The notes: a model not told the origin generated them from the sequence alone. A stretch of DNA of 64,000 bases from Bacteroidota bacterium (GCA_018266795.1 JAFDZV010000004.1:133273-197272); one strand, 5' to 3'. Counted from the stretch's first letter, positions 1-64,000 are shown. Numbers and translations: made by a program.

Positions 1-110
1 CGCAGGTTATACGCATGTGCGTGGAGCGCATCTGCGTACACATTGCCACTGCCTTCGAGGCCGAATGCCGGCCCATGAAAATTGCAATCATACATCATCA
101 AGGAGGGAAT

Positions 111-650
111 ATGTCCATTTCCGATCTCACACTCATCGTTGGCTTCTTCGCGGCGCTCAGTGCGGCGTCGCAGGGAATCGTGAACGCCATCAAGACACTG
201 TTGGATAAGCTGCTGAAACTGCCTCCCGCGCCCAATGTGCCCCCCGACAAGGTGTTCGACGGGAAGGAGATGGCACGGCAACTGATCCTTCATGTGATCG
301 GCTTCGCCGCCGCCTGGTTCTCAGCGGCGTGGTTCGCGTATTGCGACAAGACTGTCGACAACTGCAGTATGATGAATGGGGCGGGTACTCATGCAAATCA
401 TTTCGACATGTTCGGTGTAATACACCTCCAGCCCGCCACCGGAACCCCATTCGAGATATCGGTTATTGTAGCAGGATTGCTCTGTGGCCTCGGCGGCAGT
501 TTCTGGGGGGCGGCGCTGACATATGCGACCGCCCTGACCGGAGTAAAGACGGAGCAGACCCGTGCGATGCGGCAGGCCCGGCTGAGCAGCATGCCGACTA
601 TTGTCGGAAAGGAAGTTGTCGGAGAACAACCAGACCATCAGGAGAAGTAA
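111..650 (+). CDS. Three-segment membrane protein, unknown function
   Basis: Predicted 179-residue inner-membrane protein. Hydrophobic segments lie near residues 5-25, 62-80 and 120-150. The last has a Gly-rich stretch (GLLCGLGGSFW) like the final membrane segment of small phage- or peptidase-associated membrane proteins. A basic, soluble tail follows. I start at 111 rather than at upstream in-frame codons because AAGGAGGG lies 4-11 nt before this ATG. The stop is 2 nt before the next gene, so the two are probably co-transcribed. I do not recognise the family; a holin-like or scaffold role would be speculation. Confidence 0.75.
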   Translation: MSISDLTLIVGFFAALSAASQGIVNAIKTLLDKLLKLPPAPNVPPDKVFDGKEMARQLILHVIGFAAAWFSAAWFAYCDKTVDNCSMMNGAGTHANHFDMFGVIHLQPATGTPFEISVIVAGLLCGLGGSFWGAALTYATALTGVKTEQTRAMRQARLSSMPTIVGKEVVGEQPDHQEK

Positions 651-652
651 TC

Positions 653-1990
653 ATGAATCGATTGAAGACCACTGGCACCCTGCACCGGATGCTGCTTGCC
701 GTGCTGTTGGGCGCGATGGCGCTGAGCGCAACCGTGGCCCGTGCGCAGCCGCAGGCCAAGGTGCGGATCTATCACGGTGCCGGTGGCGCATCGCAGATCA
801 TTACGTACGATACCGGCGATGGCCCGCATCAAACCACGCTGGATCGTCTTATGCTCATCCTGGAGCCCGGAACGGAAGTGGAGGTGGTGATTGAAAACGC
901 GAACACTCCCTTCTACGACTATGCCAACGATATCAGCGAGAAGCCGGCTCCTGCGGCGCCGGACCTCGGCGGGCTGCTGGGCGTGTTGAAGGGGTTGCCG
1001 GGGCTGCCGGTTGTACCGAGCAGCAGCGCTGATACGGTCCATAAGAAAAAAGGAGGTGCATTGTTGTCGGAAGGAACGCCGTTTCCCGCCTATCTCCACG
1101 CCATCGACACGCTCAGGCAGTCGTTGAACGAAGCGCGGGAGATCGTGGAGCATTCGGACGTGCCGGAGCCGCTCGGTGATGTCGGGAATGCGAACGGCGG
1201 CCTGCGAGGCGCGCAGAAGGCGCTGCGCGGGCTTCCTTCCGGCCCGTATCAATTCAACAGCGACAATCTCAAGGAGGAGATGCAGAAGGCGTACGATGCT
1301 GCAAAGGCCGGTCAGCAGGATGTGTTGATGGAGGCACTGCGTGCATACGTAGGCACGCTGCTCGCTGCGCGTGATGCCATCCGGCAGAACGTTCTTCAAG
1401 CAGCGCCAACGGTGACGTTGAAGCTCACTGTGCCGGCCAACGGCGTGGATGTGAAGGTGACGGCGAAGGCAAAGGATACGAACACCGCACGTGCTCGTGA
1501 TGCAGGCAAACTAGTTGCGCTCGATATCCAGACCCGGCAGACCCGGCCGCCGTTCGACATGCAGCCCGTAGCGTTCCTCCTCTACCGGCCCGATATCGTT
1601 CGCTTCGTTGAGAAGAACGGCGTGGTGGCGCGCGATACCGTGGGGGATCTCTCGGCCGGTGCCGCCGGCGTGCTGCGCTACAACTTCACCTCGTGGGGTC
1701 GCAGGGGCGAATGGTATTGCAGTGCGATGCTGGGTGCCGGCGTGGATCCGAACGGCGGCACCCAGCCGGTGAACCTGTTCGGTGGGTTGATGCTGAGCAA
1801 CGGAACCTTCAGCATCGGGCTGGCCGGCGGCTGGGCCTGGATCCCCACCGGACTCGAGGCGCCGGCAGTTGAAGGTGCGGCGCTTCCAAGTGGGAGCAAG
1901 CCCCTGGAGGATCTGGTGCAGACTCGCCCGCGCGGCTGTCTCTACCTCACCTTCAGCCTTCCGGGGTTGAATATTCCACTTCCCTTCTGA
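653..1990 (+). CDS. Exported protein of unknown function
   Basis: 445 residues. A basic N-terminus and a hydrophobic run end in an ALSATVARAQ-type cleavage region near residue 30, so it is probably exported by Sec. The mature part has a Gly/Pro/Ala-rich linker (about residues 100-140), a predicted helical middle (about 150-260) and a C-terminal part with alternating hydrophobic pattern that could be beta-rich (about 270-445). The ATG follows GGAGAAGTAATC and sits 2 nt after the upstream stop, so it is likely in one operon with the small membrane protein. No recognisable catalytic motif. Confidence 0.8.
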   Translation: MNRLKTTGTLHRMLLAVLLGAMALSATVARAQPQAKVRIYHGAGGASQIITYDTGDGPHQTTLDRLMLILEPGTEVEVVIENANTPFYDYANDISEKPAPAAPDLGGLLGVLKGLPGLPVVPSSSADTVHKKKGGALLSEGTPFPAYLHAIDTLRQSLNEAREIVEHSDVPEPLGDVGNANGGLRGAQKALRGLPSGPYQFNSDNLKEEMQKAYDAAKAGQQDVLMEALRAYVGTLLAARDAIRQNVLQAAPTVTLKLTVPANGVDVKVTAKAKDTNTARARDAGKLVALDIQTRQTRPPFDMQPVAFLLYRPDIVRFVEKNGVVARDTVGDLSAGAAGVLRYNFTSWGRRGEWYCSAMLGAGVDPNGGTQPVNLFGGLMLSNGTFSIGLAGGWAWIPTGLEAPAVEGAALPSGSKPLEDLVQTRPRGCLYLTFSLPGLNIPLPF

Positions 1991-2217
1991 TTCCGGCGGC
2001 ATGCTCCGGCCTGCACGTACCGTCGTGGGGCCGAGCGTTCGGAATCACGGAAAATCATTTTCCATCACATAACCAGGAAGTTCCCCGACAGCCAGCCGGC
2101 AACTCGCCGCCTGTTCCTCCTTCCGGCATTGGCCGGGAAGCAGGCCGTGGCGTGCCATGCCCGCACCGCAGCGATGCCGCTGTTTGCCGGGAGCTTCATT
2201 ACTACACGGAGGACATC

Positions 2218-2979
2218 ATGGCAAAGGCAACAGGTATTCATACGCACAGATTCATGAAGCTGGGGAAGGCACCTGCCAGAACCGACGTACGAAATCTCCG
2301 CCTTGCGACGCTGTTGAGGGCGGTTCCGCTGCTTCCCGACAGGTATGATTTCGATCAGACGCATCCCGAGGTTCCCCTTCCGATGTTTGCGAACGACGTG
2401 GTCGGTGATTGTGTAATCGCCGGCAGAGCGCACCAGACGCTTCGGTTCGAGGAGATCGAGCAGGGAAAGATTGTGCCGATCACCGACGAGGATGTGCGGA
2501 GCGAATATTTCGCGGAAACGGGAGGGGCCGATGACGGTCTCGTTGTTCTGGATTCGCTCAAGCTCTGGCGTTCTGCGGGATGGCTGGCAGGAGGGGAGCG
2601 ATTTTTCATCAAGGCGTTTGCCGAGATGGACCCGCGCAATCACAACGAGGTGCGGCAGGCAGTCTTTGCCGACGTGGGAATCGGCATCGGACTTCGGCTT
2701 CCGCTATCGGCATTTACGCAGCGGCAGGCCGGGCAACCGTGGGACGTAACGGAAGGGCCAGACAGTGTTCCAGGGTCGTGGGGCGGGCACTATGTATACG
2801 TTTCCGGCTACACACCGGCCGGTCCTGTGTGTGTGACGTGGGCGACCAAGCAACAAATGACGTGGGCGTGGCTTGATGCCTACTGCGACGAAGCCTACGC
2901 GATATTCGATGCGCGGGACAGCTTCAAGCGAACGCTGATAGACAAGGCCCGCATCGATGCATTTCTCGCAGCACTGTGA
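2218..2979 (+). CDS. Papain-like-fold protein, putative cysteine peptidase or amidase
   Basis: 253 residues, no signal peptide. The layout resembles a papain-like (C1/C39-type) core: NDVVGDC puts a candidate nucleophile Cys at residue 65 in front of a helix, and SWGGHYV puts a candidate catalytic His at residue 191, followed by VTWATKQQMTW. Similar uncharacterised bacterial proteins with GDC...GGH...TW signatures are common (recalled, not searched). ATG 2218 follows CGGAGGA at 2207-2213. It lies 227 nt after the exported protein and may belong to the same functional set. The peptidase role is inferred from motif order only; the substrate is unknown. Confidence 0.7.
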   Translation: MAKATGIHTHRFMKLGKAPARTDVRNLRLATLLRAVPLLPDRYDFDQTHPEVPLPMFANDVVGDCVIAGRAHQTLRFEEIEQGKIVPITDEDVRSEYFAETGGADDGLVVLDSLKLWRSAGWLAGGERFFIKAFAEMDPRNHNEVRQAVFADVGIGIGLRLPLSAFTQRQAGQPWDVTEGPDSVPGSWGGHYVYVSGYTPAGPVCVTWATKQQMTWAWLDAYCDEAYAIFDARDSFKRTLIDKARIDAFLAAL

Positions 2980-3535
2980 TGCACGGTCACATGCATGTGC
3001 GATCGATGCATACGGATATGCCGGACGGTAAATGACATACAACATGGAGACATTGGCTTTCGCGGACGTGCCGATGTCTCCATGTTGGTTCTCGCCCGCA
3101 CTGCTCCAGATGCGATGCAGTTGCACAATTCATTGAAGCGTTCCCTTCTCGCCATCACCTTCATCACCATCCAGTCCCTTCCGACACGCCGACGATTGGT
3201 CGCAGTGAGATGTTGTGAGATGTAAGGGCAACGGAGCAGCGGCTATGAGCCGTAACGTTGTGCCAGGCGCATTCTTCATGTTACCAATTCTTAACGCAAC
3301 CGGTTCCGTTCGGTCGCGGTATCGTCGTGGCGTGGCGGCTGCGTTCCGGCGTCGCGTATATCGCAATGCGACATGCCGGCGCGTTGCCGCACGAACGTCG
3401 TACCCGGTGGCACGCTGTTCCGGATGCGCAATCCGGGCCGCGCACGTTGGGCGGCGTGATCCGGGCCGCATCGGGAACGGGCAGGAACCGGCTTCCGGCT
3501 CTGACGGATCGGATCGCACACCAAAGGGAGACCCC
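2980..3535. other. Gene-free stretch with palindromes, upstream of the TelA operon
   Basis: It holds a perfect 12-nt palindrome (2988-2999) just after the upstream stop, and a long hairpin at 3040-3087. The remainder should contain the promoter of the 3536 operon. I could not assign one with confidence. Confidence 0.6.
3040..3087 (+). terminator. 18-bp-stem hairpin after the papain-like gene
   Basis: Left arm 3040-3057 pairs with right arm 3070-3087 over 18 positions, with one T-G wobble and a 12-nt loop. No long T-run follows, so it is either a factor-independent-like terminator working by stem strength or a remnant terminal inverted repeat. It is 60 nt downstream of the 2979 stop. Confidence 0.5.
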
Positions 3536-4654
3536 GTGAACGCACGACGATTTGTTGCCCCTGCACTGGCGATAGTTCTTCTGGCAGGCGTGGCTGCTGC
3601 CGTCTGGTACTCCAACAGAGACGTGAAGTCCGGACGCGCGGCGGCGGACAGCACTGCCCGGGCAGGGGGCGGTACTGTTCACGGGCTGATCGGCTCCGAG
3701 AAGGAGGCGTTCTTCTCCGACCCTCGGGTTCGGAAGGCGCTCGGCGCACACGGACTTACCGCCGTCGTAGAGAAGGCCGGGTCCCGCACAATCGCCAACA
3801 GCTACGATCCCAAGCTCTACGACTTCGGCTTTCCCTCCGGTGCTCCTGCCGCCGCCGAGCTGCGCGCGCGCTCCAAGGCGCGCAACGTCTACACGCCGTT
3901 CTACACCCCCATCGTCCTGGCAAGCTGGCGTCCGATCGCGGAGATCCTTGTGGCGAACGGCATTGCGGTGAAGCAGGATGACTTCTACTACGTGGTGGAC
4001 ATGGCGCGCCTGATCACGATGATCAAGGATGGGACGCGCTGGAAGGATCTGAAGGGGAGCGCTGCGTTCCAGACCGGGAAGGCCGTGCTTGTGAACTCCA
4101 CCGACGTGCGCACCTCGAACAGCGCCGCGATGTACCTCTCGCTCGCCAGCTACGTGGCCAACGACCAGCAGGTTGTCGGCAGCCAGGCGGAGGTGGACAA
4201 GGTGATGCCGATCGTTGCGCCGCTTTTTCTGCGGCAGGGATTTCAGGAGACATCGTCCGCTGGCCCGTTCGAGGATTATCTGGCGCTTGGCATGGGGAAG
4301 GCGCCGCTGCTGGTTGCGTACGAGTCGCAGATGGTGGAGTTCTGGCTGAAGCATCCTGACCGCATCTCGAGCGATATGGTGCTTCTGTATCCCAGGCCGA
4401 CGGTCTACTCCAAGCATGTGATCGTTCCGTACACGCCGGCCGGCGAGCTGCTTGGAGCGGCGATGGAGAGCGACACGGCGCTCATCGCGCTGGCGCACGA
4501 TTACGGCTTCCGCACCGGCGGCGACGTGAAGGGCCCGGAGATCTGGGCGCGCAAGGGGATCAAGGTCCCGGTGGTGCTGCAGGATGTAGTGGATCCGCCG
4601 AGCTACGAATGGCTCGAGCGCATGATCAAGGAGATCGAATCGCGATTCAACTGA
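3536..4654 (+). CDS. Membrane-anchored extracellular solute-binding-like protein
   Basis: 372 residues. An uncleaved-looking N-terminal anchor (about residues 8-24, PALAIVLLAGVAAAVW) precedes a periplasmic-binding-protein-like domain: repeated alternation of hydrophobic strands and helices, and phrases such as KAVLVNSTDVRTSNSAAMYL and PLLVAYESQMVEFW typical of type 2 binding proteins. Start is GTG 3536, preceded by AAGGGAG at 3523-3530. It is first of four genes, 10 nt before telA-family. The family usually captures a ligand for an ABC importer, but no permease or ATPase is nearby, so it more likely feeds or senses for the TelA/VWA assembly (inference). Confidence 0.8.
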   Translation: MNARRFVAPALAIVLLAGVAAAVWYSNRDVKSGRAAADSTARAGGGTVHGLIGSEKEAFFSDPRVRKALGAHGLTAVVEKAGSRTIANSYDPKLYDFGFPSGAPAAAELRARSKARNVYTPFYTPIVLASWRPIAEILVANGIAVKQDDFYYVVDMARLITMIKDGTRWKDLKGSAAFQTGKAVLVNSTDVRTSNSAAMYLSLASYVANDQQVVGSQAEVDKVMPIVAPLFLRQGFQETSSAGPFEDYLALGMGKAPLLVAYESQMVEFWLKHPDRISSDMVLLYPRPTVYSKHVIVPYTPAGELLGAAMESDTALIALAHDYGFRTGGDVKGPEIWARKGIKVPVVLQDVVDPPSYEWLERMIKEIESRFN

Positions 4655-4664
4655 AGGAGACACA

Positions 4665-5891
4665 ATGAGCAATCCCGAGACCAGTGGAACGGAGCTTCCC
4701 CCACCCGGCGCATTTGCGCTGGAGCCGCCCGCGCCGGTGCAGCCGGTTCCGGTGGAAACGGCTGCCGGACGCATCCGGCTCGATCCGAAGGAGGTGGCCG
4801 CGCTCGACGACCAGGTGAAGCGCTTCGTGCAGGATATCACCACGGCCGATACGCACGACGAGAAGTTCCAGGAGGCGCTGGACCGCATCCACACGATGGG
4901 GAACAAGGAGATCGAGGCCTCGGCCGGCATGTCCAACCGCATGCTGGACCGTCCGGTGAAGGCGATGGAGCACGGGCTCTTCAGCAAGAGCTCCGATGTA
5001 GGCGGCAGCCTTATCGAACTGCGGCGTACCATCGAGGATCTCGATCCGTCGAAGCAGGGGGATCTCTTCTCGCCGCGGAAGCTGCTCGGGCTGATTCCGT
5101 TCGGCAACAAGATCCTGGATTACTTCGACCGCTACCGCTCCGCGCAGACACATATCAACGCCATCATCGAGTCGCTGAAGCGCGGCAAGGATGAGTTGAT
5201 CCGCGACAATGCCGCGATCGAGCAGGAGAAGATCAACCTCTGGACGTTGATGGAGCGGCTGGAGAAGTACACGCACATCGCCCGCGAACTGGATGCAGAG
5301 CTCGATGCGAAGGCGAAGGAGTTCGATGCGGCAGACCCCGAGAAGGCGCGCATCGTTCGGGAGGAGATGCTGTTCTACACGCGGCAGAAGGTGACCGATC
5401 TGCTGACGCAGATGAGTGTGAACGTACAGGGGTATCTGGCGCTGGATCTGATACGGCGCAACAATCTGGAGTTGATCAAGGGAGTGGACCGGGCAACCAC
5501 CACCACGATCGCCGCGCTGCGAACGGCGGTGATGGTTGCGCAGGCGCTCACCAACGAGAAGCTGGTGCTGGATCAGATCACCGCGCTCAGCACAACCACG
5601 GGCAATCTGATCGAGGCCACCAGCGAGATGCTGCGCACGCAGACGGCGGAGATCCACCAGCAGGCGGCTTCCAGCACGATCGAGATCGACAAGCTTCGCC
5701 GTGCGTTCGACAACATTTATCAGACCATGGATGCGATCGCGGACTTCAAGACGAAGGCGCTCGATTCGATGCAGGCAACGGTGAACATGCTGTCGCAGGA
5801 GGTGGAGAAATCCAAGGCGTATCTGGACCGGGCGCGTGGCTCGGAATCGGTTGAAGCGCCAGCTGCCGGTACCGGCGAGGTGACGCTGTGA
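4665..5891 (+). CDS. TelA/KlaA-family toxic-anion resistance protein
   Basis: 408 residues, almost entirely helical, matching the TelA family in length and pattern. A Pro-rich N-terminus leads into long helical heptads, with typical blocks LIPFGNKILDYFDRY (about residue 147), INLWTLMERLEKY and NNLELIKGVDRATTTTIAALRTAV. No signal peptide or membrane segment, so it should be cytoplasmic or peripheral. The family is linked to tellurite and other toxic-anion or cell-envelope stress phenotypes, with no known enzymatic activity. GAAGGAGA at 4653-4660 supports ATG 4665. The next gene starts inside its stop (GTGA overlap), implying translational coupling. Confidence 0.92.
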   Translation: MSNPETSGTELPPPGAFALEPPAPVQPVPVETAAGRIRLDPKEVAALDDQVKRFVQDITTADTHDEKFQEALDRIHTMGNKEIEASAGMSNRMLDRPVKAMEHGLFSKSSDVGGSLIELRRTIEDLDPSKQGDLFSPRKLLGLIPFGNKILDYFDRYRSAQTHINAIIESLKRGKDELIRDNAAIEQEKINLWTLMERLEKYTHIARELDAELDAKAKEFDAADPEKARIVREEMLFYTRQKVTDLLTQMSVNVQGYLALDLIRRNNLELIKGVDRATTTTIAALRTAVMVAQALTNEKLVLDQITALSTTTGNLIEATSEMLRTQTAEIHQQAASSTIEIDKLRRAFDNIYQTMDAIADFKTKALDSMQATVNMLSQEVEKSKAYLDRARGSESVEAPAAGTGEVTL

Positions 5892-7534
5892 ACCGCGCGC
5901 CCGGGCATCGGGGCGGGGCGGCTCTGCGCGGAGGCTTCATTGCGCGGGCCGCATGCACACTCCTGCTCGGCGTGCTCGTGGTTGCTGCTGCCGGATGCGG
6001 ACGCGCCGCGAAGGGGCCCGGGGGAGCAGGTGCTTCCGGCGACGGTGCTTCCGGCGACGGCGGCGCTGACACCTTCAGGATCCTTGCGGGCTCCGAGTTG
6101 CGCGACCTTGCGCCGGCGATTCAGGCCGCCGCCGCTCAGGCGCATGTGAACGTTGCGTTCAGTTATGCCGGCACGCTCGATATCGTTGAGCGGATCAACG
6201 ATGGCGAGCACTTCGATGCCATCCTTCCGCCGAACGGTGCGTATCCGGTTCTGGCGCTGGCGAAGAAGCCGCTGGCTCGCGAGAAGCTGTTCTACTCGCG
6301 GGTGGCTCTGGGAGTGAAGGCCACGAAGGCGGCGGAGCTTGGCTGGGATGCGAATCCGCCGACATGGGCGGAGATCGCGGCCGCTGCCCGTGCCGGCCGC
6401 TTCCGATACGCAATGACCAACCCTACCAGCTCCAACACCGGAATGAGTGCGCTCTTCGCGGTGGCCTCGGCGGCCGCGAAGAAGACGGAGGATCTTGCCG
6501 TACAGGATGTAGATCCGCACGTGATCACCGACTTCCTTGCCGGCCAGAAACTCACGGCAGGCAGCTCCGGCTGGCTGGCCGATGCGTATCTGAAGGATCC
6601 GTCGGTTGTGGACGGCATCGTGAACTACGAGGCGGTGATTCTGCGGCTGAACGACAAGCTGCCGCAGAGCGAGCGATTGAACCTCATCTACCCGCGCGAC
6701 GGCGTCATCTCTGCGGACTATCCGCTGATGTTGCTGGAGAGCGGGCGGCGCGATGAATACAACCGTCTTGTTGTTGCGCTGAAGGGAACGGAGTTCCAGC
6801 GCAGCGCACTCGGCCCGGCATATCTGCGGCCGTCGAACCCCGATGCCGGTCTGGTGCCGGCGCTTCCGTCGGGAGCGGTTGCCGAGCTTGCGTTCCCGAA
6901 TCGCCTGGAGGTGATCGATGCCGTGCTGACATCGTATCAGAGCAACTGGCGGCGCCCCTCGACGTCGATATTCGTGCTGGATGTGAGCGGCTCGATGGCC
7001 GGCGAACGGCTGGATGGTGTCCGCAAGGCGCTCAGAGTGCTGGCCGGCGCCGATACCTCCAGCGCAACGGCGCGATATGCCCGCTTTCAGAATCGTGAGC
7101 GTGTGGTGCTGATCACCTTCTCCAACGATGTCTCCGAGCCCACCACCGTGGATGTTGCTGCGGGTGATATCCCGCAGGCCCATGCTCGCATACGCGATTT
7201 TGCCGATGCGCTCAGGGCGAAGAACGGAACGGCGATCTACTCGGCGCTTAGCGCCGCCAACGACCTCGCTCTGCGCGAAGCTGCGGCGGACACCGGCCGC
7301 TTTGTGAGCATCGTTCTGCTGACCGACGGTGAAAGCAACACGGGGATTTCCTTCGGCGACTATGCGAGTGCCGTGAGCGCCTCCCCGCAGCACGTGCGGG
7401 TGTTTCCGATTCTCTTCGGTGAGTCCAGTGTGGACCAGATGCAGGCCGTGGCCGATCTGACAGGCGGGCGGGTGTTCGATGCGCGTACCACGTCGCTTGC
7501 GGTGGTGTTCAAGGAAATACGGGGATACCAGTGA
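5888..7534 (+). CDS. Lipoprotein with substrate-binding and VWA domains
   Basis: 548 residues. A lipobox with Cys 37 (VVAAAGC) predicts a lipid-anchored protein. Residues ~60-340 resemble an SBP_bac_11-type substrate-binding domain. Residues ~358-545 form a von Willebrand A domain with a MIDAS: DVSGSMAG near residue 365 and LLTDGESNTG near 480. VWA domains bind metal and protein partners; here one could report ligand occupancy to TelA (inference). GTG 5888 overlaps the telA-family stop by 4 nt, and its own stop overlaps the next GTG by 4 nt. Similar proteins are usually named substrate-binding and VWA domain-containing protein. Confidence 0.88.
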   Translation: MNRAPGHRGGAALRGGFIARAACTLLLGVLVVAAAGCGRAAKGPGGAGASGDGASGDGGADTFRILAGSELRDLAPAIQAAAAQAHVNVAFSYAGTLDIVERINDGEHFDAILPPNGAYPVLALAKKPLAREKLFYSRVALGVKATKAAELGWDANPPTWAEIAAAARAGRFRYAMTNPTSSNTGMSALFAVASAAAKKTEDLAVQDVDPHVITDFLAGQKLTAGSSGWLADAYLKDPSVVDGIVNYEAVILRLNDKLPQSERLNLIYPRDGVISADYPLMLLESGRRDEYNRLVVALKGTEFQRSALGPAYLRPSNPDAGLVPALPSGAVAELAFPNRLEVIDAVLTSYQSNWRRPSTSIFVLDVSGSMAGERLDGVRKALRVLAGADTSSATARYARFQNRERVVLITFSNDVSEPTTVDVAAGDIPQAHARIRDFADALRAKNGTAIYSALSAANDLALREAAADTGRFVSIVLLTDGESNTGISFGDYASAVSASPQHVRVFPILFGESSVDQMQAVADLTGGRVFDARTTSLAVVFKEIRGYQ

Positions 7535-8160
7535 GCGAGCGTCCACTGAATCTGCGGCTGAAGCTGTTTCTGTTCAGCAACGCGAACATGCTGGGCTGCG
7601 GCCTTGCACTGCTGGGCCCTGCGCTGCTGTTCGCCGGTGTGATCCATCAGTACTGGCTTGTCATTACCGCAGCGCTGTACGGCGCCGGCTATCTTCTCGG
7701 CGGCCGTGCGCCCGAGCTGGAGCGCCGCATCGAGGAGAGTCTCACACTGGAGGAAACGATTGCCCGGCTGGATGCGATCATCGCAACGGCAAAACCGCAT
7801 CTTACCGATCCGATGGCGGCTCATCTGGCAAGCCTGCGCACCTCCATCGTGGAAGTGCTGCCACGCCTCATGGAGTCGGGAGGTGGGAATGCCGATCTCT
7901 TCACCGTCCGGGAGACCGTACTCCGATATCTTCCGGAGACGCTTGCGAACTATGCAGCCCTGCCTCCGGCTTTTCGTACGACGCAGGCGTTGAAGGACGG
8001 CAAGACCGCGCGTGACCTGATGGAGGGACAGCTGGAACTTCTGGATTCGAAGATGAAGGAGATCGTTGCCAACGTTGCTTCGAGCGACGCGCAGGCGCTG
8101 CTCGCCAACGGAAAATTCCTGGAGATGAAATTCCAGCAGCCGGATTTTCTGGCTGGGTAA
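7531..8160 (+). CDS. XpaC-like membrane protein (bromo-chloroindolyl phosphate hydrolysis family)
   Basis: 209 residues. Two adjacent membrane segments (about 12-37 and 40-57) precede a cytosolic helical domain with the family phrase LRYLPETLANYAALPP near residue 130. Members are called 5-bromo-4-chloroindolyl phosphate hydrolysis proteins from a Bacillus phenotype; true enzymatic activity is not established. They are commonly encoded beside TelA, as here. GTG 7531 overlaps the VWA gene stop (GTGA). It ends the operon, and a strong hairpin starts 27 nt after the stop. Confidence 0.85.
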   Translation: MSERPLNLRLKLFLFSNANMLGCGLALLGPALLFAGVIHQYWLVITAALYGAGYLLGGRAPELERRIEESLTLEETIARLDAIIATAKPHLTDPMAAHLASLRTSIVEVLPRLMESGGGNADLFTVRETVLRYLPETLANYAALPPAFRTTQALKDGKTARDLMEGQLELLDSKMKEIVANVASSDAQALLANGKFLEMKFQQPDFLAG

Positions 8161-8186
8161 TGGATGCAATCGCACCAATCAAACTG

Positions 8187-8220
8187 CCGCCCCTCCTCGC
8201 ATTTCTTCGAGGAGGGGCGG
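8187..8220. terminator. Bidirectional terminator between convergent genes
   Basis: A perfect 13-bp G+C-rich stem (8187-8199 with 8208-8220) with loop CATTTCTT is followed by a T-rich stretch on the plus strand (8221-8229). It lies between the 8160 stop (+) and the 8247 stop (-), so it can serve both transcripts. Confidence 0.85.
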
Positions 8221-8246
8221 TCGCTTTTCACATGGCAGGAACGTGA

Positions 8247-8924
8247 TCAGTTCAACGTAACCGTTGCACCCGCCGGGATCGTGAATGAGTCGCCGTTGCC
8301 GTTCGTGAAGTCCACATCGTTCACGAAGGTGTAGGTCTCGTTCACATTGGGATCGAACGACTGCAGGTTCGTTGTACGCATGTGGCACACCGTGGAGTTG
8401 GTGAACGTTCCGGCGATGCCGGAGATCGTTCCCGTGACGTTTGCGTAGACGTCTGCCGTGGCGGGGAAGTCCGCACCGACCTGGTTGGCTGTCACGGTTG
8501 AATTCTGAACGGTACGCGTTGCATCGAACGTGAAGCTGAAGTCGCCGTACGTTGCGTCGTTGCCGGAGACGCTGATGCTCACCGGAGTGAACGACGTGCT
8601 GGTGGGTGTGGGCGGCGGCGGATCGCCGATACCGCCGGGACCGTTGCCATTGCCGAGCCCGCCGCCATCGAGATAGGCGAAGTCATTCGGCTGCTGAACT
8701 GCGGGTGTGGGCCCCTGGCTCTCCAACGTGGCGGAGCCGGAGGCGTCGGAGGTGACGGTGGCCGTTGAACCGTCGGCGAAGCGAATGAAGATCACTCCGT
8801 GGCATACCACCACGCAGACGATGCGCCGTCCCTTCTGAACCGCGATGCCACCCTGGGCCTGTGCGCTGCTGCTTGCGATAATCGCTGCGATGAGCACGAT
8901 TGCAGCAATCAATAGCTTTTTCAT
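8247..8924 (-). CDS. Secreted protein of unknown function
   Basis: 225 residues. Classical signal peptide MKKLLIAAIVLIAAIIASSSAQAQ with cleavage after AQA. The mature part has a short basic segment (GRRIVCVVVCHGVIFIRFADG), a Gly/Asn and Pro/Thr-rich linker (about residues 75-105) and a Thr/Val/Asn-rich beta-type C-terminal domain. A GGGAG-type ribosome site lies just upstream of ATG 8924; a longer in-frame start at 9128 would add a Pro/Arg-rich extension in front of the signal peptide and is rejected. No family recognised. Confidence 0.75.
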   Translation of the reverse strand: MKKLLIAAIVLIAAIIASSSAQAQGGIAVQKGRRIVCVVVCHGVIFIRFADGSTATVTSDASGSATLESQGPTPAVQQPNDFAYLDGGGLGNGNGPGGIGDPPPPTPTSTSFTPVSISVSGNDATYGDFSFTFDATRTVQNSTVTANQVGADFPATADVYANVTGTISGIAGTFTNSTVCHMRTTNLQSFDPNVNETYTFVNDVDFTNGNGDSFTIPAGATVTLN

Positions 8925-9658
8925 CTGGATATTCTCCCACTGTTTGGAAAATGTGGATCGTTCATCCAGTGCGTCGCGCTCGCGCGGCGGTGATCGTTGC
9001 ATGCGATCAATGCGCGGCCTCGGCGCACGATAAGGCGAATCGCGCCGTTGATGCGGATCGACTTGCAGATGAGTTCGATGGCTGTGCGAAGGACGGGGCC
9101 AGTGTGGAGTCTCCGTGCGTGTGGACACGGGATGCCCTTCGGGATTCGAATTCGTTGCGCGACGTCAGGCTACGAATTCCGTGATCGTCCCGCCGGGTGC
9201 ACTGTAATTAATCCCGCCGGGAGTGTAGCAGGGGAGAGACCAATAATTCCGTGTTGAATTGTGGTACAATGGTACGGACCATCCCAGGCGGAAACTTCTT
9301 CCATATTGCGGAATGCATGTTGTGCGCAGCGTTGAAGGCGCGTCGATGTCGGCATACGGTACGTTCGGTTGCGGAGCTGTTCGTTGAGCAGCGATGGCGA
9401 TTCATAGTGTGACCGGAGGGACGGTTTTTCCGGGCAGGAGTGTCGGGATTGCGCCGGCATACCCCTGGCGGGTACTATTGTAGAGATGCCGGGATTCGCG
9501 TTGCAATTGCCCGGGAACACCGTTATGTTCGCATCCGAATGCGCGGGAGGTTGTATTGTATACTTTCAATCGCGGCCGTGCTGCATGCGGGAATATTGAG
9601 CCCGCGCGTATTTCACCGACTGCCGGCATGGCCGCCCTACTGCATGGCGAGGTTCATC
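8925..9658. other. Divergent intergenic region
   Basis: 734 nt between divergent genes; it should hold both promoters. Short direct repeat units (cccgccggg at about 9187 and 9211) and an A/T-richer stretch near 9200-9270 are visible. No convincing gene on either strand. Confidence 0.5.
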
Positions 9659-10269
9659 ATGTATGTCTCCAGAGTGTTTCTTGCGGTTGTTGCTGTGTAC
9701 TCCATGCTTCTCCGATTCTTGCACAGGGGCCTGCGTGCGGCCCGGATCCAACATGTCCCGATGCGCAATGGGAACCGCCGAACTCATCCACTGTTCAGTT
9801 GAACGTTTACGGCCTGTGCGGTCCGACATGTCAGGCGATTGTGACGTGGCAGCATCGCAGTGCCTGCGGTTCCTGTGATATAGCAATTACAGCGATAAGA
9901 ATCGTTCCTGGTTCAAACTGTTCCTGCCCGGTTCAAAGCCTTTTCAAGGAAGCTATTGCTGCCCTGTTGCTGCTTCTGCCAAATCCGTTGCCATGCGGGC
10001 CGTCGATTCCAGGTGAATGCGCAACAACTTGGCGTGTGATGGCTGGCGGCTGCTGGCGGCCTGATGATCACTATGTGGGCGGGTTCGTGAGCTGCCCTGG
10101 GGCATCGTGCTGTTATGCCACCTACAAGGTATGCCTTACCGTATCGGGGAGAACGTTTACGCAGACCAGCGATCCGCAGATGCAGTTTCCCTGCGATCAG
10201 GTTGTGCCCGATCCGGAGTGCGTTCCTGTTTGCAATTCGCTTCCGAAAAGCAACACCGATCCTTCGTGA
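9659..10269 (+). pseudogene. Cys-rich secreted protein, signal peptide out of frame
   Basis: ATG 9659 opens MYVSRVFLAVVAVYSM, an ideal signal-peptide start, but this frame degenerates after about residue 20. The continuation of a signal peptide and a coherent mature protein (ASPILAQ then GPACGPDPTCP...) lies in the frame ending at 10269. One missing base (or two extra) near 9700-9715 would explain both. The mature part, about 180 residues, has some 18 cysteines, suggesting disulfides or a metal/adhesion role. Alternatively the gene starts further upstream in the second frame (9556) without a normal signal peptide, which I find less likely. No family recognised. Confidence 0.6.
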
Positions 10270-10388
10270 ACACTCGTGCCTGCCACCGTGTGGCCGCAAT
10301 GTCGTGACCATGAGATGTCGGAACGAGCCCCATCACTCGCAATTATCGGTTCTCGTTTCGCCATATTATCATCAGTTTGATACCAGCC

Positions 10389-11777
10389 ATGAAACTGCTT
10401 ATCCAACATTTCACCCGCATGGGATACTGCCGGATCTACCCTACCATTGCCATCCTTCATATCGCGGCGGCGGCTCTGCTCTCCGCGCAACCGGTGACAT
10501 GGAAAACAGCGCAGCATTATCAGGATTATTACATCTGGAACATCAGTTGTACCGACGATTCGAATTGTTTTGCGGTTGCTTCATATCAGCAGACGGCGGT
10601 GAGCATGATTCTGCGTACCACGAACGGCGGGCTGACGTGGGATTCTGTCTACAGTGAGCGGCAGGTGCCGGCAGGCCCCAGGATTCCCACCTACGTTGGC
10701 GTTGCGCGGCCAACACGATCGCGGGCCATCGTGGTTGCAGACAGCGGCCTCATTATCCGCACAACGGATGGGGGGGCAACGTGGCGGCGGCAGCGCATTG
10801 CAGGCCGCTCAACGATTGCGTGGATCAGCATGGCGGATTCGATGCATGGGCTTGTTGGGCTGCTCGCTTCTCCGAACAGCCTGATGGCTACGGGCGATGG
10901 AGGGGAAACCTGGGACCCCGTTGCGTTTCCCGATACGGTACAGTCCATGGGGGTGACGGACGTGGCCATGCCCACTCCCACCACGTTCGTCGCACTGATG
11001 TCATGGTATCCGCACAACGCCGTTGTGCGCTCGGACGATCGCGGAGCAACGTGGCGCGTGTTCCCGAACGCGCTGCCGGACAGCTCCGCAGGCAGCCTCT
11101 GGTTCAACGACAGCCTCCACGGCTGGGCGGCCGGCGATGTGTATACCGGTGTTGGAGACAATCGCCGCGAAGTGATCTCCCGGACAACCGATGGCGGCGC
11201 CACGTGGACCACGCAGCTCAACGCCGAGGTTGGATGGAAGTTCGGGCTTACCGATATCGCCTTCACCAGCCCGGACTCCGGTCTGGCCGTGGGTGGGATC
11301 GGCACCATCCTTCGCACTGCGGACGGAGGCGCACACTGGACTGTTGAGCCGAACGATCTCACGGCACTTCAGGTTCTTCACGTGGCGTATCCACGAGGGA
11401 GTCGTGGGATCGTCGTTACCACCGTTGGACGTGTTGCTCTACCTGCTGATCTGGTACCGGCGGATGTTGTCCCGGATGCGAATGCAGACGACGGCGCCCT
11501 TCCGGCCACATGTGCGGTCTACCCCAATCCGGTTGCGAACACATCTCTTACGGTTCTGCTTCCACCGTCTGTATCACAGCCTGTGCACGTAGTGATAACT
11601 GATGTCATGGGCCGTGTTGCGAGGACCCTGGATGCCGTGGCCGGCACCGGAGGGGTGGCAGACACCGAGGGGCACGAACTTCACATCGACATGTCCGGCA
11701 TTCCGGCAGGTGCCTACATGGTGCACCTTTCAGTTCGTGAGAGAACCTTCAGCCGGATTGTATATGTTGTGCGGTAA
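10389..11777 (+). CDS. T9SS-sorted beta-propeller protein with BNR/YCF48-like repeats
   Basis: 462 residues. An N-terminal hydrophobic stretch (IAILHIAAAALLSAQ) is a signal peptide. The body carries repeated Asp-box/BNR blades (NGGLTW, DGGATW, DGGETW, DRGATW, DGGATW, DGGAHW), so a beta-propeller like YCF48-type proteins. The last ~80 residues are a type IX secretion sorting domain: CAVYPNPVANTSLTV, VVITDVMGRVARTL, IPAGAYMVHLSV and a basic end. It should cross the outer membrane by T9SS and be surface-attached or released. ATG 10389 gives the better start than TTG 10377; ATG 10419 is also possible. No Shine-Dalgarno, normal for this phylum. Confidence 0.85.
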   Translation: MKLLIQHFTRMGYCRIYPTIAILHIAAAALLSAQPVTWKTAQHYQDYYIWNISCTDDSNCFAVASYQQTAVSMILRTTNGGLTWDSVYSERQVPAGPRIPTYVGVARPTRSRAIVVADSGLIIRTTDGGATWRRQRIAGRSTIAWISMADSMHGLVGLLASPNSLMATGDGGETWDPVAFPDTVQSMGVTDVAMPTPTTFVALMSWYPHNAVVRSDDRGATWRVFPNALPDSSAGSLWFNDSLHGWAAGDVYTGVGDNRREVISRTTDGGATWTTQLNAEVGWKFGLTDIAFTSPDSGLAVGGIGTILRTADGGAHWTVEPNDLTALQVLHVAYPRGSRGIVVTTVGRVALPADLVPADVVPDANADDGALPATCAVYPNPVANTSLTVLLPPSVSQPVHVVITDVMGRVARTLDAVAGTGGVADTEGHELHIDMSGIPAGAYMVHLSVRERTFSRIVYVVR

Positions 11778-12055
11778 CAGGCCGAATGCATTGCGACCAC
11801 GAATTCGTTCATGTGCGTTCGATAGTATGGGCCATGCGATTCGAATGGAGATCGTTCGATGGCTGGATGATTGTTTCCCCGGCACGCGGAGTCGCCCGGC
11901 GGGCTTGTGCGCTTCGTTCTGCCGGCCGGACAGCCCGCCACGTTGTGAGATCGCCGGGCGCATCGAACCGATGGATATATTTGCCGCCTCACCCCATCGG
12001 TATGCCCGCAGTCCGCGGGGACTGCTCCCCTCCAACTTCGTTGCCAGGAGCGCTC

Positions 12056-12514
12056 ATGAAGCGATTGATTCCCATTCTGTTGCTGCTCGTTGTTTCCTCC
12101 GCCATCGGCGGCACCGATGCAATCACGATCGAGGCCGTGCAGGCCAGGTTGTTCTATCACTATACCGGCACACTTTCCGAGCCGATTACCGGCAACGAGT
12201 CGTTGTGGAACACCGTGATCGGCGAAGGTGCAGCGAAGGAGCCGTCCACCGCATTGCTCGTGGACGTCGTGGTAGCCGGCCCGGCAGGTGAGTACAGGAA
12301 TACATGGAAGGTGGAGCTGGAAGTACGGGACGAGACGAACAACAAGATCGTGACCAGGCGGACCGCCGAGGTTGGTGTGCTGAGCGCCTCTGGAGCGTTC
12401 CACGTACCGTTCTGGCTGGAGAACACCGGATGCCAGCGGCTGAAGATACGGGCGCGCGTGAAGGGGAGCAGCAAGTGGACGGAGACCGTTGTTCCGTTCG
12501 CATGCGGTGAATAG
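12056..12514 (+). CDS. Small secreted protein of unknown function
   Basis: 152 residues with signal peptide MKRLIPILLLLVVSSAIGGTDA. The mature part looks like a single beta-sandwich (WKVELEVRDETNNKIVTRRTAEVGVLSASGAFHVPFWLENTGCQRLKIRARV) and has two cysteines near the end that may pair. CAGGAG precedes ATG 12056. It is convergent with the next gene, 32 nt away. Unrecognised; a ligand-binding or chaperone-like envelope protein is possible. Confidence 0.75.
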   Translation: MKRLIPILLLLVVSSAIGGTDAITIEAVQARLFYHYTGTLSEPITGNESLWNTVIGEGAAKEPSTALLVDVVVAGPAGEYRNTWKVELEVRDETNNKIVTRRTAEVGVLSASGAFHVPFWLENTGCQRLKIRARVKGSSKWTETVVPFACGE

Positions 12515-12546
12515 GCGCCACGCATTCTCGACATGATCCCTTTCGA

Positions 12547-14259
12547 TCAGTCCACTTTGATCATCTTCACCAGGCGTCTGCCGGCCCTGATGACATACGG
12601 GCCGGCCGGGAGACCGCGCAGATCGATGGAGCCGGTGCAGGCGAACTCGCGCACTACCATCCCCTGAGCGGAGAATATTTGCACATGCTCTCCGGCGGCG
12701 ACATTCTCCAGGTGCACGAACTCCGAAGCCGGGTTGGGATGGAGCGGAAGAGCTTCCGCAGCGGAGGGCGCCGGCTGCGGCACGGAGGCTCCGGTGCTCT
12801 CGAGGCGCGCGAGAACGATATCGTTTGCTCCGGCGCTTCCCAATCTGAACGGGCCGACGCCGATGGTATCGGTGAACATGCCGATGGTGGTGCAGGAGCC
12901 GTAGCCCGAGGGGGCGATGTCCCCGGCGCTTGCATCGGCGTTGCCCGAGATCTGGGCGGCCATGACGGAAGCTCCCTGCGCGTTCATGTGTACCACGAAC
13001 GCGCTTGTGTGCGGCGCGGGGCTCGAGAGGTGAGCCGTGCCCAGATCCATCGTGCCGGTGAACGATCCGGCTGCGAAGATGCTTCCGTCGCGATCTACGC
13101 AGATGCCGGCAACGTGCGCCGCCTGATCGGCGCCCGTGGATTGCATGGACCATATGTAGTTTCCGTCGCCATCGTATTTCACGATCAATGCCGCGTAGTT
13201 CAGCCCGTTGTTGTAGGTGTGCTGCGTCGTGCCGAAACCGAGCGTTGCCCTGAACTCCCCGCACACATAGAAGTTGCCGTCGGCATCCGCGGCGATATCC
13301 TCTCCGGCTCCGTAGTAGCTGCCGCTGCCGATCTCCTTCGCCCAGAGCACCGTGCCGTCGCGATCGAACTTGGCGATGAATGCCTTCTGCTCCGCATCGC
13401 CGGCATCGAAGGAGAAGCCGCCGAACGAAAGAGTGTTGAAGAACTTGCCGCTCACGATGCAGTTCCCGCCGCCGTCCACCGCGATGCCGAGTCCGAGATG
13501 CAGCGCTCCGGTGCCGCCGCCGGAGCGGGCCCAGAGCGCATGCCCTGCGCTGTCGTACTTGGCTACGAATGCCTCGTAGGCGAGCGTGCTGGCAAGTGCG
13601 ATGGTGTCGAACTCCGCATCCTTGTTGTAGTAGCCGGTGATGTAGGGGTTGCCGCCCGAGTCCAGGCCGATGGAACTGATCCCATCCTCTCCGTAGCTTC
13701 CTGTTGCTGCGCCTCCGGGCGTTCGCGCCCACACAACGGCTCCCGCGTTGTTCAACTTCACAAGCAGCATGTCCGTCGGGCCGCGGCTCGTACGCAACGT
13801 ATCGCCCTTGAACGTGACGCCGGCAACGAACCGGCCGCCGATGTAGATATTTCCGGCGCCGTCCAACGCGATCCCGCTGCCGTAGATGTCCGACCCGGTG
13901 CCCGTGGTATAGGCAACAACGGTGGCCCATACGATCCGGCCGGCAGTGTTGTACTTCGCCAGGAAGAGCCTCCAGACGCCCGGCCCCGCAAGCGTAACGG
14001 TGTCGAACTGTGCGCTTCCCTGAAACTCGCCGATCGCATAGCTGTTGCCGTCCGCATCAACTGCAACGTGGTCGCCGTAGTCGTTCCCGCTGCCGCCGGC
14101 CCGCTCCGCGAACCTCCACGTCTGCGCGCCGGCATGCCCGGTTGCCAGCGCGAGGAGGAGTGCGAAAACGAGAACGCTCATGGGGTATCGTACCGTGCCC
14201 GTTGTTCCTCCGTTCATCGTCTCTGTGTGCGTGCCGTTCGGTACCGGTTGGGATCGCAT
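12547..14259 (-). CDS. T9SS-sorted SBBP beta-propeller protein
   Basis: 570 residues. Signal peptide MSVLVFALLLALATGHAGAQ, here behind an N-terminal extension. At least eight SBBP-type blades follow (ADGNSYAIGEF, GAGNIYIGGRF, SGGNPYITGYY, GGGNCIVSGKF, ADGNFYVCGEF, RDGSIFAAGSF and others). The end is a type IX sorting domain (LHPNPASEFVHLENV, VQIFSAQGMVVREF, LRGLPAGPYVIRA). Such proteins are surface-exposed, of unknown ligand. Start is uncertain: 14259 has AAGG upstream, but 14217 or 14181 would give a more normal signal peptide length. Confidence 0.85.
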   Translation of the reverse strand: MRSQPVPNGTHTETMNGGTTGTVRYPMSVLVFALLLALATGHAGAQTWRFAERAGGSGNDYGDHVAVDADGNSYAIGEFQGSAQFDTVTLAGPGVWRLFLAKYNTAGRIVWATVVAYTTGTGSDIYGSGIALDGAGNIYIGGRFVAGVTFKGDTLRTSRGPTDMLLVKLNNAGAVVWARTPGGAATGSYGEDGISSIGLDSGGNPYITGYYNKDAEFDTIALASTLAYEAFVAKYDSAGHALWARSGGGTGALHLGLGIAVDGGGNCIVSGKFFNTLSFGGFSFDAGDAEQKAFIAKFDRDGTVLWAKEIGSGSYYGAGEDIAADADGNFYVCGEFRATLGFGTTQHTYNNGLNYAALIVKYDGDGNYIWSMQSTGADQAAHVAGICVDRDGSIFAAGSFTGTMDLGTAHLSSPAPHTSAFVVHMNAQGASVMAAQISGNADASAGDIAPSGYGSCTTIGMFTDTIGVGPFRLGSAGANDIVLARLESTGASVPQPAPSAAEALPLHPNPASEFVHLENVAAGEHVQIFSAQGMVVREFACTGSIDLRGLPAGPYVIRAGRRLVKMIKVD

Positions 14260-14768
14260 GTTCGTGCCTTGTTGGTTGGATGCGGCGGCAGATCGGCTTC
14301 GCCTGCCGTGCATGTCGTGAATAATCGATCCGCAACATGGGGCATACGGTGTGGCGCGGGCAACCCGATGTTCGCCCGGAATGCAAGGATCAGACCGGAC
14401 CGCGGGAGCGTTGGCCGCAACTGAATTGCCGATTTCATGAATGTATGCGGTAGTTCATGGTGCGCCCGGAGAAAAATCAACGGGCGTGGGCCCACGGTGG
14501 AAGGGGCGGTACCGGCGGACGATGGAAGCATCACCGATGGCTGCATCGCGCCTTCATCCTCGTGGATCGTGCTGGCTACTGAGTTCATGATGCGTTCCGT
14601 TTGAACGATCGCGGATTGGATGATATGTTGGCGGCTGCCCGTACGGCCGCGGGCCGATATCGCAACGCCCGCGCCCGCGAACGGAATCCGGAACAATTCG
14701 TTTTCGTGACATACCCGTTCAGCATCGTGCCTCGGGTGCATCAATGCCAGGCATTCAACGTGACAATG
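14260..14768. other. Divergent intergenic region
   Basis: About 500 nt between divergent genes. A short palindrome (gtgggcccac, near 14488) is visible. No gene or clear promoter assigned. Confidence 0.45.
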
Positions 14769-15335
14769 ATGGATCAGAACCAATCCGCTGCGGAGGTTGC
14801 GCGTGATACCGATGCGCTCCGTGCAATTCTCAAGAGTCAGTATCATGCCGCGCTCGCAATGCTCGGCGATGCCATCCGGCGCTGTCCGGACGAGATCTGG
14901 TTCAGCAAGGAACACCTGAATGCGTTCTGGCAGATCGCCTATCACACGCTCTTCTTCGCACACCTCTACATCCAGCCGAACGAGGCGGCGTTTCGTCCGT
15001 GGGAACATCATCAGGCGGACGTTCAGTATCCGGATGCAATCCCGGGGCCGCCGGACCCCCAAAGCACGCTGCCGCTGATCCCGGAGCCGTACACCAGCCA
15101 ACAGGTGCTTGCGTACTGGAAGATGTGCGACGAAATGGTTGATCCCACCCTGGACGTGCTGGACCTACATGATTCCCAGAGCGGGTTCAGCTGGTATCCG
15201 ATTCCGAAGTTGGAGCATCAGATCGTCAACATCCGCCACATCCAGCATGGCGCCGCGCAGCTTGCCGATCGCCTTCGCGCATCGGCCGGCATCGGCATCG
15301 ACTGGGCCGGCGCACGGCGCGGGCAACGTTCCTGA
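14769..15335 (+). CDS. DinB-fold protein
   Basis: 188 residues, no signal. Long helices with DinB-like features: LKSQYHAALAMLGDAIRRCPDEIW at the N-terminus, HLNAFWQIAYHTLFFAHLY with a metal-ligand-type His, and IRHIQHGAAQLADRL near the C-terminus. DinB/YfiT proteins are four-helix bundles binding a divalent metal through three His and often act as thiol transferases. Start chosen at the second of two ATG codons (14766/14769). It is followed 70 nt later by a DUF5996 gene. Confidence 0.7.
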   Translation: MDQNQSAAEVARDTDALRAILKSQYHAALAMLGDAIRRCPDEIWFSKEHLNAFWQIAYHTLFFAHLYIQPNEAAFRPWEHHQADVQYPDAIPGPPDPQSTLPLIPEPYTSQQVLAYWKMCDEMVDPTLDVLDLHDSQSGFSWYPIPKLEHQIVNIRHIQHGAAQLADRLRASAGIGIDWAGARRGQRS

Positions 15336-15405
15336 GTGTCCGGTGGCTCATCTTCACACCCCCGCGCATGCGATGCGTGCGCGATCCTTCTCGAAGGATA
15401 TCCTC

Positions 15406-16347
15406 ATGACATCATTATCCGAACCGAAGCCTGTCGATGTGTGGCCGGCGCTCCCGCTGGAGGCATGGCGCGACACCTGCGAGACGCTCCACATGTTCAC
15501 CCAGATCGTGGGGAAGATCCGTCTTGTCCAGAGCCCGTGGACCAATCACTCCTGGCACACGACGCTCTACGTTACGGCGCGTGGCCTTACCACCTCGCCG
15601 ATTCCGTACGGCACGCGATCGTTCGAGATCCACATGGACTTCATCGATCATCTGGCGATCGTGCAGTCCAGCGATGGCGGCTCGGCCACCGTCTCTCTGA
15701 AAGGGATATCGGTTGCGGCCTTCTACGGCATGCTGATGGATGCGATGGCGCGGCTGGACCTGCATGTGAAGATTCACAAGCTGCCGAACGAGGTGCCGGA
15801 CGCCGTTCCGTTCGACGAGGACCGCGCGCACTGCATCTACGATCCCGAGTACGCCAACAGGTTCTGGCGCGTGCTTGTGCAGGCCGATCGCGTCTTCAAG
15901 GAGTTCCGCGCTCGTTTCATGGGGAAGTGCAGTCCCGTGCATTTCTTCTGGGGGGGTGCGGACCTTGCCGTTACCCGATTCTCCGGCCGGCCGGCGCCCG
16001 AGCATCCCGGCGGCTTCCCGAATCTGCCGGACTGGGTAACGCGCGACGCGTACTGCCACGAGGTGAGCAGTTGCGGCTTCTGGCCCGGAGGCGGCACGGC
16101 GCCCGCGGCGTTCTACGCCTACGCGTACCCGGAGCCGTCCGGTTTCGCCGAGGCCAGGGTTGAGCCAGCGGCAGCGTTCTACAGTTCGGATCTGCACGAG
16201 TTCCTGCTTCCGTACGATGCCGTGCGCGAGTCCGAGAACCCGGATGCGGCGCTGCTCGATTTCCTCCAGTCCACCTACGAGGCGGCCGCCAGTGCAGGCG
16301 GGTGGGACCGTGCATTTCTGGAGCGGCATGGAGAGCCGGGGGAGTGA
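15406..16347 (+). CDS. DUF5996 family protein
   Basis: 313 residues, cytoplasmic. Family-like sequence: WPALPLEAWRDTCETLHMFTQIVGKIRL near the N-terminus, NHSWHTTLYVTARGLTTSPIPYG, and a C-terminal part with HFFWGGADLAVTRFSGRPAPEHPG and CGFWPGG. The repeated W/H residues suggest ligand or metal binding, but the activity of the family is unknown. ATG 15406 follows GAAGGA; longer starts are shadows of the upstream gene. Same strand as the DinB-fold gene, possibly co-transcribed. Confidence 0.82.
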   Translation: MTSLSEPKPVDVWPALPLEAWRDTCETLHMFTQIVGKIRLVQSPWTNHSWHTTLYVTARGLTTSPIPYGTRSFEIHMDFIDHLAIVQSSDGGSATVSLKGISVAAFYGMLMDAMARLDLHVKIHKLPNEVPDAVPFDEDRAHCIYDPEYANRFWRVLVQADRVFKEFRARFMGKCSPVHFFWGGADLAVTRFSGRPAPEHPGGFPNLPDWVTRDAYCHEVSSCGFWPGGGTAPAAFYAYAYPEPSGFAEARVEPAAAFYSSDLHEFLLPYDAVRESENPDAALLDFLQSTYEAAASAGGWDRAFLERHGEPGE

Positions 16348-16693
16348 GCGATGACGATCGCGGGACCGAGACCTGGGATTGATGTGGAGGAGGGTGAAAG
16401 CCGGTGAAGGAGGGATCGATACGTGAATATCGTTGAGCGGAGTGTGGCGTTGCAACGCCGGTGAGGCAGGACGGCGGATGATGTGCGGAACGGGAGGCCG
16501 CCCGCAAACACTTGCTGCAGGCGGCCTCCAGCGCAGTACTCGGATTCCCGACACAATGGGGTGCTGCTCTCTCCCCGGCTTTTTTCTGCAACTCACCAGC
16601 AGCCGCTGCGAGCCGCAGGCGAGCGTACAGGGAACCGTGACCCTGGTTGCGAACGGCCGTCGATAGCTCGAGCGGCTTTCCGGCGGGAAGGCC
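16348..16693. other. Convergent intergenic region with palindromes
   Basis: Two stems precede a dispersed repeat: a perfect 14-nt palindrome at 16446-16459 and a 10-bp inverted repeat (16493-16502 with 16520-16529). Together with the repeat at 16548-16672 they fill the gap between the convergent 16347 and 16694 stops, where a terminator is expected. Confidence 0.6.
16548..16672 (+). repeat. Dispersed intergenic element, copy A
   Basis: Shares a conserved order of blocks with the copies at 22210 and 44801: cacaatggg(g/a)tg, a pyrimidine-rich run, ccgcaggcg(a/g)gcgtaca, then ggttgcgaacggccgt and gatag/gataac. All three copies are in the same orientation in non-coding DNA. Confidence 0.7.
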
Positions 16694-17218
16694 TCAGCGG
16701 TCCAGGTGGCGCTCGTAGAATGGAGGGGGCTCCAGTCCAAGAGCCCGCATGTAGACGTAGCCCTGGCCGCGATGATGGATCTCGTTGTCGATCACGTACA
16801 GCAGAAGATCGAACGTGCGTCCCTCGTACTGGCCGAATGCCATGATCGTTTCGCTGAAGCGTTCCGGCGGGATCTGCGGCCAGAGCTCGTTCAGTTTTTC
16901 GGTGGTCTCGTCCCAAAGCCTCAGCAACTCCTCCTTTGGTCGCGCATCGCGTGCCATCGATGATTCCCACGCTCCCGTAACGGTGCCGCGCACCATCGGC
17001 TCGGCCATCGAGAGCATCTCCAGTATCAGCGCGCCGAACGGGCGCATGGAGCCTACGGAGAATGTGAAGAGTTGGTCGTCCGGAAAGGCTTCGAGCATCC
17101 GGCGTGTAAGCCGGCGATGCCCCTGCCAGTGTTCAAGCATGGCCTCGGGAGAGATGAAGGATGCTCCTGCCGCAGCAGTGGCCGGAGGAGCGGTGGTCGG
17201 GGTGGATTCTGTGGACAT
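16694..17218 (-). CDS. DinB-fold protein
   Basis: 174 residues. After a Thr/Ala-rich N-terminus, EAMLEHWQGHRRLTRRMLEAFPDDQLFTF opens a DinB four-helix bundle, with GYVYMRALG near the end and likely metal-ligand His in EHWQGHRR and VIDNEIHHRGQGYVY. Related DinB proteins act on thiols or small xenobiotics. Start at ATG 17218 preferred to 17263 because the extension is Arg/Ser-rich and a GAGG lies before 17218. Confidence 0.78.
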   Translation of the reverse strand: MSTESTPTTAPPATAAAGASFISPEAMLEHWQGHRRLTRRMLEAFPDDQLFTFSVGSMRPFGALILEMLSMAEPMVRGTVTGAWESSMARDARPKEELLRLWDETTEKLNELWPQIPPERFSETIMAFGQYEGRTFDLLLYVIDNEIHHRGQGYVYMRALGLEPPPFYERHLDR

Positions 17219-17699
17219 GGCTGGCCTCGATCGATTGCTGAACGTTCGTGATTCGATTGCCACCTGCTGCCCGCCTGCCGTGCAGGCGGAGTTGGGCCGG
17301 TGGTGTTTCGATGCGCGGCGAAGCTAGCACGCAGCACATCGTTCCGCAAATCGATGGAGGGCTCGTACAACGGGCCCGTGCAATGCGGGTCGTGCGCGCC
17401 TCCGTTGCGTTCTCACGGAAGCCTGTTTTGCCGCATGAAAACTTCGGCGCGGGAGCGCGCGGGAGTATCTTCGGCGTATTGTTCGTGCGAAGGGTTACGC
17501 GCGCCTGCAGCGGGCGGCCTGTGTGCGTTCACCCGCCGACTGCCTGGAACAACCACGCGGCCGGGCCTGCAGGCGATCGCGCACCCGTGCTCCCTGCCTG
17601 CAGCCGCGAGATGTTCCCTCGTGATCTTCAATCCCCCGCGCACATGCATGCCGGCAAGCGTGCCGGATCTCTGTTCATCGATATTCACGGAGGCAGCCA
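17219..17699. other. Divergent intergenic region
   Basis: 481 nt between the DinB-fold gene (-) and the clostripain-like gene (+). Must contain both promoters; I see no repeat or gene in it. Confidence 0.45.
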
Positions 17700-18923
17700 A
17701 TGGCAACGAAGCCGGTGAAGAAGGCCTGGACGGTGATGGTATACATGGCCGGTGACAACAATCTCGATCCGGAAGGGGTGGCGGATCTGAAGGAGATGAA
17801 GAAGGTCGGTTCCACCGATCAGCTCAATGTCATCGCGGAGTTCGACCGCGCGGCCGGGCACGTTGCGCGCCGCTACTATCTCCGCAAGGGAGGCATCGTT
17901 ACCGGCGATGCGGTGGATTCGCTCGGAGCGGTGGACACGGGCGATCCGAAGTTCCTGATGGACTTCATCCGGTGGGGAGTTGCCAACTATCCTGCCGAAC
18001 ACTATCTGCTGGTGCTCTGGAATCATGGCCAGGGCTGGGACGACACGGACATCTATGCGGACGAACGCCATCGGGCCCTGAGGCCGCTCGCCTCCGGTCG
18101 CGCGCGCCATGCGGTCTTTCATACCCCCGTGCGCAGAACGCTCGAGAAGGCCAAAACCGATCCGACGGCGCGCGCCATTCTTCTGGACGACAACGCGAAA
18201 GACTTCCTGGATAACCAGGAGATGAAGAAGGTGCTCGCTTCGGCCGCCAAGCTGATCGGCCGCAAGATCGATGTTCTCGGCATGGATGCCTGCCTGATGA
18301 GTATGGCCGAAGTGGGATATCAGATACGCGAGAGCGTGGATTATGCAGTGGGTTCGGAGCAGACCGAACCGGGGGAGGGATGGCCGTATCAAACGATACT
18401 GGCAGCGCTTGCGAAGAATCCTGCTACGAAGCCCAGGGATCTGAGCACGCTCATCGTGGACAAGTACCTTGCCTCGTACAGCGCCGCGGACAGCGTTACC
18501 TATGCCGCCTCCGATCTTTCCATGACCGATGCGCTTGCGGCGGCGGTCGCCGGCCTGGCCACGGCGTTGAAGGCGGGCCTGAAGGATGTTGCCTCGCAGC
18601 AGATGATCCTCTCGGTCCGGAACAAGGTGCAGCAGTACGAAGTGACGGACAACATCGACCTCGTTGATTTCTGTTCGCTCCTCCTGAAGGCCGGTGCCGG
18701 CGGCGCGATTGCCGCGGCATGTGCGGATGTGATCAAGGTGGTGAGCACCGGCTACATCCTGAAGCAGGGATACAGGGGGAACGACATGCGCAACTCCAAC
18801 GGGCTCGCGATCTACTTCCCGATGAAATCCGTTTCGCCTCTCTATGCCGGGCTGGACTTCAGCAGGAAGACCGGGTGGGACGCCTTCCTGAAGACATATC
18901 TTGCTGCGATACGCCGGCGTTGA
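17700..18923 (+). CDS. Clostripain-family (C11) cysteine peptidase
   Basis: 407 residues. Family opening KAWTVMVYMAGDNNLD (residues 8-23), a strand ending at catalytic His 109 in LLVLWNHGQGWDD, and catalytic Cys 198 in IDVLGMDACLMSMAEV, then VGSEQTEPGEGWPY typical of C11. No signal peptide, so probably cytoplasmic, or exported by another route. C11 enzymes cleave after Arg/Lys and usually self-process. ATG 17700 is supported by ACGGAGG at 17687-17693. It stands alone, followed by a repeat-rich gap. Confidence 0.9.
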   Translation: MATKPVKKAWTVMVYMAGDNNLDPEGVADLKEMKKVGSTDQLNVIAEFDRAAGHVARRYYLRKGGIVTGDAVDSLGAVDTGDPKFLMDFIRWGVANYPAEHYLLVLWNHGQGWDDTDIYADERHRALRPLASGRARHAVFHTPVRRTLEKAKTDPTARAILLDDNAKDFLDNQEMKKVLASAAKLIGRKIDVLGMDACLMSMAEVGYQIRESVDYAVGSEQTEPGEGWPYQTILAALAKNPATKPRDLSTLIVDKYLASYSAADSVTYAASDLSMTDALAAAVAGLATALKAGLKDVASQQMILSVRNKVQQYEVTDNIDLVDFCSLLLKAGAGGAIAAACADVIKVVSTGYILKQGYRGNDMRNSNGLAIYFPMKSVSPLYAGLDFSRKTGWDAFLKTYLAAIRRR

Positions 18924-18928
18924 CCGCG

Positions 18929-19138
18929 GCGTCGGGCCTCGCGAAGACGAGAGTGTGACTACGTTGCCGGCCTGTCATCGCAGGAGATCGCGCCAAGCGC
19001 GATCGACGTGGCGATCCGTACCGGGCCGGCGTCACGGCCCGTTCGGCGGAACGATGCACCGTGCGGAAGAGGTCGCCACGCCCCTCCTCCGCCTCCGGCG
19101 GCGCCGGGCCTCGCGACGACGAAGTGGTGACGATGGTC
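18929..19138. repeat. Long imperfect palindromic intergenic repeat
   Basis: gtcatcgcaggagatcgc at 18974 continues with gcgatcgacgtggcgatcc, and the second half has gaggtcgccacgcccctcc and gggcctcgcgacgacgaag in reverse sense. gggcctcgcgaagacgag also appears near 18933, so parts occur twice. The layout matches the widespread GTCATTGCGAGG...CCTCGCAATGAC type of dispersed intergenic repeat. It fills most of the gap before the HAD gene. Confidence 0.6.
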
Positions 19139-19268
19139 ACTGTCGTTGCCGATGAATGCCCGGATGCAATCAGGCTTGATGTTCTCGCGAATGCGAAACG
19201 GCGAGGATCGGCGTTCCCGCGAACGCGCGTTCATTTCCATCTTCTCCCATTCCGGAGACGTTCTACAT

Positions 19269-19889
19269 ATGTCCAGTTCCGTGCGTATCATTCTCTTCGA
19301 TCTGGGCGGTGTGCTGATCGAGCTGCAGGGCATTGCCGATCTTCTGGAATGGACGGGGGAGGGAATGACGCCGGAGACAATCTGGCACATGTGGCTTACG
19401 TCGCCCGCGGTGCGCGCCTTCGAGGCCGGGGCGATCGGTCCGGATGATTTCGCATCGAGACTTGTGCGGGAGCTCGGCATGCCGGTTGCACCGGAGCGGT
19501 TCATCGAGGCATTTACCATGTGGCCGGTTGGATTGTATCCGGGCGCTGCCGATCTGCTTCGGCGTATCCCCTCGGGCTACGTGCGTGCGATGCTGAGCAA
19601 CACGAACATCCTCCACTGGCCGCGGTTCATGGAGGAGATGGGGATCGATGGACTCTTCGAGCATCATTTCGCGTCACACCTGATCGGAAAGCTCAAGCCC
19701 GATCCGGGCGTCTTCGAACATGTGGTGGCAACGCTGCAATGCCGGCCGGCGGACGTTCTCTTCCTGGACGATCAACCCCTGAACGTGGAGGCGGCAACGG
19801 CCGCCGGGTTGCATGCCGTTCAGGTGCGCGGACCGCACGAGGCCGAACGTGTGCTTATCGAAATGGGAGTTCTCGCAGCGGAGGCGTGA
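19269..19889 (+). CDS. HAD-family hydrolase (HAD-IA phosphatase-like)
   Basis: 206 residues. Motif I FDLGGVLIEL with nucleophile Asp 11 (the DLGGV form is typical of YihX-like HAD-IA phosphatases), motif II LSNTN, motif III Lys in GKLKPDPGVFEH and motif IV LFLDDQPLNVEAA. The cap helices lie between motifs I and II. Probably a small-molecule phosphatase acting on sugar phosphates or similar; substrate unknown. ATG 19269 gives the correct N-terminus directly before the first strand. Followed 97 nt later by osmC. Confidence 0.9.
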   Translation: MSSSVRIILFDLGGVLIELQGIADLLEWTGEGMTPETIWHMWLTSPAVRAFEAGAIGPDDFASRLVRELGMPVAPERFIEAFTMWPVGLYPGAADLLRRIPSGYVRAMLSNTNILHWPRFMEEMGIDGLFEHHFASHLIGKLKPDPGVFEHVVATLQCRPADVLFLDDQPLNVEAATAAGLHAVQVRGPHEAERVLIEMGVLAAEA

Positions 19890-19986
19890 CCCATTGCAGA
19901 GGGAGTTGCGGCGCCGGGCTTGCCGCGGTGCGGCCGACAACACTTGTCCAACAGGATTACATCAACATCAGGGAGAGCGACATATC

Positions 19987-20412
19987 ATGAAACGCAAGGC
20001 ATCTGCAGTCTGGAACGGCGGTCTCAAGGATGGCAGGGGAGTCATCTCCACGGAGAGCAATGTTCTCTCGAACACGCAATACTCCTTCAGCACGCGCTTC
20101 GAGAATGGCATCGGCACCAACCCGGAGGAACTTATCGGAGCGGCGCACGCGGGGTGCTTCTCCATGGCGCTTTCCGGAGAGCTTGGGAACGCCGGCATGA
20201 CCGCGGAGAGCATCGACACCACGGCCACGGTAACTCTGGAGAAGACCGATGCCGGATTCACGGTTACGGGCATTCATCTGGATGTGACGGCAACGATTCC
20301 CGGCGCCGATCCGGATGCGTTTCAGGCCGCTGCCGACAATGCTAAGGCGGGCTGCCCGATCGCGCGTCTGCTGAACGCGCCGATTACGATGGAGGCGCGG
20401 CTGGTCTCCTGA
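19987..20412 (+). CDS. OsmC-family peroxiredoxin-like protein
   Basis: 141 residues, whole OsmC length. Peroxidatic Cys 57 in [15 protein letters not shown] and resolving Cys 123 in [12 protein letters not shown] are both present, with the basic N-terminal strand ([17 protein letters not shown]) expected for the family. OsmC reduces organic hydroperoxides using dihydrolipoamide or thiols. GGGAG before ATG 19987. It sits with HAD, AhpD-like and SnoaL genes in a co-directional group. Confidence 0.93.
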
Positions 20413-20480
20413 GTGTATGAGATTATCGCGGAGGATGCTTCGCGACCATTGTGAACCCAGCAACATACCGGAGCAACGGC

Positions 20481-20921
20481 GTGAGCACCCGCCTCGATTA
20501 CTATCAGTTCAATCCGCGTGCGGTGGATCTTCTCCGCAGCATGAGCAAGCATCTCGGCTCCATCGATCACAGACTGCGTGCATTGGTGGAGCTTCGTGCC
20601 TCGCAGATCAACGGCTGCGTCTACTGCCTGGATCTGCATGCAACCCAGGCGCGGGAGCATGGCGAGACTCAGCAGCGGCTGGATTGCCTCTCCGCGTGGG
20701 ATGAGTGTCCGTTCTTCGACGAAAGGGAGCGCGCTGCGCTGGCCTGGACGGAGTCGCTGACGAATGTCTCGGCCACGCACGCTCCGGATGATCTGTACGC
20801 ACGGCTTCACGAACATTTCACGGAGCAGGAGATCGTTGATCTCACGATGATCATCTCGGTGATCAACGCATGGAATCGGCTGGCAATCGGCCTTCGGAAG
20901 ATGCCCGCGCCGCGCGGCTGA
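20481..20921 (+). CDS. AhpD/CMD-family protein with CxxC
   Basis: 146 residues. MSTRLDYYQFNPRAV is a typical start for carboxymuconolactone-decarboxylase-like AhpD proteins. The active site is CVYC (Cys 46 and 49) with following DLH (His 53), as in AhpD hydroperoxide/thiol relay proteins. Start at GTG 20481 with CGGAG at 20469 is preferred to GTG 20451. With osmC immediately upstream it suggests peroxide or thiol stress defence. Substrate unknown. Confidence 0.88.
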   Translation: MSTRLDYYQFNPRAVDLLRSMSKHLGSIDHRLRALVELRASQINGCVYCLDLHATQAREHGETQQRLDCLSAWDECPFFDERERAALAWTESLTNVSATHAPDDLYARLHEHFTEQEIVDLTMIISVINAWNRLAIGLRKMPAPRG

Positions 20922-20972
20922 TCGTGTTGCCGTGCGCTGCGTTTCACGTTTCATTCCAGCAGGGGAAGGATA

Positions 20973-21377
20973 ATGCAGACTCATGCAAGCGGACCGTTCG
21001 ATGTGAAGCTTACTCCGCAGACGAACGAGGAAGGCGTCGGCGATCCAACGATCGGAAGGATGGCCCTCGACAAGGAGTTCCATGGCGATCTGGAGGGGAC
21101 GAGCAAAGGGCAGATGCTTGCCGTCGGCACAGACGTGAAGGGCTCTGCAGGCTACGTTGCAATGGAGCGCGTGGTTGGAACGCTGAACGGGCGTGCCGGC
21201 ACGTTCGCGTTGCAGCACTACGGCCTGATGACACGCGGCGTTCCGCACCTCACGATCACCGTTGTTCCGGATTCCGGAACGGGTGAGCTGGCCGGGCTTT
21301 CCGGCACGATGACGATCAACATCGTGGAAGGGAAGCACTCCTACGAGTTCGACTATACGCTCGCAGAGCCGGGTTGA
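20973..21377 (+). CDS. DUF3224 family protein
   Basis: 134 residues. Pattern of DUF3224: HASGPFDVKLTPQ at the start, LDKEFHGDLEGTSKGQML, SAGYVAMERVVGTLNGRAGTFALQHYG, GTGELAGLSGTMTI and ending in HSYEFDYTL. A single beta-barrel is expected (allene-oxide-cyclase-like fold). No active site is known. AGGGGAAGGA precedes ATG 20973. Likely part of the same run of small stress genes. Confidence 0.88.
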   Translation: MQTHASGPFDVKLTPQTNEEGVGDPTIGRMALDKEFHGDLEGTSKGQMLAVGTDVKGSAGYVAMERVVGTLNGRAGTFALQHYGLMTRGVPHLTITVVPDSGTGELAGLSGTMTINIVEGKHSYEFDYTLAEPG

Positions 21378-21487
21378 GAGCGGGTGCCGCGCCGGGAATG
21401 CGGTTGCAGGAGCGGGACGAAACGGCGGGCCAGCGGAGTGAAGCTGCCCATCAGTGCCGGGCCGTACATCCGAATGGAGGGACGTCA

Positions 21488-21904
21488 ATGCAGGAATCAC
21501 ACGAGGCGAAGAAGGAAATTGTTCTTCGGTTCAACAGAGAGATCATCGAGAAGGGAAACCTGGATGCGCTGGCGGAGCTTGTGGCGCCGGACTTCGTGAA
21601 TCATACCGCACCGCCCGGCATACCGGGCGGCCGCGATGGGCTCGGCATATTTCTCGAGCAGGTGCTGCGGCCGGCCTTCCCCGATCTGAGGATGGAGATA
21701 CACGATCAGATCGTGGAGGGAGACAAGGTGGTCACACGCAAGACGATGCACGCAACGCATGCCGGTACGTTCGGCGGTGTGCCCGCTACGGGACGATCGG
21801 TTCAGATGCGCATAATCGACATCGTGACCGTGCGCGGCGGGAAATACGTGGAACACTGGGGAAGCTCCGACATGCACGGCCTGCTGGAGCAGATCCGCAG
21901 GTGA
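21488..21904 (+). CDS. SnoaL-like ester cyclase-family protein
   Basis: 138 residues. NTF2/SnoaL-like fold features: KEIVLRFNREIIEKGNLDALAELVAPDFVNHTAPPG near the N-terminus, VEGDKVVTRKTMHATHAGTFGGVPATGRSV, and a final GGKYVEHWGSSDMHGLLEQI. Members include polyketide cyclases and small hydrolase/isomerase-like proteins; no specific substrate can be read. GGAGG precedes ATG 21488. Ends the co-directional group. Confidence 0.85.
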   Translation: MQESHEAKKEIVLRFNREIIEKGNLDALAELVAPDFVNHTAPPGIPGGRDGLGIFLEQVLRPAFPDLRMEIHDQIVEGDKVVTRKTMHATHAGTFGGVPATGRSVQMRIIDIVTVRGGKYVEHWGSSDMHGLLEQIRR

Positions 21905-22363
21905 GCGGCGGCCGGCTGTGGCCGGTGCGCAGCCGTTGCCGGCGGCAGCCGGATGTGCCCGATGCTCGTTGCAACGTGCCGCTGCATCCGGCTATCGCTC
22001 CGCATTTTCATCGAAGCCCGTGCGGGATCTCCCTGCGCGGGCTTCGAACATTCATCTCCATCCGAAATACTCCTGAATGTCGTGCGGCACCTGCGGCGCA
22101 GTCAACGGCGATATGATTGCGACCGGATATCCGAAGCGCATCGTTGAACGTTCCGTGCCCGGGCTGGTGCGATCCCGGCCGGCAACTGCGGATGCCATCC
22201 GTAGGGTTCCGAATGCAACAGGACGTTGTTCTCCTCCGCCCGGTTTGTTCTTGCATTTGACTTGACCAAGAACTCCCGGCAGGCCGCAGGCGGGCGTACA
22301 ACGATCCAGCCCATTGGTTGCGAGAGGCCGCGGATAACCAGATCGGCCCGTTGTCACGAACTC
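21905..22363. other. Convergent intergenic region with a repeat copy
   Basis: Gap between convergent 21904 and 22364 stops. Holds dispersed repeat copy B at 22210-22340. No gene found in the rest. Confidence 0.5.
22210..22340 (+). repeat. Dispersed intergenic element, copy B
   Basis: Conserved blocks in the same order as the other copies: aacaggacgttgttctcctcc, gccgcaggcgggcgtacaa (22283-22301), ggttgcgagaggccg, gataac. Confidence 0.65.
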
Positions 22364-23947
22364 TCATGCATGCACCCCCGTCTCCGCTTCGCATGCGGCA
22401 TCGGTGCGAACCTCCTCCTCCGGAACCATCGCCCGCCGTGCCTCGCGTGCCACCTCGCCGAACGGCCGGCCGGTGATCCTGCTCTGAAGCCACGGCAGAA
22501 TGCAGGTGATCGCAGAACCCTGGTCCTGTGCGGGATCCAGGGCGATCGCCGCCAGTTCATCGTGAACGAGAGCGAACGCCGAGATCAACTCCTCCTGCGT
22601 GCAGATGTTCGGCAGCCGGCGCATGAATCCAAGCACGGTGCGATCGGCTGCGGAGATGCCGCGGCAGCGTGCGATGAATCCGTAGGCGGATCGGATCAGA
22701 TAGGGGAGGAGCTCCAGGTTGCCGGCGTCGTAGTGGATCATCAACGTCAACAATCGTGCAACGCAAAGGATGTCGTCGCGGAAGCCTGGACGATAGCCGT
22801 TGATCAGCGGATGCAGCGTGCGGATCGCATCCCCCAGGCATCCGTTCACGAACTGGGCATAGGCGAGATCGGTGAGGTAGCCCATGCGCAGTTGCGCCGC
22901 GAAGCCGTTGCTGTCCCGGCTGCACAGATGGTCCAGCTCCTGCCGCATGGCGGCAAGCGCTTCGTGCTGGAAGTCGATCAGGAGGAGTTCCATCCGGCAG
23001 CAGAATGCCAGTTGTGCCTGCTGCACGCGGCGTATCCGGGTTCGCGGCTCCAGGGCGCACAATGTGTTGTAGGCGCGATATGCCTCCGCATTTCTCCCCG
23101 TCTTCACTGCCAGCACCACATGGGTGAACAGGAGCGTGATGTAGTTGTGCAGTTCCAGGCGTTCGTGCATCGGCTGCGACTCCACGAACGCAAGGTGCTG
23201 TACCGAATGCTGGTAGCCGTCGTTGTAGCGAGCGGTGAGCATGTGGTACAGCCGCATCGCTTCCATGTGATATCTGCGCGCTCCGGCTGTTGATGGGGGA
23301 GCCATGCGCTCGAGCGGGCCATGCACGATCTCCCGGATGCGCTGCGGTGCCTCACTTCCTCCAGGCCCGCGCTGCACGAGTTCGTACGATATCATGGCGA
23401 ACAGATGAAGGTGGTCCCAGTAGTTGGAGATCCCTTCCACAATCGAATTCACATGCTCGCGCCGTTCCACCAGCCGTGCCCTGCACGAGCCCGCGTAGGC
23501 AGACTGTGAATCCAGATACCAATCCAGCCGTGCCAGCGTCAGCTGCTCCGGGAGATAGCCGTAGCGCTCCGCCAGATTGCGCGCTGCGTGCAGCCGCTCG
23601 CGTGCCTGCCGGTGTAGACCGCGATCCGAAAGCGTCTCCGCCCCCTCGGTCAGCGAACGAATGCGTGCGTGCGCATCGCCCGTTGTTCCGAAGGAGCGGA
23701 GCGATCGAAGCAGGTGCTCGTAGAGATTGTTCTTCGTGACGGCCAGATGCCCGGCGAACGTCTCGTTCGCAACGGCTGCTCGCACATCCGGTTCGTTCAA
23801 CCGATCCATGGCATTCAGGATTTCGAACAGCCGCAGGCAGCTTCTCGCCTTGCGCCCGGTGCCCGCTTCAAGCATCAGTCTGCAATAGCGCTTCTCCATT
23901 TTACCGAGCGTTCCAATCAGTTCGTACAGATCTGTTGAGCCTGCCAT
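22364..23947 (-). CDS. Helical protein of unrecognised family, paralogue 1
   Basis: 527 residues, predicted almost wholly helical, likely a repeat solenoid. Begins MAGSTDLYELIGTLGKMEKRYC, has a central run resembling TPR-like hairpins (YNDGYQHSVQHLAFVES, HNYITLLFTHVVLAVKTGRNAEAYRAYNTL), and ends with a conserved block (RRLPNICTQEEL...PWLQSRITGRPFGEVAREARRAM). No signal peptide or catalytic motif. A second copy at 28262 shares the start, the middle and the end. An upstream in-frame start at 24241 is rejected because the added 98 residues are low-complexity and not shared by the paralogue. Confidence 0.8.
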   Translation of the reverse strand: MAGSTDLYELIGTLGKMEKRYCRLMLEAGTGRKARSCLRLFEILNAMDRLNEPDVRAAVANETFAGHLAVTKNNLYEHLLRSLRSFGTTGDAHARIRSLTEGAETLSDRGLHRQARERLHAARNLAERYGYLPEQLTLARLDWYLDSQSAYAGSCRARLVERREHVNSIVEGISNYWDHLHLFAMISYELVQRGPGGSEAPQRIREIVHGPLERMAPPSTAGARRYHMEAMRLYHMLTARYNDGYQHSVQHLAFVESQPMHERLELHNYITLLFTHVVLAVKTGRNAEAYRAYNTLCALEPRTRIRRVQQAQLAFCCRMELLLIDFQHEALAAMRQELDHLCSRDSNGFAAQLRMGYLTDLAYAQFVNGCLGDAIRTLHPLINGYRPGFRDDILCVARLLTLMIHYDAGNLELLPYLIRSAYGFIARCRGISAADRTVLGFMRRLPNICTQEELISAFALVHDELAAIALDPAQDQGSAITCILPWLQSRITGRPFGEVAREARRAMVPEEEVRTDAACEAETGVHA

Positions 23948-24460
23948 TGAGTTCCCATCCGTGAACCGAAATGTCTGTTTCGATGCCTGCGCATCGCGCA
24001 GATCCCTCCCCGCTTCTCCGATCTTGTTCGGAGAATGGCACCGATGCAGCCGACGTGTATAGACCCGGCCCCATGTTCGGAGTAACAGATACGAACCGGC
24101 CTCCGAGTTACGAATGTGGAATCGTGTGCGTTCTTCCGTCTCCAAGTTCAATGGCGGGAGGAACGCATGATCGGCTCCCGGCGGGCGTAGAACAGCCCGG
24201 GCATTTTTGTCTGCTCTCCATGAGCTGACCGTTGGTACCACCGTACCTGAATGCGATCGTGGCCGACATGAACCGCATGCTTCGCCGCGTCACAGTCACG
24301 GACGTTGCGCTGCATTTCAACCTGGCGCAGGAGCTTGGGCGCCTGCGCGCCGATCCGGGTTGCCGGATTATTTTTCCTTGCGATGTCGAAACCGTGAGTG
24401 CCTGCACGTCATGGCATCGAAGGAAACGCCTTCGCTTCGGAACATTCGAACCTCGGAACG
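23948..24460. other. Divergent intergenic region
   Basis: 513 nt between the paralogue (-) and the DGPF gene (+). A short stretch at about 24175-24205 resembles the core of the dispersed element (ggcgggcgta) but too little is conserved to call it a copy. No gene found. Confidence 0.4.
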
Positions 24461-24817
24461 ATGAACTACACGCTTCTCTTCTATGAATCGCCGGAAAGCC
24501 TGGCTGCGCGCAGCGACCCAGCACAGCGCCAGGCATTCTGGTTGGCATTCGGGCATTACATCCAGGCGCTGCGCGATGCCGGCGTCCATGCCGGCGGAGC
24601 CGGATTGCAGTTGCCGGAGACGGCTACCACGATCGTGTATCGCGACGGTGAACGGCTTGTGCAGGACGGTCCATATGCGGACACGAAGGAGCAGCTTGGC
24701 GGCTTCGTGATCATCAACGTCCCCGATCTGGACACCGCGCTCGAGTGGGCGGCACGCTGCCCAACCGCACCGGGAAGAGCGATCGAAGTGCGGCCGAATC
24801 TTGCACCGATGGAGTAG
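24461..24817 (+). CDS. YCII-related DGPF protein
   Basis: 118 residues. MNYTLLFYESPESLAAR opens a YCII/dimeric alpha-beta barrel-like fold, and VQDGPYADTKEQLGGFVIINV contains the DGPF-type motif in DGPY form. Proteins of this group are known partners of ECF42 sigma factors, and a gene of that type starts 76 nt downstream on the same strand. Role in signalling to the sigma factor is suspected in the family but not proven. Confidence 0.9.
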   Translation: MNYTLLFYESPESLAARSDPAQRQAFWLAFGHYIQALRDAGVHAGGAGLQLPETATTIVYRDGERLVQDGPYADTKEQLGGFVIINVPDLDTALEWAARCPTAPGRAIEVRPNLAPME

Positions 24818-24892
24818 AATGCAGATGAGAACCGCCTGGAGTCCGGATGAAACTCGGCGCCCCTCGCCGTACCTGATGCGCGGGTGCGGATC

Positions 24893-26131
24893 ATGATGTC
24901 TCATCGAGCTGTGGAGCGTGCGGTACGCGACTCCTACGGTCGACTGCTGGCCTATCTCTCCATGCGCTCGCGTGATGTGGCGGCCGCCGAGGATGCTCTT
25001 GCCGATGCCTTCCACGCAGCGCTCGAAACGTGGCCGCACTCCGGAGTGCCGGAGCGTCCGGAGGCATGGCTGCTAACGGCCGCGCGCCGCCGATTGATCG
25101 ACGGCGCGCGGCATGCACGGGTGCAGGCTGCTGCGCTTCCGTTGTTGCAAGCGGCCGCAGAGGAGGCTTCGGAGTTGATGGGGTCCGCCGCCGGCTTTCC
25201 GGACGAGCGCCTTGGGCTTCTCTTCGTCTGCGCTCATCCTGCGATTGCCGTCACCGCCCGCACTCCACTCATGCTCCAGACCGTACTCGGGCTCGATGCT
25301 GCCCGCATCGCCTCCGCCTTTCTCCTGAAGCCTTCGGCGATGGGGCAGAGGCTTGCGCGCGCCAAGGCGAAGATCCGGGACGCCCGCATCGCCTTCGAAC
25401 TCCCGGAGGCTGCGGAACTGCCTCCCCGTCTCGATGCCGTGCTGGAGGCGATCTATGCCGCATACGGTAGCGGCTGGGAGGATGTAGCCGGTGCCGATCC
25501 GCGCCGGCGGGGCCTTGCGGCCGAGGCGCTGGAACTGGGGCGGCTGCTTGTACGGTTGATGCCGGAGGAGCCGGAGGCATTGGGATTGCTGGCACTGATG
25601 CTGTATTGCGAATCGCGGCGTGATGCGCGTCGGGGCCTTTCAGGTGAGTACATCCCGCTCTCCGAACAGGAGACGGCGCGATGGTCCGGATCGATGATGA
25701 CGGAGGCAGAGCGATTGCTCCATGCCGCGGCTGGCATGAAGCGGACGGGGCGTTTCCAGTTGGAGGCGGCCATCCAGTCCGCTCATGCGGAGCGCGCGCG
25801 TACCGGGCGCACGGACTGGGAAGCGGTTGCGCTGCTGTACGAAGGGCTTGCACGTTCCACGCCAACGATCGGTGCGCTGGTAGGACGTGCGGCTGCGAAC
25901 GCCGAGGCTCGCGGCGCCGATGCCGGGTGGCGTCTGCTGCAGGAGATTCGCGGCGATGCCGTATTGAACTATCAACCGTACTGGGCGCTTGCAGCACATC
26001 TTCTGCGGCTGCTTGGCCGCGAGGACGAAGCCGTTGCCGCATACGGCCGCGCCATCAGGCTTTGCCAGGATCAGGCGATGCGCGGGTTCCTTGCATTGCA
26101 GGCTGTGCGCAGCGACGGCCGTGTGTGGTAG
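24893..26131 (+). CDS. ECF42-type sigma factor with C-terminal extension
   Basis: 412 residues. Short sigma2 (AVERAVRDSYGRLLAYLSMRSRDVAAAEDALADAFHAALETWP) and sigma4-like (LDAARIASAFLLKPSAMGQRLARAKAKIRDA) regions are followed by a ~200-residue helical extension with TPR-like character. This and the upstream DGPF gene are the hallmarks of the ECF42 group. The extension is thought to replace a classic anti-sigma factor. Start among ATG 24893/24896 or GTG 24884 is uncertain. Confidence 0.88.
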   Translation: MMSHRAVERAVRDSYGRLLAYLSMRSRDVAAAEDALADAFHAALETWPHSGVPERPEAWLLTAARRRLIDGARHARVQAAALPLLQAAAEEASELMGSAAGFPDERLGLLFVCAHPAIAVTARTPLMLQTVLGLDAARIASAFLLKPSAMGQRLARAKAKIRDARIAFELPEAAELPPRLDAVLEAIYAAYGSGWEDVAGADPRRRGLAAEALELGRLLVRLMPEEPEALGLLALMLYCESRRDARRGLSGEYIPLSEQETARWSGSMMTEAERLLHAAAGMKRTGRFQLEAAIQSAHAERARTGRTDWEAVALLYEGLARSTPTIGALVGRAAANAEARGADAGWRLLQEIRGDAVLNYQPYWALAAHLLRLLGREDEAVAAYGRAIRLCQDQAMRGFLALQAVRSDGRVW

Positions 26132-26319
26132 AGATGTGCCGGCCGAACGGCATCGGGCTCTCTGCCGGCGGCGATCGGTTCTCCGGCGGGTGGAATTTCA
26201 GCACCTTGCTGCCGCCGGCTTCGAAGCGTTCGCATGCCGGCATCCTGCGGGCCGCGAACGCCCGGCACGATGCAGCCGTTCCGGCCCCGCCTCTTCTTCC
26301 CGAACAACGCCGATATCGA

Positions 26320-27393
26320 ATGACACTCTCCGACATCGCCCACGAACGCCTGCACAATCAGCACCTGGTGGCTCCTGCCTTCGAGAGACCTGCCGACGAA
26401 GTTGCGTGGCAGGGTGCGGTGCAGAGCCAGGACTACTACGGAGCGCAGTGGGGGCTTGGGCAGCGTCTGGCCGGCGCTACCGGCACCATCGTGGATGCCT
26501 CCTTCGCTGCCGGCGAGATTCTTCGCACGCATGTGCTGCGCCCTACATGGCATTTCGTTGTGCCGGCGGACATCCGGTGGATGCTTGCTCTCACGGCGCC
26601 TCGTATCAAGGCCGCAAGCCTGCAATACCATCGGCGGCTCGAGCTGGACGAACGGCTGCTGCGACGAACCAACGTTCTGTTGGCGAAGGCGCTGCGCGAC
26701 GGTGCGCAGCTGACGCGCGACGAACTGCGTGCAGTGCTGGAACGTGCCGGCATTGCGGCCGCCGATACGGTGCGGATGAGCTACATCATGATGCACGCGG
26801 AACTGGACGCCGTGGTCTGCAGCGGAGCCCGGCGCGGAAAGCAGTTTACCTATGCGCTGCTGGAGGAACGTGCGCCGCAGGCCAGGGTGCTGACGCGCGA
26901 CGAGGCGTTGGCGGAACTCGTGCTCCGTTTCTTCCGGAGCCATGGGCCCGCCACCGCGAACGATTTCGCAAAGTGGTCGGGGCTGACCGTGGCCGATGGC
27001 GAGCGCGGGCTTCACGACGTGCAGTCGCAACTGGAGCGGGAAACGGCGCACGGGCGTACGTGGTGGCGAGGAGGCACGCGGCACGCGGCGAAGCCCAGCT
27101 CCCGCATGGCGTATCTTCTACCGAACTACGACGAGTATGTGGTGGGGTATCGCCACCACGACGTCGTGGCCAGTCCTCATCTCGGAACGCGAACCATCTT
27201 CAGCAATATCATCGTTCTGGGCGGCCGTGTTGCGGGAACGTGGAAGCGGACATTGAAGAGAGAGGGCGTGCTTCTGGAGTCGGGGTACTTCGAGCCTTCC
27301 GGCCGCAGCGTTGCCGCCTCGGTGAAGGCTGCCGCGCGCCGATACGGGCGGTTCCTCGATCTGACCGTGGAGGTACGCTCAGCAGGGGAATGA
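26320..27393 (+). CDS. Winged-helix DNA-binding protein (HTH_42-like)
   Basis: 357 residues. MTLSDIAHERLHNQHLVAPAFERPADEVAWQGAVQSQDY is the usual N-terminus of the winged-helix AlkZ/YcaQ-like group, with AQWGLGQRL, HFVVPADIRWML, a central winged-helix LRFFRSHGPATANDFAKWSGL and PNYDEYVVGYRHH. Members include DNA glycosylases that remove interstrand crosslinks and proteins annotated only as DNA-binding. Key glycosylase QxQ-type residues cannot be checked here. ATG 26320 lies 186 nt after the sigma gene. Confidence 0.85.
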   Translation: MTLSDIAHERLHNQHLVAPAFERPADEVAWQGAVQSQDYYGAQWGLGQRLAGATGTIVDASFAAGEILRTHVLRPTWHFVVPADIRWMLALTAPRIKAASLQYHRRLELDERLLRRTNVLLAKALRDGAQLTRDELRAVLERAGIAAADTVRMSYIMMHAELDAVVCSGARRGKQFTYALLEERAPQARVLTRDEALAELVLRFFRSHGPATANDFAKWSGLTVADGERGLHDVQSQLERETAHGRTWWRGGTRHAAKPSSRMAYLLPNYDEYVVGYRHHDVVASPHLGTRTIFSNIIVLGGRVAGTWKRTLKREGVLLESGYFEPSGRSVAASVKAAARRYGRFLDLTVEVRSAGE

Positions 27394-27492
27394 ACGGCAT
27401 CGGAGAGCGGGAGCGGTATGCAGTGCAGCCGGCCGCCGTATTGTCCGGATGCATGCAGATGTTCCGATCACGATAATCAACAGAGACACAGC

Positions 27493-28139
27493 ATGAAGGT
27501 TCTCATCTTCGGTGCCACCGGAGCGGCCGGCGGAAGCGTTCTTCGCACATGCCTTGCTGCGCCAATGGTTCGGGAGGTCCGCGCGGTTACGCGCCGTCCG
27601 CTTGCCCGCACGCACCCGAAGCTCCGTGAAATCGTTCACGACAACTATCTGGAGTATTCGGGAATTGCCGATGCCTTCGCAGGGATCGATCTCTGTCTCT
27701 TCTGCCTTGGCGTATCGGCCACGCAGGTATCCGAGGAGGACTATCGGAGGATCACGCACGACATGACGCTGGCTGCCGCGGAGGCGCTTCATGCCGCGAG
27801 CCCGGATGCCCTGTTCGAGTTCATCACCGGTCGTGGAACCGACGCGGAGGGCCGGTTCATGTGGGCGCGCGTGAAGGGGGCCACGGAGCAGGAATTGATC
27901 CGCCGCTTCGGCGCGGTCTGCCTGCGTCCGGCGGCGATCGGAGGTGAGCCGTCGGCCAGCGCGCCTTGGTATTACAGGCTCATCCGCCCATGTTGGGGAT
28001 ACTCTCACCGTTCCGAAGCCTCTACGTTTCGGGGACCGATCTCGGCAGGGGAATGCTTCAGATCGGCATGGAGCGGATCCGCGGACGTGTGATCGAGAAT
28101 CCGGAGATCCGCGAGCTGGCCGGCCGCGCAACATGGTAG
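27493..28139 (+). pseudogene. NAD(P)-binding Rossmann gene with frameshift
   Basis: KVLIFGATGAAGGSVLRTCL (residues 2-21) is a Rossmann NAD(P)-binding start, then DNYLEYSGIADAFAGIDLCLFCLGV, FEFITGRGTDAEG and LRPAAIGGE, as in NmrA/epimerase-like proteins. The first frame ends early at 28092 with an unrelated tail. In another frame from about 27990 the sequence continues MLGILSPFRSLYVSGTDLGRGMLQIGMERIRGRVIENPEIRELAGRATW and stops at 28139, the expected end of such a protein. One missing base near 27988 explains it. Real mutation or sequencing error cannot be told apart here. Confidence 0.75.
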
Positions 28140-28261
28140 CGTGAGGAGATCCAGGATCGCCTCGCGGCGCCGAACCCCCTGAGCTCCGTGTGAATGCCCG
28201 ATGCGTGCCGGTATCTCCCGGCCTGTTGTGCGGCGCGCGCTCCCCGGCCGCCGCCGATTCG

Positions 28262-29842
28262 TCACATCATCATCACCCCGGGCTCCCGCACCCCAACGCT
28301 CCGATCGTCATCCTCCGCAGCCATTGCGCGCCGTGCCTCGCGCGCCACCTCGCCGAAGGGCCGGCCGGAGATCCGGCTCCGGAGCCACGGCAGGATACAG
28401 ACGATCGCCGTACCCTGCACCTGATCGCGGTCGGCGGCAATTGCGGCAAGCTCGTCGTGGGCACGGGCAAACGCCTCCTTCAGCTCCTCCTGCGTGCAGA
28501 TGTTCGGCAGGCGGCGCATGAACCGGAGCACGGCGCGATCGGCTTCGGAGACTCCGCGGCAGCGGGCAATGAAGCCGTAGGTGGAACGAATCAGATAGGG
28601 GAGCAGCTCCAGGTTGCCGGAGTCGTAGTGGATCATCAATCGCAGAAGCCGTGCTGCGCAGAGAGCATCGTCGCGGAATCCCGTACGCACGTCGTTGATC
28701 AACGGTTGCAGTGTATTCAGCGCGTCGCTCAGGCAGCCGTTCACGAACTGTGCGTACGCAAGTTCAATGGGGTAGCCAAGGCGAAGCTGCCGTGCAAGGC
28801 CGTCCTCGCTGCTCCCGCAGATCGTCTTGAACTCATCGGTCATCGCCGCTATCGCCTCGTGTTCGAAATCGACCATCAGCATCTCGAGGCGGCAACCGAA
28901 CTGCTGCAGGCGAAGGTGCATGCCGTCGGTGCCGCCCGATGGTTCGATGGCGCACAGTTTCTCGAACGCGGTCTGCGCTTCGGCGTTGCGGCCGATCCTC
29001 ATGGCCAGCATCACATGGGTGAAGAGCATGGTGGAGTAGTTGAACCGCTGCATGCGCTCCTTCATCGGGTACGATTCCGCAAGCCGTATGCTTTGTTCGG
29101 AGTGCTGGAGTGCGGCCGTGTGATCGGCGGCAAGCAGGTGGTACAGGCGCTGCGACTCGGTGCGGATCTTCCGCGCAGCCTCCGTACGCGACGTTGCCGG
29201 TTCCAGCGCTCCCACCCGTGCCGCATTGCCAAGCCGTTGTTCGGCGCCGGCTGCACCGGGGCCGTGTTGCATCAGCTCGCGGGCAACCACCGCGTACAGA
29301 TGCAGGGAGTCCCAGTAGTCGGCGACGTTTGCCAGTATCGCTTCGATGCGGTGGCGCCGTTCGCACAACTGTTCCGGCGTGGTGTGCGCGTGGCACGTTC
29401 GCGTGTCGATTCTCCACTCCAGTCGTGCAATGGTAAGCTGCTCCGGCAGGTATTCCTGCCGCTCCGCAAGCTCCCGCGCCGTGCGCAGTCGCTCCGATGC
29501 CTGCTCGTGGAGTCCGCGATCCGTGAGCACCTCCGCCCCTTCGATCAGCATGCGGATGCGCCGGCGTGTCTCGTTGGCCGTGTTGAACGTGCAGAGCCAG
29601 CGGAGGAGATGCTCGTACAGGTGGTGTTTCGTCACCGCAAGGTGGCCGGCGAACGGTTCGTCCGCAACGGCCGCGCGCACTGCCTCCTCGTTCAACGTCC
29701 GCATGCTGCAGAGAGTGGCGAACAACCGGCGGCAACTTCGTGCGCGACGCCCGGCGCCGGACGCGAACATCATCGTACAGTACCGCTTCTCGGTTTTGCT
29801 GAGCGTCTCAATCAGGTTGTACAGTTCTTCGGATGCAGCCAT
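28262..29842 (-). CDS. Helical protein of unrecognised family, paralogue 2
   Basis: 526 residues, same architecture as the copy at 22364. Shared blocks include KTEKRYC at the start, FAGHLAVTKxxLYEHLLR, YAQFVNGCL, GNLELLPYLIRS.YGFIARCRG and RRLPNICTQEEL...SRISGRPFGEVAREARRAM. Acidic, low-complexity end (AAEDDDRSVG). No enzyme motif; a scaffold or regulatory solenoid is likely. Start chosen at ATG 29842, matching the start of the first copy. Large ORFs on the opposite strand over this gene are shadows. Confidence 0.8.
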   Translation of the reverse strand: MAASEELYNLIETLSKTEKRYCTMMFASGAGRRARSCRRLFATLCSMRTLNEEAVRAAVADEPFAGHLAVTKHHLYEHLLRWLCTFNTANETRRRIRMLIEGAEVLTDRGLHEQASERLRTARELAERQEYLPEQLTIARLEWRIDTRTCHAHTTPEQLCERRHRIEAILANVADYWDSLHLYAVVARELMQHGPGAAGAEQRLGNAARVGALEPATSRTEAARKIRTESQRLYHLLAADHTAALQHSEQSIRLAESYPMKERMQRFNYSTMLFTHVMLAMRIGRNAEAQTAFEKLCAIEPSGGTDGMHLRLQQFGCRLEMLMVDFEHEAIAAMTDEFKTICGSSEDGLARQLRLGYPIELAYAQFVNGCLSDALNTLQPLINDVRTGFRDDALCAARLLRLMIHYDSGNLELLPYLIRSTYGFIARCRGVSEADRAVLRFMRRLPNICTQEELKEAFARAHDELAAIAADRDQVQGTAIVCILPWLRSRISGRPFGEVAREARRAMAAEDDDRSVGVREPGVMMM

Positions 29843-30082
29843 TGGTTCACTCCATGATGCGCAGTGCGGCAGGGGAGATCCGGAGGACATTCGTCCGGTG
29901 CCGGCATGCAAACTATGCTTCAACGCCCGATCGGTTTCACTACCGTGGATTGCGCGCCGCTGCCGGTAGAATCTTAACAAACGCCACAATGTCCGCTCGT
30001 TCCGTTCGCGTCCGGGCCGATACCTTCTCTCCCGTGAGCGCCGCATCGGGCGCGTACCTATCGTTCATCTGTTGATATCGCA

Positions 30083-31711
30083 ATGCGAACCATTTCCCTC
30101 ATCATACTCGCGGCCTGTACGTTCATGGCGATGGAGGCCCGTGCGCAGGCTCCAGAATGGACCGATGCGTGGGATATCGGCACCGACGGATCCGAATTTC
30201 CCACGAGAATCGGAACCGATGCACGCGGAAATCTGTACGTGACAGGCTATGCGGCGAATTTCCCGGTATTCGATCCCTACAGTGCCACGGGGCAGTTCCT
30301 GGGATGCTTTCAGCCGGATGGGACCGAGCTCTGGGCGCGCACCGTCTTCTCCATCAATCCAAGTTCGCCATGCCGCATGGCAATCGATGCGATGGGGAAT
30401 ACGTATCTGGCTGCCACCTTCATCAACGGGAGCATCATGGTGGATCTGGGGGCGCGCGATACTCTGATCACCACGGACTCCAGCACGGGTCTGATCGTGA
30501 TGTCGTACGATGCCGGCGGAAATCTGCGCTGGCTGCGTACGGGGTTCGGGGCGGACACCATGAGCGTTGAAGGACTTGCCGTGCAGGGGAGCCGGGTCTG
30601 GCTGGGAGGCACGTTCCAGGGTGTTGCCGGGATCGGCGGCACACGTCTGCAAAGCGCTGGAGGATCGGATATCTGCATCGCCCAGTTCGACACCTCCGGC
30701 ACGTTCATTGGCGCCGTGCGCAGCGGGGGCCCGGCCGGTGATCGCTGCAACGGTCTGGGAGCGGACTCCAGCGGGGACGCCACACTGCTTGGAACGTTCG
30801 GCGGAACCGCCGCGTTCGGTGATACGTCGCTCGTTGCAACGTCCAATGCAACCATGGTTCTCGCCCGTTACCGGCCGGACTTCTCCGTTGCCTGGGCGCG
30901 TGCCGACGGCACTCCCACGTTCGATCCGTTCACCGTTATCCTCGCCGTCGATCGCTCCGGCGCCGGCATTGCAGGCCTCTCCTACACCGGCACGTTCAGC
31001 GTAGACGGGCGAACGTATCCGGCCCGCAGCGAATCGGATGCGCTGGTGGTTCGCTACGGCCCGGACGGCAGGGCTCAGTGGGAGGTTCCGTTCGGCGGAT
31101 CGTTCATGCAGGAAGTGGATGGCCTCGGGACCGATTCCCAGGGGAACGTATACGTTGGCGGCTTCTCGCAGGCGCTCCCCGACGGCGAGGCATTCCTTGC
31201 ACGGATCTCGCGTGACGGAATCAGGCAGTGGCAGGCCACGGACAGTTATGCGAACGCTATCTGCAGTACCTACGGCGGCCCCATCTGCGTGGACTCCGCC
31301 GGTGTGATTCACATGGCCGGAGCGTTCTCCGGGATCACACGCTTCGGCACCCACGTGATTGCAAGCCAGGGAAGCACCCCGACATCGAGCACGGGCTGGG
31401 ATGTCTACGTGGCGAGTCTTGCGCAGTCGAGCAGCGTGGAGAGAAGTGAACGTGCCGAACCCACGGCCGCCCCGGTTGCATTGAGACGGAGTGGCGACAT
31501 GCTTGTCGTATCTCCGGCAGCCGACGGGGCGGAACTGCTGGGAGCGGAACTCTACTCCGTGCTTGGCCGGCGCGCTGCCGACCGGCAGAGAGCGCCCGCT
31601 CGCGGGGAAACGATCACGTTCGATCTCGGTGCGTTGCCATCGGGTGCATATCTGGTTGTTGCGCGAACGGCGGCGGGAGTCGTGTCGCTTCCATTCATCC
31701 ACGTGCGATAA
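30083..31711 (+). CDS. Secreted SBBP-like propeller with probable T9SS sorting domain
   Basis: 542 residues. Signal peptide MRTISLIILAACTFMAMEARAQ. Repeats of the type DARGNLYVTGYA, AMGNTYLAATF, GSRVWLGGTF, SQGNVYVGGFS mark a beta-propeller with SBBP-like blades. The last ~80 residues (GAELYSVLGRRAADRQ..., LGALPSGAYLVVARTAAGVVSLPFIHVR) fit a type IX C-terminal domain, weaker than the others because no clear PNP start is seen. ATG 30083. Probably surface-exposed. Confidence 0.82.
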   Translation: MRTISLIILAACTFMAMEARAQAPEWTDAWDIGTDGSEFPTRIGTDARGNLYVTGYAANFPVFDPYSATGQFLGCFQPDGTELWARTVFSINPSSPCRMAIDAMGNTYLAATFINGSIMVDLGARDTLITTDSSTGLIVMSYDAGGNLRWLRTGFGADTMSVEGLAVQGSRVWLGGTFQGVAGIGGTRLQSAGGSDICIAQFDTSGTFIGAVRSGGPAGDRCNGLGADSSGDATLLGTFGGTAAFGDTSLVATSNATMVLARYRPDFSVAWARADGTPTFDPFTVILAVDRSGAGIAGLSYTGTFSVDGRTYPARSESDALVVRYGPDGRAQWEVPFGGSFMQEVDGLGTDSQGNVYVGGFSQALPDGEAFLARISRDGIRQWQATDSYANAICSTYGGPICVDSAGVIHMAGAFSGITRFGTHVIASQGSTPTSSTGWDVYVASLAQSSSVERSERAEPTAAPVALRRSGDMLVVSPAADGAELLGAELYSVLGRRAADRQRAPARGETITFDLGALPSGAYLVVARTAAGVVSLPFIHVR

Positions 31712-31951
31712 CAGCAGTGGGATTCTTCCCGGCCCGCGACACTCCGTCCGCTTCTCATGCCGGACCCGCCCGGCTGTAACGGAGACGTTGCTGGTGCGTG
31801 CATCACACCTTCAATGTGGGTGATCCTCGTGATCATCACCGGCAACGCTCCGCAGCGGCGCATCGGTTGCGGCTGCCGAAGCGGCTGCGGGGAACATGGC
31901 CCGGTGCGGGGCGTCTTCATTCACACGGGATATCAACCAGGGAGAATGGTG

Positions 31952-32515
31952 ATGGGCAAACTGCATGAGGAGATCGGCGCGGACTTGCGTGCCTTTATCG
32001 AGGCGCAGCAGATGTTCTTCGTGGCATCCGCACCGCTGGATTCCAACGGACATGTAAATCTTTCGCCCAAGGGGCAGGACACCTTGCGCGTGCTTGGGCC
32101 GCGGCAGCTTGCCTACCTGGATTACGTGGGAAGCGGCGCGGAGACGATTGCGCATCTCCGCGAGAACGGCCGCATCGTGATCATGATGTGCACCGTTGCC
32201 GGTGCGCCGAAGATCGTGCGGTTCCACGGGCAGGGCCGGGTACTGGAGCCGCAGGATCAGGGGTATGAGGAACTGCGCACGCTGTTCCCGCCCGTACCCG
32301 GGGGCCGCGCCATTATCACGATATCGGTTGAACGAATTTCAGACTCATGCGGGTTCGGCGTGCCGCTCTACGAATTTCAGCGTCAGCGTTCCCAGATGAT
32401 CGATTGGGCCGAACGCATGGGAGCCGATGGGCTTGCGGAGTATCAGGCCCAGAAAAACACACGCAGCATCGATAACCTTCCCGCCTTGAAATGGGTTGAA
32501 CGCTCCGGCGACTAG
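31952..32515 (+). CDS. Pyridoxamine 5'-phosphate oxidase-family FMN-binding protein
   Basis: 187 residues. EAQQMFFVASAPLDSNGHVNLSPKG is the conserved opening strand-turn of this split-barrel family, followed by LAYLDYVGSGAETIAHLRENGRIVIMMC and PKIVRFHGQGRVL. Many relatives are annotated only as pyridoxamine oxidase-like and bind flavin rather than making PLP. AGGGAG at 31939-31944 supports ATG 31952 rather than 31946. C-terminal part carries SDSCGFGVPLYEF and is longer than in the simplest members. Confidence 0.88.
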   Translation: MGKLHEEIGADLRAFIEAQQMFFVASAPLDSNGHVNLSPKGQDTLRVLGPRQLAYLDYVGSGAETIAHLRENGRIVIMMCTVAGAPKIVRFHGQGRVLEPQDQGYEELRTLFPPVPGGRAIITISVERISDSCGFGVPLYEFQRQRSQMIDWAERMGADGLAEYQAQKNTRSIDNLPALKWVERSGD

Positions 32516-33225
32516 ACTTTGTCCGATAATTGTTTTGTGCGCCGGCCGCTCGCGATCCGGTCCGCACAGGATTGCCGGACAAGGCCCGGCAATTACATCG
32601 CCGACACGCGCACCGTAATTCGGTTCTGAATCGCACCGCAATTTCTCGTGCCCGGCACTTGCATCCAACGCGGTCATGCTGTATGTTGGCAGCCGTTGTC
32701 CGTGTGAATGGGCACGCGCGGGCTTCAATCGATATCCGCTGGTCCGGCGGTATTGAACCAGATATCCTTGGCGGGTTCTTCATCCCACATACCGTTCAGC
32801 CACTCTATCCCTGCGATCCATGCCGGTGTCGTTGCCGGAACCATGGCAGTTCCTGTTGTTGCTGCCTGTCTGCTTCACGTGCGGGCAATTCCCCACTGCC
32901 CCCGGTAAATAATGGCGTGCATTGTCGCACGCGGTTCCCTCGCAGTTCCATGCTCTTTTTCCGCATACTCCCGGAGGATGATCATGGTGGTGGTGCGAGG
33001 CAATTGCGCCGTGTTGCGCGGCTACGGCTTCGCGCGCGCACCCATGGCTGGAACATGCTTACGTGCCGCGCGCGGCCCATCGGGATGCGCCCCGTGGTGC
33101 GTAACAGCGAACGATGGGGATGTGAACTCCAATTCCGCAGCGTTCAACGTATTCCGTGATAAAGATTCGTCTGCCATCTCCGGCGACGGATGGTCCGATT
33201 CACATACATATTCCGAGAGCTCACC
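32516..33225. other. Long gene-poor region
   Basis: About 700 nt. A short ORF from ATG 32978/32984 has a good SD (CCGGAGGATGATC) and its stop overlaps the next gene's ATG by 4 nt. Its Arg/Gly/Ser-rich sequence shows no family features, so I do not call it. Otherwise nothing seen. Confidence 0.5.
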
Positions 33226-34767
33226 ATGACAAATCGAGACAGTCTTGCGAGAGTAATCTGCGTGCAGATGCTTGTACTGCTTGCGTTTCCGTTGACCGCC
33301 GCACGGCTGGCGGCGCAGACATACAGCTATCTTCCGTCGGCAAGTTCCACGGACGATCGCTTCCTTTCGCTTGCGGGAGGTGGGATCAATACGCTGGGCG
33401 ATAATCCCATGACATTCAAGCTGGCCTCCCCGGCGGCCGCAGCCTCCATCGAGATCGGCATCTTCGACGGGGACACGTACGGAATATTCGACCAGGGGAG
33501 CGTGCCGCTGGTGTTCACGCTGTATGCAGACCCCGAGGGAAACGGCACCGGGAATGTGCAGGTTGGCGAGTGGCGCGGCGATGCAATGCTCAACAACGAC
33601 TGGTACAACGTTACCGTGGCCAACAGCTCCGCCGCGCGCTGCATCTGTGGCGATTACTTCTATCTCCTCAAGGTGCGGAGTTCCGACCCCGCCGCATTTC
33701 ACTGGAGCAGCTTCAAGCTTCGTACCGATGGAACGATCTCGGTGAGTCGCAACTCGAACTTCACATTTTCCGCGCCGCTCGGCTCGGCGTTCGATGCCTC
33801 CGTGGTCTATCCCGCCTATCCCGTGCTCACACCGACAACGTACGACGGTGCGTGGCATTTTCACATGGATGTGCCGTATTCCGTTTCCGCCCTGTCGATT
33901 TACGACGGTGATTTCGATCGGGGATCGTACGATTGTTCCGACAACGACACGGACGATGAAGACACACCGAACTCCGTTCCGCTGTGGGCCAGCGGTTCTG
34001 CGGTTGCCGAGGGGACGGCAACAAGCAGCATTGCCTGCACGGATGCCGGCGGCACGCCGACGGGGGGGAACACCACGAGCAATCCGCCGGACAACTCGCG
34101 CAACGCGGCGTTCGCACGCGGCAGTGGAATTACCTACGAAGTGGTTGATCCCAACGGCGGCCGCTACGCGAATAATAACCCGTCGGGAAATCTGGAATGG
34201 GAACAATTCCGGATCAGCACCGGCACGTTCAACAGAAGCATGATGGATTACCACGCCGATGTACTTCCCGCAGGAACGTACGATATCAACATCAGCGGCA
34301 TGGACCTCGGCAATCTGAACGCGCTCCGTTTTCCGTACGATGTCTCCGGCGTCGATGTCGACGGCAACGTTGTGACTCCGCTGCATCCCGATTATTCCGA
34401 CGGATCCATCACGGGAACGGTCTACTACGAAAACGGAAACAATTGCACGCAGGGTCCGCTGGAGCTGGGCATTCCACTGGCCTCCGTGCATCTCGACGTG
34501 GACTTCGATGGCGATGGAGTTGCGGATGACTCGTGGTGTACCACAACCGACGTGCTTGGCCGTTTCTGCTTCAGCGGTCTGCATCCCGGCGCCTATGTCG
34601 TCACCGTCGATCCCGAATTGCTGGAGCAGGGAACAACCCCGGTGTGCGACACGGACGGCGCGGGCACGCCGAATACCGTCACGACGCAGTTGACGATGTG
34701 CACGCGTTCGCAGCAGGTTGTCTTCGGCTACAAGCTCAATCATCTGCTTGGAGCGCTCGAACGCTGA
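33226..34767 (+). CDS. Secreted SdrD B-like domain protein, paralogue 1
   Basis: 513 residues. N-terminal signal peptide (ICVQMLVLLAFPLTAARLAAQ). A beta-rich body follows, with an Asp-rich loop (YDGDFDRGSYDCSDNDTDDEDTPN) likely to bind calcium. The C-terminal part GSITGTVYYENGNNC...LASVHLDVDFDGDGVADDSWCTTTDVLGRFCFSGLHPGAYVVTVD is an SdrD B-like (Cna_B-type) domain. ATG 33226 preferred over 33190 because GAGAG precedes it and the signal peptide is then normal. No clear T9SS end, so anchoring is unknown. Terminator follows. Confidence 0.85.
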   Translation: MTNRDSLARVICVQMLVLLAFPLTAARLAAQTYSYLPSASSTDDRFLSLAGGGINTLGDNPMTFKLASPAAAASIEIGIFDGDTYGIFDQGSVPLVFTLYADPEGNGTGNVQVGEWRGDAMLNNDWYNVTVANSSAARCICGDYFYLLKVRSSDPAAFHWSSFKLRTDGTISVSRNSNFTFSAPLGSAFDASVVYPAYPVLTPTTYDGAWHFHMDVPYSVSALSIYDGDFDRGSYDCSDNDTDDEDTPNSVPLWASGSAVAEGTATSSIACTDAGGTPTGGNTTSNPPDNSRNAAFARGSGITYEVVDPNGGRYANNNPSGNLEWEQFRISTGTFNRSMMDYHADVLPAGTYDINISGMDLGNLNALRFPYDVSGVDVDGNVVTPLHPDYSDGSITGTVYYENGNNCTQGPLELGIPLASVHLDVDFDGDGVADDSWCTTTDVLGRFCFSGLHPGAYVVTVDPELLEQGTTPVCDTDGAGTPNTVTTQLTMCTRSQQVVFGYKLNHLLGALER

Positions 34768-34802
34768 GCGCCGCTGCCCACGGCCGTCTTCGAATATTCT
34801 CG

Positions 34803-34838
34803 GGCCTGCAATCGCCGTATCGGCAGCGATTGCAGGCC
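34803..34838 (+). terminator. Terminator after SdrD-like paralogue 1
   Basis: A perfect 13-bp stem (34803-34815 with 34826-34838) with a 10-nt loop lies 36 nt after the stop. T-rich tail is short (tcgcatttc). Confidence 0.75.
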
Positions 34839-35109
34839 TTCGCATTTCATCCAACCCGCTGCTGCCCGGTCCGACTGCGTGCAATCAGAATGTGCCGATG
34901 GCGTGATGGCTGCCGATGCTTCGACTCCTGGCAGAACCGCCGCGTACCCTGCCGTCCGATATCATATTGAGACCATGTTGTGCCGGTAATATTGCACCGT
35001 CGTTGAGAGCAGCCCCGTGCCGCACTTGAAATCGGTCGATAACAGAACCGGATACCGGCAGTCGGCCGGGACTGATCTTCTCCATAACTACATCGAGAGA
35101 ATTCGCACC

Positions 35110-36675
35110 ATGACTACCAACATCAACTACCGTGCAGGGGCGATACATCTGTTCGCCTTCATTCTTCTGATGATGCCCGCAGCGGCAACCCATCTCCTGG
35201 CGCAGCAGTATTCGTACCTCCCCTCCGCCAGCACAACGGACGATCGATTCCTCTCCATAGCCGGCGGCGGGATTCAGACACTGGGCGAGAGCCACATGAC
35301 CTTCAAGCTGGCCTCTCCGGCATATGCGATCTCCATGGAGATCGGCGTCTTCGACGGCGACACGCGCGGCGTATTCGATCAGGGGAATGTTCCGCTCATC
35401 TTCACATTGTACGCCGATCCCGAAGGTGACGGCACCGGAACGATGCGGCTTGCGGAATGGAGCGGCGACTCGATGCCCGACAATGATTGGTTCACGGCGA
35501 ATATTGTCAACACCCCGGCGGCGCGCTGTATCTGCGGCAATTATTTCTATCTCCTGGATGTGCGCAGCTCGAACCCGCAGGCATTTCAGTGGAGCAGTTT
35601 CAAGCTGCGTACCGATGGGACGATTTCCGCGGCGCACGCCACCAATTTCACGTTCTCGGCGCCGCTTGGAAACGCGCTCGATGCCGCGGTTGTGTACCCG
35701 TTGTACCCGACGCTGACCCCGACCACGTACGACGGTACGTGGCACTTTCAAATGAATGTTCCGTATCCCGTGAGTTCGCTGGAGATCTGGGACGGTGACT
35801 TCGATCGTGGCTCGTACAATTGTTCTGACAACGACACCGATGACGAGGACACGCCGAACGTTGTTCCCTCATGGGCAACCGGGGAGGCGGTTGCTGAAGG
35901 AACGGCCTCCAGCAGCGTATCGTGCCAGGATGCGGACGGGCATCCGATCGACGGCAACACCACCGGCAATCCGCCGGACGACTCGCGCAACCCGGTGTTC
36001 TCACGCTCTGGAAGCGTCAGCTACAACGTGACGGCGCCGGACGGCATGCACTATGCCAACGACAATCCCTCGGGCAATCTCGAGTGGGAGCAGTTCAGGA
36101 TCAGCACCGACGCATTCAATCGCAGCACGATGGACTATCATGCAAGCGCGCTGCCGGCGGGCATCTACGATATCGCAATCACCGGCATGGATCTGAGTAA
36201 TCTGAACGCGTTCCGCTTCCCGTACGACGTTGCAGGCGTTGACGCCTCCGGCAATCCGGTGATGCCGATCCGCCCGGACTACAACGACGGTTCCATCTCC
36301 GGGACGATCTACCTGCTGAGCGACAATGGTTCGTCCGGCACCGCCGATCCGGGCTCGCTGGATCCCAGCGTGCCGCAGACGTGGGTTCATCTGCAGGCGG
36401 ACTACGACCGCGACGGCATCACGGACGAGGAATGGAGCATGCCGGTCGACATTCAGGGAGGGTACGATTTCACCGGCCTCCACCCCGGCGCCTATACCAT
36501 TTCTGTGGACGTGACTACGCTGCCGCCGGGAACGATCGCGATGGACGACAGCGACGGATCAACCACACCGAATTCGGTGAAGGTTTCGCTCACGATGTGC
36601 TCGCATTCGGCGCTGGGACTCTTCATCTACAGAGTCTTCGGTGACGGCGGAATGCTGAGCGATGCCTCCAACTGA
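35110..36675 (+). CDS. Secreted SdrD B-like domain protein, paralogue 2
   Basis: 521 residues. Signal peptide IHLFAFILLMMPAAATHLLAQ. Body and C-terminal domain match the preceding gene block by block: SYLPSASTTDDRFLS, the Asp-rich loop, GNLEWEQFRIST, PAGIYDIAITGMDLSNLNAFRFPYDVAGVD, then GTIYLLSDNGSSGTAD...LHPGAYTISVD. Clearly a tandem duplication that has diverged. Start ATG 35110. A hairpin follows its stop. Confidence 0.85.
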   Translation: MTTNINYRAGAIHLFAFILLMMPAAATHLLAQQYSYLPSASTTDDRFLSIAGGGIQTLGESHMTFKLASPAYAISMEIGVFDGDTRGVFDQGNVPLIFTLYADPEGDGTGTMRLAEWSGDSMPDNDWFTANIVNTPAARCICGNYFYLLDVRSSNPQAFQWSSFKLRTDGTISAAHATNFTFSAPLGNALDAAVVYPLYPTLTPTTYDGTWHFQMNVPYPVSSLEIWDGDFDRGSYNCSDNDTDDEDTPNVVPSWATGEAVAEGTASSSVSCQDADGHPIDGNTTGNPPDDSRNPVFSRSGSVSYNVTAPDGMHYANDNPSGNLEWEQFRISTDAFNRSTMDYHASALPAGIYDIAITGMDLSNLNAFRFPYDVAGVDASGNPVMPIRPDYNDGSISGTIYLLSDNGSSGTADPGSLDPSVPQTWVHLQADYDRDGITDEEWSMPVDIQGGYDFTGLHPGAYTISVDVTTLPPGTIAMDDSDGSTTPNSVKVSLTMCSHSALGLFIYRVFGDGGMLSDASN

Positions 36676-36705
36676 TACTTCCCGATCGTACTTCCCCTGC
36701 ATGAG

Positions 36706-36745
36706 AACAGCCTCGGCCCCGTGCTCCCGCGGGTCCGGGGCTGTT
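36706..36745 (+). terminator. Hairpin after SdrD-like paralogue 2
   Basis: AACAGCC and CCCCG of the left arm pair with CGGGGCTGTT on the right, with a 4-nt bulge (tcgg). It sits between convergent genes, with weak T-run. Less certain than the other stems. Confidence 0.5.
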
Positions 36746-36793
36746 GCGTAATCCGGAGCGCGCCGCATACTCCCCGCCGCGAGATTTGCAACG

Positions 36794-38482
36794 TCATATC
36801 GAGAGGAGATGGCTTCCGAGATTCGCGTCGGCTGCGAGGCCGAGCTTGCGGCGGATGTGCGTGCGGTGCGTCTTGATGGTGAGCGGTGAGGCGAAGAGCG
36901 ATTCAGCGATCTGCTTCGTCGAGAGATCGCAGCGAATCAGAACACAGACCCGGATCTCGGCCGGCGTAAGATCCGGCGCGATTGCCCGCAGACGACGGAT
37001 GAGATCGTGATGTGTCCGCTCGAACTGCTCCTCGAACATCCGGTGCTCGGTGTGCGCGTCAAGGGCGCTGGAGATGTGGCCCAGGATCTTGGAAACAATC
37101 TCCCTGGTTTCTCCCTTCGCGCTTCGCGCAATCGGCTCCATGGCGCTGCGCACGGTCTCCAGAGCGCGGTTGCGGCGTGTGAGGTTCAGCATCATCGCCT
37201 GCATCCGCTGTTCCTTGCCGTCGGAGGCCTGCTCCGCCTGCAGTACCCGCTGCCGAAGCTCGTTCCGCTCCAGCGTTGCGTCGTCCAATACCTTGCGGCG
37301 TTCCAGCGTGGCGATGCGGCGTATCCGATTCAATCCAAGCAGCGAGTCGTGCAGCTGCATGCGCTCGTGATAGTGTTGCAGTGCGCGTGCGTAATCGCCC
37401 AGTGTTTCGCAGAGCGTGGCGAGTTGTTCGTGCACTCTCATTGCGTCCAATCGCATGCCGCATCCTTCGGCTACCTCGAGGGCGGCCGTGTATGAGCTCA
37501 GCGCCCCCTGTACATCGCCCATTGCCTGCTTCACCATCCCGATCGACTGCAGTATCGCGGGAATCATCCCCGCATTCCGGTGGGCCCTGGCAATTCGCAG
37601 TGCCTGCTGATAATATCGCAACGCGATCTGAGGGTGCGCCATCTCCGCCTGGATCTCGCCGATGATATGGAGCATGCCCACCTGTTCCACCGGCAGATTG
37701 AGCCGCCGGTAGATCGCAATTGCACGCTTCGCCATCGGGAGTGCCTCTGCAGGCTTACCGAGCTTCGTCAGGCACCCCGCTGCCGATCCCAGCGCGTGCG
37801 CGCGTCCCTGATCGTCGTCGATGGAATCGCTCAGAGCCAGCGCCTGCTGGAAATATCCGAGGGCCGTGGCCGGATCGCCCATGTCGCCGTACACCGCGCC
37901 GATATTGTGCAGTGATTTGATCACCTCCGTGAGCGCACCGGCGCCTCGCCTCAATTCGAGCGCGCGGAAGTGATGGGCCAGTGCCTGCTCGAACTCCGAC
38001 TGTTCCTGCCGGATGGAGCCGATCCGCTCCAGCGAGCTCGCCAGCAGCAGCGGATCGCCGATGCGTTCGCGAATCTCGAGCGCGATTGCGTTGCACCGAA
38101 GTGCGCGCTCGTACTCGCCGCGAAGGCGCGAGGTTCTTGCGATTTCAGAGAGCACCTTCGACCGGCTCACGGGATCCGCCATCCGGGACTCGAGGGCTTC
38201 AGCGCCGTCGTAGCAGCGGATCGCCTTCGCCGGCCGGTTCAGCCGGGAGAGGGCCTGCGCACAGGCGATCAGGGCAATTGCCTCCTGATCGACGAAGCCG
38301 CACGCGCGAGCCTGACGGAGACCGTCCTCTGCGAACCCGAGGGCCGCGGCGGGGTTCGCCACCTCCACGCTGAATGCCCGATTGATAAGCTGTTGAACGG
38401 TCTCGGCCGTGGCCGGCACTGCCGGCTTCTTGGGCAATGATCGCTGCGACATGGGGTGTAGCGGGAGAACCGATTCCTGCAT
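36794..38482 (-). CDS. TPR protein with LuxR-type HTH
   Basis: 562 residues. Five or more TPR hairpins (for example SRSKVLSEIARTSRLRGEYERALRCNAIALEI, LHNIGAVYGDMGDPATALGYFQQAL) form an N-terminal solenoid. A long coiled-coil-like helix follows (TLERRKVLDDATLERNELRQRVLQAEQ). The C-terminal LuxR HTH reads LTPAEIRVCVLIRCDLSTKQIAESLFASPLTIKTHRTHIRRKLGL. No receiver or kinase domain, so it is a cytoplasmic regulator, probably sensing protein partners. Start is uncertain (38509, 38482 or 38452). Confidence 0.82.
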   Translation of the reverse strand: MQESVLPLHPMSQRSLPKKPAVPATAETVQQLINRAFSVEVANPAAALGFAEDGLRQARACGFVDQEAIALIACAQALSRLNRPAKAIRCYDGAEALESRMADPVSRSKVLSEIARTSRLRGEYERALRCNAIALEIRERIGDPLLLASSLERIGSIRQEQSEFEQALAHHFRALELRRGAGALTEVIKSLHNIGAVYGDMGDPATALGYFQQALALSDSIDDDQGRAHALGSAAGCLTKLGKPAEALPMAKRAIAIYRRLNLPVEQVGMLHIIGEIQAEMAHPQIALRYYQQALRIARAHRNAGMIPAILQSIGMVKQAMGDVQGALSSYTAALEVAEGCGMRLDAMRVHEQLATLCETLGDYARALQHYHERMQLHDSLLGLNRIRRIATLERRKVLDDATLERNELRQRVLQAEQASDGKEQRMQAMMLNLTRRNRALETVRSAMEPIARSAKGETREIVSKILGHISSALDAHTEHRMFEEQFERTHHDLIRRLRAIAPDLTPAEIRVCVLIRCDLSTKQIAESLFASPLTIKTHRTHIRRKLGLAADANLGSHLLSI

Positions 38483-38862
38483 GCCGCCATTGCGCCGGGC
38501 TGCGTGCATCCGATGGAAGCGGTGTACCGGGAAATGATGAGAGCGCTCCTTGTGTCGATCCCTTTAACCGTGCATGGACCGCACGGAGAATCCATGCAAC
38601 AATACTGCAGGCCATTGTGCGGGGCAATGGCATCGACCGGCACATCTCCTGCCCGGGAGCCAATCCTTCCAGGGGGAGGAACTATATGTCACGCCGCCGG
38701 ACACCTGCGGCAGTTCGCCGGCACGTGAGCGATGAACGAGCGCGGAGCCGGCCGTGCGGCGAACCGGTGGCAATCCGGGCGTCGTTGTCCGGTTGGATGG
38801 GGCATTGTATGTTCCTCTCTTCCGGTGCGCAACCGTTTCTGTTCAAACCATTCGTTCAGCCC
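38483..38862. other. Divergent intergenic region
   Basis: About 380 nt between the regulator (-) and the first lipoprotein (+). No repeat or gene detected. Confidence 0.4.
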
Positions 38863-39579
38863 ATGAATACGTTCAGCTGGCTGCAGCGGAGCGCGCCCGC
38901 CGGGATCGCCATCGCCCTCATCCTTCCTGCATCCTGTTCCAGGAGCAATCCCGTCCGCCTGCCTGAGAATGCCGGCAGCGCGCCCGGGATCGGCAGTCGC
39001 TATACGTTCCATTCGGCGACGTTGACCGACTACAGTTCCGAATTCGATTCCATCAACGAGATGGTTGTCAGGGAGTCCGGGCTGAAGGTTGCAGGGGAGG
39101 AGAGTGTTGTGACGATCACATCGGACAGCCTCTTCAACGCCTACTACGCCTACCGGAACAACGGCGCCATCGCCTTCCTCTACAACGTCGAGTTCAACGG
39201 CATTGCGGTGGATGGTATCTGGGTGACATATCCCGTTGGAGGCAGGGGTGATGTCGCGGCGCTCAGGTACGATCGGGATGCAAACGGGAAGCACGTTCTG
39301 GTGAACGGAACCATCCGGTACCTGGGATCGCGGCAGCTGGCGGTGCCGGCAGGGACGTTCAGGGCCGAGGTGGTGGAGTTCAGGACCGAGACCGACGGCG
39401 GAAACTCCGGGGCCGCGCCGTTGATGGAATCCTCGAATGCGGATACGCTCCGGTTTGCACCGGACATCCATCTCCATGTAAAGAAGTCCGGTATCGACAG
39501 GCTGGTTATCGATGGCCCGGGGAGCACGCTCGTAACCTATGTCCGAACATCCACGCTCCGGAGCTACGCACTGCAATAG
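38863..39579 (+). CDS. Lipoprotein, tandem paralogue 1
   Basis: 238 residues. Lipobox ILPASC (Cys 25), then SRSNPVRLPENAG linker and a beta-rich domain. Shared features with the next gene: GSRYTFHSATLTDY, YYAYRNNGAIAFLYNVEFNGIAVDGIWVTYPV, GTIRYLGSRQLAVPAGTFRAEVVEFRTET and STLRSYALQ at the end. Family not recognised; a DUF3108-like outer-membrane or periplasmic fold is possible. Start at ATG 38863; longer starts would bury the lipobox. Confidence 0.78.
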   Translation: MNTFSWLQRSAPAGIAIALILPASCSRSNPVRLPENAGSAPGIGSRYTFHSATLTDYSSEFDSINEMVVRESGLKVAGEESVVTITSDSLFNAYYAYRNNGAIAFLYNVEFNGIAVDGIWVTYPVGGRGDVAALRYDRDANGKHVLVNGTIRYLGSRQLAVPAGTFRAEVVEFRTETDGGNSGAAPLMESSNADTLRFAPDIHLHVKKSGIDRLVIDGPGSTLVTYVRTSTLRSYALQ

Positions 39580-39660
39580 GCGTGCACGCCGCTCCCCTGC
39601 GTGATGTAGGATCGCTGCATCCGGCGCGGTAGTCATCATTCACTTCATTCTCTCGATCGC

Positions 39661-40362
39661 ATGAACCATCCTCTCCGTTCTGTTGTGCCGATGGCCGTTG
39701 TTGCCATGATGTTTGCGTTTGCATCCTGCACGAAGAAGAATCCGGTGGACCCGGGTGATACCGCGCTGAGAATCCCGAAGGCCGGCAGCAGCTATACATT
39801 CAATTCAGTGAGCATCAGCGGCGGCACAACCGTGGAGAGTGGCGGGATTACGACGGTGGTGATGCAGTCCGGCCTGAGTTACGGCGGGAAGAGCAACGTT
39901 GCAACGATGATGACCGACTTCAGGAACGTCGACTACTACAGCTATGAGGGGAACGGCGACGTCGGCTACCTCTTCCACCTCGTGTTCGGCGGCACAACGG
40001 TGGACAGCATGTGGATCGCGTTCCCGATTGCAAGCAGGGGAAGTGTGGCCGCACCGACGTACGATCGTGTATACAACGGGCAGCACATGCTGGCGGGCGG
40101 CAGGATCACGTATCTGGGCGCCGCACAGCTTACCGTGCCTGCGGGAACGTTTCAGACGCAGTTGCTGGAGTTCCGGACGTCAACCGGCTCCGGCACTGCC
40201 GGGCAGGAGCCGACGGATCTGTCCACCTTCGTGGACACCCTCTGGTATGCTCCAGGCATCGGCTACCACGTGCGGCAATCCGGAGTACAGACTCGTACGG
40301 TGGGGGGCAGATCGACGAACTATTATTCCACCTCCACGCTGCAGCAGTACACGCTTCAATAG
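39661..40362 (+). CDS. Lipoprotein, tandem paralogue 2
   Basis: 233 residues. Lipobox FAFASC (Cys 23) and a positively charged start after it (TKKN). Body parallels the gene before it: SSYTFNSVSI, DYYSYEGNGDVGYLFHLVFGGTTVDSMWIAFPI, GRITYLGAAQLTVPAGTFQTQLLEFRTST, STSTLQQYTLQ. Tandem duplication with an 81-nt gap. Function unknown. Confidence 0.78.
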   Translation: MNHPLRSVVPMAVVAMMFAFASCTKKNPVDPGDTALRIPKAGSSYTFNSVSISGGTTVESGGITTVVMQSGLSYGGKSNVATMMTDFRNVDYYSYEGNGDVGYLFHLVFGGTTVDSMWIAFPIASRGSVAAPTYDRVYNGQHMLAGGRITYLGAAQLTVPAGTFQTQLLEFRTSTGSGTAGQEPTDLSTFVDTLWYAPGIGYHVRQSGVQTRTVGGRSTNYYSTSTLQQYTLQ

Positions 40363-40444
40363 CAACGCACGTTCCGGCCGATCCGGTGCGGCTCCGCCGT
40401 TTCTCATGAGCTTCCGGCGCCTCCGGTCCTGCGGGTTCGAGCCC

Positions 40445-41005
40445 TCAGCGATTGAACGTAATCGCGCCGCGCGTTGCGGACTTCACCCAGTAGGCACGGC
40501 CGGGATCGATCGTTGCCGCAACGTAGTATCCATCGCTGAAGCCGAAGAAGCCGGATTGCAGCGTGGTGCCGGTGACGACAACGGATGCGGCCGGCGCCGG
40601 CTCGCTCGCGCCGGAACAGATCAGGTTCCATCCGGCCGCGAGCGGTATCGTCTGCGGCAGCGCCAGCGAGATGCCGGGCTGCCGCACGGTGCGCGGAGCG
40701 TCCAGTTTGATCCAGTAGCCCGTGCCTCTGCGCAGTATCGAATCGGTGACGTAGCCGTTGTTGTAGGTGAAAAGCGGTGAAGCTGCGGCAGGGAACATCA
40801 CATCAACGGACGGATAGAACGGCGTGTTGGGGAGGCCGATCATGTTCCACCCTGCGACGTACCGAACCGTGGTAAATAGGTCGCTGCCCGGGGGCGCCTG
40901 CGCCTGCATGCTTTGCGGCCGCAGTCCGAACGCCTGCATGCCTGCAATGGCAATCACGACGAGAATGTGACGGAAGCCGTTGCGATCGGTGGGTGATGGA
41001 GTCAT
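40445..41005 (-). CDS. Secreted protein with two GWN-type repeats
   Basis: 186 residues with a hydrophobic N-terminal signal (HILVVIAIAGMQAFG...QAQA). The mature region has two copies of a short motif block: AGWNMIGLPNTPF...TGYWIKLDAPRTV and AGWNLICSGASEP...RAYWVKSATRGAI. This GWN...YW(I/V)K repeat is often part of secreted proteins in Bacteroidota/Chlorobi relatives. AGGAACG before ATG 41005. No known activity. Confidence 0.7.
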   Translation of the reverse strand: MTPSPTDRNGFRHILVVIAIAGMQAFGLRPQSMQAQAPPGSDLFTTVRYVAGWNMIGLPNTPFYPSVDVMFPAAASPLFTYNNGYVTDSILRRGTGYWIKLDAPRTVRQPGISLALPQTIPLAAGWNLICSGASEPAPAASVVVTGTTLQSGFFGFSDGYYVAATIDPGRAYWVKSATRGAITFNR

Positions 41006-41727
41006 GATCGTTCCTGCCTCGCTGATGAGCACACGAATAGTCGAGCGGCGAACCTGCGCGGGCAGAGCCCCGACAACGAAGAGCCCCGCTGCCGACGAAG
41101 CGGCGCAGACCTTCTTCGCGTACTGGCGGGGCTCGTGGTTCACAACGCTCCGGGCGTATGGTTGTTGCAACACCCCCGCCCACAGCAGCGGGATCGTTGC
41201 GGGACCAGTTGCACGTGTGGCGGCGAACGGAGTGGCAGTCGTCAACATAGGCCGCGGAGCGACCCGCAATCAAGTTATGGTTTGCTTACGGCCGGGGCGC
41301 GCGCATCGCGAACATGCATTACTCCCGTACCTGGACCGATGTATTCCGAAGGCTGAAGCGGACAGCATCGACTCGTCGCGATGCCGTCGCGTTACACAAT
41401 ACGATCCCGATCGTCACTGCATAGATCGGGCCCCTGCCTGTGCGAGACGCCCGCGACATCCGCACGATGCCGGGCGTTGGCGCCGGTTGCGCATCCACTG
41501 GCCCTGCGGGCTCGGTACGATACCTTCATCCCAATCCTTCTCACGCGCACATCCACGTCGCGCTCCTTTCCGTTTCATGCAATGGCGGAAGAACGGAGAG
41601 CATGTTGCATACGCCCATTCGCGGATTCCTGCCGATCGGCCTCGTATCGGGATGCGATATGAGCGTAGTGCGGTGCGAGTGCATGTTGTCAACCAGCGAC
41701 CATTGTTCCACAATCAGCGACACACGA
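41006..41727. other. Long divergent intergenic region
   Basis: About 720 nt with no gene or repeat I can support. Contains promoters for both flanking genes. Confidence 0.4.
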
Positions 41728-42882
41728 ATGAGACCACACGTTCCAGCCCGTGCTCTGCTTCCTGCATGCCTTATTCCGTTTGCTGCGCTTGTGGCCGGAT
41801 GCGGCGCCTCGCAGGTGAGCGTGCAACCGGACTTCAACCGGTCGGAATTGCACCAGCCTTCTCTGAAGCGGGAAGGAATCTGCTTCGTCAAGGTGGAGGA
41901 TCGCCGGGCCGACACATCGTCGCGCATCGGCAAGGCGCGTGTGGGGTTCTTCAACAGAACCGTGCCGTACTATCTGGCAGGCAATCTGGCCGGCAATGTG
42001 AAGAGGATGCTGGATACGCTTGCAGGCGGCTCCTGCGCGCGCGATCGCTACATACCCGTTACCGTCACCATCGATACGTTCAACGTGGGGGAACACAGCG
42101 GGCTGTTCTCCGAAGAGGCATACGGGGACTTCAATCTTCATTTCATATATCCCGTCACGCCCGATTCGCTCGGCTCGTTCTCGATATCATCGCATCCGAC
42201 ACAGGGAGCCGCGGACGCAACGGACGAGATCGAGCCGTTGATCTACAAGGGGGTGGCGGAGTGTGCGCGCCTGTTCGTTGAACGCGCGCTGGACCGGACG
42301 CCGGGCGTCGCGATGCCGTCGGACTCCGCGCGCGCCGCGAACTCCTCCGCATCCGCCATACCGTTCGCACAGCGCGGTCCGGCAGTGGGCAAGGACCAGG
42401 TGATTGCCGGCGAGAAGTCGCACGGCACAAGGAACGAGATCGGCGGGAATTACCTGACCGGCAGCAGGATCGTGACGGGTGTCCGTATTACATACGGCAT
42501 ACTGACGGAGAAGGACAGCTCCGATTTCCGTTGGGGAGCAGGCCTCTCGCTGAACTACAACGACATCAGGAATGAGTCCGCCTCGCTGACCGGAAGCTTC
42601 GTCAATTTCGGCAGCAGGGTCATGGCTCGATACTTCCTGGGGGCGCATACATCGTTCTACGTGGCCGGTGCGATTGGACTGGTTGGCGGTACTGAGTCGA
42701 TCGACTATGGAACGAATGTGGAGTCGTCGTTCTTCATCGGGCCGAATGTGGAGGAGACCGTTGGGCTCTCCCTGAATCGCAGGGTGTTCCTGGAAGTCGG
42801 GTCGTATCAGCTTGCCTACTTCGGTTCGAAGCTCCTCCCGTCCGATGTCGGCCTGATAGCCGGCGTTAGCTTCGGACTGTAG
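41728..42882 (+). CDS. Lipoprotein with C-terminal barrel-like domain
   Basis: 384 residues. MRPHVPARALLPACLIPFAALVAGC is a lipoprotein signal with Cys 25. Residues ~30-205 form a mixed domain (GICFVKVEDRRADTSSRIGKARVGFFNRTVPYYL, VTVTIDTFNVGEHSG). The C-terminal part has alternating aromatic strands (WGAGLSLNYNDIRNESASLTGSFVNFGSRVMARYFLGAHTSFYVAGAIGLVGG...FFIGPNVEETVGLSLNRRVFLEVGSYQLAYF) that could be an eight-stranded outer-membrane barrel. A lipid-anchored domain fused to a barrel is unusual. Family not recognised. Confidence 0.7.
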   Translation: MRPHVPARALLPACLIPFAALVAGCGASQVSVQPDFNRSELHQPSLKREGICFVKVEDRRADTSSRIGKARVGFFNRTVPYYLAGNLAGNVKRMLDTLAGGSCARDRYIPVTVTIDTFNVGEHSGLFSEEAYGDFNLHFIYPVTPDSLGSFSISSHPTQGAADATDEIEPLIYKGVAECARLFVERALDRTPGVAMPSDSARAANSSASAIPFAQRGPAVGKDQVIAGEKSHGTRNEIGGNYLTGSRIVTGVRITYGILTEKDSSDFRWGAGLSLNYNDIRNESASLTGSFVNFGSRVMARYFLGAHTSFYVAGAIGLVGGTESIDYGTNVESSFFIGPNVEETVGLSLNRRVFLEVGSYQLAYFGSKLLPSDVGLIAGVSFGL

Positions 42883-43356
42883 GGGACTGCCGTGGCAGCC
42901 GGCGGGATTGCGATGCAGCTATGGGGCGGAGTCGCGATGAAGCGGGCCGGCTTGGAGGTGCGGCGGAGAAGGCTGGAGCAAGCATGGGGAGCGGCCTTGA
43001 AGGCACGCTCCCCAGCCGCCTCACAGGGATCACACTGCAATCGGTGCATCCGGTTGCCTGCGGGCAGAAGCCATCGGCATCCGGCGAGTGCTGTTGACGG
43101 CAGCCCGGCATCGCACCAAAATTCAAGTGCGTCACACGTCAATACAGGCCAGGCTGCACAGGCACATCGCCGCCTTGCGTTCCATCATGTCCCGTGTTGA
43201 ACCCGCGAGAGATCGGGCGATTGCGCCGGCAGTTCGTTTCCCGCCCATGTGATATCTGCCCGTTCTCAACGCGTGCACAACCTACCTGCGGGCGGCCACT
43301 TCAAGAATGACCTGGGTCAATCTTCGCGTACTACCATTCTCCGCAATCGGCATCGC
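42883..43356. other. Intergenic region before the ECF sigma gene
   Basis: About 470 nt. No gene or repeat seen. Promoter of the sigma gene expected near its 3' end. Confidence 0.4.
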
Positions 43357-44016
43357 ATGTTTCGCCGCCATGTTCGTCTATGTAGTGTGTCGACATCGGT
43401 TCAAGCCCATACTGCAGCCCACGCATTGGATCCTCCAGCATCGGAAACCAGCAGAGCGAATCAGGTAGAGAAGGCGATTCGCTCGGAGCGCCGGCGGCTG
43501 CTGGAGTTCATTCGCAGCCGCGTGGATATCCCCGAGGATGCGGAGGACATTCTTCAGGATGTGCTGGTGCAGCTGGTGGCGAGCGATTCGATCGCAGCGC
43601 CGATAGAGAAGTTCACCTCCTGGCTCTTCACCGTTGCCCGAAACCGGATCGTGGACTGGTACCGCAAGCGAAAGCCGGAGTCGATATCGTCGCTGGCGTC
43701 GGCGGATACCGGAGAGGAGGGGGAGGATGGTGTGCCGTTCCTTCTGGAGAACGCGCTCTTCGATCCATCCGACAACCCCGATGCAGCCTACTTCCGCGAA
43801 CGATTCTGGGATGCGCTTGCCGAGGCGTTGGAGGAGCTTCCCGCCGAGCAGCGCGATGCATTCGTGATGCACGAACTGGAGGGGCGAAGCTTCAAGGAGA
43901 TTGCGGAGGCAACGGGCGTTGGCGTGCCAACGCTTCTCTCCCGCAAACGCTACGCCGTTGCATATCTGCGCATGCGGCTGCGGGATCTGTACGACGAATT
44001 GAACAATGTGGAATGA
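43357..44016 (+). CDS. ECF RNA polymerase sigma factor
   Basis: 219 residues. Sigma2: LLEFIRSRVDIPEDAEDILQDVLVQLVAS with FTSWLFTVARNRIVDWYRKRK. Sigma4: LAEALEELPAEQRDAFVMHELEGRSFKEIAEATGVGVPTLLSRKRYAVAYLRMRL. No anti-sigma gene is recognisable, but a small two-segment membrane protein follows. Start is not firm (ATG 43357 or GTG 43387); the N-terminal extension is basic and may be shorter in the real protein. Confidence 0.88.
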   Translation: MFRRHVRLCSVSTSVQAHTAAHALDPPASETSRANQVEKAIRSERRRLLEFIRSRVDIPEDAEDILQDVLVQLVASDSIAAPIEKFTSWLFTVARNRIVDWYRKRKPESISSLASADTGEEGEDGVPFLLENALFDPSDNPDAAYFRERFWDALAEALEELPAEQRDAFVMHELEGRSFKEIAEATGVGVPTLLSRKRYAVAYLRMRLRDLYDELNNVE

Positions 44017-44138
44017 TGCCGGCGGGCATGCCGCAGGCAGTGAACATAACGGCTTTCATCGGGAGCGTACAGCATGGCATTCCGCCGGTTGCGGAGCCTG
44101 CTGTGCCCGGCGATCGAAGCATCAAGGAACGAATAATC

Positions 44139-44513
44139 ATGAGAAGGCGAACGCCGTTGAAAATCGCACGCATCGTGTTGATCGCATGCGTTGTTGTCCT
44201 GGGCGTGGGACTGGCTGTGATGGCATTGTGGAACGCGCTTGTTCCGGTGCTCTTTGCCGGCCCCGTCATCAACTACTGGCAGGCGCTTGGCCTGTTCCTC
44301 CTCTCGCGCATTCTGCTCATGGGGCGCGGCGGCCCGCCGCAGTTCTCGCGGATGCGGCACGAGCGCTGGCGCAGGAAATTCGAGGAACGCATGGCCTCGA
44401 TGAGTCCGGAGGAACGCGAGCGCGTGCGCCGGGCATGGGATGAACGTTGCGGCATGAATTTCGACAGGCCGCGATGGAGACGGGGGGATGAGCAGGCCGA
44501 GCCGGGGGAGTAG
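44139..44513 (+). CDS. Small membrane protein paired with ECF sigma factor
   Basis: 124 residues. Two membrane segments (about residues 10-33, IARIVLIACVVVLGVGLAVMALW, and 40-58, INYWQALGLFLLSRILLMG) with a charged cytosolic tail (MRHERWRRKFEERMASMSPEERERVRR). Small proteins of this layout frequently follow ECF sigma genes and are anti-sigma candidates by position; no zinc-finger or ZAS motif is present. AAGGAACGAATAATC precedes ATG 44139. Confidence 0.78.
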   Translation: MRRRTPLKIARIVLIACVVVLGVGLAVMALWNALVPVLFAGPVINYWQALGLFLLSRILLMGRGGPPQFSRMRHERWRRKFEERMASMSPEERERVRRAWDERCGMNFDRPRWRRGDEQAEPGE

Positions 44514-44642
44514 GAGCACCCGTCACTCGGCGCGCAGGGCCTGCAGGCTCTGAAGTGCACTCCGGTTTCGATGGGAACTGTACGTCCGCGATCTCCTGTA
44601 TGCGAGGAAGCTGTTCATCGGCCCGGAAGGGTATCTCCGAAA

Positions 44643-44671
44643 CAGGGGCCGCACATGGTGTGCGGCCCCTG
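44643..44671 (+). terminator. Hairpin after the sigma operon
   Basis: CAGGGGCCGCACA pairs with TGTGCGGCCCCTG over 13 bp with a 3-nt loop. It is about 130 nt after the 44513 stop and has no T-run, so its strength as a terminator is uncertain. Confidence 0.55.
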
Positions 44672-44800
44672 CGCATTACGGGCGTTCCCTTCATGCGCGC
44701 AAGGGCCTGCGGTGCCGAGCGTTGCGCACTCTGAGAGTTGTTCCCGTCTACGGTCGCTGCAGCTATTGCCATCCGGTGTTCTTATGAACAGCGAGTTCCC

Positions 44801-44930
44801 GGCACAACGGGATGTCGTCCCCCTTCACTGGATACATTCTTGCGACGGACCGGGAGCTCTCGGCCCGCCGCAGGCGGGCGTACAAAGAACCAGGCCCCCC
44901 GGTTCCGAACGGCCGTTGATAACGTTCGAG
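44801..44930 (+). repeat. Dispersed intergenic element, copy C
   Basis: Shares cacaacgggatg, cgccgcaggcgggcgtaca (44867-44884), ggttccgaacggccgttgataac with the copies at 16548 and 22210. Confidence 0.7.
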
Positions 44931-45058
44931 GCCCTTTTGTTCGGAACCTTGAGTATGTTGAAGGCGATGCTCCGTAAACTTCGCGCCGTGATGCGAACGA
45001 AGCACTCGTCGGCAAGCTGGCTCGCTCCGCGGGCCGCCAACACTCATCGACACTTCCC

Positions 45059-46375
45059 ATGAAACGAACAACGCGGATTGCGCTCCTCGCGCTGCCGGCG
45101 ATCCTCCTCGCCGCATGCTTCCACAAGTCGGATGAGACGGGAACGGCGGACGATGTGAAACAGACGATGATCTGCCATACCGCGAAGGGAGATTTCCTGA
45201 TCACGCACGAGGAGGTGTTTCATGCAACGTCCAAGTCATCAGGAGGCCGCGGCACCTTTGTCAGCGGGTATGCCGACTATCGCTTCACAGTGCGCAATCT
45301 GGCTACGGGGCAGCAGGTTGCCAGACTGGTGACCGGAGAGCGCGACGAAGATCTGATCCTGCTTGGATTCGACGGGACGCGCCTCTGGTGCTACAGTGCC
45401 GACAAGTCCGTTGGTCTCCATGCCCGCGATCCTGCCACACTCGGCGTTGTGGTGACACGCGATCAGGTGGAGAAGGGAACGCCGGCGCTCGCCGGTCGTC
45501 TGGCCTCTCCGTCGGTGAGTGAGGCCGGGCGCCTGTACGGTTTCGATCCCTTCACGCGGAGCGTGATCCTTGCGGATATGCAGGGAAATCTCTACAGCAT
45601 GGATGCGGAGACTCTCCGCGCAACGGCGATCGCGAAGATGCCGAAGCTGCTGGAGCAGCCGTCGCATGCGTCGACAACCGGCGCTTATCGGTGGCGCGAC
45701 GAAAGCGTCGGCCTTCGCGATGAACCGCGCGGGCACATCGAGATCTCCAACGATGTGCGAAGCACCGATAGCTATCTGCACGGGGAGATCATGCTGGAGG
45801 GGAACGTCACTCGCCTGGCGGAAGCCGGTGTGCGGATGCGCAAGGCCGCGGACGCCGTGATCGAACGGATGCGAAGCACGCACGATTCGCTGCTGGCCCT
45901 CTATCCCGTGCTTCGCAACGAGACGGAGGCCTATCGCTCCATACGCGATGCCGATCTGCTGAACGGCTACTACCGTATCGACAGGAAGCTTCAGGAAGCC
46001 GTGGAGGACAGCGCAAGCAACAGCGACGATGCTCTGCGGCATCTCCCGAACACCGTGCTGGGCTGCGATTCCAACGTTGTCTACATCGCGCATGCGAACA
46101 ATCTCGCCGATACCTCGAGCCTCATGATATCCCGCGTCAGCCTGCACGGCACGCAGATGGTTACGGATTGGACCACGCTGGTACCGCAGATCTACGCCAA
46201 TCCATCCAAGGGAATCAAGGTGGACCCGCTCGCGGAAACCTTCAAGTCCGGCGATCCCGACTTCGACTACGAATGGTACGGGGTGGAAGGAAACGTGCTG
46301 GTGGGGGTGAAGATGCTCTTTGCATTTGCACTCGACATCCGCACCGGCAAGCTTCTGTGGAAACAGCAGTTGTGA
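45059..46375 (+). CDS. Lipoprotein, possible PA2928-like propeller
   Basis: 438 residues. Lipobox ILLAAC (Cys 20) and a charged linker. Sequence stretches such as FTVRNLATGQQVARLVTGERDEDLILLGFDGTRLWCYSADKSVGLHARDPATL resemble secreted PQQ/WD-like beta-propeller repeats; the PA2928 family has a similar look (recalled). It continues to a C-terminal stretch DIRTGKLLWKQQL. Located after repeat copy C and before a terminator. Function unknown. Confidence 0.72.
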   Translation: MKRTTRIALLALPAILLAACFHKSDETGTADDVKQTMICHTAKGDFLITHEEVFHATSKSSGGRGTFVSGYADYRFTVRNLATGQQVARLVTGERDEDLILLGFDGTRLWCYSADKSVGLHARDPATLGVVVTRDQVEKGTPALAGRLASPSVSEAGRLYGFDPFTRSVILADMQGNLYSMDAETLRATAIAKMPKLLEQPSHASTTGAYRWRDESVGLRDEPRGHIEISNDVRSTDSYLHGEIMLEGNVTRLAEAGVRMRKAADAVIERMRSTHDSLLALYPVLRNETEAYRSIRDADLLNGYYRIDRKLQEAVEDSASNSDDALRHLPNTVLGCDSNVVYIAHANNLADTSSLMISRVSLHGTQMVTDWTTLVPQIYANPSKGIKVDPLAETFKSGDPDFDYEWYGVEGNVLVGVKMLFAFALDIRTGKLLWKQQL

Positions 46376-46694
46376 TGCATCGCGATGCGATATACGCGCA
46401 TCGGGGAAGCATGATGACGCAGGGCGCCCATTAGCACCGGGCGTCCTGCGTTGTAATTACCAATTCCTCCAATCCGTCACCATCAATGTCCAATTCCCGC
46501 CACGCAGTTCCTCTTAATTGATGTTCGGTAGCAGGCGCCGTCTGCTGAAGCCCCCCATGCGGAATCCTCTGCGTGCGCCAGCGCGCGAAGCAGCCCGTAT
46601 GCGGCCTGCCTGTCCTTTGCTGAACGGAGTCGCCGTACGCTGGTGGTGCGGCTCACTAGTCAACCTCACACGTAAATGAACAGAGGTACAGCGA
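46376..46694. other. Intergenic region
   Basis: About 320 nt, with a terminator at 46417-46451 and nothing else seen. Upstream region of the Pro-rich secreted gene. Confidence 0.5.
46417..46451 (+). terminator. Terminator after the lipoprotein gene
   Basis: 13-bp stem (46417-46429 with 46439-46451, one G-T wobble) and 9-nt loop, followed by ttgtaatt. 41 nt after the stop. Confidence 0.75.
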
Positions 46695-47162
46695 ATGAAC
46701 GGAAGAATTCAGATCCCACTCAAGGCGATGCTTGCCACGGCGGTTGTGGCTGTTGCGCTCGCGTTCGGCGCCGTGCGTGCGTCTGCCCAGATCGTCTGGA
46801 ACCCTCCCTGCGGCAACGTGACGGTGTTCAATTTCACCGGGTGCGTTATCGGACTCTGCCCGGCATGGGCGCCTGCGCTGGTTCCGCCATGCACGCCATT
46901 CATACCACCCGGTGGAGTGGTTGTGGTGCCGACGCCCGGACCGGCGCTCACGCTCAACGGCATGATCAGCCGTGCGGGTGTGGTGTATCCTCTGGCGCCG
47001 CTCGCGGCTCCTCCGCCTCCCCCGGCCGCCGCCGCAACGCTCTGGGTGCCGAACTTCATGACCGGCCCCGCGCCCGGCTGCTGCGTTGACGTATATATCG
47101 ATCCGGTTGGCTGCAACATGTGGGTGTTCCCGGGGCCCGGTGTGCCTCCGTGCCGTCCGTAG
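46695..47162 (+). CDS. Secreted Cys/Pro-rich protein
   Basis: 155 residues. Signal peptide MLATAVVAVALAFGAVRASAQ cut after AQ. The mature protein is Pro/Gly-rich with 8 cysteines (PPCGN, TGCVIGLCP, PPCTP, GCCVDVY, GCNMW, PPC). It looks like a disulfide-rich secreted protein without a known family. It resembles in composition the frameshifted Cys-rich gene at 9659. Start ATG 46695. Confidence 0.75.
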   Translation: MNGRIQIPLKAMLATAVVAVALAFGAVRASAQIVWNPPCGNVTVFNFTGCVIGLCPAWAPALVPPCTPFIPPGGVVVVPTPGPALTLNGMISRAGVVYPLAPLAAPPPPPAAAATLWVPNFMTGPAPGCCVDVYIDPVGCNMWVFPGPGVPPCRP

Positions 47163-47233
47163 CATCGAGACGATCGGAATACCGGCTGAAGGCGTCCGGC
47201 AGAGCGAGTGATCCTGCCGGCGCCTGAAACGAC

Positions 47234-47269
47234 GCGGGAGAGCCGCTCGTACATGAGCAGCTCTCCCGC
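47234..47269 (+). terminator. Terminator after the Cys/Pro-rich gene
   Basis: Left arm GCGGGAGAGCCGCTC and right arm GAGCAGCTCTCCCGC pair over 15 positions with one mismatch and a 6-nt loop; a short T-rich tail (aactgtttcc) follows. Confidence 0.7.
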
Positions 47270-47294
47270 AACTGTTTCCGGCAGCGGCCGGGCT

Positions 47295-47324
47295 CTGCGG
47301 CGGGCACCGCGGTGCCCGCCGCAG
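47295..47324. repeat. Perfect 30-nt palindrome
   Basis: CTGCGGCGGGCACCG pairs exactly with CGGTGCCCGCCGCAG. It may act as a second terminator for the two converging transcripts. Confidence 0.7.
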
Positions 47325-47563
47325 TCTGTTTCGTTCGCGTGCACATCGGACGCCAGGCCCCGCTGCAGCCGCCGCATTCGAACAATGCACCGGCGAACCG
47401 GTTCCGGAATTTCGCGGGCCGGTCCTGCAGGAATTATTCGAAAGGAACTATTCGTTCCGCCCGCCTCTCTGCCGAGGACTTCCGTGAACCTCGCCGCCAT
47501 CGCACAGCCGCCATCGCAGTGCCGGCAATCATGCGGCCGGTTATCGTACGGCCGGCATCCGTT

Positions 47564-48577
47564 CTATTTCCCGCGGCTCTCCATCTCGCTCAGAGCCTTC
47601 ATGAACGTATCGTTCGAGAGATAACGCTTGAACGAGGAATCGTTGCGCGGATCGGGAAGCTGCTCGCCGTTGAGCATGTTGTTCCGATATCGGAATGCCT
47701 GCCGAAGATCCGCGATACATGTCCCCATATCACCCATCTCCGCGTGGGTGCAGGCCAGGTTGTAATAGAACATCGGATAGGTTGAATCCCTGGACGCCCC
47801 GTAGTTGAACGTGGTGCGGGCTGCCTCGAGGTCCCCCGTCAGGGCCTGTGCCATCCCCAGGTTGTCCACCAGGACATGCCAGTATTCGTCGCTCAGCGTG
47901 CGCCGCTGTTTCTCCATCTCCAGTGCCTCGGAGTACCACGTCGCGGCACCGGAATAATCCTCCTTCAAATATGCCGCGCTTCCCTGTTGAAAGCTGAAGA
48001 GAGCGTCGTGCTTCTCCGACGTGGAGGTGTCTGTGTCTGCAGGAGTCTTCGTCGTGAAGACCATGGAGCTTATCAGCGCATCGAACAGCGGCTGCTCGCT
48101 TCTCTCGAAGGCGACCTTGGAGAGATGCGCGTCGATCCAGAACCCCTCCTTCACGAAGTGCGCGTTCATGTTCCTCTGATTCAGCTTGATTCCACCAACC
48201 TCCTCGAGGGTGTAGGCAATCGTGGCGCACGTTTGAGTATTGGATTTCACCACATCGGTCGGCACGCCGAACTTCCCCCTGGATTTCTCCCATGCCATAT
48301 CACGATACTGTTTCGCGTCGTTGAACTCCTCGGCGGGCTCCACGAAGAAGGAGAGGTTCATACCGGAGGTCTCGTCCACGAAGAAATAGTAGGCGGCCCT
48401 GCCGTTCTTCGGTTCCGTCTTCTCCTTCAACTGGAAACCGGATGCCTTGAACCCCAGATACCATGGGGCTTTCGGGACGGAGATGCTGATGGTTCCGTTG
48501 GCGGTACGAACCTGTGCGTTGGCCGCACCGATTGTTGCGAACAATGCGAGTGCGGCGAAGAGAAGGCGGCGATTCAT
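47564..48577 (-). CDS. Exported protein with C-terminal TPR-like repeats
   Basis: 337 residues. Signal peptide MNRRLLFAALALFATIGAANAQ. Residues ~25-180 are a beta-rich domain with YYFFVDETSGMNLSFFVEP. The C-terminal third holds two TPR-like hairpins (LVDNLGMAQALTGDLEAARTTFNYG and YNLACTHAEMGDMGTCIADLRQAFRY). A periplasmic protein of unknown role. Longer in-frame start at 48718 rejected because it precedes the signal peptide. Confidence 0.75.
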   Translation of the reverse strand: MNRRLLFAALALFATIGAANAQVRTANGTISISVPKAPWYLGFKASGFQLKEKTEPKNGRAAYYFFVDETSGMNLSFFVEPAEEFNDAKQYRDMAWEKSRGKFGVPTDVVKSNTQTCATIAYTLEEVGGIKLNQRNMNAHFVKEGFWIDAHLSKVAFERSEQPLFDALISSMVFTTKTPADTDTSTSEKHDALFSFQQGSAAYLKEDYSGAATWYSEALEMEKQRRTLSDEYWHVLVDNLGMAQALTGDLEAARTTFNYGASRDSTYPMFYYNLACTHAEMGDMGTCIADLRQAFRYRNNMLNGEQLPDPRNDSSFKRYLSNDTFMKALSEMESRGK

Positions 48578-48858
48578 ATGAATGTGATTGGGATTGGCTG
48601 GAGTTCCCGGTATCGTGTGCGCATGCCTGCGGCAGATCTCTGCATGCACGGCAATGCGATCCGATGTTGCGGGAACCATGAACGGTTGTTGCAACAGCGT
48701 GTAGGTGCTGATTGACACGGTGAAGTCGCCGATGCAACACCGTGGTGGTTGTTACTCCGATACAGCGGCGCACGCAATCGAGACTGTGCGTGCCGGAATT
48801 GAAGCGGCCGGGCTGGTTGCTCTCACATCTATGCTCCTGCCATTCCGCCTGGTGCGGA

Positions 48859-49251
48859 TCAGATCACATCGAAATCATCCTCGCCGTCGTCATCCGGGTT
48901 GAGAGGATCGGGTCCGAATTCGTTGCGTCCCTCTGTGCCGGGAAGGAACCCGCACTCTATCAATACCCACCAGAAACCGATCAGCGGAACGAAGTGCATG
49001 AAGAACCATGTACCGGGCTTGCCGCGATCGTGCCAGCGCTTGACCTCGACCGCGATCATCGGCCAGATGAGGAGCAGAAACCAGATAAGCAGAGCGATGG
49101 TGGCACTGCTGTGTCTGCTGGCGCCGCTGGAAACGAGTATGAGGACGATGGAAATTACCCACACGGGGAGCCAGAACTTGAGCCAGTAGGTGGAACGCGA
49201 AACCCGGCCCTCGAGGGAGAAGTAGAGTTGCGAGAACGACATCTCATCCAT
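48859..49251 (-). CDS. DUF805 membrane protein
   Basis: 130 residues. Family features: LYFSLEGRVSRSTYWLKFW before the first membrane segment, a central segment pair (VWVISIVLILVSS and IALLIWFLLLIWPMIAVEVKRWHDRGKPGTWFF) and LIGFWWVLIECGFLPGTEGRNEFGPDP at the end. Inner-membrane protein of unknown function with cytosolic acidic tail. Confidence 0.9.
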   Translation of the reverse strand: MDEMSFSQLYFSLEGRVSRSTYWLKFWLPVWVISIVLILVSSGASRHSSATIALLIWFLLLIWPMIAVEVKRWHDRGKPGTWFFMHFVPLIGFWWVLIECGFLPGTEGRNEFGPDPLNPDDDGEDDFDVI

Positions 49252-49904
49252 GGGACGTTGGAATGTGTTGAACGGAAATGCTGCCGGCGCGGGCAGGCAT
49301 TGAGCGGGTGAATAATGAACTCACCGTTGGAATGAGTGCAGCCATGTGGCAGCTCTCTGCCGGAATTCTGCGGAGCAGCCTGCCGGAATGGTGCTCGCGT
49401 CTCGTGGTTGTTCTGCGCGAAGATATCCTTCGATGCTCAGTCTTCCAACCGGCCGGTCCCGGTTTGTCCGCAGCTGTTTCTCTGCATTCCGTCGGTTCGG
49501 TAAGGAGGTATGGATGGTGTGGGGATGGTGGGACGATTGTACGCGACGGTTCGATGCCGATCCCGGCACCACAGGCCGATCGTGTTGTCAGGGGGCGCTG
49601 CGACTCCTTCGGGGCCAGGTGTGTGCCGGACGATTCTCTCCGCGATGCCGGTGCCGGTTCCGGAATACCCTCCTGCCGGATATCGTGGCGCGATATGCAC
49701 GTCGACTCGAATCCCGGCACGCATGCAATCCTCCGGCCGGGAAGGAGGAGAGCGATCGTACCCGCGCAGCATTGCGTACCCTTACGAACGGCGGATGAGT
49801 GCAGCGCTGCACGGGATCGGCAGAACCCGGTCCGCATGAACGGGTGCCGTTGCACCGACGAACCCACCGCCCGTGACGCCGGCGGCTGCGTTGCGCCTGC
49901 TGGT
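49252..49904. other. Long intergenic region
   Basis: About 650 nt between two minus-strand genes. Open frames here are high-GC shadows with no family features; I see no repeat. Confidence 0.4.
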
Positions 49905-50393
49905 TCAGTCGAACTCGAACGCCGGTGCACTCTGCTGCTCGCCCACACGGCCCGTGGCCACGTCCGCGATCGAATAATCCTCACCCTTCACCGCCGCGCC
50001 GGCAAGCCGTCTCATCATTGCGATCTGTCCGATATGCGTAAGGCTGTCCGCCACGGGGCCCTGGAACAACCGCTCCGGAGGGAATGCAAGCGGTGCATCC
50101 GATGCGAGAAAGGTATCCACGCGTTCCAGTGCCGTGAAAAACCGATCGACATCCGCCTCCCACTCGCCGGGTTCGGAGACGTTGTACGCCTGCGTTCCGT
50201 GGCAGAGAGTGAGCGACCAGTCGTACAGGTCGCAGATATGTGCAAGGATGCGGCCGGCGCTGCGCGACGACGGGCCGGCGGTGAATCCGCTGAAGCCGGC
50301 GGGCGCATCGCGCAGAGCCTTTGCTCCGCGGTATGCCACGGTGGCGATGGTATGGCGGAGGAATGCGCGAGCCTCGTTCTCTGTCTGATTCAT
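49905..50393 (-). CDS. DinB-fold protein
   Basis: 162 residues. EARAFLRHTIATVAYRGAKAL and GRILAHICDLYDWSLTLCHG place the first metal-ligand His, and DSLTHIGQIAMMRRLAG near the end carries another. Same fold as the 14769 and 16694 proteins though only weakly similar. Likely thiol- or metal-dependent enzyme of unknown substrate. Start ATG 50393, preceded by GGAACGATC. Confidence 0.78.
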   Translation of the reverse strand: MNQTENEARAFLRHTIATVAYRGAKALRDAPAGFSGFTAGPSSRSAGRILAHICDLYDWSLTLCHGTQAYNVSEPGEWEADVDRFFTALERVDTFLASDAPLAFPPERLFQGPVADSLTHIGQIAMMRRLAGAAVKGEDYSIADVATGRVGEQQSAPAFEFD

Positions 50394-51042
50394 GATCGTT
50401 CCGGTACGAGACGTGAGGGATGAACATCGGATTCGGGCATGCGAAGATAAGGAGCCGCACTGTTCGAAGGATCTCATGATGCGGTAGCGGCAGTGTGGCC
50501 GCCGCCGATCGTGACGGTGGCGCCACCGGGAACGCTGCCGGGATCGCCCTTCACGTTGAGGAGCCGCCGGAGGCATGCGGGCGGTGATGGGGGGCGGATC
50601 GTTGTACGATCGATCTTCGCCTGCGCAACGGAACCGGCCGCGAGTGCGGATGCCGCGAGCAGGAATGGGGAGAGTGAGTGCCGGACGAGCGCCTGTATGT
50701 CGACCTCGGGTGCCGCGATGTGATGCGGAGGCGCGGCCTTCGGCATTGCGCGTTCGGCGTTCTGCACCGGGCGCTTCGCTGGGCCGTGCGTTGGGGACGA
50801 ATGCAACGAAGCAACGGGCTGCGGCGGCTGGGCTGGAGCACATCTCTGGGTGCCGGACGGAATGGGGGATTCGGTGGTACTCGCTCTGTTCCTCCTCGAG
50901 TATCGCTCGGGCGGCGGTTGCTGCTCGGCCGCTGTGTACATGTGGCACCGTCGCAGCGTCATCCCATTGTCTCGCACCCGGTGCGGTACGTTGAAGGGGC
51001 GGCACCGGGTGCCGAGGAAGGCGGTACGGGACGCGCACGCGT
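50394..51042. other. Intergenic region before the DinB-fold gene
   Basis: 650 nt between the ClC gene stop and the DinB-fold gene start, both minus strand. One minus-strand frame (about 50474-50746) encodes a hydrophobic stretch like an export signal, given as a separate low-confidence feature. Confidence 0.4.
50474..50746 (-). CDS. Possible small exported protein
   Basis: 90 residues if real, starting at ATG 50746; ATG 50941 would extend it. VDIQALVRHSLSPFLLAASALAAGSVAQAK resembles a signal or single membrane anchor. The tail is Pro/Gly/Thr-rich. No family, no SD identified; could be a spurious high-GC frame. Confidence 0.3.
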   Translation of the reverse strand: MPKAAPPHHIAAPEVDIQALVRHSLSPFLLAASALAAGSVAQAKIDRTTIRPPSPPACLRRLLNVKGDPGSVPGGATVTIGGGHTAATAS

Positions 51043-52845
51043 TCAGCCCACGGGCGTATCCTGTTCCATGCGGCGCACGATTCGAAGGTTGTAGGAGCGC
51101 ATGATATCCGCTCGACGCAGCATGCCGATCAGATGCGTTGGATTGTCCCGTTTCACCACGGGGATCTGGCGAACGTCGCGCATTGCGAAGAGCGGGATCA
51201 CATCGTGCAGTGTCTGGTCGCTGAACGCGGTGAGCATGTTGGTGGTGGCGATCATCAGCACGGGAATATCCTCCGGAATGCCGTTCTCCATCGCCGTAGC
51301 GATATCTCCCTCCGTAACGATTCCCACCAGGCGGTCGTCCCGCAGCACCGGAAGGCCGTGCAGAAGCCTGCGCTGCAGGATATCCAGTGCGGTACGGATT
51401 CCGGCCTCGGCGGCAACGGCTTCGAACTCGGTCGTCATCGCATCCGCCACGGTGATCCTCTCCATCAGATTCTGGTCGAATCCGTCGCGCAGCCTGATGC
51501 CGTTGCGTGCCAGGCGTTCGGTATAGACGGACTCCGGAGAAAGCCATCGCGCAATGGAATTGCTTACCGCAACGCAGAGCATGATGGGAAGGATGATGCG
51601 ATAATCGTTCGTGATCTCGAAGAGCAGAAGGACCGATGTGATTGGGGCCCGCACCGTTGCGCTCAGCACGCCTCCCATTCCAACCAGCGCATATGCCGCC
51701 GCCGGCGTTTCGTTGAAGAGCGTGTGAGCAACCAGACCGATCAGCGCTCCGGTCATGGCGCCGAGATAGAGCGAGGGAGCGAACGTGCCGCCGATGCCTG
51801 CGGCGGAGATGCACATGGCGGTGAGCACCAGCTTGGCTGCGAGGAGCAGCATCAGATGAACCGGGTCGGTAACCTCTCCGCCGATAACGGAGCCGACTGT
51901 GGAGTATCCCACGCCGAGAATTTCCGGAAGCCAGAGGCCGACTGCGCCAACCGTGAGCGCGGCCGCTACTCCCGCGCCGATACGCGGGATGCGGAATCGT
52001 GTCATGGCGTCCTCGAAGCTGAAGATCAACCGCTTGAATGCCACGCCGATCACAGCCGTGCAGATGCCGAGCACTGCATACATCGGCAGCTCCGCAGCAG
52101 CGCTCGCCAGACCGTAGGAGGGAATCTGAAAGGCCGGTGTGTTCCCCATCAGCCAGCGGCTCATGGCCGACGCGGCAACCGATGCGAGCACCACCGGCGG
52201 AAAGAGCGCGGCGTTCATCTCACCCACCACTACTTCGAAGGCGAAGAACACGCCTGCAATCGGAGCGTTGAATGCCGCCGCAACCGCGCCGGCGACGCCG
52301 CTGGCAACCAGTGTTCGCCTGCGCCGCGCCGAGAGGCGAAGTGCGCCGCCTACCACGGAGCCGGCCACTCCACCAAGCTGCACGCTCGGATCCTCCGGAC
52401 CCGCGGAGCCGCCGGAGCCGATGAAGACCGCCGCGGCAACAACCTTTGTCAGCATCGGCCATGCGGCAAGCCTTCCCGCATGAAACGCTACGGACTCGAT
52501 CACCGCAGACGTTCCATGACTGTGATCGTGCCGGGCGAACAGCCGGATCAGGCCGAGTGCGGCAAGCACGCCGATCACCGGCAGAAGAACCAGGGATGGC
52601 CATGCTCCCCATCCCCCCGTGGCGGTATGAAGGAGATCGCCGGTCCCTTCCAGAAGAAGATGGAACAGGAAGCTGCCGACTCCCGCGAGCATGCCGACGA
52701 TGAGGGCCAGCGTCGTGACGACGAACGTGTCCGATCGCGTCATCTCAACGTAGGCGCGGCGGGCAAGTACGGCGAGGTACTCCGCTGTTCGGGAAACCGG
52801 ATTGCGAGATGGAGCGATCTGTTCGGAGCCGGGGTCGGGATCCAT
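51043..52845 (-). CDS. ClC-type chloride channel/antiporter with two CBS domains
   Basis: 600 residues. About 10-12 membrane segments from residue 60 to 430. Selectivity-filter motifs are GSGGSAGPEDPSVQLGG (the usual GREGP is GPEDP here, keeping the gating Glu) and GIGGTFAPSLYLGAMTGA. Two CBS domains cover about residues 465-590 (VADAMTTEFEAV..., DIPVLMIATTNMLTAFSDQ...), where nucleotides may regulate the channel. Start ATG 52845 chosen; a longer start adds only a low-complexity tail. Could exchange Cl-/H+ or F-; cannot be told from sequence. Confidence 0.88.
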   Translation of the reverse strand: MDPDPGSEQIAPSRNPVSRTAEYLAVLARRAYVEMTRSDTFVVTTLALIVGMLAGVGSFLFHLLLEGTGDLLHTATGGWGAWPSLVLLPVIGVLAALGLIRLFARHDHSHGTSAVIESVAFHAGRLAAWPMLTKVVAAAVFIGSGGSAGPEDPSVQLGGVAGSVVGGALRLSARRRRTLVASGVAGAVAAAFNAPIAGVFFAFEVVVGEMNAALFPPVVLASVAASAMSRWLMGNTPAFQIPSYGLASAAAELPMYAVLGICTAVIGVAFKRLIFSFEDAMTRFRIPRIGAGVAAALTVGAVGLWLPEILGVGYSTVGSVIGGEVTDPVHLMLLLAAKLVLTAMCISAAGIGGTFAPSLYLGAMTGALIGLVAHTLFNETPAAAYALVGMGGVLSATVRAPITSVLLLFEITNDYRIILPIMLCVAVSNSIARWLSPESVYTERLARNGIRLRDGFDQNLMERITVADAMTTEFEAVAAEAGIRTALDILQRRLLHGLPVLRDDRLVGIVTEGDIATAMENGIPEDIPVLMIATTNMLTAFSDQTLHDVIPLFAMRDVRQIPVVKRDNPTHLIGMLRRADIMRSYNLRIVRRMEQDTPVG

Positions 52846-53207
52846 GGGTATCGATTGGATGGCCGTCGGGGCGCATCGTGTCTGTTGGCCGGATTGTGAA
52901 TCGGAGGGGCGGCTCAACTTACAAGCCAATTGCGGAAGCACCTGCACCGATTTGTGTCGCGATGTTGCCGTTCATCCTGCCGGATCGTGCAGGCCGGCGG
53001 CGCCACCGGTGTTCGCGGTTCGGCGCGGCGTGCCGGTCTGCAGCACCATGCACCGCTGCAACAAACGCCATCGTCATCCCCGCCGCTCTTTATACTTCCT
53101 TGATATCACCCGCCCACAGTTTGACGCCTGCTTGATGCGGGGCACGCGAACTTTGAAGTGAAGATAACGCGGCACAGCCCGCACGACGATTCAACAGGTG
53201 AACAACG
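52846..53207. other. Divergent intergenic region upstream of the kdp locus
   Basis: 362 nt between the ClC gene (-) and the barrel gene (+). The kdp promoter and a KdpE operator may lie here; I cannot mark them with confidence. No repeats seen. Confidence 0.45.
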
Positions 53208-54788
53208 ATGATTGCCCTTCAACAGTCCGGACCGGAACAGTACCGCCCGATATCCGAACCTGATTGCCGGCAATGGAATTCGCGGCCGGCACGCCGCATC
53301 GGCACGGTGATTCTCATGCTTCTCGCTGCGGGCCTGCACGTCGCTCTCGGCCGGCCCTCATCCGCCGGCGAGGTTGGTACTGCGCCTGCCCCGGCCACGA
53401 CTGTTCCGGCTGCACCCGCATCGCGGGAACATCGGGTGGTGGGTGCCGGGCCGTCACCCGCCGGGGAGTCCTCACCCGCCGCAAACGACTCCGCAACCAC
53501 GGCCGTCAGCCCGGCCCCCGCCGCCGAGCCGTTCGCCTGGGGTGACTTCACCTGGCTCAACGGCAACGACCGCAGGCACACGGCGCTGCTGGACTCCAGG
53601 TACTTCACCGGAACGATCCTTCTGGATGCGAACTATACGGCGTCGAACCACCATCCGGTGGATCACACGGTGGTTGGCTCCACTGCTCTTGCACGCGACA
53701 ACGAGTTCGAGGTCTCGGTGGCGGCACTCGGCGGCGACTTCCATTACGACAACGTTCGCGCGCGCGTGCTGCTGCAGCTTGGAACCCGCGCAACCGTGGT
53801 GCCGCGCAACGACTACAGCGTTCAACACGGCCAGTTCGATCTGGCGAACGCCTATCGCTACCTCAGCGAGGCAAATGCCGGCTATCACTTCGATGTGTGG
53901 AACGGCATCAACGTGGATGTGGGGCTCTTCATGTCGTACGTGGGGCTCTTCTCCTACTACAACGCGGAGAACTGGGCATATCAGCCGTCGTTCACGTCGG
54001 ACAACACGCCGTGGTTCTTCAACGGCATGCGCATACAGATGTTCCCGAGCGACCGCTTCAAGGTGGAGCTGTGGCTCTCGAACGGATGGCAGTCCTACGC
54101 GAAGTTCAACAACGGCCTCGGAGTGGGATGCCAGGTGCTCTGGCGGCCGGAGGAGTGGCTCTCTCTCCTTTCGAACAACTACTACGGCACCGATGCACAG
54201 GATCTGCCGGGCCGCATCCGCGTTCACTCCGACAACAGTGCGGAGGTTCGGTACATGAACAATCCCGGGAGCTTCATTCATCGCGGGGCCTGTTCGCTTA
54301 CGCAGGACGTGGGCTTCGAGAACGGCGGGGGCGTTGGGGGATTCAGCGGCAAGGATGGCCCGATGCAGTACTTCCTGAGCGGCATGTTCTACAACCGGCT
54401 CTGGATGGCGAACGACCACATCGGCTGGACGTTCGGCGGCGGCTACATCAACAACCCCGGGCGCTATCTGGTGCTCTATCCCACCGGCGATGCAAGTCCG
54501 ATACCGGCGATCAATACGGGCATTACCGGCACGCATCCGTTCAGCGCGAACCCCGGCGATCCGTTTCATGGGTGGGATATCTCCACCACGCTGGACTGGA
54601 TGCCGAACGAGAACATCACATGGCGCGTGGAGGTGGTGCATCGCGAGACCGACGTGCCCTACTTCGCAGGCCCCGGTGGCGTTACCTCGCCGGACGGATT
54701 CAACACGACGCCGATCCCTTCCGGCTGGCACCCTGACCTGACAACGGCGGAGACCCGCTTCATCGGCGCGCTGCTGGTGCGGTTCTGA
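53208..54788 (+). CDS. Outer-membrane beta-barrel, first gene of kdp region
   Basis: 526 residues. Signal segment (GTVILMLLAAGLHVALG) and a ~75-residue Ala/Pro/Ser-rich linker lead into a barrel: FTGTILLDANYTASNHH, FEVSVAALGGDFHYDNVRARVLLQLGTRATVV, GYHFDVWNGINVDVGLFMSYVGLFSYY, and a final TRFIGALLVRF ending in Phe, typical of outer-membrane insertion. OprB/OmpL-like porins of this kind are found upstream of some kdp operons. Probably lets K+ (or a related solute) in. Start ATG 53208; a later start would be a normal signal length. Confidence 0.82.
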   Translation: MIALQQSGPEQYRPISEPDCRQWNSRPARRIGTVILMLLAAGLHVALGRPSSAGEVGTAPAPATTVPAAPASREHRVVGAGPSPAGESSPAANDSATTAVSPAPAAEPFAWGDFTWLNGNDRRHTALLDSRYFTGTILLDANYTASNHHPVDHTVVGSTALARDNEFEVSVAALGGDFHYDNVRARVLLQLGTRATVVPRNDYSVQHGQFDLANAYRYLSEANAGYHFDVWNGINVDVGLFMSYVGLFSYYNAENWAYQPSFTSDNTPWFFNGMRIQMFPSDRFKVELWLSNGWQSYAKFNNGLGVGCQVLWRPEEWLSLLSNNYYGTDAQDLPGRIRVHSDNSAEVRYMNNPGSFIHRGACSLTQDVGFENGGGVGGFSGKDGPMQYFLSGMFYNRLWMANDHIGWTFGGGYINNPGRYLVLYPTGDASPIPAINTGITGTHPFSANPGDPFHGWDISTTLDWMPNENITWRVEVVHRETDVPYFAGPGGVTSPDGFNTTPIPSGWHPDLTTAETRFIGALLVRF

Positions 54789-54892
54789 TGCGGTGACTCC
54801 GGAATCCCGACAGGCCGGTTGCACCGGGTTCCACGCAGTGGTTCAGTCCGGGCCGGTCTGCAAAGCGCGGTGGTTATCAACGGAGACTACAG

Positions 54893-54976
54893 ATGCTGGA
54901 CATCCTTTTCATTCTCATCGTCATCGCCTTCTTCGCCGGCGCGATCGCATACACGATCGCGTGCGAGAAGCTGTAG
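54893..54976 (+). CDS. 27-residue membrane peptide upstream of kdpF
   Basis: Encodes MLDILFILIVIAFFAGAIAY then TIACEKL: one hydrophobic helix with Cys and a charged end. Too short for most annotation. ATG 54893 is preceded by GGAGA. Located 27 nt before kdpF. Similar micro-ORFs exist beside kdpF elsewhere (recalled) but no function is proven. Confidence 0.65.
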   Translation: MLDILFILIVIAFFAGAIAYTIACEKL

Positions 54977-55003
54977 CCCGAAACGTTGTTCGGAGACCGA
55001 ATC

Positions 55004-55093
55004 ATGACACTCGACTATGTGCTCGGCGCGCTCGTAACCCTCGGGCTGCTCGTCTACCTGACCTACACCCTGCTGAGGCCGGAGAAATTCTAG
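55004..55093 (+). CDS. kdpF: KdpF, small subunit of the K+-transporting ATPase
   Basis: 29 residues: MTLDYVLGALVTLGLLVYLT then YTLLRPEKF, with a single membrane helix and the typical LL(R/K)PE(K/R)F end of KdpF. It stabilises the KdpFABC complex. ATG 55004 preceded by GGAGACC. kdpA starts 13 nt later. Confidence 0.95.
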   Translation: MTLDYVLGALVTLGLLVYLTYTLLRPEKF

Positions 55094-55105
55094 CCGGAGA
55101 CAACC

Positions 55106-56848
55106 ATGACGTTCAACGGAATCCTCCAGATCCTTCTCTTCTTCGGCCTGGTTCTACTGCTCGTGAAGCCCCTTGGCGCGTTCATGGCACGCGTCTTCAA
55201 CGGCGAGCGCACGTTCCTGCATCCGGTTCTGGGGCCGGTGGAGCGATTCATCTACCGCGTCGGCGGCGTGGATCCGAACCAGGAGCAGCATTGGACCACG
55301 TACACCATCGGCATGCTGCTGTTCAGCGTGGTCGGGCTGTTGCTGCTGTACGGCCTGCAGCGGTTGCAGGGCGTTCTGCCGCTCAATCCGCAGGGCCTCG
55401 GCGCGGTTGCTCCCGATCTCGCGTTCAACACGGCCGTGAGTTTTACCACGAACACCAACTGGCAGGCGTACGGCGGCGAGAGCACGATGAGCTATCTGGT
55501 GCAGATGATGGGGCTGGCCTTCCACAACTTCGTCTCCGCCGCCACCGGCATCGTGCTTGCGATCGCATTGATCCGCGGCTTCGCGCGGCATTCGATGCAG
55601 ACCATCGGAAACTTCTGGGCCGATCTGGTACGCTGCACACTCTACGTGCTGCTTCCGCTCTGCGTACTGGGCGCGCTGGTGCTGGTATGGCAGGGAGTTC
55701 CGCAGAACTTCTCCTCCTATACGAACGTGACGACCATCGAGGGAGCGAAGCAGACGATCGCCCAGGGGCCGGTAGCGTCGCAGGAGATCATCAAGCAGCT
55801 GGGAACCAACGGCGGCGGCTTCTTCAATGCCAACTCCTCGCATCCCTACGAGAACCCGACGCCGCTCTCGAACCTGATCGCGATGGTGGCGATCTTCGCG
55901 CTCGGCGGCGGCCTTACCTACACCATGGGACGCATGGTGGGGAACCAGCGGCAGGGCTGGGCGATCTTCGGCGCAATGTCCGTGCTCTTCTTCATGGGGA
56001 TTGCGCTCGCCTATCCCTCGGAGACGCACGTTCATCCGGCGATCGAAAAGAGCGGTGTGAACATCGCCGCGGTGGCCGATCCCGGAAGCGAGCAGGCGGG
56101 AGGAAACATGGAGGGGAAGGAGGTCCGTTTCGGCATCGCCAACTCCGCGCTCTTCGCCACCGCCACCACCGATGCCTCGTGCGGTGCGGTGAATTCCATG
56201 CACGACAGCTTCACCCCTCTCGGCGGGATGGTGCCGCTTCTGAACATCGAGCTTGGGGAGGTGATCTTCGGCGGCGTCGGCTCCGGCATGTACGGCTTTC
56301 TACTCTTCGCCATCCTGGGCGTCTTCATCGCCGGCCTCATGGTTGGGCGCACGCCGGAGTATCTGGGCAAGAAGATCGAATCCCGCGAGATGAAGATGAC
56401 CGTGCTCGCGCTGGTGCTGATTCTGCCGTTGAGCATCCTTGGATTCACGGCGCTTGCAAGCGTGCATCCCGACGGGCTGAAGGGGCCGCTCAATGCCGGC
56501 CCGCACGGCTTCAGCGAGATCCTGTACGCCTTCGTCTCCGGCACGGGGAACAACGGCAGTGCCTTCGCAGGGCTCTCCGCCAACTCCATGTTCTACAACA
56601 TCACGATTGCGCTGGCGATGCTCTTCGGCCGCTTCCTCTTCATCGTGCCGGCAATGGCGGTGGCAGGCTCGCTCGCCCAGAAGAAGATCCATCCTCCATC
56701 GTCCGGTACGTTCCCGACAACGGGATGGCTCTGGGTGGGATTGCTGGTTGCGGTTGTCCTGATCGTAGGAGGCCTCACCTTCTTTCCGGCGCTCGCCCTC
56801 GGGCCGATCGTGGAGCATCTGCAGATGCTTGCCGGGAAGGTGTTCTGA
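55106..56848 (+). CDS. kdpA: KdpA, K+-binding and translocating subunit
   Basis: 580 residues, slightly longer than the ~557 of Escherichia coli. Ten or so membrane segments. Four selectivity-filter regions of the KdpA/Trk/HKT superfamily are visible: [12 protein letters not shown] (about residue 115), [18 protein letters not shown] (about 235), [12 protein letters not shown], and [15 protein letters not shown] (about 475). It carries K+ across the membrane while KdpB hydrolyses ATP. The next gene is 209 nt away, an unusual distance for kdpA-kdpB, with repeat material in between. Confidence 0.97.
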
Positions 56849-56850
56849 GG

Positions 56851-56919
56851 TGGTCAATGGCCAGTTGCTGGTGGTCAGTAGCAAATTCCCGAATGGCCAC
56901 CGACAACCAACTACTATCC
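56851..56919. repeat. GTCA-rich imperfect palindrome between kdpA and kdpB
   Basis: Plus-strand tggtcaatggccagttgctg and gtggtcagtag at 56851-56882 are matched in reverse by ggccaccgacaaccaactac at 56894-56913. Resembles degenerate GTCAGTNGTCA arrays. The following A/G-rich part (to about 57040) contains caccaagtacaaagaactgg, another common intergenic motif. Confidence 0.6.
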
Positions 56920-57057
56920 GTTGTGCCCGGTGCTTGGGACGCTCGGCTGCGCCTCGCCGTAGTTCTCGGCCAATCGTGCGGCGATCTTTGGCCTGGTCGG
57001 GCGCGAAGCACCAAGTACAAAGAACTGGCAGCGAACACATAGCTATTGAGTGGAATC

Positions 57058-59103
57058 ATGTCCAGGGAAAAGAAATCGTTGTTCGATCCGGCAATCGTGC
57101 GCGGCGCGATTCGGGATTCGTTCGTCAAGCTGAACCCGCGAACGCTGATGCGTAATCCGGTGATGTTCGTGGTGGAAGTGGTGGCCGTTGCAACCACGCT
57201 TCTCTTCGTTCGCGATCTGGCAACGCAGGCTGCACACGCAGGCTTCAGCGGGCAGATCACCGCCTGGCTCTGGTTCACCGTGCTCTTCGCCAACTTCGCC
57301 GAGGCGATGGCGGAGGGGCGCGGCAAGGCGCAGGCCGAGACGCTTCGCAGAACGAAGACCGAGACCCGTGCCAAGCGTCTTCGCAATCGGAACCAGAGCG
57401 CGTTCGACATGGTGAGCGCCACGGAGCTCCGGCGGGACGATATCGTTCTCGTCGAGGCCGGCGACATCATTCCCGGAGACGGTGACGTGATCGAGGGGGT
57501 GGCGTCGGTGAACGAGTCCGCCATCACCGGCGAGTCCGCTCCGGTGATCCGCGAAAGCGGCGGCGACCGTTCCGCTGTGACGGGGGGGACGATGGTGCTC
57601 TCGGACTGGATCAAGGTGCGTATCACCTCGAATCCCGGCGAGACGTTCATCGACCGTATGATCGCCCTGGTCGAAGGCGCGCAGCGCCAGAAGACCCCGA
57701 ACGAGATCGCGCTCAGCATACTCCTCTCCGGCCTCACCATCGTCTTTCTGCTTGCGACCGCCACCATCGAGTTCTTCAGCATGTATGCGGGCACGGCGAT
57801 ACCGGTTACCATTCTGATTGCGCTTCTGGTTACGCTCATCCCCACAACAATCGGCGGCCTTCTCTCGGCCATCGGCATCGCGGGGATGGACAGGCTGGTG
57901 CAGTACAACGTGCTGGCGATGAGCGGTCGTGCGGTGGAGGCGGCGGGCGATGTGGACACACTGCTGCTGGACAAGACCGGCACGATCACGCTCGGCAATC
58001 GGATGGCGAGCGAGTTCGTTCCGATGCCCGGCGTTCCCGAGACCGAACTGGCGGATGCGGCGCAACTCTCGTCGTTGAGCGACGAAACGCCGGAGGGGCG
58101 ATCGATCGTGGTGCTGGCGAAGGAGAAGTACGGACTTCGCGAGCGCGACATCAACGCGCTCGATGCGCGATTCATTCCGTTCACAGCGCAGACCCGGATG
58201 AGCGGCGTGGATGTGCTGGGCACCGAGATCCGCAAGGGGGCCTCCGATGCGGTGATGCGCTACATGACGGCGAAGAACGGCGGCAACTATCGGGCGCCGG
58301 CCGAACTGGATGCCGCAGTGGAGAGGATCGCGCGATCGGGCGGCACGCCGCTCGTGGTGGCGCGCGACAACAGCGTGCTGGGGGTGATCCATCTGAAGGA
58401 TATCGTGAAGGGAGGGATGCGCGAACGGTTCGCGGAGATGCGCCAGATGGGAATTCGGACGGTGATGATCACGGGCGACAATCCGCTTACCGCCGCCGCG
58501 ATTGCGGCGGAGGCGGGAGTGGACGACTTTCTCGCCCAGGCCACGCCGGAGAACAAGCTGGCGCTGATTCGCGAGGAGCAGGCGAAGGGAAAGCTGGTGG
58601 CGATGTGCGGCGACGGTACCAACGATGCCCCGGCGCTTGCGCAGGCCGATGTGGGGGTGGCGATGAACACCGGCACCTCCGCAGCGAAGGAGGCCGGCAA
58701 CATGGTTGATCTGGATTCCAATCCGACGAAGCTGATCGAGATCGTTGCCATCGGCAAGCAGTTGCTGATCACGCGCGGATCGCTTACAACGTTCAGCATC
58801 GCGAACGATGTGGCCAAGTACTTCGCAATCATTCCCGCAATGTTCGCCGCCACGTATCCGCAGTTGAATGCGTTGAACGTGATGCGGCTTTCAACGCCGC
58901 AGAGTGCGATCCTTTCCGCTGTCATCTTCAACGCACTCGTCATCATTGCGCTGGTTCCCCTGGCTCTGAAAGGTGTTGCCTACAAGCCCCTGGGGGCGGC
59001 GGCGATTCTTCGGCGCAACCTGCTCATCTACGGAGCCGGAGGCGTTGCGGTGCCGTTCGTGGGCATCAAGATCATCGACATGATCCTGGCGTTGTTCATG
59101 TAG
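57058..59103 (+). CDS. kdpB: KdpB, P-type ATPase subunit
   Basis: 681 residues, normal for KdpB (682 in Escherichia coli). Family opening [37 protein letters not shown]; actuator loop ITGESAPV (about residue 156); phosphorylation motif DKTGTIT with Asp 305; and P-domain MITGDNP and [20 protein letters not shown]. It hydrolyses ATP to power KdpA. Start ATG 57058 (the upstream TTG 57046 is less likely). kdpC begins 94 nt after its stop. Confidence 0.97.
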
Positions 59104-59110
59104 GGGAGGT

Positions 59111-59174
59111 GTCAGTAGTCATTGGCTATTGGTCAATGGGAAATATCACTGGCAACTGACGACCAACAACTGAC
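59111..59174. repeat. GTCA-rich imperfect palindrome between kdpB and kdpC
   Basis: gtcagtagtcattggctatt and ggtcaatggg at 59111-59140 are matched in reverse by actggcaactgacgaccaac and aactgac at 59148-59174. Same type as the element at 56851. Confidence 0.65.
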
Positions 59175-59197
59175 TGCAAACGTCCATCGAGGCACCC

Positions 59198-59770
59198 ATG
59201 TTTTCCCAGTTGAGACCCGCAATCATTCTGACGCTTGCCCTGACGTTGATCACGGGGCTCATTTATCCCCTGGCGATCACCGGCATCGCGCAGCTTCTCT
59301 TTCCGGGCAGAGCGAACGGGAGTCTGATCGTGCGCAACTCGAAGGTGGTGGGCTCCGAGCTGATCGGCCAGAACTTCACCCGGCCCGGGTACTTTCGCCC
59401 GCGTCCGTCGGCAGCCGGCGCCGGCTACGATGCCGCGGCTTCCGGCGGCTCCAACCTGGGGCCGACGAGCAGGGTGCTGATTGCCCGCATCGACAGCCTG
59501 ACCAGGGCGTACCGGGCCGAGAATCCGGGGCGGCCGGTGCCGATCGACATGGTGACCACATCGGCAAGCGGACTGGATCCGGACATCACGCCGGCGAATG
59601 CGGAGTTCCAGACGTCGCGCGTGGCGCGCGAGCGGGGTGTACCGGAGGATGCGGTGCGATCGCTGGTTCGCGAATGCACGGATGGCCGGCAGTTCCACGT
59701 GCTCGGCGAACCGCGTGTCAACGTGCTCCGGCTGAACATGATGCTCGACGATCGGTACGCACGGCATTGA
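59198..59770 (+). CDS. kdpC: KdpC subunit
   Basis: 190 residues, usual KdpC length. One N-terminal membrane helix (PAIILTLALTLITGLIYPLAITGIAQLLFP), then GSLIVRNSKVVGSELIGQNFTRPGYFRPRPSAAG...SGGSNLGPTS and a C-terminal GEPRVNVLRLNMMLDDR. KdpC stabilises the complex and aids ATP binding. Stop followed 128 nt later by kdpD. Confidence 0.97.
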   Translation: MFSQLRPAIILTLALTLITGLIYPLAITGIAQLLFPGRANGSLIVRNSKVVGSELIGQNFTRPGYFRPRPSAAGAGYDAAASGGSNLGPTSRVLIARIDSLTRAYRAENPGRPVPIDMVTTSASGLDPDITPANAEFQTSRVARERGVPEDAVRSLVRECTDGRQFHVLGEPRVNVLRLNMMLDDRYARH

Positions 59771-59898
59771 GGCGCTGCGGCTTCGCAGTAGATTGACACT
59801 GCGTGGATCAGCTGGCGGCGCTATCGGGCCGGCGCATGGATTTCCATGGCGCCGGCCTGAGTTGTTTACCTGCCGATCACATTCCCCTTCTGAAAGCG

Positions 59899-62634
59899 AT
59901 GGCGAATCCACCGGTGAGAACATACGATCGTCCCTCCCCCGATGCCCTTCTTGCCAGGGCCCGGCAGGAGGATGGGCATGGCCATGGGCGTCTGAAGATC
60001 TTCCTTGGGGCGGCGCCCGGCGTGGGGAAGACGTTCACGATGCTGGAGGGGGCGCGTGCCCGCGCGATCGTTGGGGGCGATGTAGCGGTGGGCATCGTGG
60101 AATCGCACGGCCGCACGGAGACCGCCGAACTGCTGCTTGGGCTGGAGATCATCCCGCGACGGCGCCTCGAGTATCAGGGGCGCGTGCTGGAGGAGATGGA
60201 TCTCGACGCCATCCTCGCCCGCCGTCCGGCTCTGGTGCTGGTGGACGAGCTTGCGCATACCAACGCTCCCGGAAGCCGCCACGCCAAGCGCTACAATGAT
60301 GTGGAGGAGATCCTCGCTGCCGGCATCGACGTGTTCACCACGCTCAATATCCAGCACGTGGAGAGCATGAACGATACCGTGGCACAGATTACCGGCGTGC
60401 AGGTGCGCGAGACCGTGCCGGACAGGATCATCGAGCGTGCGGATGAGGTGGAGGTGGTGGATATCTCCGTGGATGAGCTGCTGGAGCGCCTGCGCGACGG
60501 GAAGGTATATGTTCCGCATCTGGCCCAGCGTGCGCTGGAGAACTTCTTTCGTCCGGGCAATCTGAATGCATTGCGTCAGCTGGCGCTTCGCCTGACCGCG
60601 GAACGCGTGGACGACGAGATGCAGAACTACATGCAGGCGCATGCGATTCCCGGGCCGTGGCCCGCGACGGAGCGGATGGTGGTGAGCGTTGGCCCCAGCC
60701 CGTTCTCCGCACGGCTGGTGCGGGCAACCTGCCGTCGCGCCGAGCGGCGCCGTGCGCAGTGGATTGCCGTGTACGTGGAGACATCGCGCCATCATCGCCT
60801 GAGCGATGCCGATCGCGAGCGTGTTGCGGCCACGCTTCGTCTTGCGGAGGAGCTGGGGGGCGAGGCGGCGACGGTTCCGGGAGAGGATGTGCCGGCGGAG
60901 CTGATACGGTTCGCACGTTCGCAGAACGCCACGGAGATCGTGATCGGCAAGTCCAGGCGCCGCTGGTGGTTCGAGTTGCTGCGCGGATCGATCGTGAAGC
61001 AGCTGATTCGCGCCAGCGACGACATCGACATCCATGTGATCCACGCGGACGAGGAACCGGAGGGGCCGGCCGCCGCGTTTCAGCCGGCGAGGCCGGCATA
61101 CTACGTCTATCTCTGGAGCGGCCTCACCGTGGGGACTGCCGCTCTGGCCGCAGCGTTGCTGCACCGCCTGGTGGCGCTGCCGAATCTCTCGATGATCTTT
61201 CTGCTGGCCGTGCTCACCAGCGCCGTGCTCTGGGGATTGCGCGCCTCCATCGCCGCAGCGCTTCTGAGCCTTCTGGTGTACGATTTCTTTTTCGTGGACC
61301 CGGTCTACACCTTCACCATCGCCAGCCCGCAGGATGTGCTCGCGCTGGTGATCTTCCTGGTGGCGGCGGTGCTCACGAGCAATCTCACCGGGCGGATCCG
61401 CGATCAGGCGGTGGCGGTGCGTGATCGCGAGGCGCGTACCGCGGCGCTCTATGAACTGAGCCGTGCGATGGCAGCCGCGTCCGATCTGGAGAGCGTTCTG
61501 AGCGCAGTGTGCCAGCAGATCGGGCGCACGCTGGATGCCCAGGTCGTGGTGCTGCTTCCGGATGCGGATCGTCTGCTGCAGATGCATGCGTGGCCGCCGG
61601 AGATCATCCTGGAGGATCGCGAGCGCGGCACTGCCACGTGGGCATGGCGCAATCGCCAGATGGCCGGCCACGGCGCCGCGACGCTGCCGGGGGAGGCATG
61701 GCTGTACATTCCGCTCCGGGCCGCTACCGTGGTGCTGGGCGTGCTCGCCATCCGGTTCACGGTTGCCGAGAGCGTCCTTCTGCCGGATCGGCGCCGGCTG
61801 CTGGAATCCATGGCGAACCAGGTGGCGGTCGCCATCGAGCGCGCGATGCTCGCCGGCCGGATCGAGGAGGCACGGCTTGCCGGGGAACGGGAGCGGCTGC
61901 ACTCTGTACTGCTCTCCTCCATCTCGCACGATCTGCGCACGCCGCTGGCGGCGATTCTCGGGTCCGCTACCAGCCTTACCGAGCAGGGCGCGGCGTTCGA
62001 CGACGCAACGCAGCGCGAACTGCTGCTGACGATTCAGGAGGAGGCGGAGCGGCTGAATCGCTTCGTGGGCAATCTGTTGGATACGACGCGGCTGGAATCG
62101 GGCGCGCTGAAGCTGAATCGCGAATGGGCCGAGATATCGGACGTGATCGGAACGGCGCTTGCGGGCACCGCGCGGCAGACGGCGGAACACCTGGTGCAAC
62201 TGGAAATGGAGCCGGGACTGCCGATGATCCGCCTGGACTTCGTGATGATGGAGCAGGTGTTCGTGAACCTCCTGGAGAACGCGGCGAAGTACTCCCCTCC
62301 GGGTTCGACAATTCGTGTGCGTGCGCGCAGGCGAGGGGATGTGGTGACGGTAACGATTCAGGACGAGGGGGGCGGCATTCCCGCCGGCGATCTGGAGCGA
62401 GTCTTCGACAAGTTCTACCGGGTGGAGCGCGGCGACCGCCAGGCGGCCGGCACCGGCCTCGGGCTCTCCATCTGCCGCGGCATCATCGAGGAGCACGGCG
62501 GGCGTATTCATGCCGTGAGTCCGGTTCCCGACGCAATCCGCGGCGGGAAGGATGCTCCCGGGAGCCTCTTCATCGTGGAATTCCCCATCGAACAGGAACC
62601 CTCCGTGGATCGCATTCAGGGGGGAGCCGAATGA
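59899..62634 (+). CDS. kdpD: KdpD sensor histidine kinase
   Basis: 911 residues (894 in Escherichia coli). N-terminal KdpD domain with Walker A GAAPGVGKT (residues 37-45), LVDELAHTNAPGSRH and IQHVESMNDTVAQITG, then a Usp-like segment (about 240-370), four membrane helices (about 390-500), a GAF-like linker and a histidine kinase: H-box SSISHDLRTPLAAILG with His 677, N-box NLLENAAKYSP and G-box GTGLGLSICRGIIEEHGG. Senses low K+ or high ionic strength and phosphorylates KdpE. Start ATG 59899 rather than 59803 because ~DRPSPDALLARARQ then lies at the very N-terminus as in relatives. Its stop overlaps kdpE by 4 nt. Confidence 0.95.
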   Translation: MANPPVRTYDRPSPDALLARARQEDGHGHGRLKIFLGAAPGVGKTFTMLEGARARAIVGGDVAVGIVESHGRTETAELLLGLEIIPRRRLEYQGRVLEEMDLDAILARRPALVLVDELAHTNAPGSRHAKRYNDVEEILAAGIDVFTTLNIQHVESMNDTVAQITGVQVRETVPDRIIERADEVEVVDISVDELLERLRDGKVYVPHLAQRALENFFRPGNLNALRQLALRLTAERVDDEMQNYMQAHAIPGPWPATERMVVSVGPSPFSARLVRATCRRAERRRAQWIAVYVETSRHHRLSDADRERVAATLRLAEELGGEAATVPGEDVPAELIRFARSQNATEIVIGKSRRRWWFELLRGSIVKQLIRASDDIDIHVIHADEEPEGPAAAFQPARPAYYVYLWSGLTVGTAALAAALLHRLVALPNLSMIFLLAVLTSAVLWGLRASIAAALLSLLVYDFFFVDPVYTFTIASPQDVLALVIFLVAAVLTSNLTGRIRDQAVAVRDREARTAALYELSRAMAAASDLESVLSAVCQQIGRTLDAQVVVLLPDADRLLQMHAWPPEIILEDRERGTATWAWRNRQMAGHGAATLPGEAWLYIPLRAATVVLGVLAIRFTVAESVLLPDRRRLLESMANQVAVAIERAMLAGRIEEARLAGERERLHSVLLSSISHDLRTPLAAILGSATSLTEQGAAFDDATQRELLLTIQEEAERLNRFVGNLLDTTRLESGALKLNREWAEISDVIGTALAGTARQTAEHLVQLEMEPGLPMIRLDFVMMEQVFVNLLENAAKYSPPGSTIRVRARRRGDVVTVTIQDEGGGIPAGDLERVFDKFYRVERGDRQAAGTGLGLSICRGIIEEHGGRIHAVSPVPDAIRGGKDAPGSLFIVEFPIEQEPSVDRIQGGAE

Positions 62635-63350
62635 ACGAACAACCCCTTCGTGTCCTTGTCGTGGACGACGAGCCGCAGATCCGGCGTTTCCTTCGGGCCG
62701 CGCTGGCCGGCCATTCCTATCGCGTAGTGGAGACCGGTACCGGCGCCGATGCGCTGGTGAAGGCCGCTACCGAACATCCGCACCTGGTTATTCTGGACCT
62801 TGGGCTTCCCGATACGGACGGCATCGACGTGCTGCGCCGGCTGCGCGAATGGTCGTCCATGCCGGTGATCGTTCTATCGGTCCGGGGGCGCGAGGAGGAC
62901 AAGATCAGGGCCCTGGACGAGGGAGCGGACGACTACGTTACCAAGCCGTTCAATATCGGCGAGCTTCTTGCCCGCGTCCGGGCCGCACTCCGGCATCACC
63001 TGCGAGCCCGGACCGAGGAGCCGGTGTATCGTGCCGGCGGCCTTACGGTTGATCTTGCCCGGCGTCTGGTGACGATGAACGGAGTTGAAGTAAAGCTTGC
63101 ACCGAAGGAATACGAACTGCTGCACCAACTGGTAGTACACGCCGGCAAGGTTCTCACGCATCAACACCTTCTGCGCGAGGTATGGGGGCCGATGTATGCC
63201 GGTGAGACCCACTATCTGCGTGTGCATATCGGCACTCTGCGCAAGAAGATCGAGCCCGACGTTGCCCGGCCGCGCTATATCACCACGGAGCCCGGGGTTG
63301 GGTATCGCATGGTGGAGGGGGAAGAATCGAGTTCCGAAGAAGCGAAATAG
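62631..63350 (+). CDS. kdpE: KdpE response regulator
   Basis: 239 residues. Receiver with phosphoacceptor Asp 56 in VILDLGLPDTDG, acidic DDE near residue 12 and Lys about 105 in DDYVTKPF. OmpR/PhoB winged helix: PKEYELLHQLVVHAGKVLTHQHLLREVWG...LRVHIGTLRKKIEP...ITTEPGVGYRM. It activates the kdp promoter. The ATG overlaps the kdpD stop (ATGA), so translation is coupled. A short Ser/Glu tail (ESSSEEAK) follows the normal end. Confidence 0.96.
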   Translation: MNEQPLRVLVVDDEPQIRRFLRAALAGHSYRVVETGTGADALVKAATEHPHLVILDLGLPDTDGIDVLRRLREWSSMPVIVLSVRGREEDKIRALDEGADDYVTKPFNIGELLARVRAALRHHLRARTEEPVYRAGGLTVDLARRLVTMNGVEVKLAPKEYELLHQLVVHAGKVLTHQHLLREVWGPMYAGETHYLRVHIGTLRKKIEPDVARPRYITTEPGVGYRMVEGEESSSEEAK

Positions 63351-63503
63351 GACCTTTGGCTCATGTGTAGATCATCTTCGGGTGATATATTCTCTCCGTC
63401 CCTGGAAAAAGAGCCCTGGTACGGCGGAGGTCCAAATCCCGCCACGAACAGTCGGAGCGTCTGACGCCTCCGCACGCCTGATTCTGCAAGTTGTTCTACG
63501 TCC

Positions 63504-64000
63504 ATGAAACGGAGACGGATTGTCATCCTTGGCACGAACGTTGCCGGGTATACTGCTGCCATTGAGCTTAGCAAGCTGGTTGCCGGGAGCCACGATGTGA
63601 TCGTGGTGGCGAACACGCACAGCTTCCTGTTCCTTCCGTCGCTGGCCGGATTTCCATTCGGTGGGTGCGACGAGGAGGATATCATGTTCGATGTGCGATC
63701 GGATTATGCGCGTCACTCGATCCGCTTCGTGGAGGCGGATATCACGCATCTGGATCTGGACGCACAGAAGATATTCACGCGCACAACCGATCCCATCGCC
63801 TACGACTACGTTCTGATAACCACCGGGGCGCTGGCGGACGGCGACTACATCCCGGGATTTCGCGAGCATGCACACACGCTCCTGGGGATCACGGCGGCGA
63901 TGCGGACGCGCGATGCGTGGCAGCCGTTCCTGAGCAGTTCAGGGCCCGTGGTTGTCTGCGTGGCGCAGGAGTCCGCATGCTACGGTGCCGCGTACGAATT
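63504..64000 (+). CDS. Flavin disulfide reductase-like protein, SQR/NDH-2 type, partial
   Basis: First ~165 residues of a gene that runs off the window. MKRRRIVILGTNVAGYTAAIELSKLVAGSHDVIVVAN is an FAD-binding Rossmann start, FLFLPSLAGFPFGG and YDYVLITTGALADGDYIPG are typical of sulfide:quinone oxidoreductases and type II NADH dehydrogenases. Catalytic Cys residues cannot be checked because the end is missing. Starts 153 nt after kdpE. Confidence 0.82.
   Translation, partial: MKRRRIVILGTNVAGYTAAIELSKLVAGSHDVIVVANTHSFLFLPSLAGFPFGGCDEEDIMFDVRSDYARHSIRFVEADITHLDLDAQKIFTRTTDPIAYDYVLITTGALADGDYIPGFREHAHTLLGITAAMRTRDAWQPFLSSSGPVVVCVAQESACYGAAYE

Follow-up and report, generated by a model that had tools for sequence, protein, structure and literature searches.

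TelA-family proteins have for decades been tied to tolerance of tellurite, phages, colicins and nisin, and we know of no mechanism for it. In a 64-kb stretch of DNA from a Bacteroidota bacterium (hereafter the window), a TelA gene stands in a four-gene group with two genes for substrate-binding-like proteins and an XpaC-like gene, which raises the question of whether such a group imports a substrate or senses one. All four open reading frames were confirmed on the plus strand at 3536-8160, where the preliminary description had placed an SBP1-TelA-SBP-VWA-XpaC operon, and the two GTGA overlaps that it reported were likewise found:

3536-4654, plus strand: SBP1, GTG start, 372 aa, type-II periplasmic binding-protein homologue
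4665-5891, plus strand: TelA, ATG start, 408 aa, PF05816
5888-5891, plus strand: GTGA overlap of the TelA stop and the SBP-VWA start (sequence check)
5888-7534, plus strand: SBP-VWA, GTG start, 548 aa, SBP_bac_11 and VWA domains
6980-6994, plus strand: MIDAS motif DVSGS (D365, S367, S369), codons checked
7229-7231 and 7325-7327, plus strand: codons of the other MIDAS ligands, T448 and D480, respectively, both checked
7531-7534, plus strand: GTGA overlap of the SBP-VWA stop and the XpaC-like start (sequence check)
7531-8160, plus strand: XpaC-like gene, GTG start, 209 aa, N-terminal hydrophobic region and C-terminal domain
8187-8220, no strand assigned: terminator-like stem-loop with a 13-bp stem, from a pattern scan, scored on the minus strand

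The four-base overlap between TelA and SBP-VWA is identical in six relatives (L002-L004, L010, L041 and L045) and takes the form ATGA in L042; the junction between SBP-VWA and the XpaC-like gene is tight in many relatives, not in all. The stem-loop just past the XpaC-like gene probably represents the end of the operon, a weak assignment since it was scored on the minus strand and since the number of terminator-like sites in the region (5 found against 4.0 expected) is near chance. Rfam gave no match within the window, and NCBIfam models at their own cut-offs added nothing to Pfam for the four cassette proteins.

Comparison of gene order in relatives showed that the four genes form a genuine unit in which the substrate-binding-like proteins travel with TelA and XpaC. 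The order SBP1-TelA-SBPVWA-XpaC is identical in the window and in 15 other loci from Burkholderiales, Nonomuraea (Actinomycetota) and Deinococcota, that is, from three other phyla; this count covers loci complete enough to judge and includes one in which SBP1 is split into two frames. With four further loci in which the order is permuted, the genes occur together in 19 other loci, so the arrangement is far beyond chance. The exception among the judged loci is a Deinococcus plasmid cassette that lacks TelA, so that the module may not depend on TelA. A search with TelA found seven genomes, among them three Burkholderiales metagenome-assembled genomes that carry the complete cassette in this order (61-71% identity), and plasmid searches carried out with each protein separately converged on one set of loci, those of Sphaerotilus, Nonomuraea and Variovorax, and also led to the Deinococcus plasmid. 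In a whole-genome profile search, 7/349 Burkholderiales genomes had SBP-VWA, and 4/111 Deinococcota genomes had a close form of it; SBP1, searched in the same 349 Burkholderiales genomes, was found in exactly the same 7, an overlap with a chance probability of ~1e-14 if the two were independently placed, a figure that ignores genome relatedness. Spacing within the cassette is tight, with some junctions overlapping, and the flanking genes vary between loci; among the matches listed from a Pfam scan of 71 neighbouring proteins, every family was limited to one or two proteins. The TelA, XpaC, VWA and SBP families and XpaC-TelA pairs were already known, and the four-gene combination is apparently the new part: no description of it was found in the literature searched, although a 2012 comparative-genomics paper on Ter and TelA systems may mention the cassette.

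The copy in the window stands alone among the sampled genomes of its own class and phylum. Among 61 genomes of the window's class, TelA was found in the window's own genome only, and among 395 genomes of the phylum SBP-VWA was likewise confined to that genome. The window TelA is 71% identical to a Burkholderiales TelA, and a tree of the four concatenated proteins places the window copy within those of Burkholderiales, beside L040 and L002-L004 (support 0.961), in a group that L041 (0.992) and Sphaerotilus (1.000) also join. Because the window copy nests among Burkholderiales and is absent from the 394 other sampled genomes of the phylum, the whole cassette was probably acquired by horizontal transfer. 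Contamination of the assembly is an unlikely source of the cassette, since it lies inside a 392-kb contig, its G+C content matches that of the rest of the window and flanking proteins close downstream carry T9SS sorting tails; the matching G+C and the T9SS-tailed neighbours argue instead for transfer of the whole cassette.

The two substrate-binding-like proteins, which the preliminary description saw as joining TelA and XpaC here, are related to each other. Profile-profile comparison with hhalign identified SBP1 and the SBP half of SBP-VWA as homologous over 289 columns (probability 97.8%, E 9.5e-13), and the two have the motifs GSE, AGS/T, SNS/SNT, YE and YP in common. SBP1, for which Pfam gave no match, has a single N-terminal hydrophobic segment by hydropathy (residues 6-24) and no lipobox; its motifs GSEK, AGS, TSNS, YExQ and YP are conserved across 22 homologues, and G82, P100, D190, S194, G235, F245, Y248, Y262, E263 and Q265 are invariant in 22 proteins. 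SBP-VWA matches SBP_bac_11 at residues 71-304 (E 5.5e-16) and VWA at residues 361-534 (E 2.7e-10), and it is predicted to be a lipoprotein anchored through Cys37, a residue that follows a hydrophobic stretch as in lipoproteins and is conserved in 8/9 aligned proteins. The claim that its MIDAS is intact was borne out: D365-x-S367-x-S369, T448 and D480 are all present, and all five are invariant in 22/22 SBP-VWA proteins. Of the other residues in these 22 proteins, S69, E70, S182, N183, G185, S226, S227, D277 and P279 are invariant and E248 and D98 nearly so. The conserved residues of both proteins look as those of functional clefts would, the positions that line the clefts being putative. Searches of solved structures gave only VWA matches and weak ModA matches for SBP-VWA and nothing useful for the SBP1, TelA and XpaC profiles. 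AlphaFold2 models of SBP1 (6 sequences, mean pLDDT 45) and SBP-VWA (4 sequences, mean pLDDT 47) were too poor for use.

While TelA is a full-length member of PF05816 (E 1.4e-90; score 304 bits, cut-off 30; match to positions 3-332 of the 332-position model) and is predicted by hydropathy to be soluble, with no membrane segment, the identity of the fourth protein is less direct. It has an N-terminal hydrophobic region at about residues 17-58, possibly a hairpin by hydropathy, and a C-terminal domain with the motif YLPxxxxxYxxLP, of which the P and Y are conserved in 22 sequences. Pfam PF10112 matched neither the window protein nor 8 homologues at E values up to 0.1. Comparison with the PF10112 profile by hhalign gave E 3.4e-4 but a probability of only 38%, and a wider profile gave 23% in local and 58% in global mode; a YLP-x5-Y core is common to the XpaC-like protein and PF10112 XpaC. 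A search of 200 Pseudomonadota genomes with PF10112 found XpaC-TelA pairs like the xpaC-yaaN pair of B. subtilis, as well as four genomes with the permuted order TelA - SBP-VWA - XpaC(PF10112) - SBP1. In these, about 620-640 bases separate SBP-VWA from SBP1 and hold an XpaC of 204-210 aa. Since a PF10112 protein occupies the equivalent slot in four permuted cassettes, the fourth gene is called XpaC-like by its position; the XpaC label given originally thus holds as to its link with TelA and its place in the cassette, on gene order in relatives, and does not hold as a PF10112 match, the sequence case being weak.

Whether the binding domains serve import was approached through the genes around them. 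There is no ABC permease, as had been noted, and no ABC ATPase in or near the window cassette; the host genome has 19 PF00528 permeases, 0 of them on the window's 392-kb contig. A scan for ABC ATPase signatures around 16 cassettes gave no match closer than 3 kb and three further away. An ABC permease or ATPase always encoded beside SBP1 in relatives, the observation named beforehand as the one that would make this an import system, did not hold at the 16 cassettes scanned. A phosphonate-type ABC operon adjoins a single Deinococcota cassette, on the opposite strand, and the suggested link to phosphonate found no support, as SBP-VWA matches SBP_bac_11 and is weakly ModA-like and SBP1 matches no ligand-specific family. 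It could still be argued that a shared permease, ABC or other, whose gene lies elsewhere takes substrate from SBP1 and SBP-VWA, with TelA and XpaC as regulatory or protective accessories: both binding proteins are homologues of the SBP fold in which the putative pocket residues are conserved, and one of the 19 permeases in the host genome, if stand-alone, could be shared. Such an arrangement would also recall a distantly related operon, on plasmid pAM7 of Vibrio, which resembles the cassette in combining TelA with SBP-like proteins (of the NMT1 type) and a separate vWA protein and differs from it in having a BPD_transp_1 permease, an ABC ATPase and OmpA-domain proteins and no SBP-VWA fusion. 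By hhalign it also has no XpaC-like protein; a 257-aa protein between SBP and TelA in pAM7 was considered as an XpaC and rejected (hhalign probability 0.1%). However, the lack of a linked ATPase at the 16 cassettes and of a permease on the contig speaks against import, SBP1 and a fused VWA are unusual for importers and, since the cassette crosses phyla without a transporter, import would require a compatible permease in each new host. Import through such a shared permease is therefore considered quite unlikely. The earlier suggestion that the domains may sense rather than import would be the better reading given the absence of an ABC ATPase near the 16 cassettes, although the pAM7 operon does have ABC genes; a module kept together in distant bacteria without an importer would more likely serve envelope sensing.

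Two further explanations start from what TelA has been named for or linked with. In one, the SBPs would scavenge a tellurite-like anion in the periplasm while TelA and XpaC protect the cell, the whole being a self-contained resistance operon spread horizontally. TelA owes its name to tellurite resistance, SBP_bac_11 and ModA-like proteins are oxyanion binders and the cassette is horizontally mobile and present on large plasmids, yet among the neighbour matches listed, genes for a reductase, an efflux pump or another metal-resistance function do not recur beside the cassettes, and scavenging in the periplasm alone would be a poor mechanism. The plasmid tellurite operon kilA (klaA-klaB-klaC) of IncP-alpha plasmids is, like the cassette, a compact operon with TelA (KlaB), but TelA is all that the two have in common: KlaA resembles TelA distantly, KlaC is a membrane protein, and neither KlaA nor KlaC of RK2-type kilA, when considered as a counterpart of SBP1 or XpaC, showed similarity to SBP1, SBP-VWA or XpaC by HMM or profile comparison. 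Oxyanion resistance is thus regarded as unlikely. An even less probable function is that of a barrier to phages or plasmids, in which the complex would detect an intruder at the envelope and TelA would block its entry. In Ter stress systems (TerB/TerC/TerD/TerF with TelA), TelA and vWA-domain proteins occur together, as in the cassette, and the proposal has been made that they build structures beneath the membrane which stop phages or xenobiotics (PMC7824862); the vWA domain of the cassette differs from these in being predicted periplasmic and fused to an SBP. TerB, TerC and TerD were absent from the 25 of 80 matched Pfam families that were listed for the 71 neighbouring proteins, and no Ter annotation was found beside L010, L012 or L013. 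The scattered, horizontally transferred distribution of the cassette and one Variovorax plasmid copy close to a Wadjet system would fit a barrier function; against it, PADLOC gave only a weak, partial-length match of TelA to PD-T7-3, no defence neighbours recur at the other loci among the neighbour matches listed, and viral contigs contained VWA-domain matches only, with no relatives of SBP1 or TelA.

By comparison, a trans-envelope sensor and effector complex of the TelA-XpaC envelope-stress kind, rather than an importer, is the reading that we favour, with about an even chance of being right. In B. subtilis, xpaC-yaaN is a core operon of the sigma-W envelope-stress response (PMC3498285). In Listeria, the XpaC and TelA homologues rise with the bacteriocin garvicin KS (PMC12791056), and disruption of the TelA homologue, as that report relates in citing Collins et al. 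2010, raised sensitivity to nisin 4-fold and to tellurite 2-fold. Both xpaC-yaaN and lmo1966-lmo1967 of Listeria resemble the cassette in that a TelA-family gene adjoins an XpaC-family gene; they differ in having two genes only, with neither SBPs nor VWA, and the fourth protein of the cassette has no PF10112 match. In Trueperaceae, a PspC-XpaC-XpaC fusion adjoins TelA. The XpaC and TelA literature, this fusion and the lack of a transporter together point to an envelope stress-protection unit with a ligand-sensing periplasmic arm, and the cassette is best read as a variant of the sigma-W XpaC-TelA pair to which such an arm has been added.

The predicted layout, based on hydropathy of SBP1, TelA and the XpaC-like protein and on Cys37 of SBP-VWA, puts two of the proteins in the periplasm, one in the membrane and one in the cytoplasm. 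The N-terminal segment of SBP1 would anchor it in the inner membrane and SBP-VWA would be a lipoprotein, with both SBP domains in the periplasm, where these two homologous domains, with their conserved putative cleft residues, may bind the same or a related small ligand, perhaps an oxyanion or a signal of envelope damage. Binding could expose or close the MIDAS face of the VWA domain, whose invariant ligands suggest that it takes hold of an acidic residue in SBP1 or XpaC, and the membrane protein XpaC might then relay the change to cytoplasmic TelA, which would coat or stabilise the membrane; in other bacteria, XpaC-TelA pairs are responsive to envelope stress and to cationic peptides. That the four proteins form a complete signalling machine, in which a small molecule is sensed by two homologous SBPs and the signal passes by a MIDAS-VWA switch through XpaC to TelA, so that SBPs directly drive an envelope-stress effector with no transporter, kinase or sigma factor, is put forward only tentatively. 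A conserved set of partners that brings ligand-binding domains in the periplasm and a VWA domain with a metal site would be a plausible input for TelA and XpaC and makes the question testable, and the cassette, being small, self-contained and phylum-crossing, should be portable to a laboratory host.

SBP-VWA proteins are also found apart from the cassette: more divergent forms in other Deinococcota differ from the cassette in having no TelA, SBP1 or XpaC nearby. In RefSeq, the SBP-VWA of a Variovorax cassette carries the product name "substrate-binding and VWA domain-containing protein".

The cassette carried by a Deinococcus taeanensis plasmid (L012, 7874-11080) consists of SBP1, the anchored binding-protein homologue, SBP-VWA and XpaC and is missing TelA, which is apparently either dispensable for this cassette or encoded elsewhere. 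Proteins having SBP-like and VWA regions that have diverged further are encoded at six other Deinococcota loci (L050-L055), and neither SBP1 nor TelA nor XpaC was found near the genes for these divergent proteins. In Lampropedia hyalina (L005), SBP1 and TelA are intact and the third cassette gene (7204-7440) stops soon after its start, reading LRILAGSEIKSKIGSDI and then a stop codon; with this early end, the cassette is decaying by truncation. SBP1 is split at locus L044 of genome G682, where it is made up of two overlapping frames (11982-13120), reflecting either a frameshift or a sequencing error.

In a Trueperaceae genome (L006, 7460-8605), a gene convergent with TelA encodes a fusion of a PspC domain and two XpaC-like domains, which ties XpaC to the phage-shock envelope response. 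The TelA operon of Vibrio rotiferianus plasmid pAM7 (L017, 220-9001) encodes NMT1-type SBPs, OmpA-domain proteins and a vWA protein together with both an ABC permease and an ATPase, and could possibly represent a sister system to the cassette with a real transporter; its TelA gene is present on six Vibrio plasmids.

On the Variovorax SRS16 plasmid, a flotillin/OB-fold pair is located upstream of the cassette and a Wadjet defence system (11114-19446 of L013) approximately 2.4 kb downstream. Close downstream of the probably acquired cassette in the window, two proteins (10377-11777 and 12547-14313) combine repeats of the beta-propeller type with T9SS secretion tails at their C-termini, as is typical for the host lineage.
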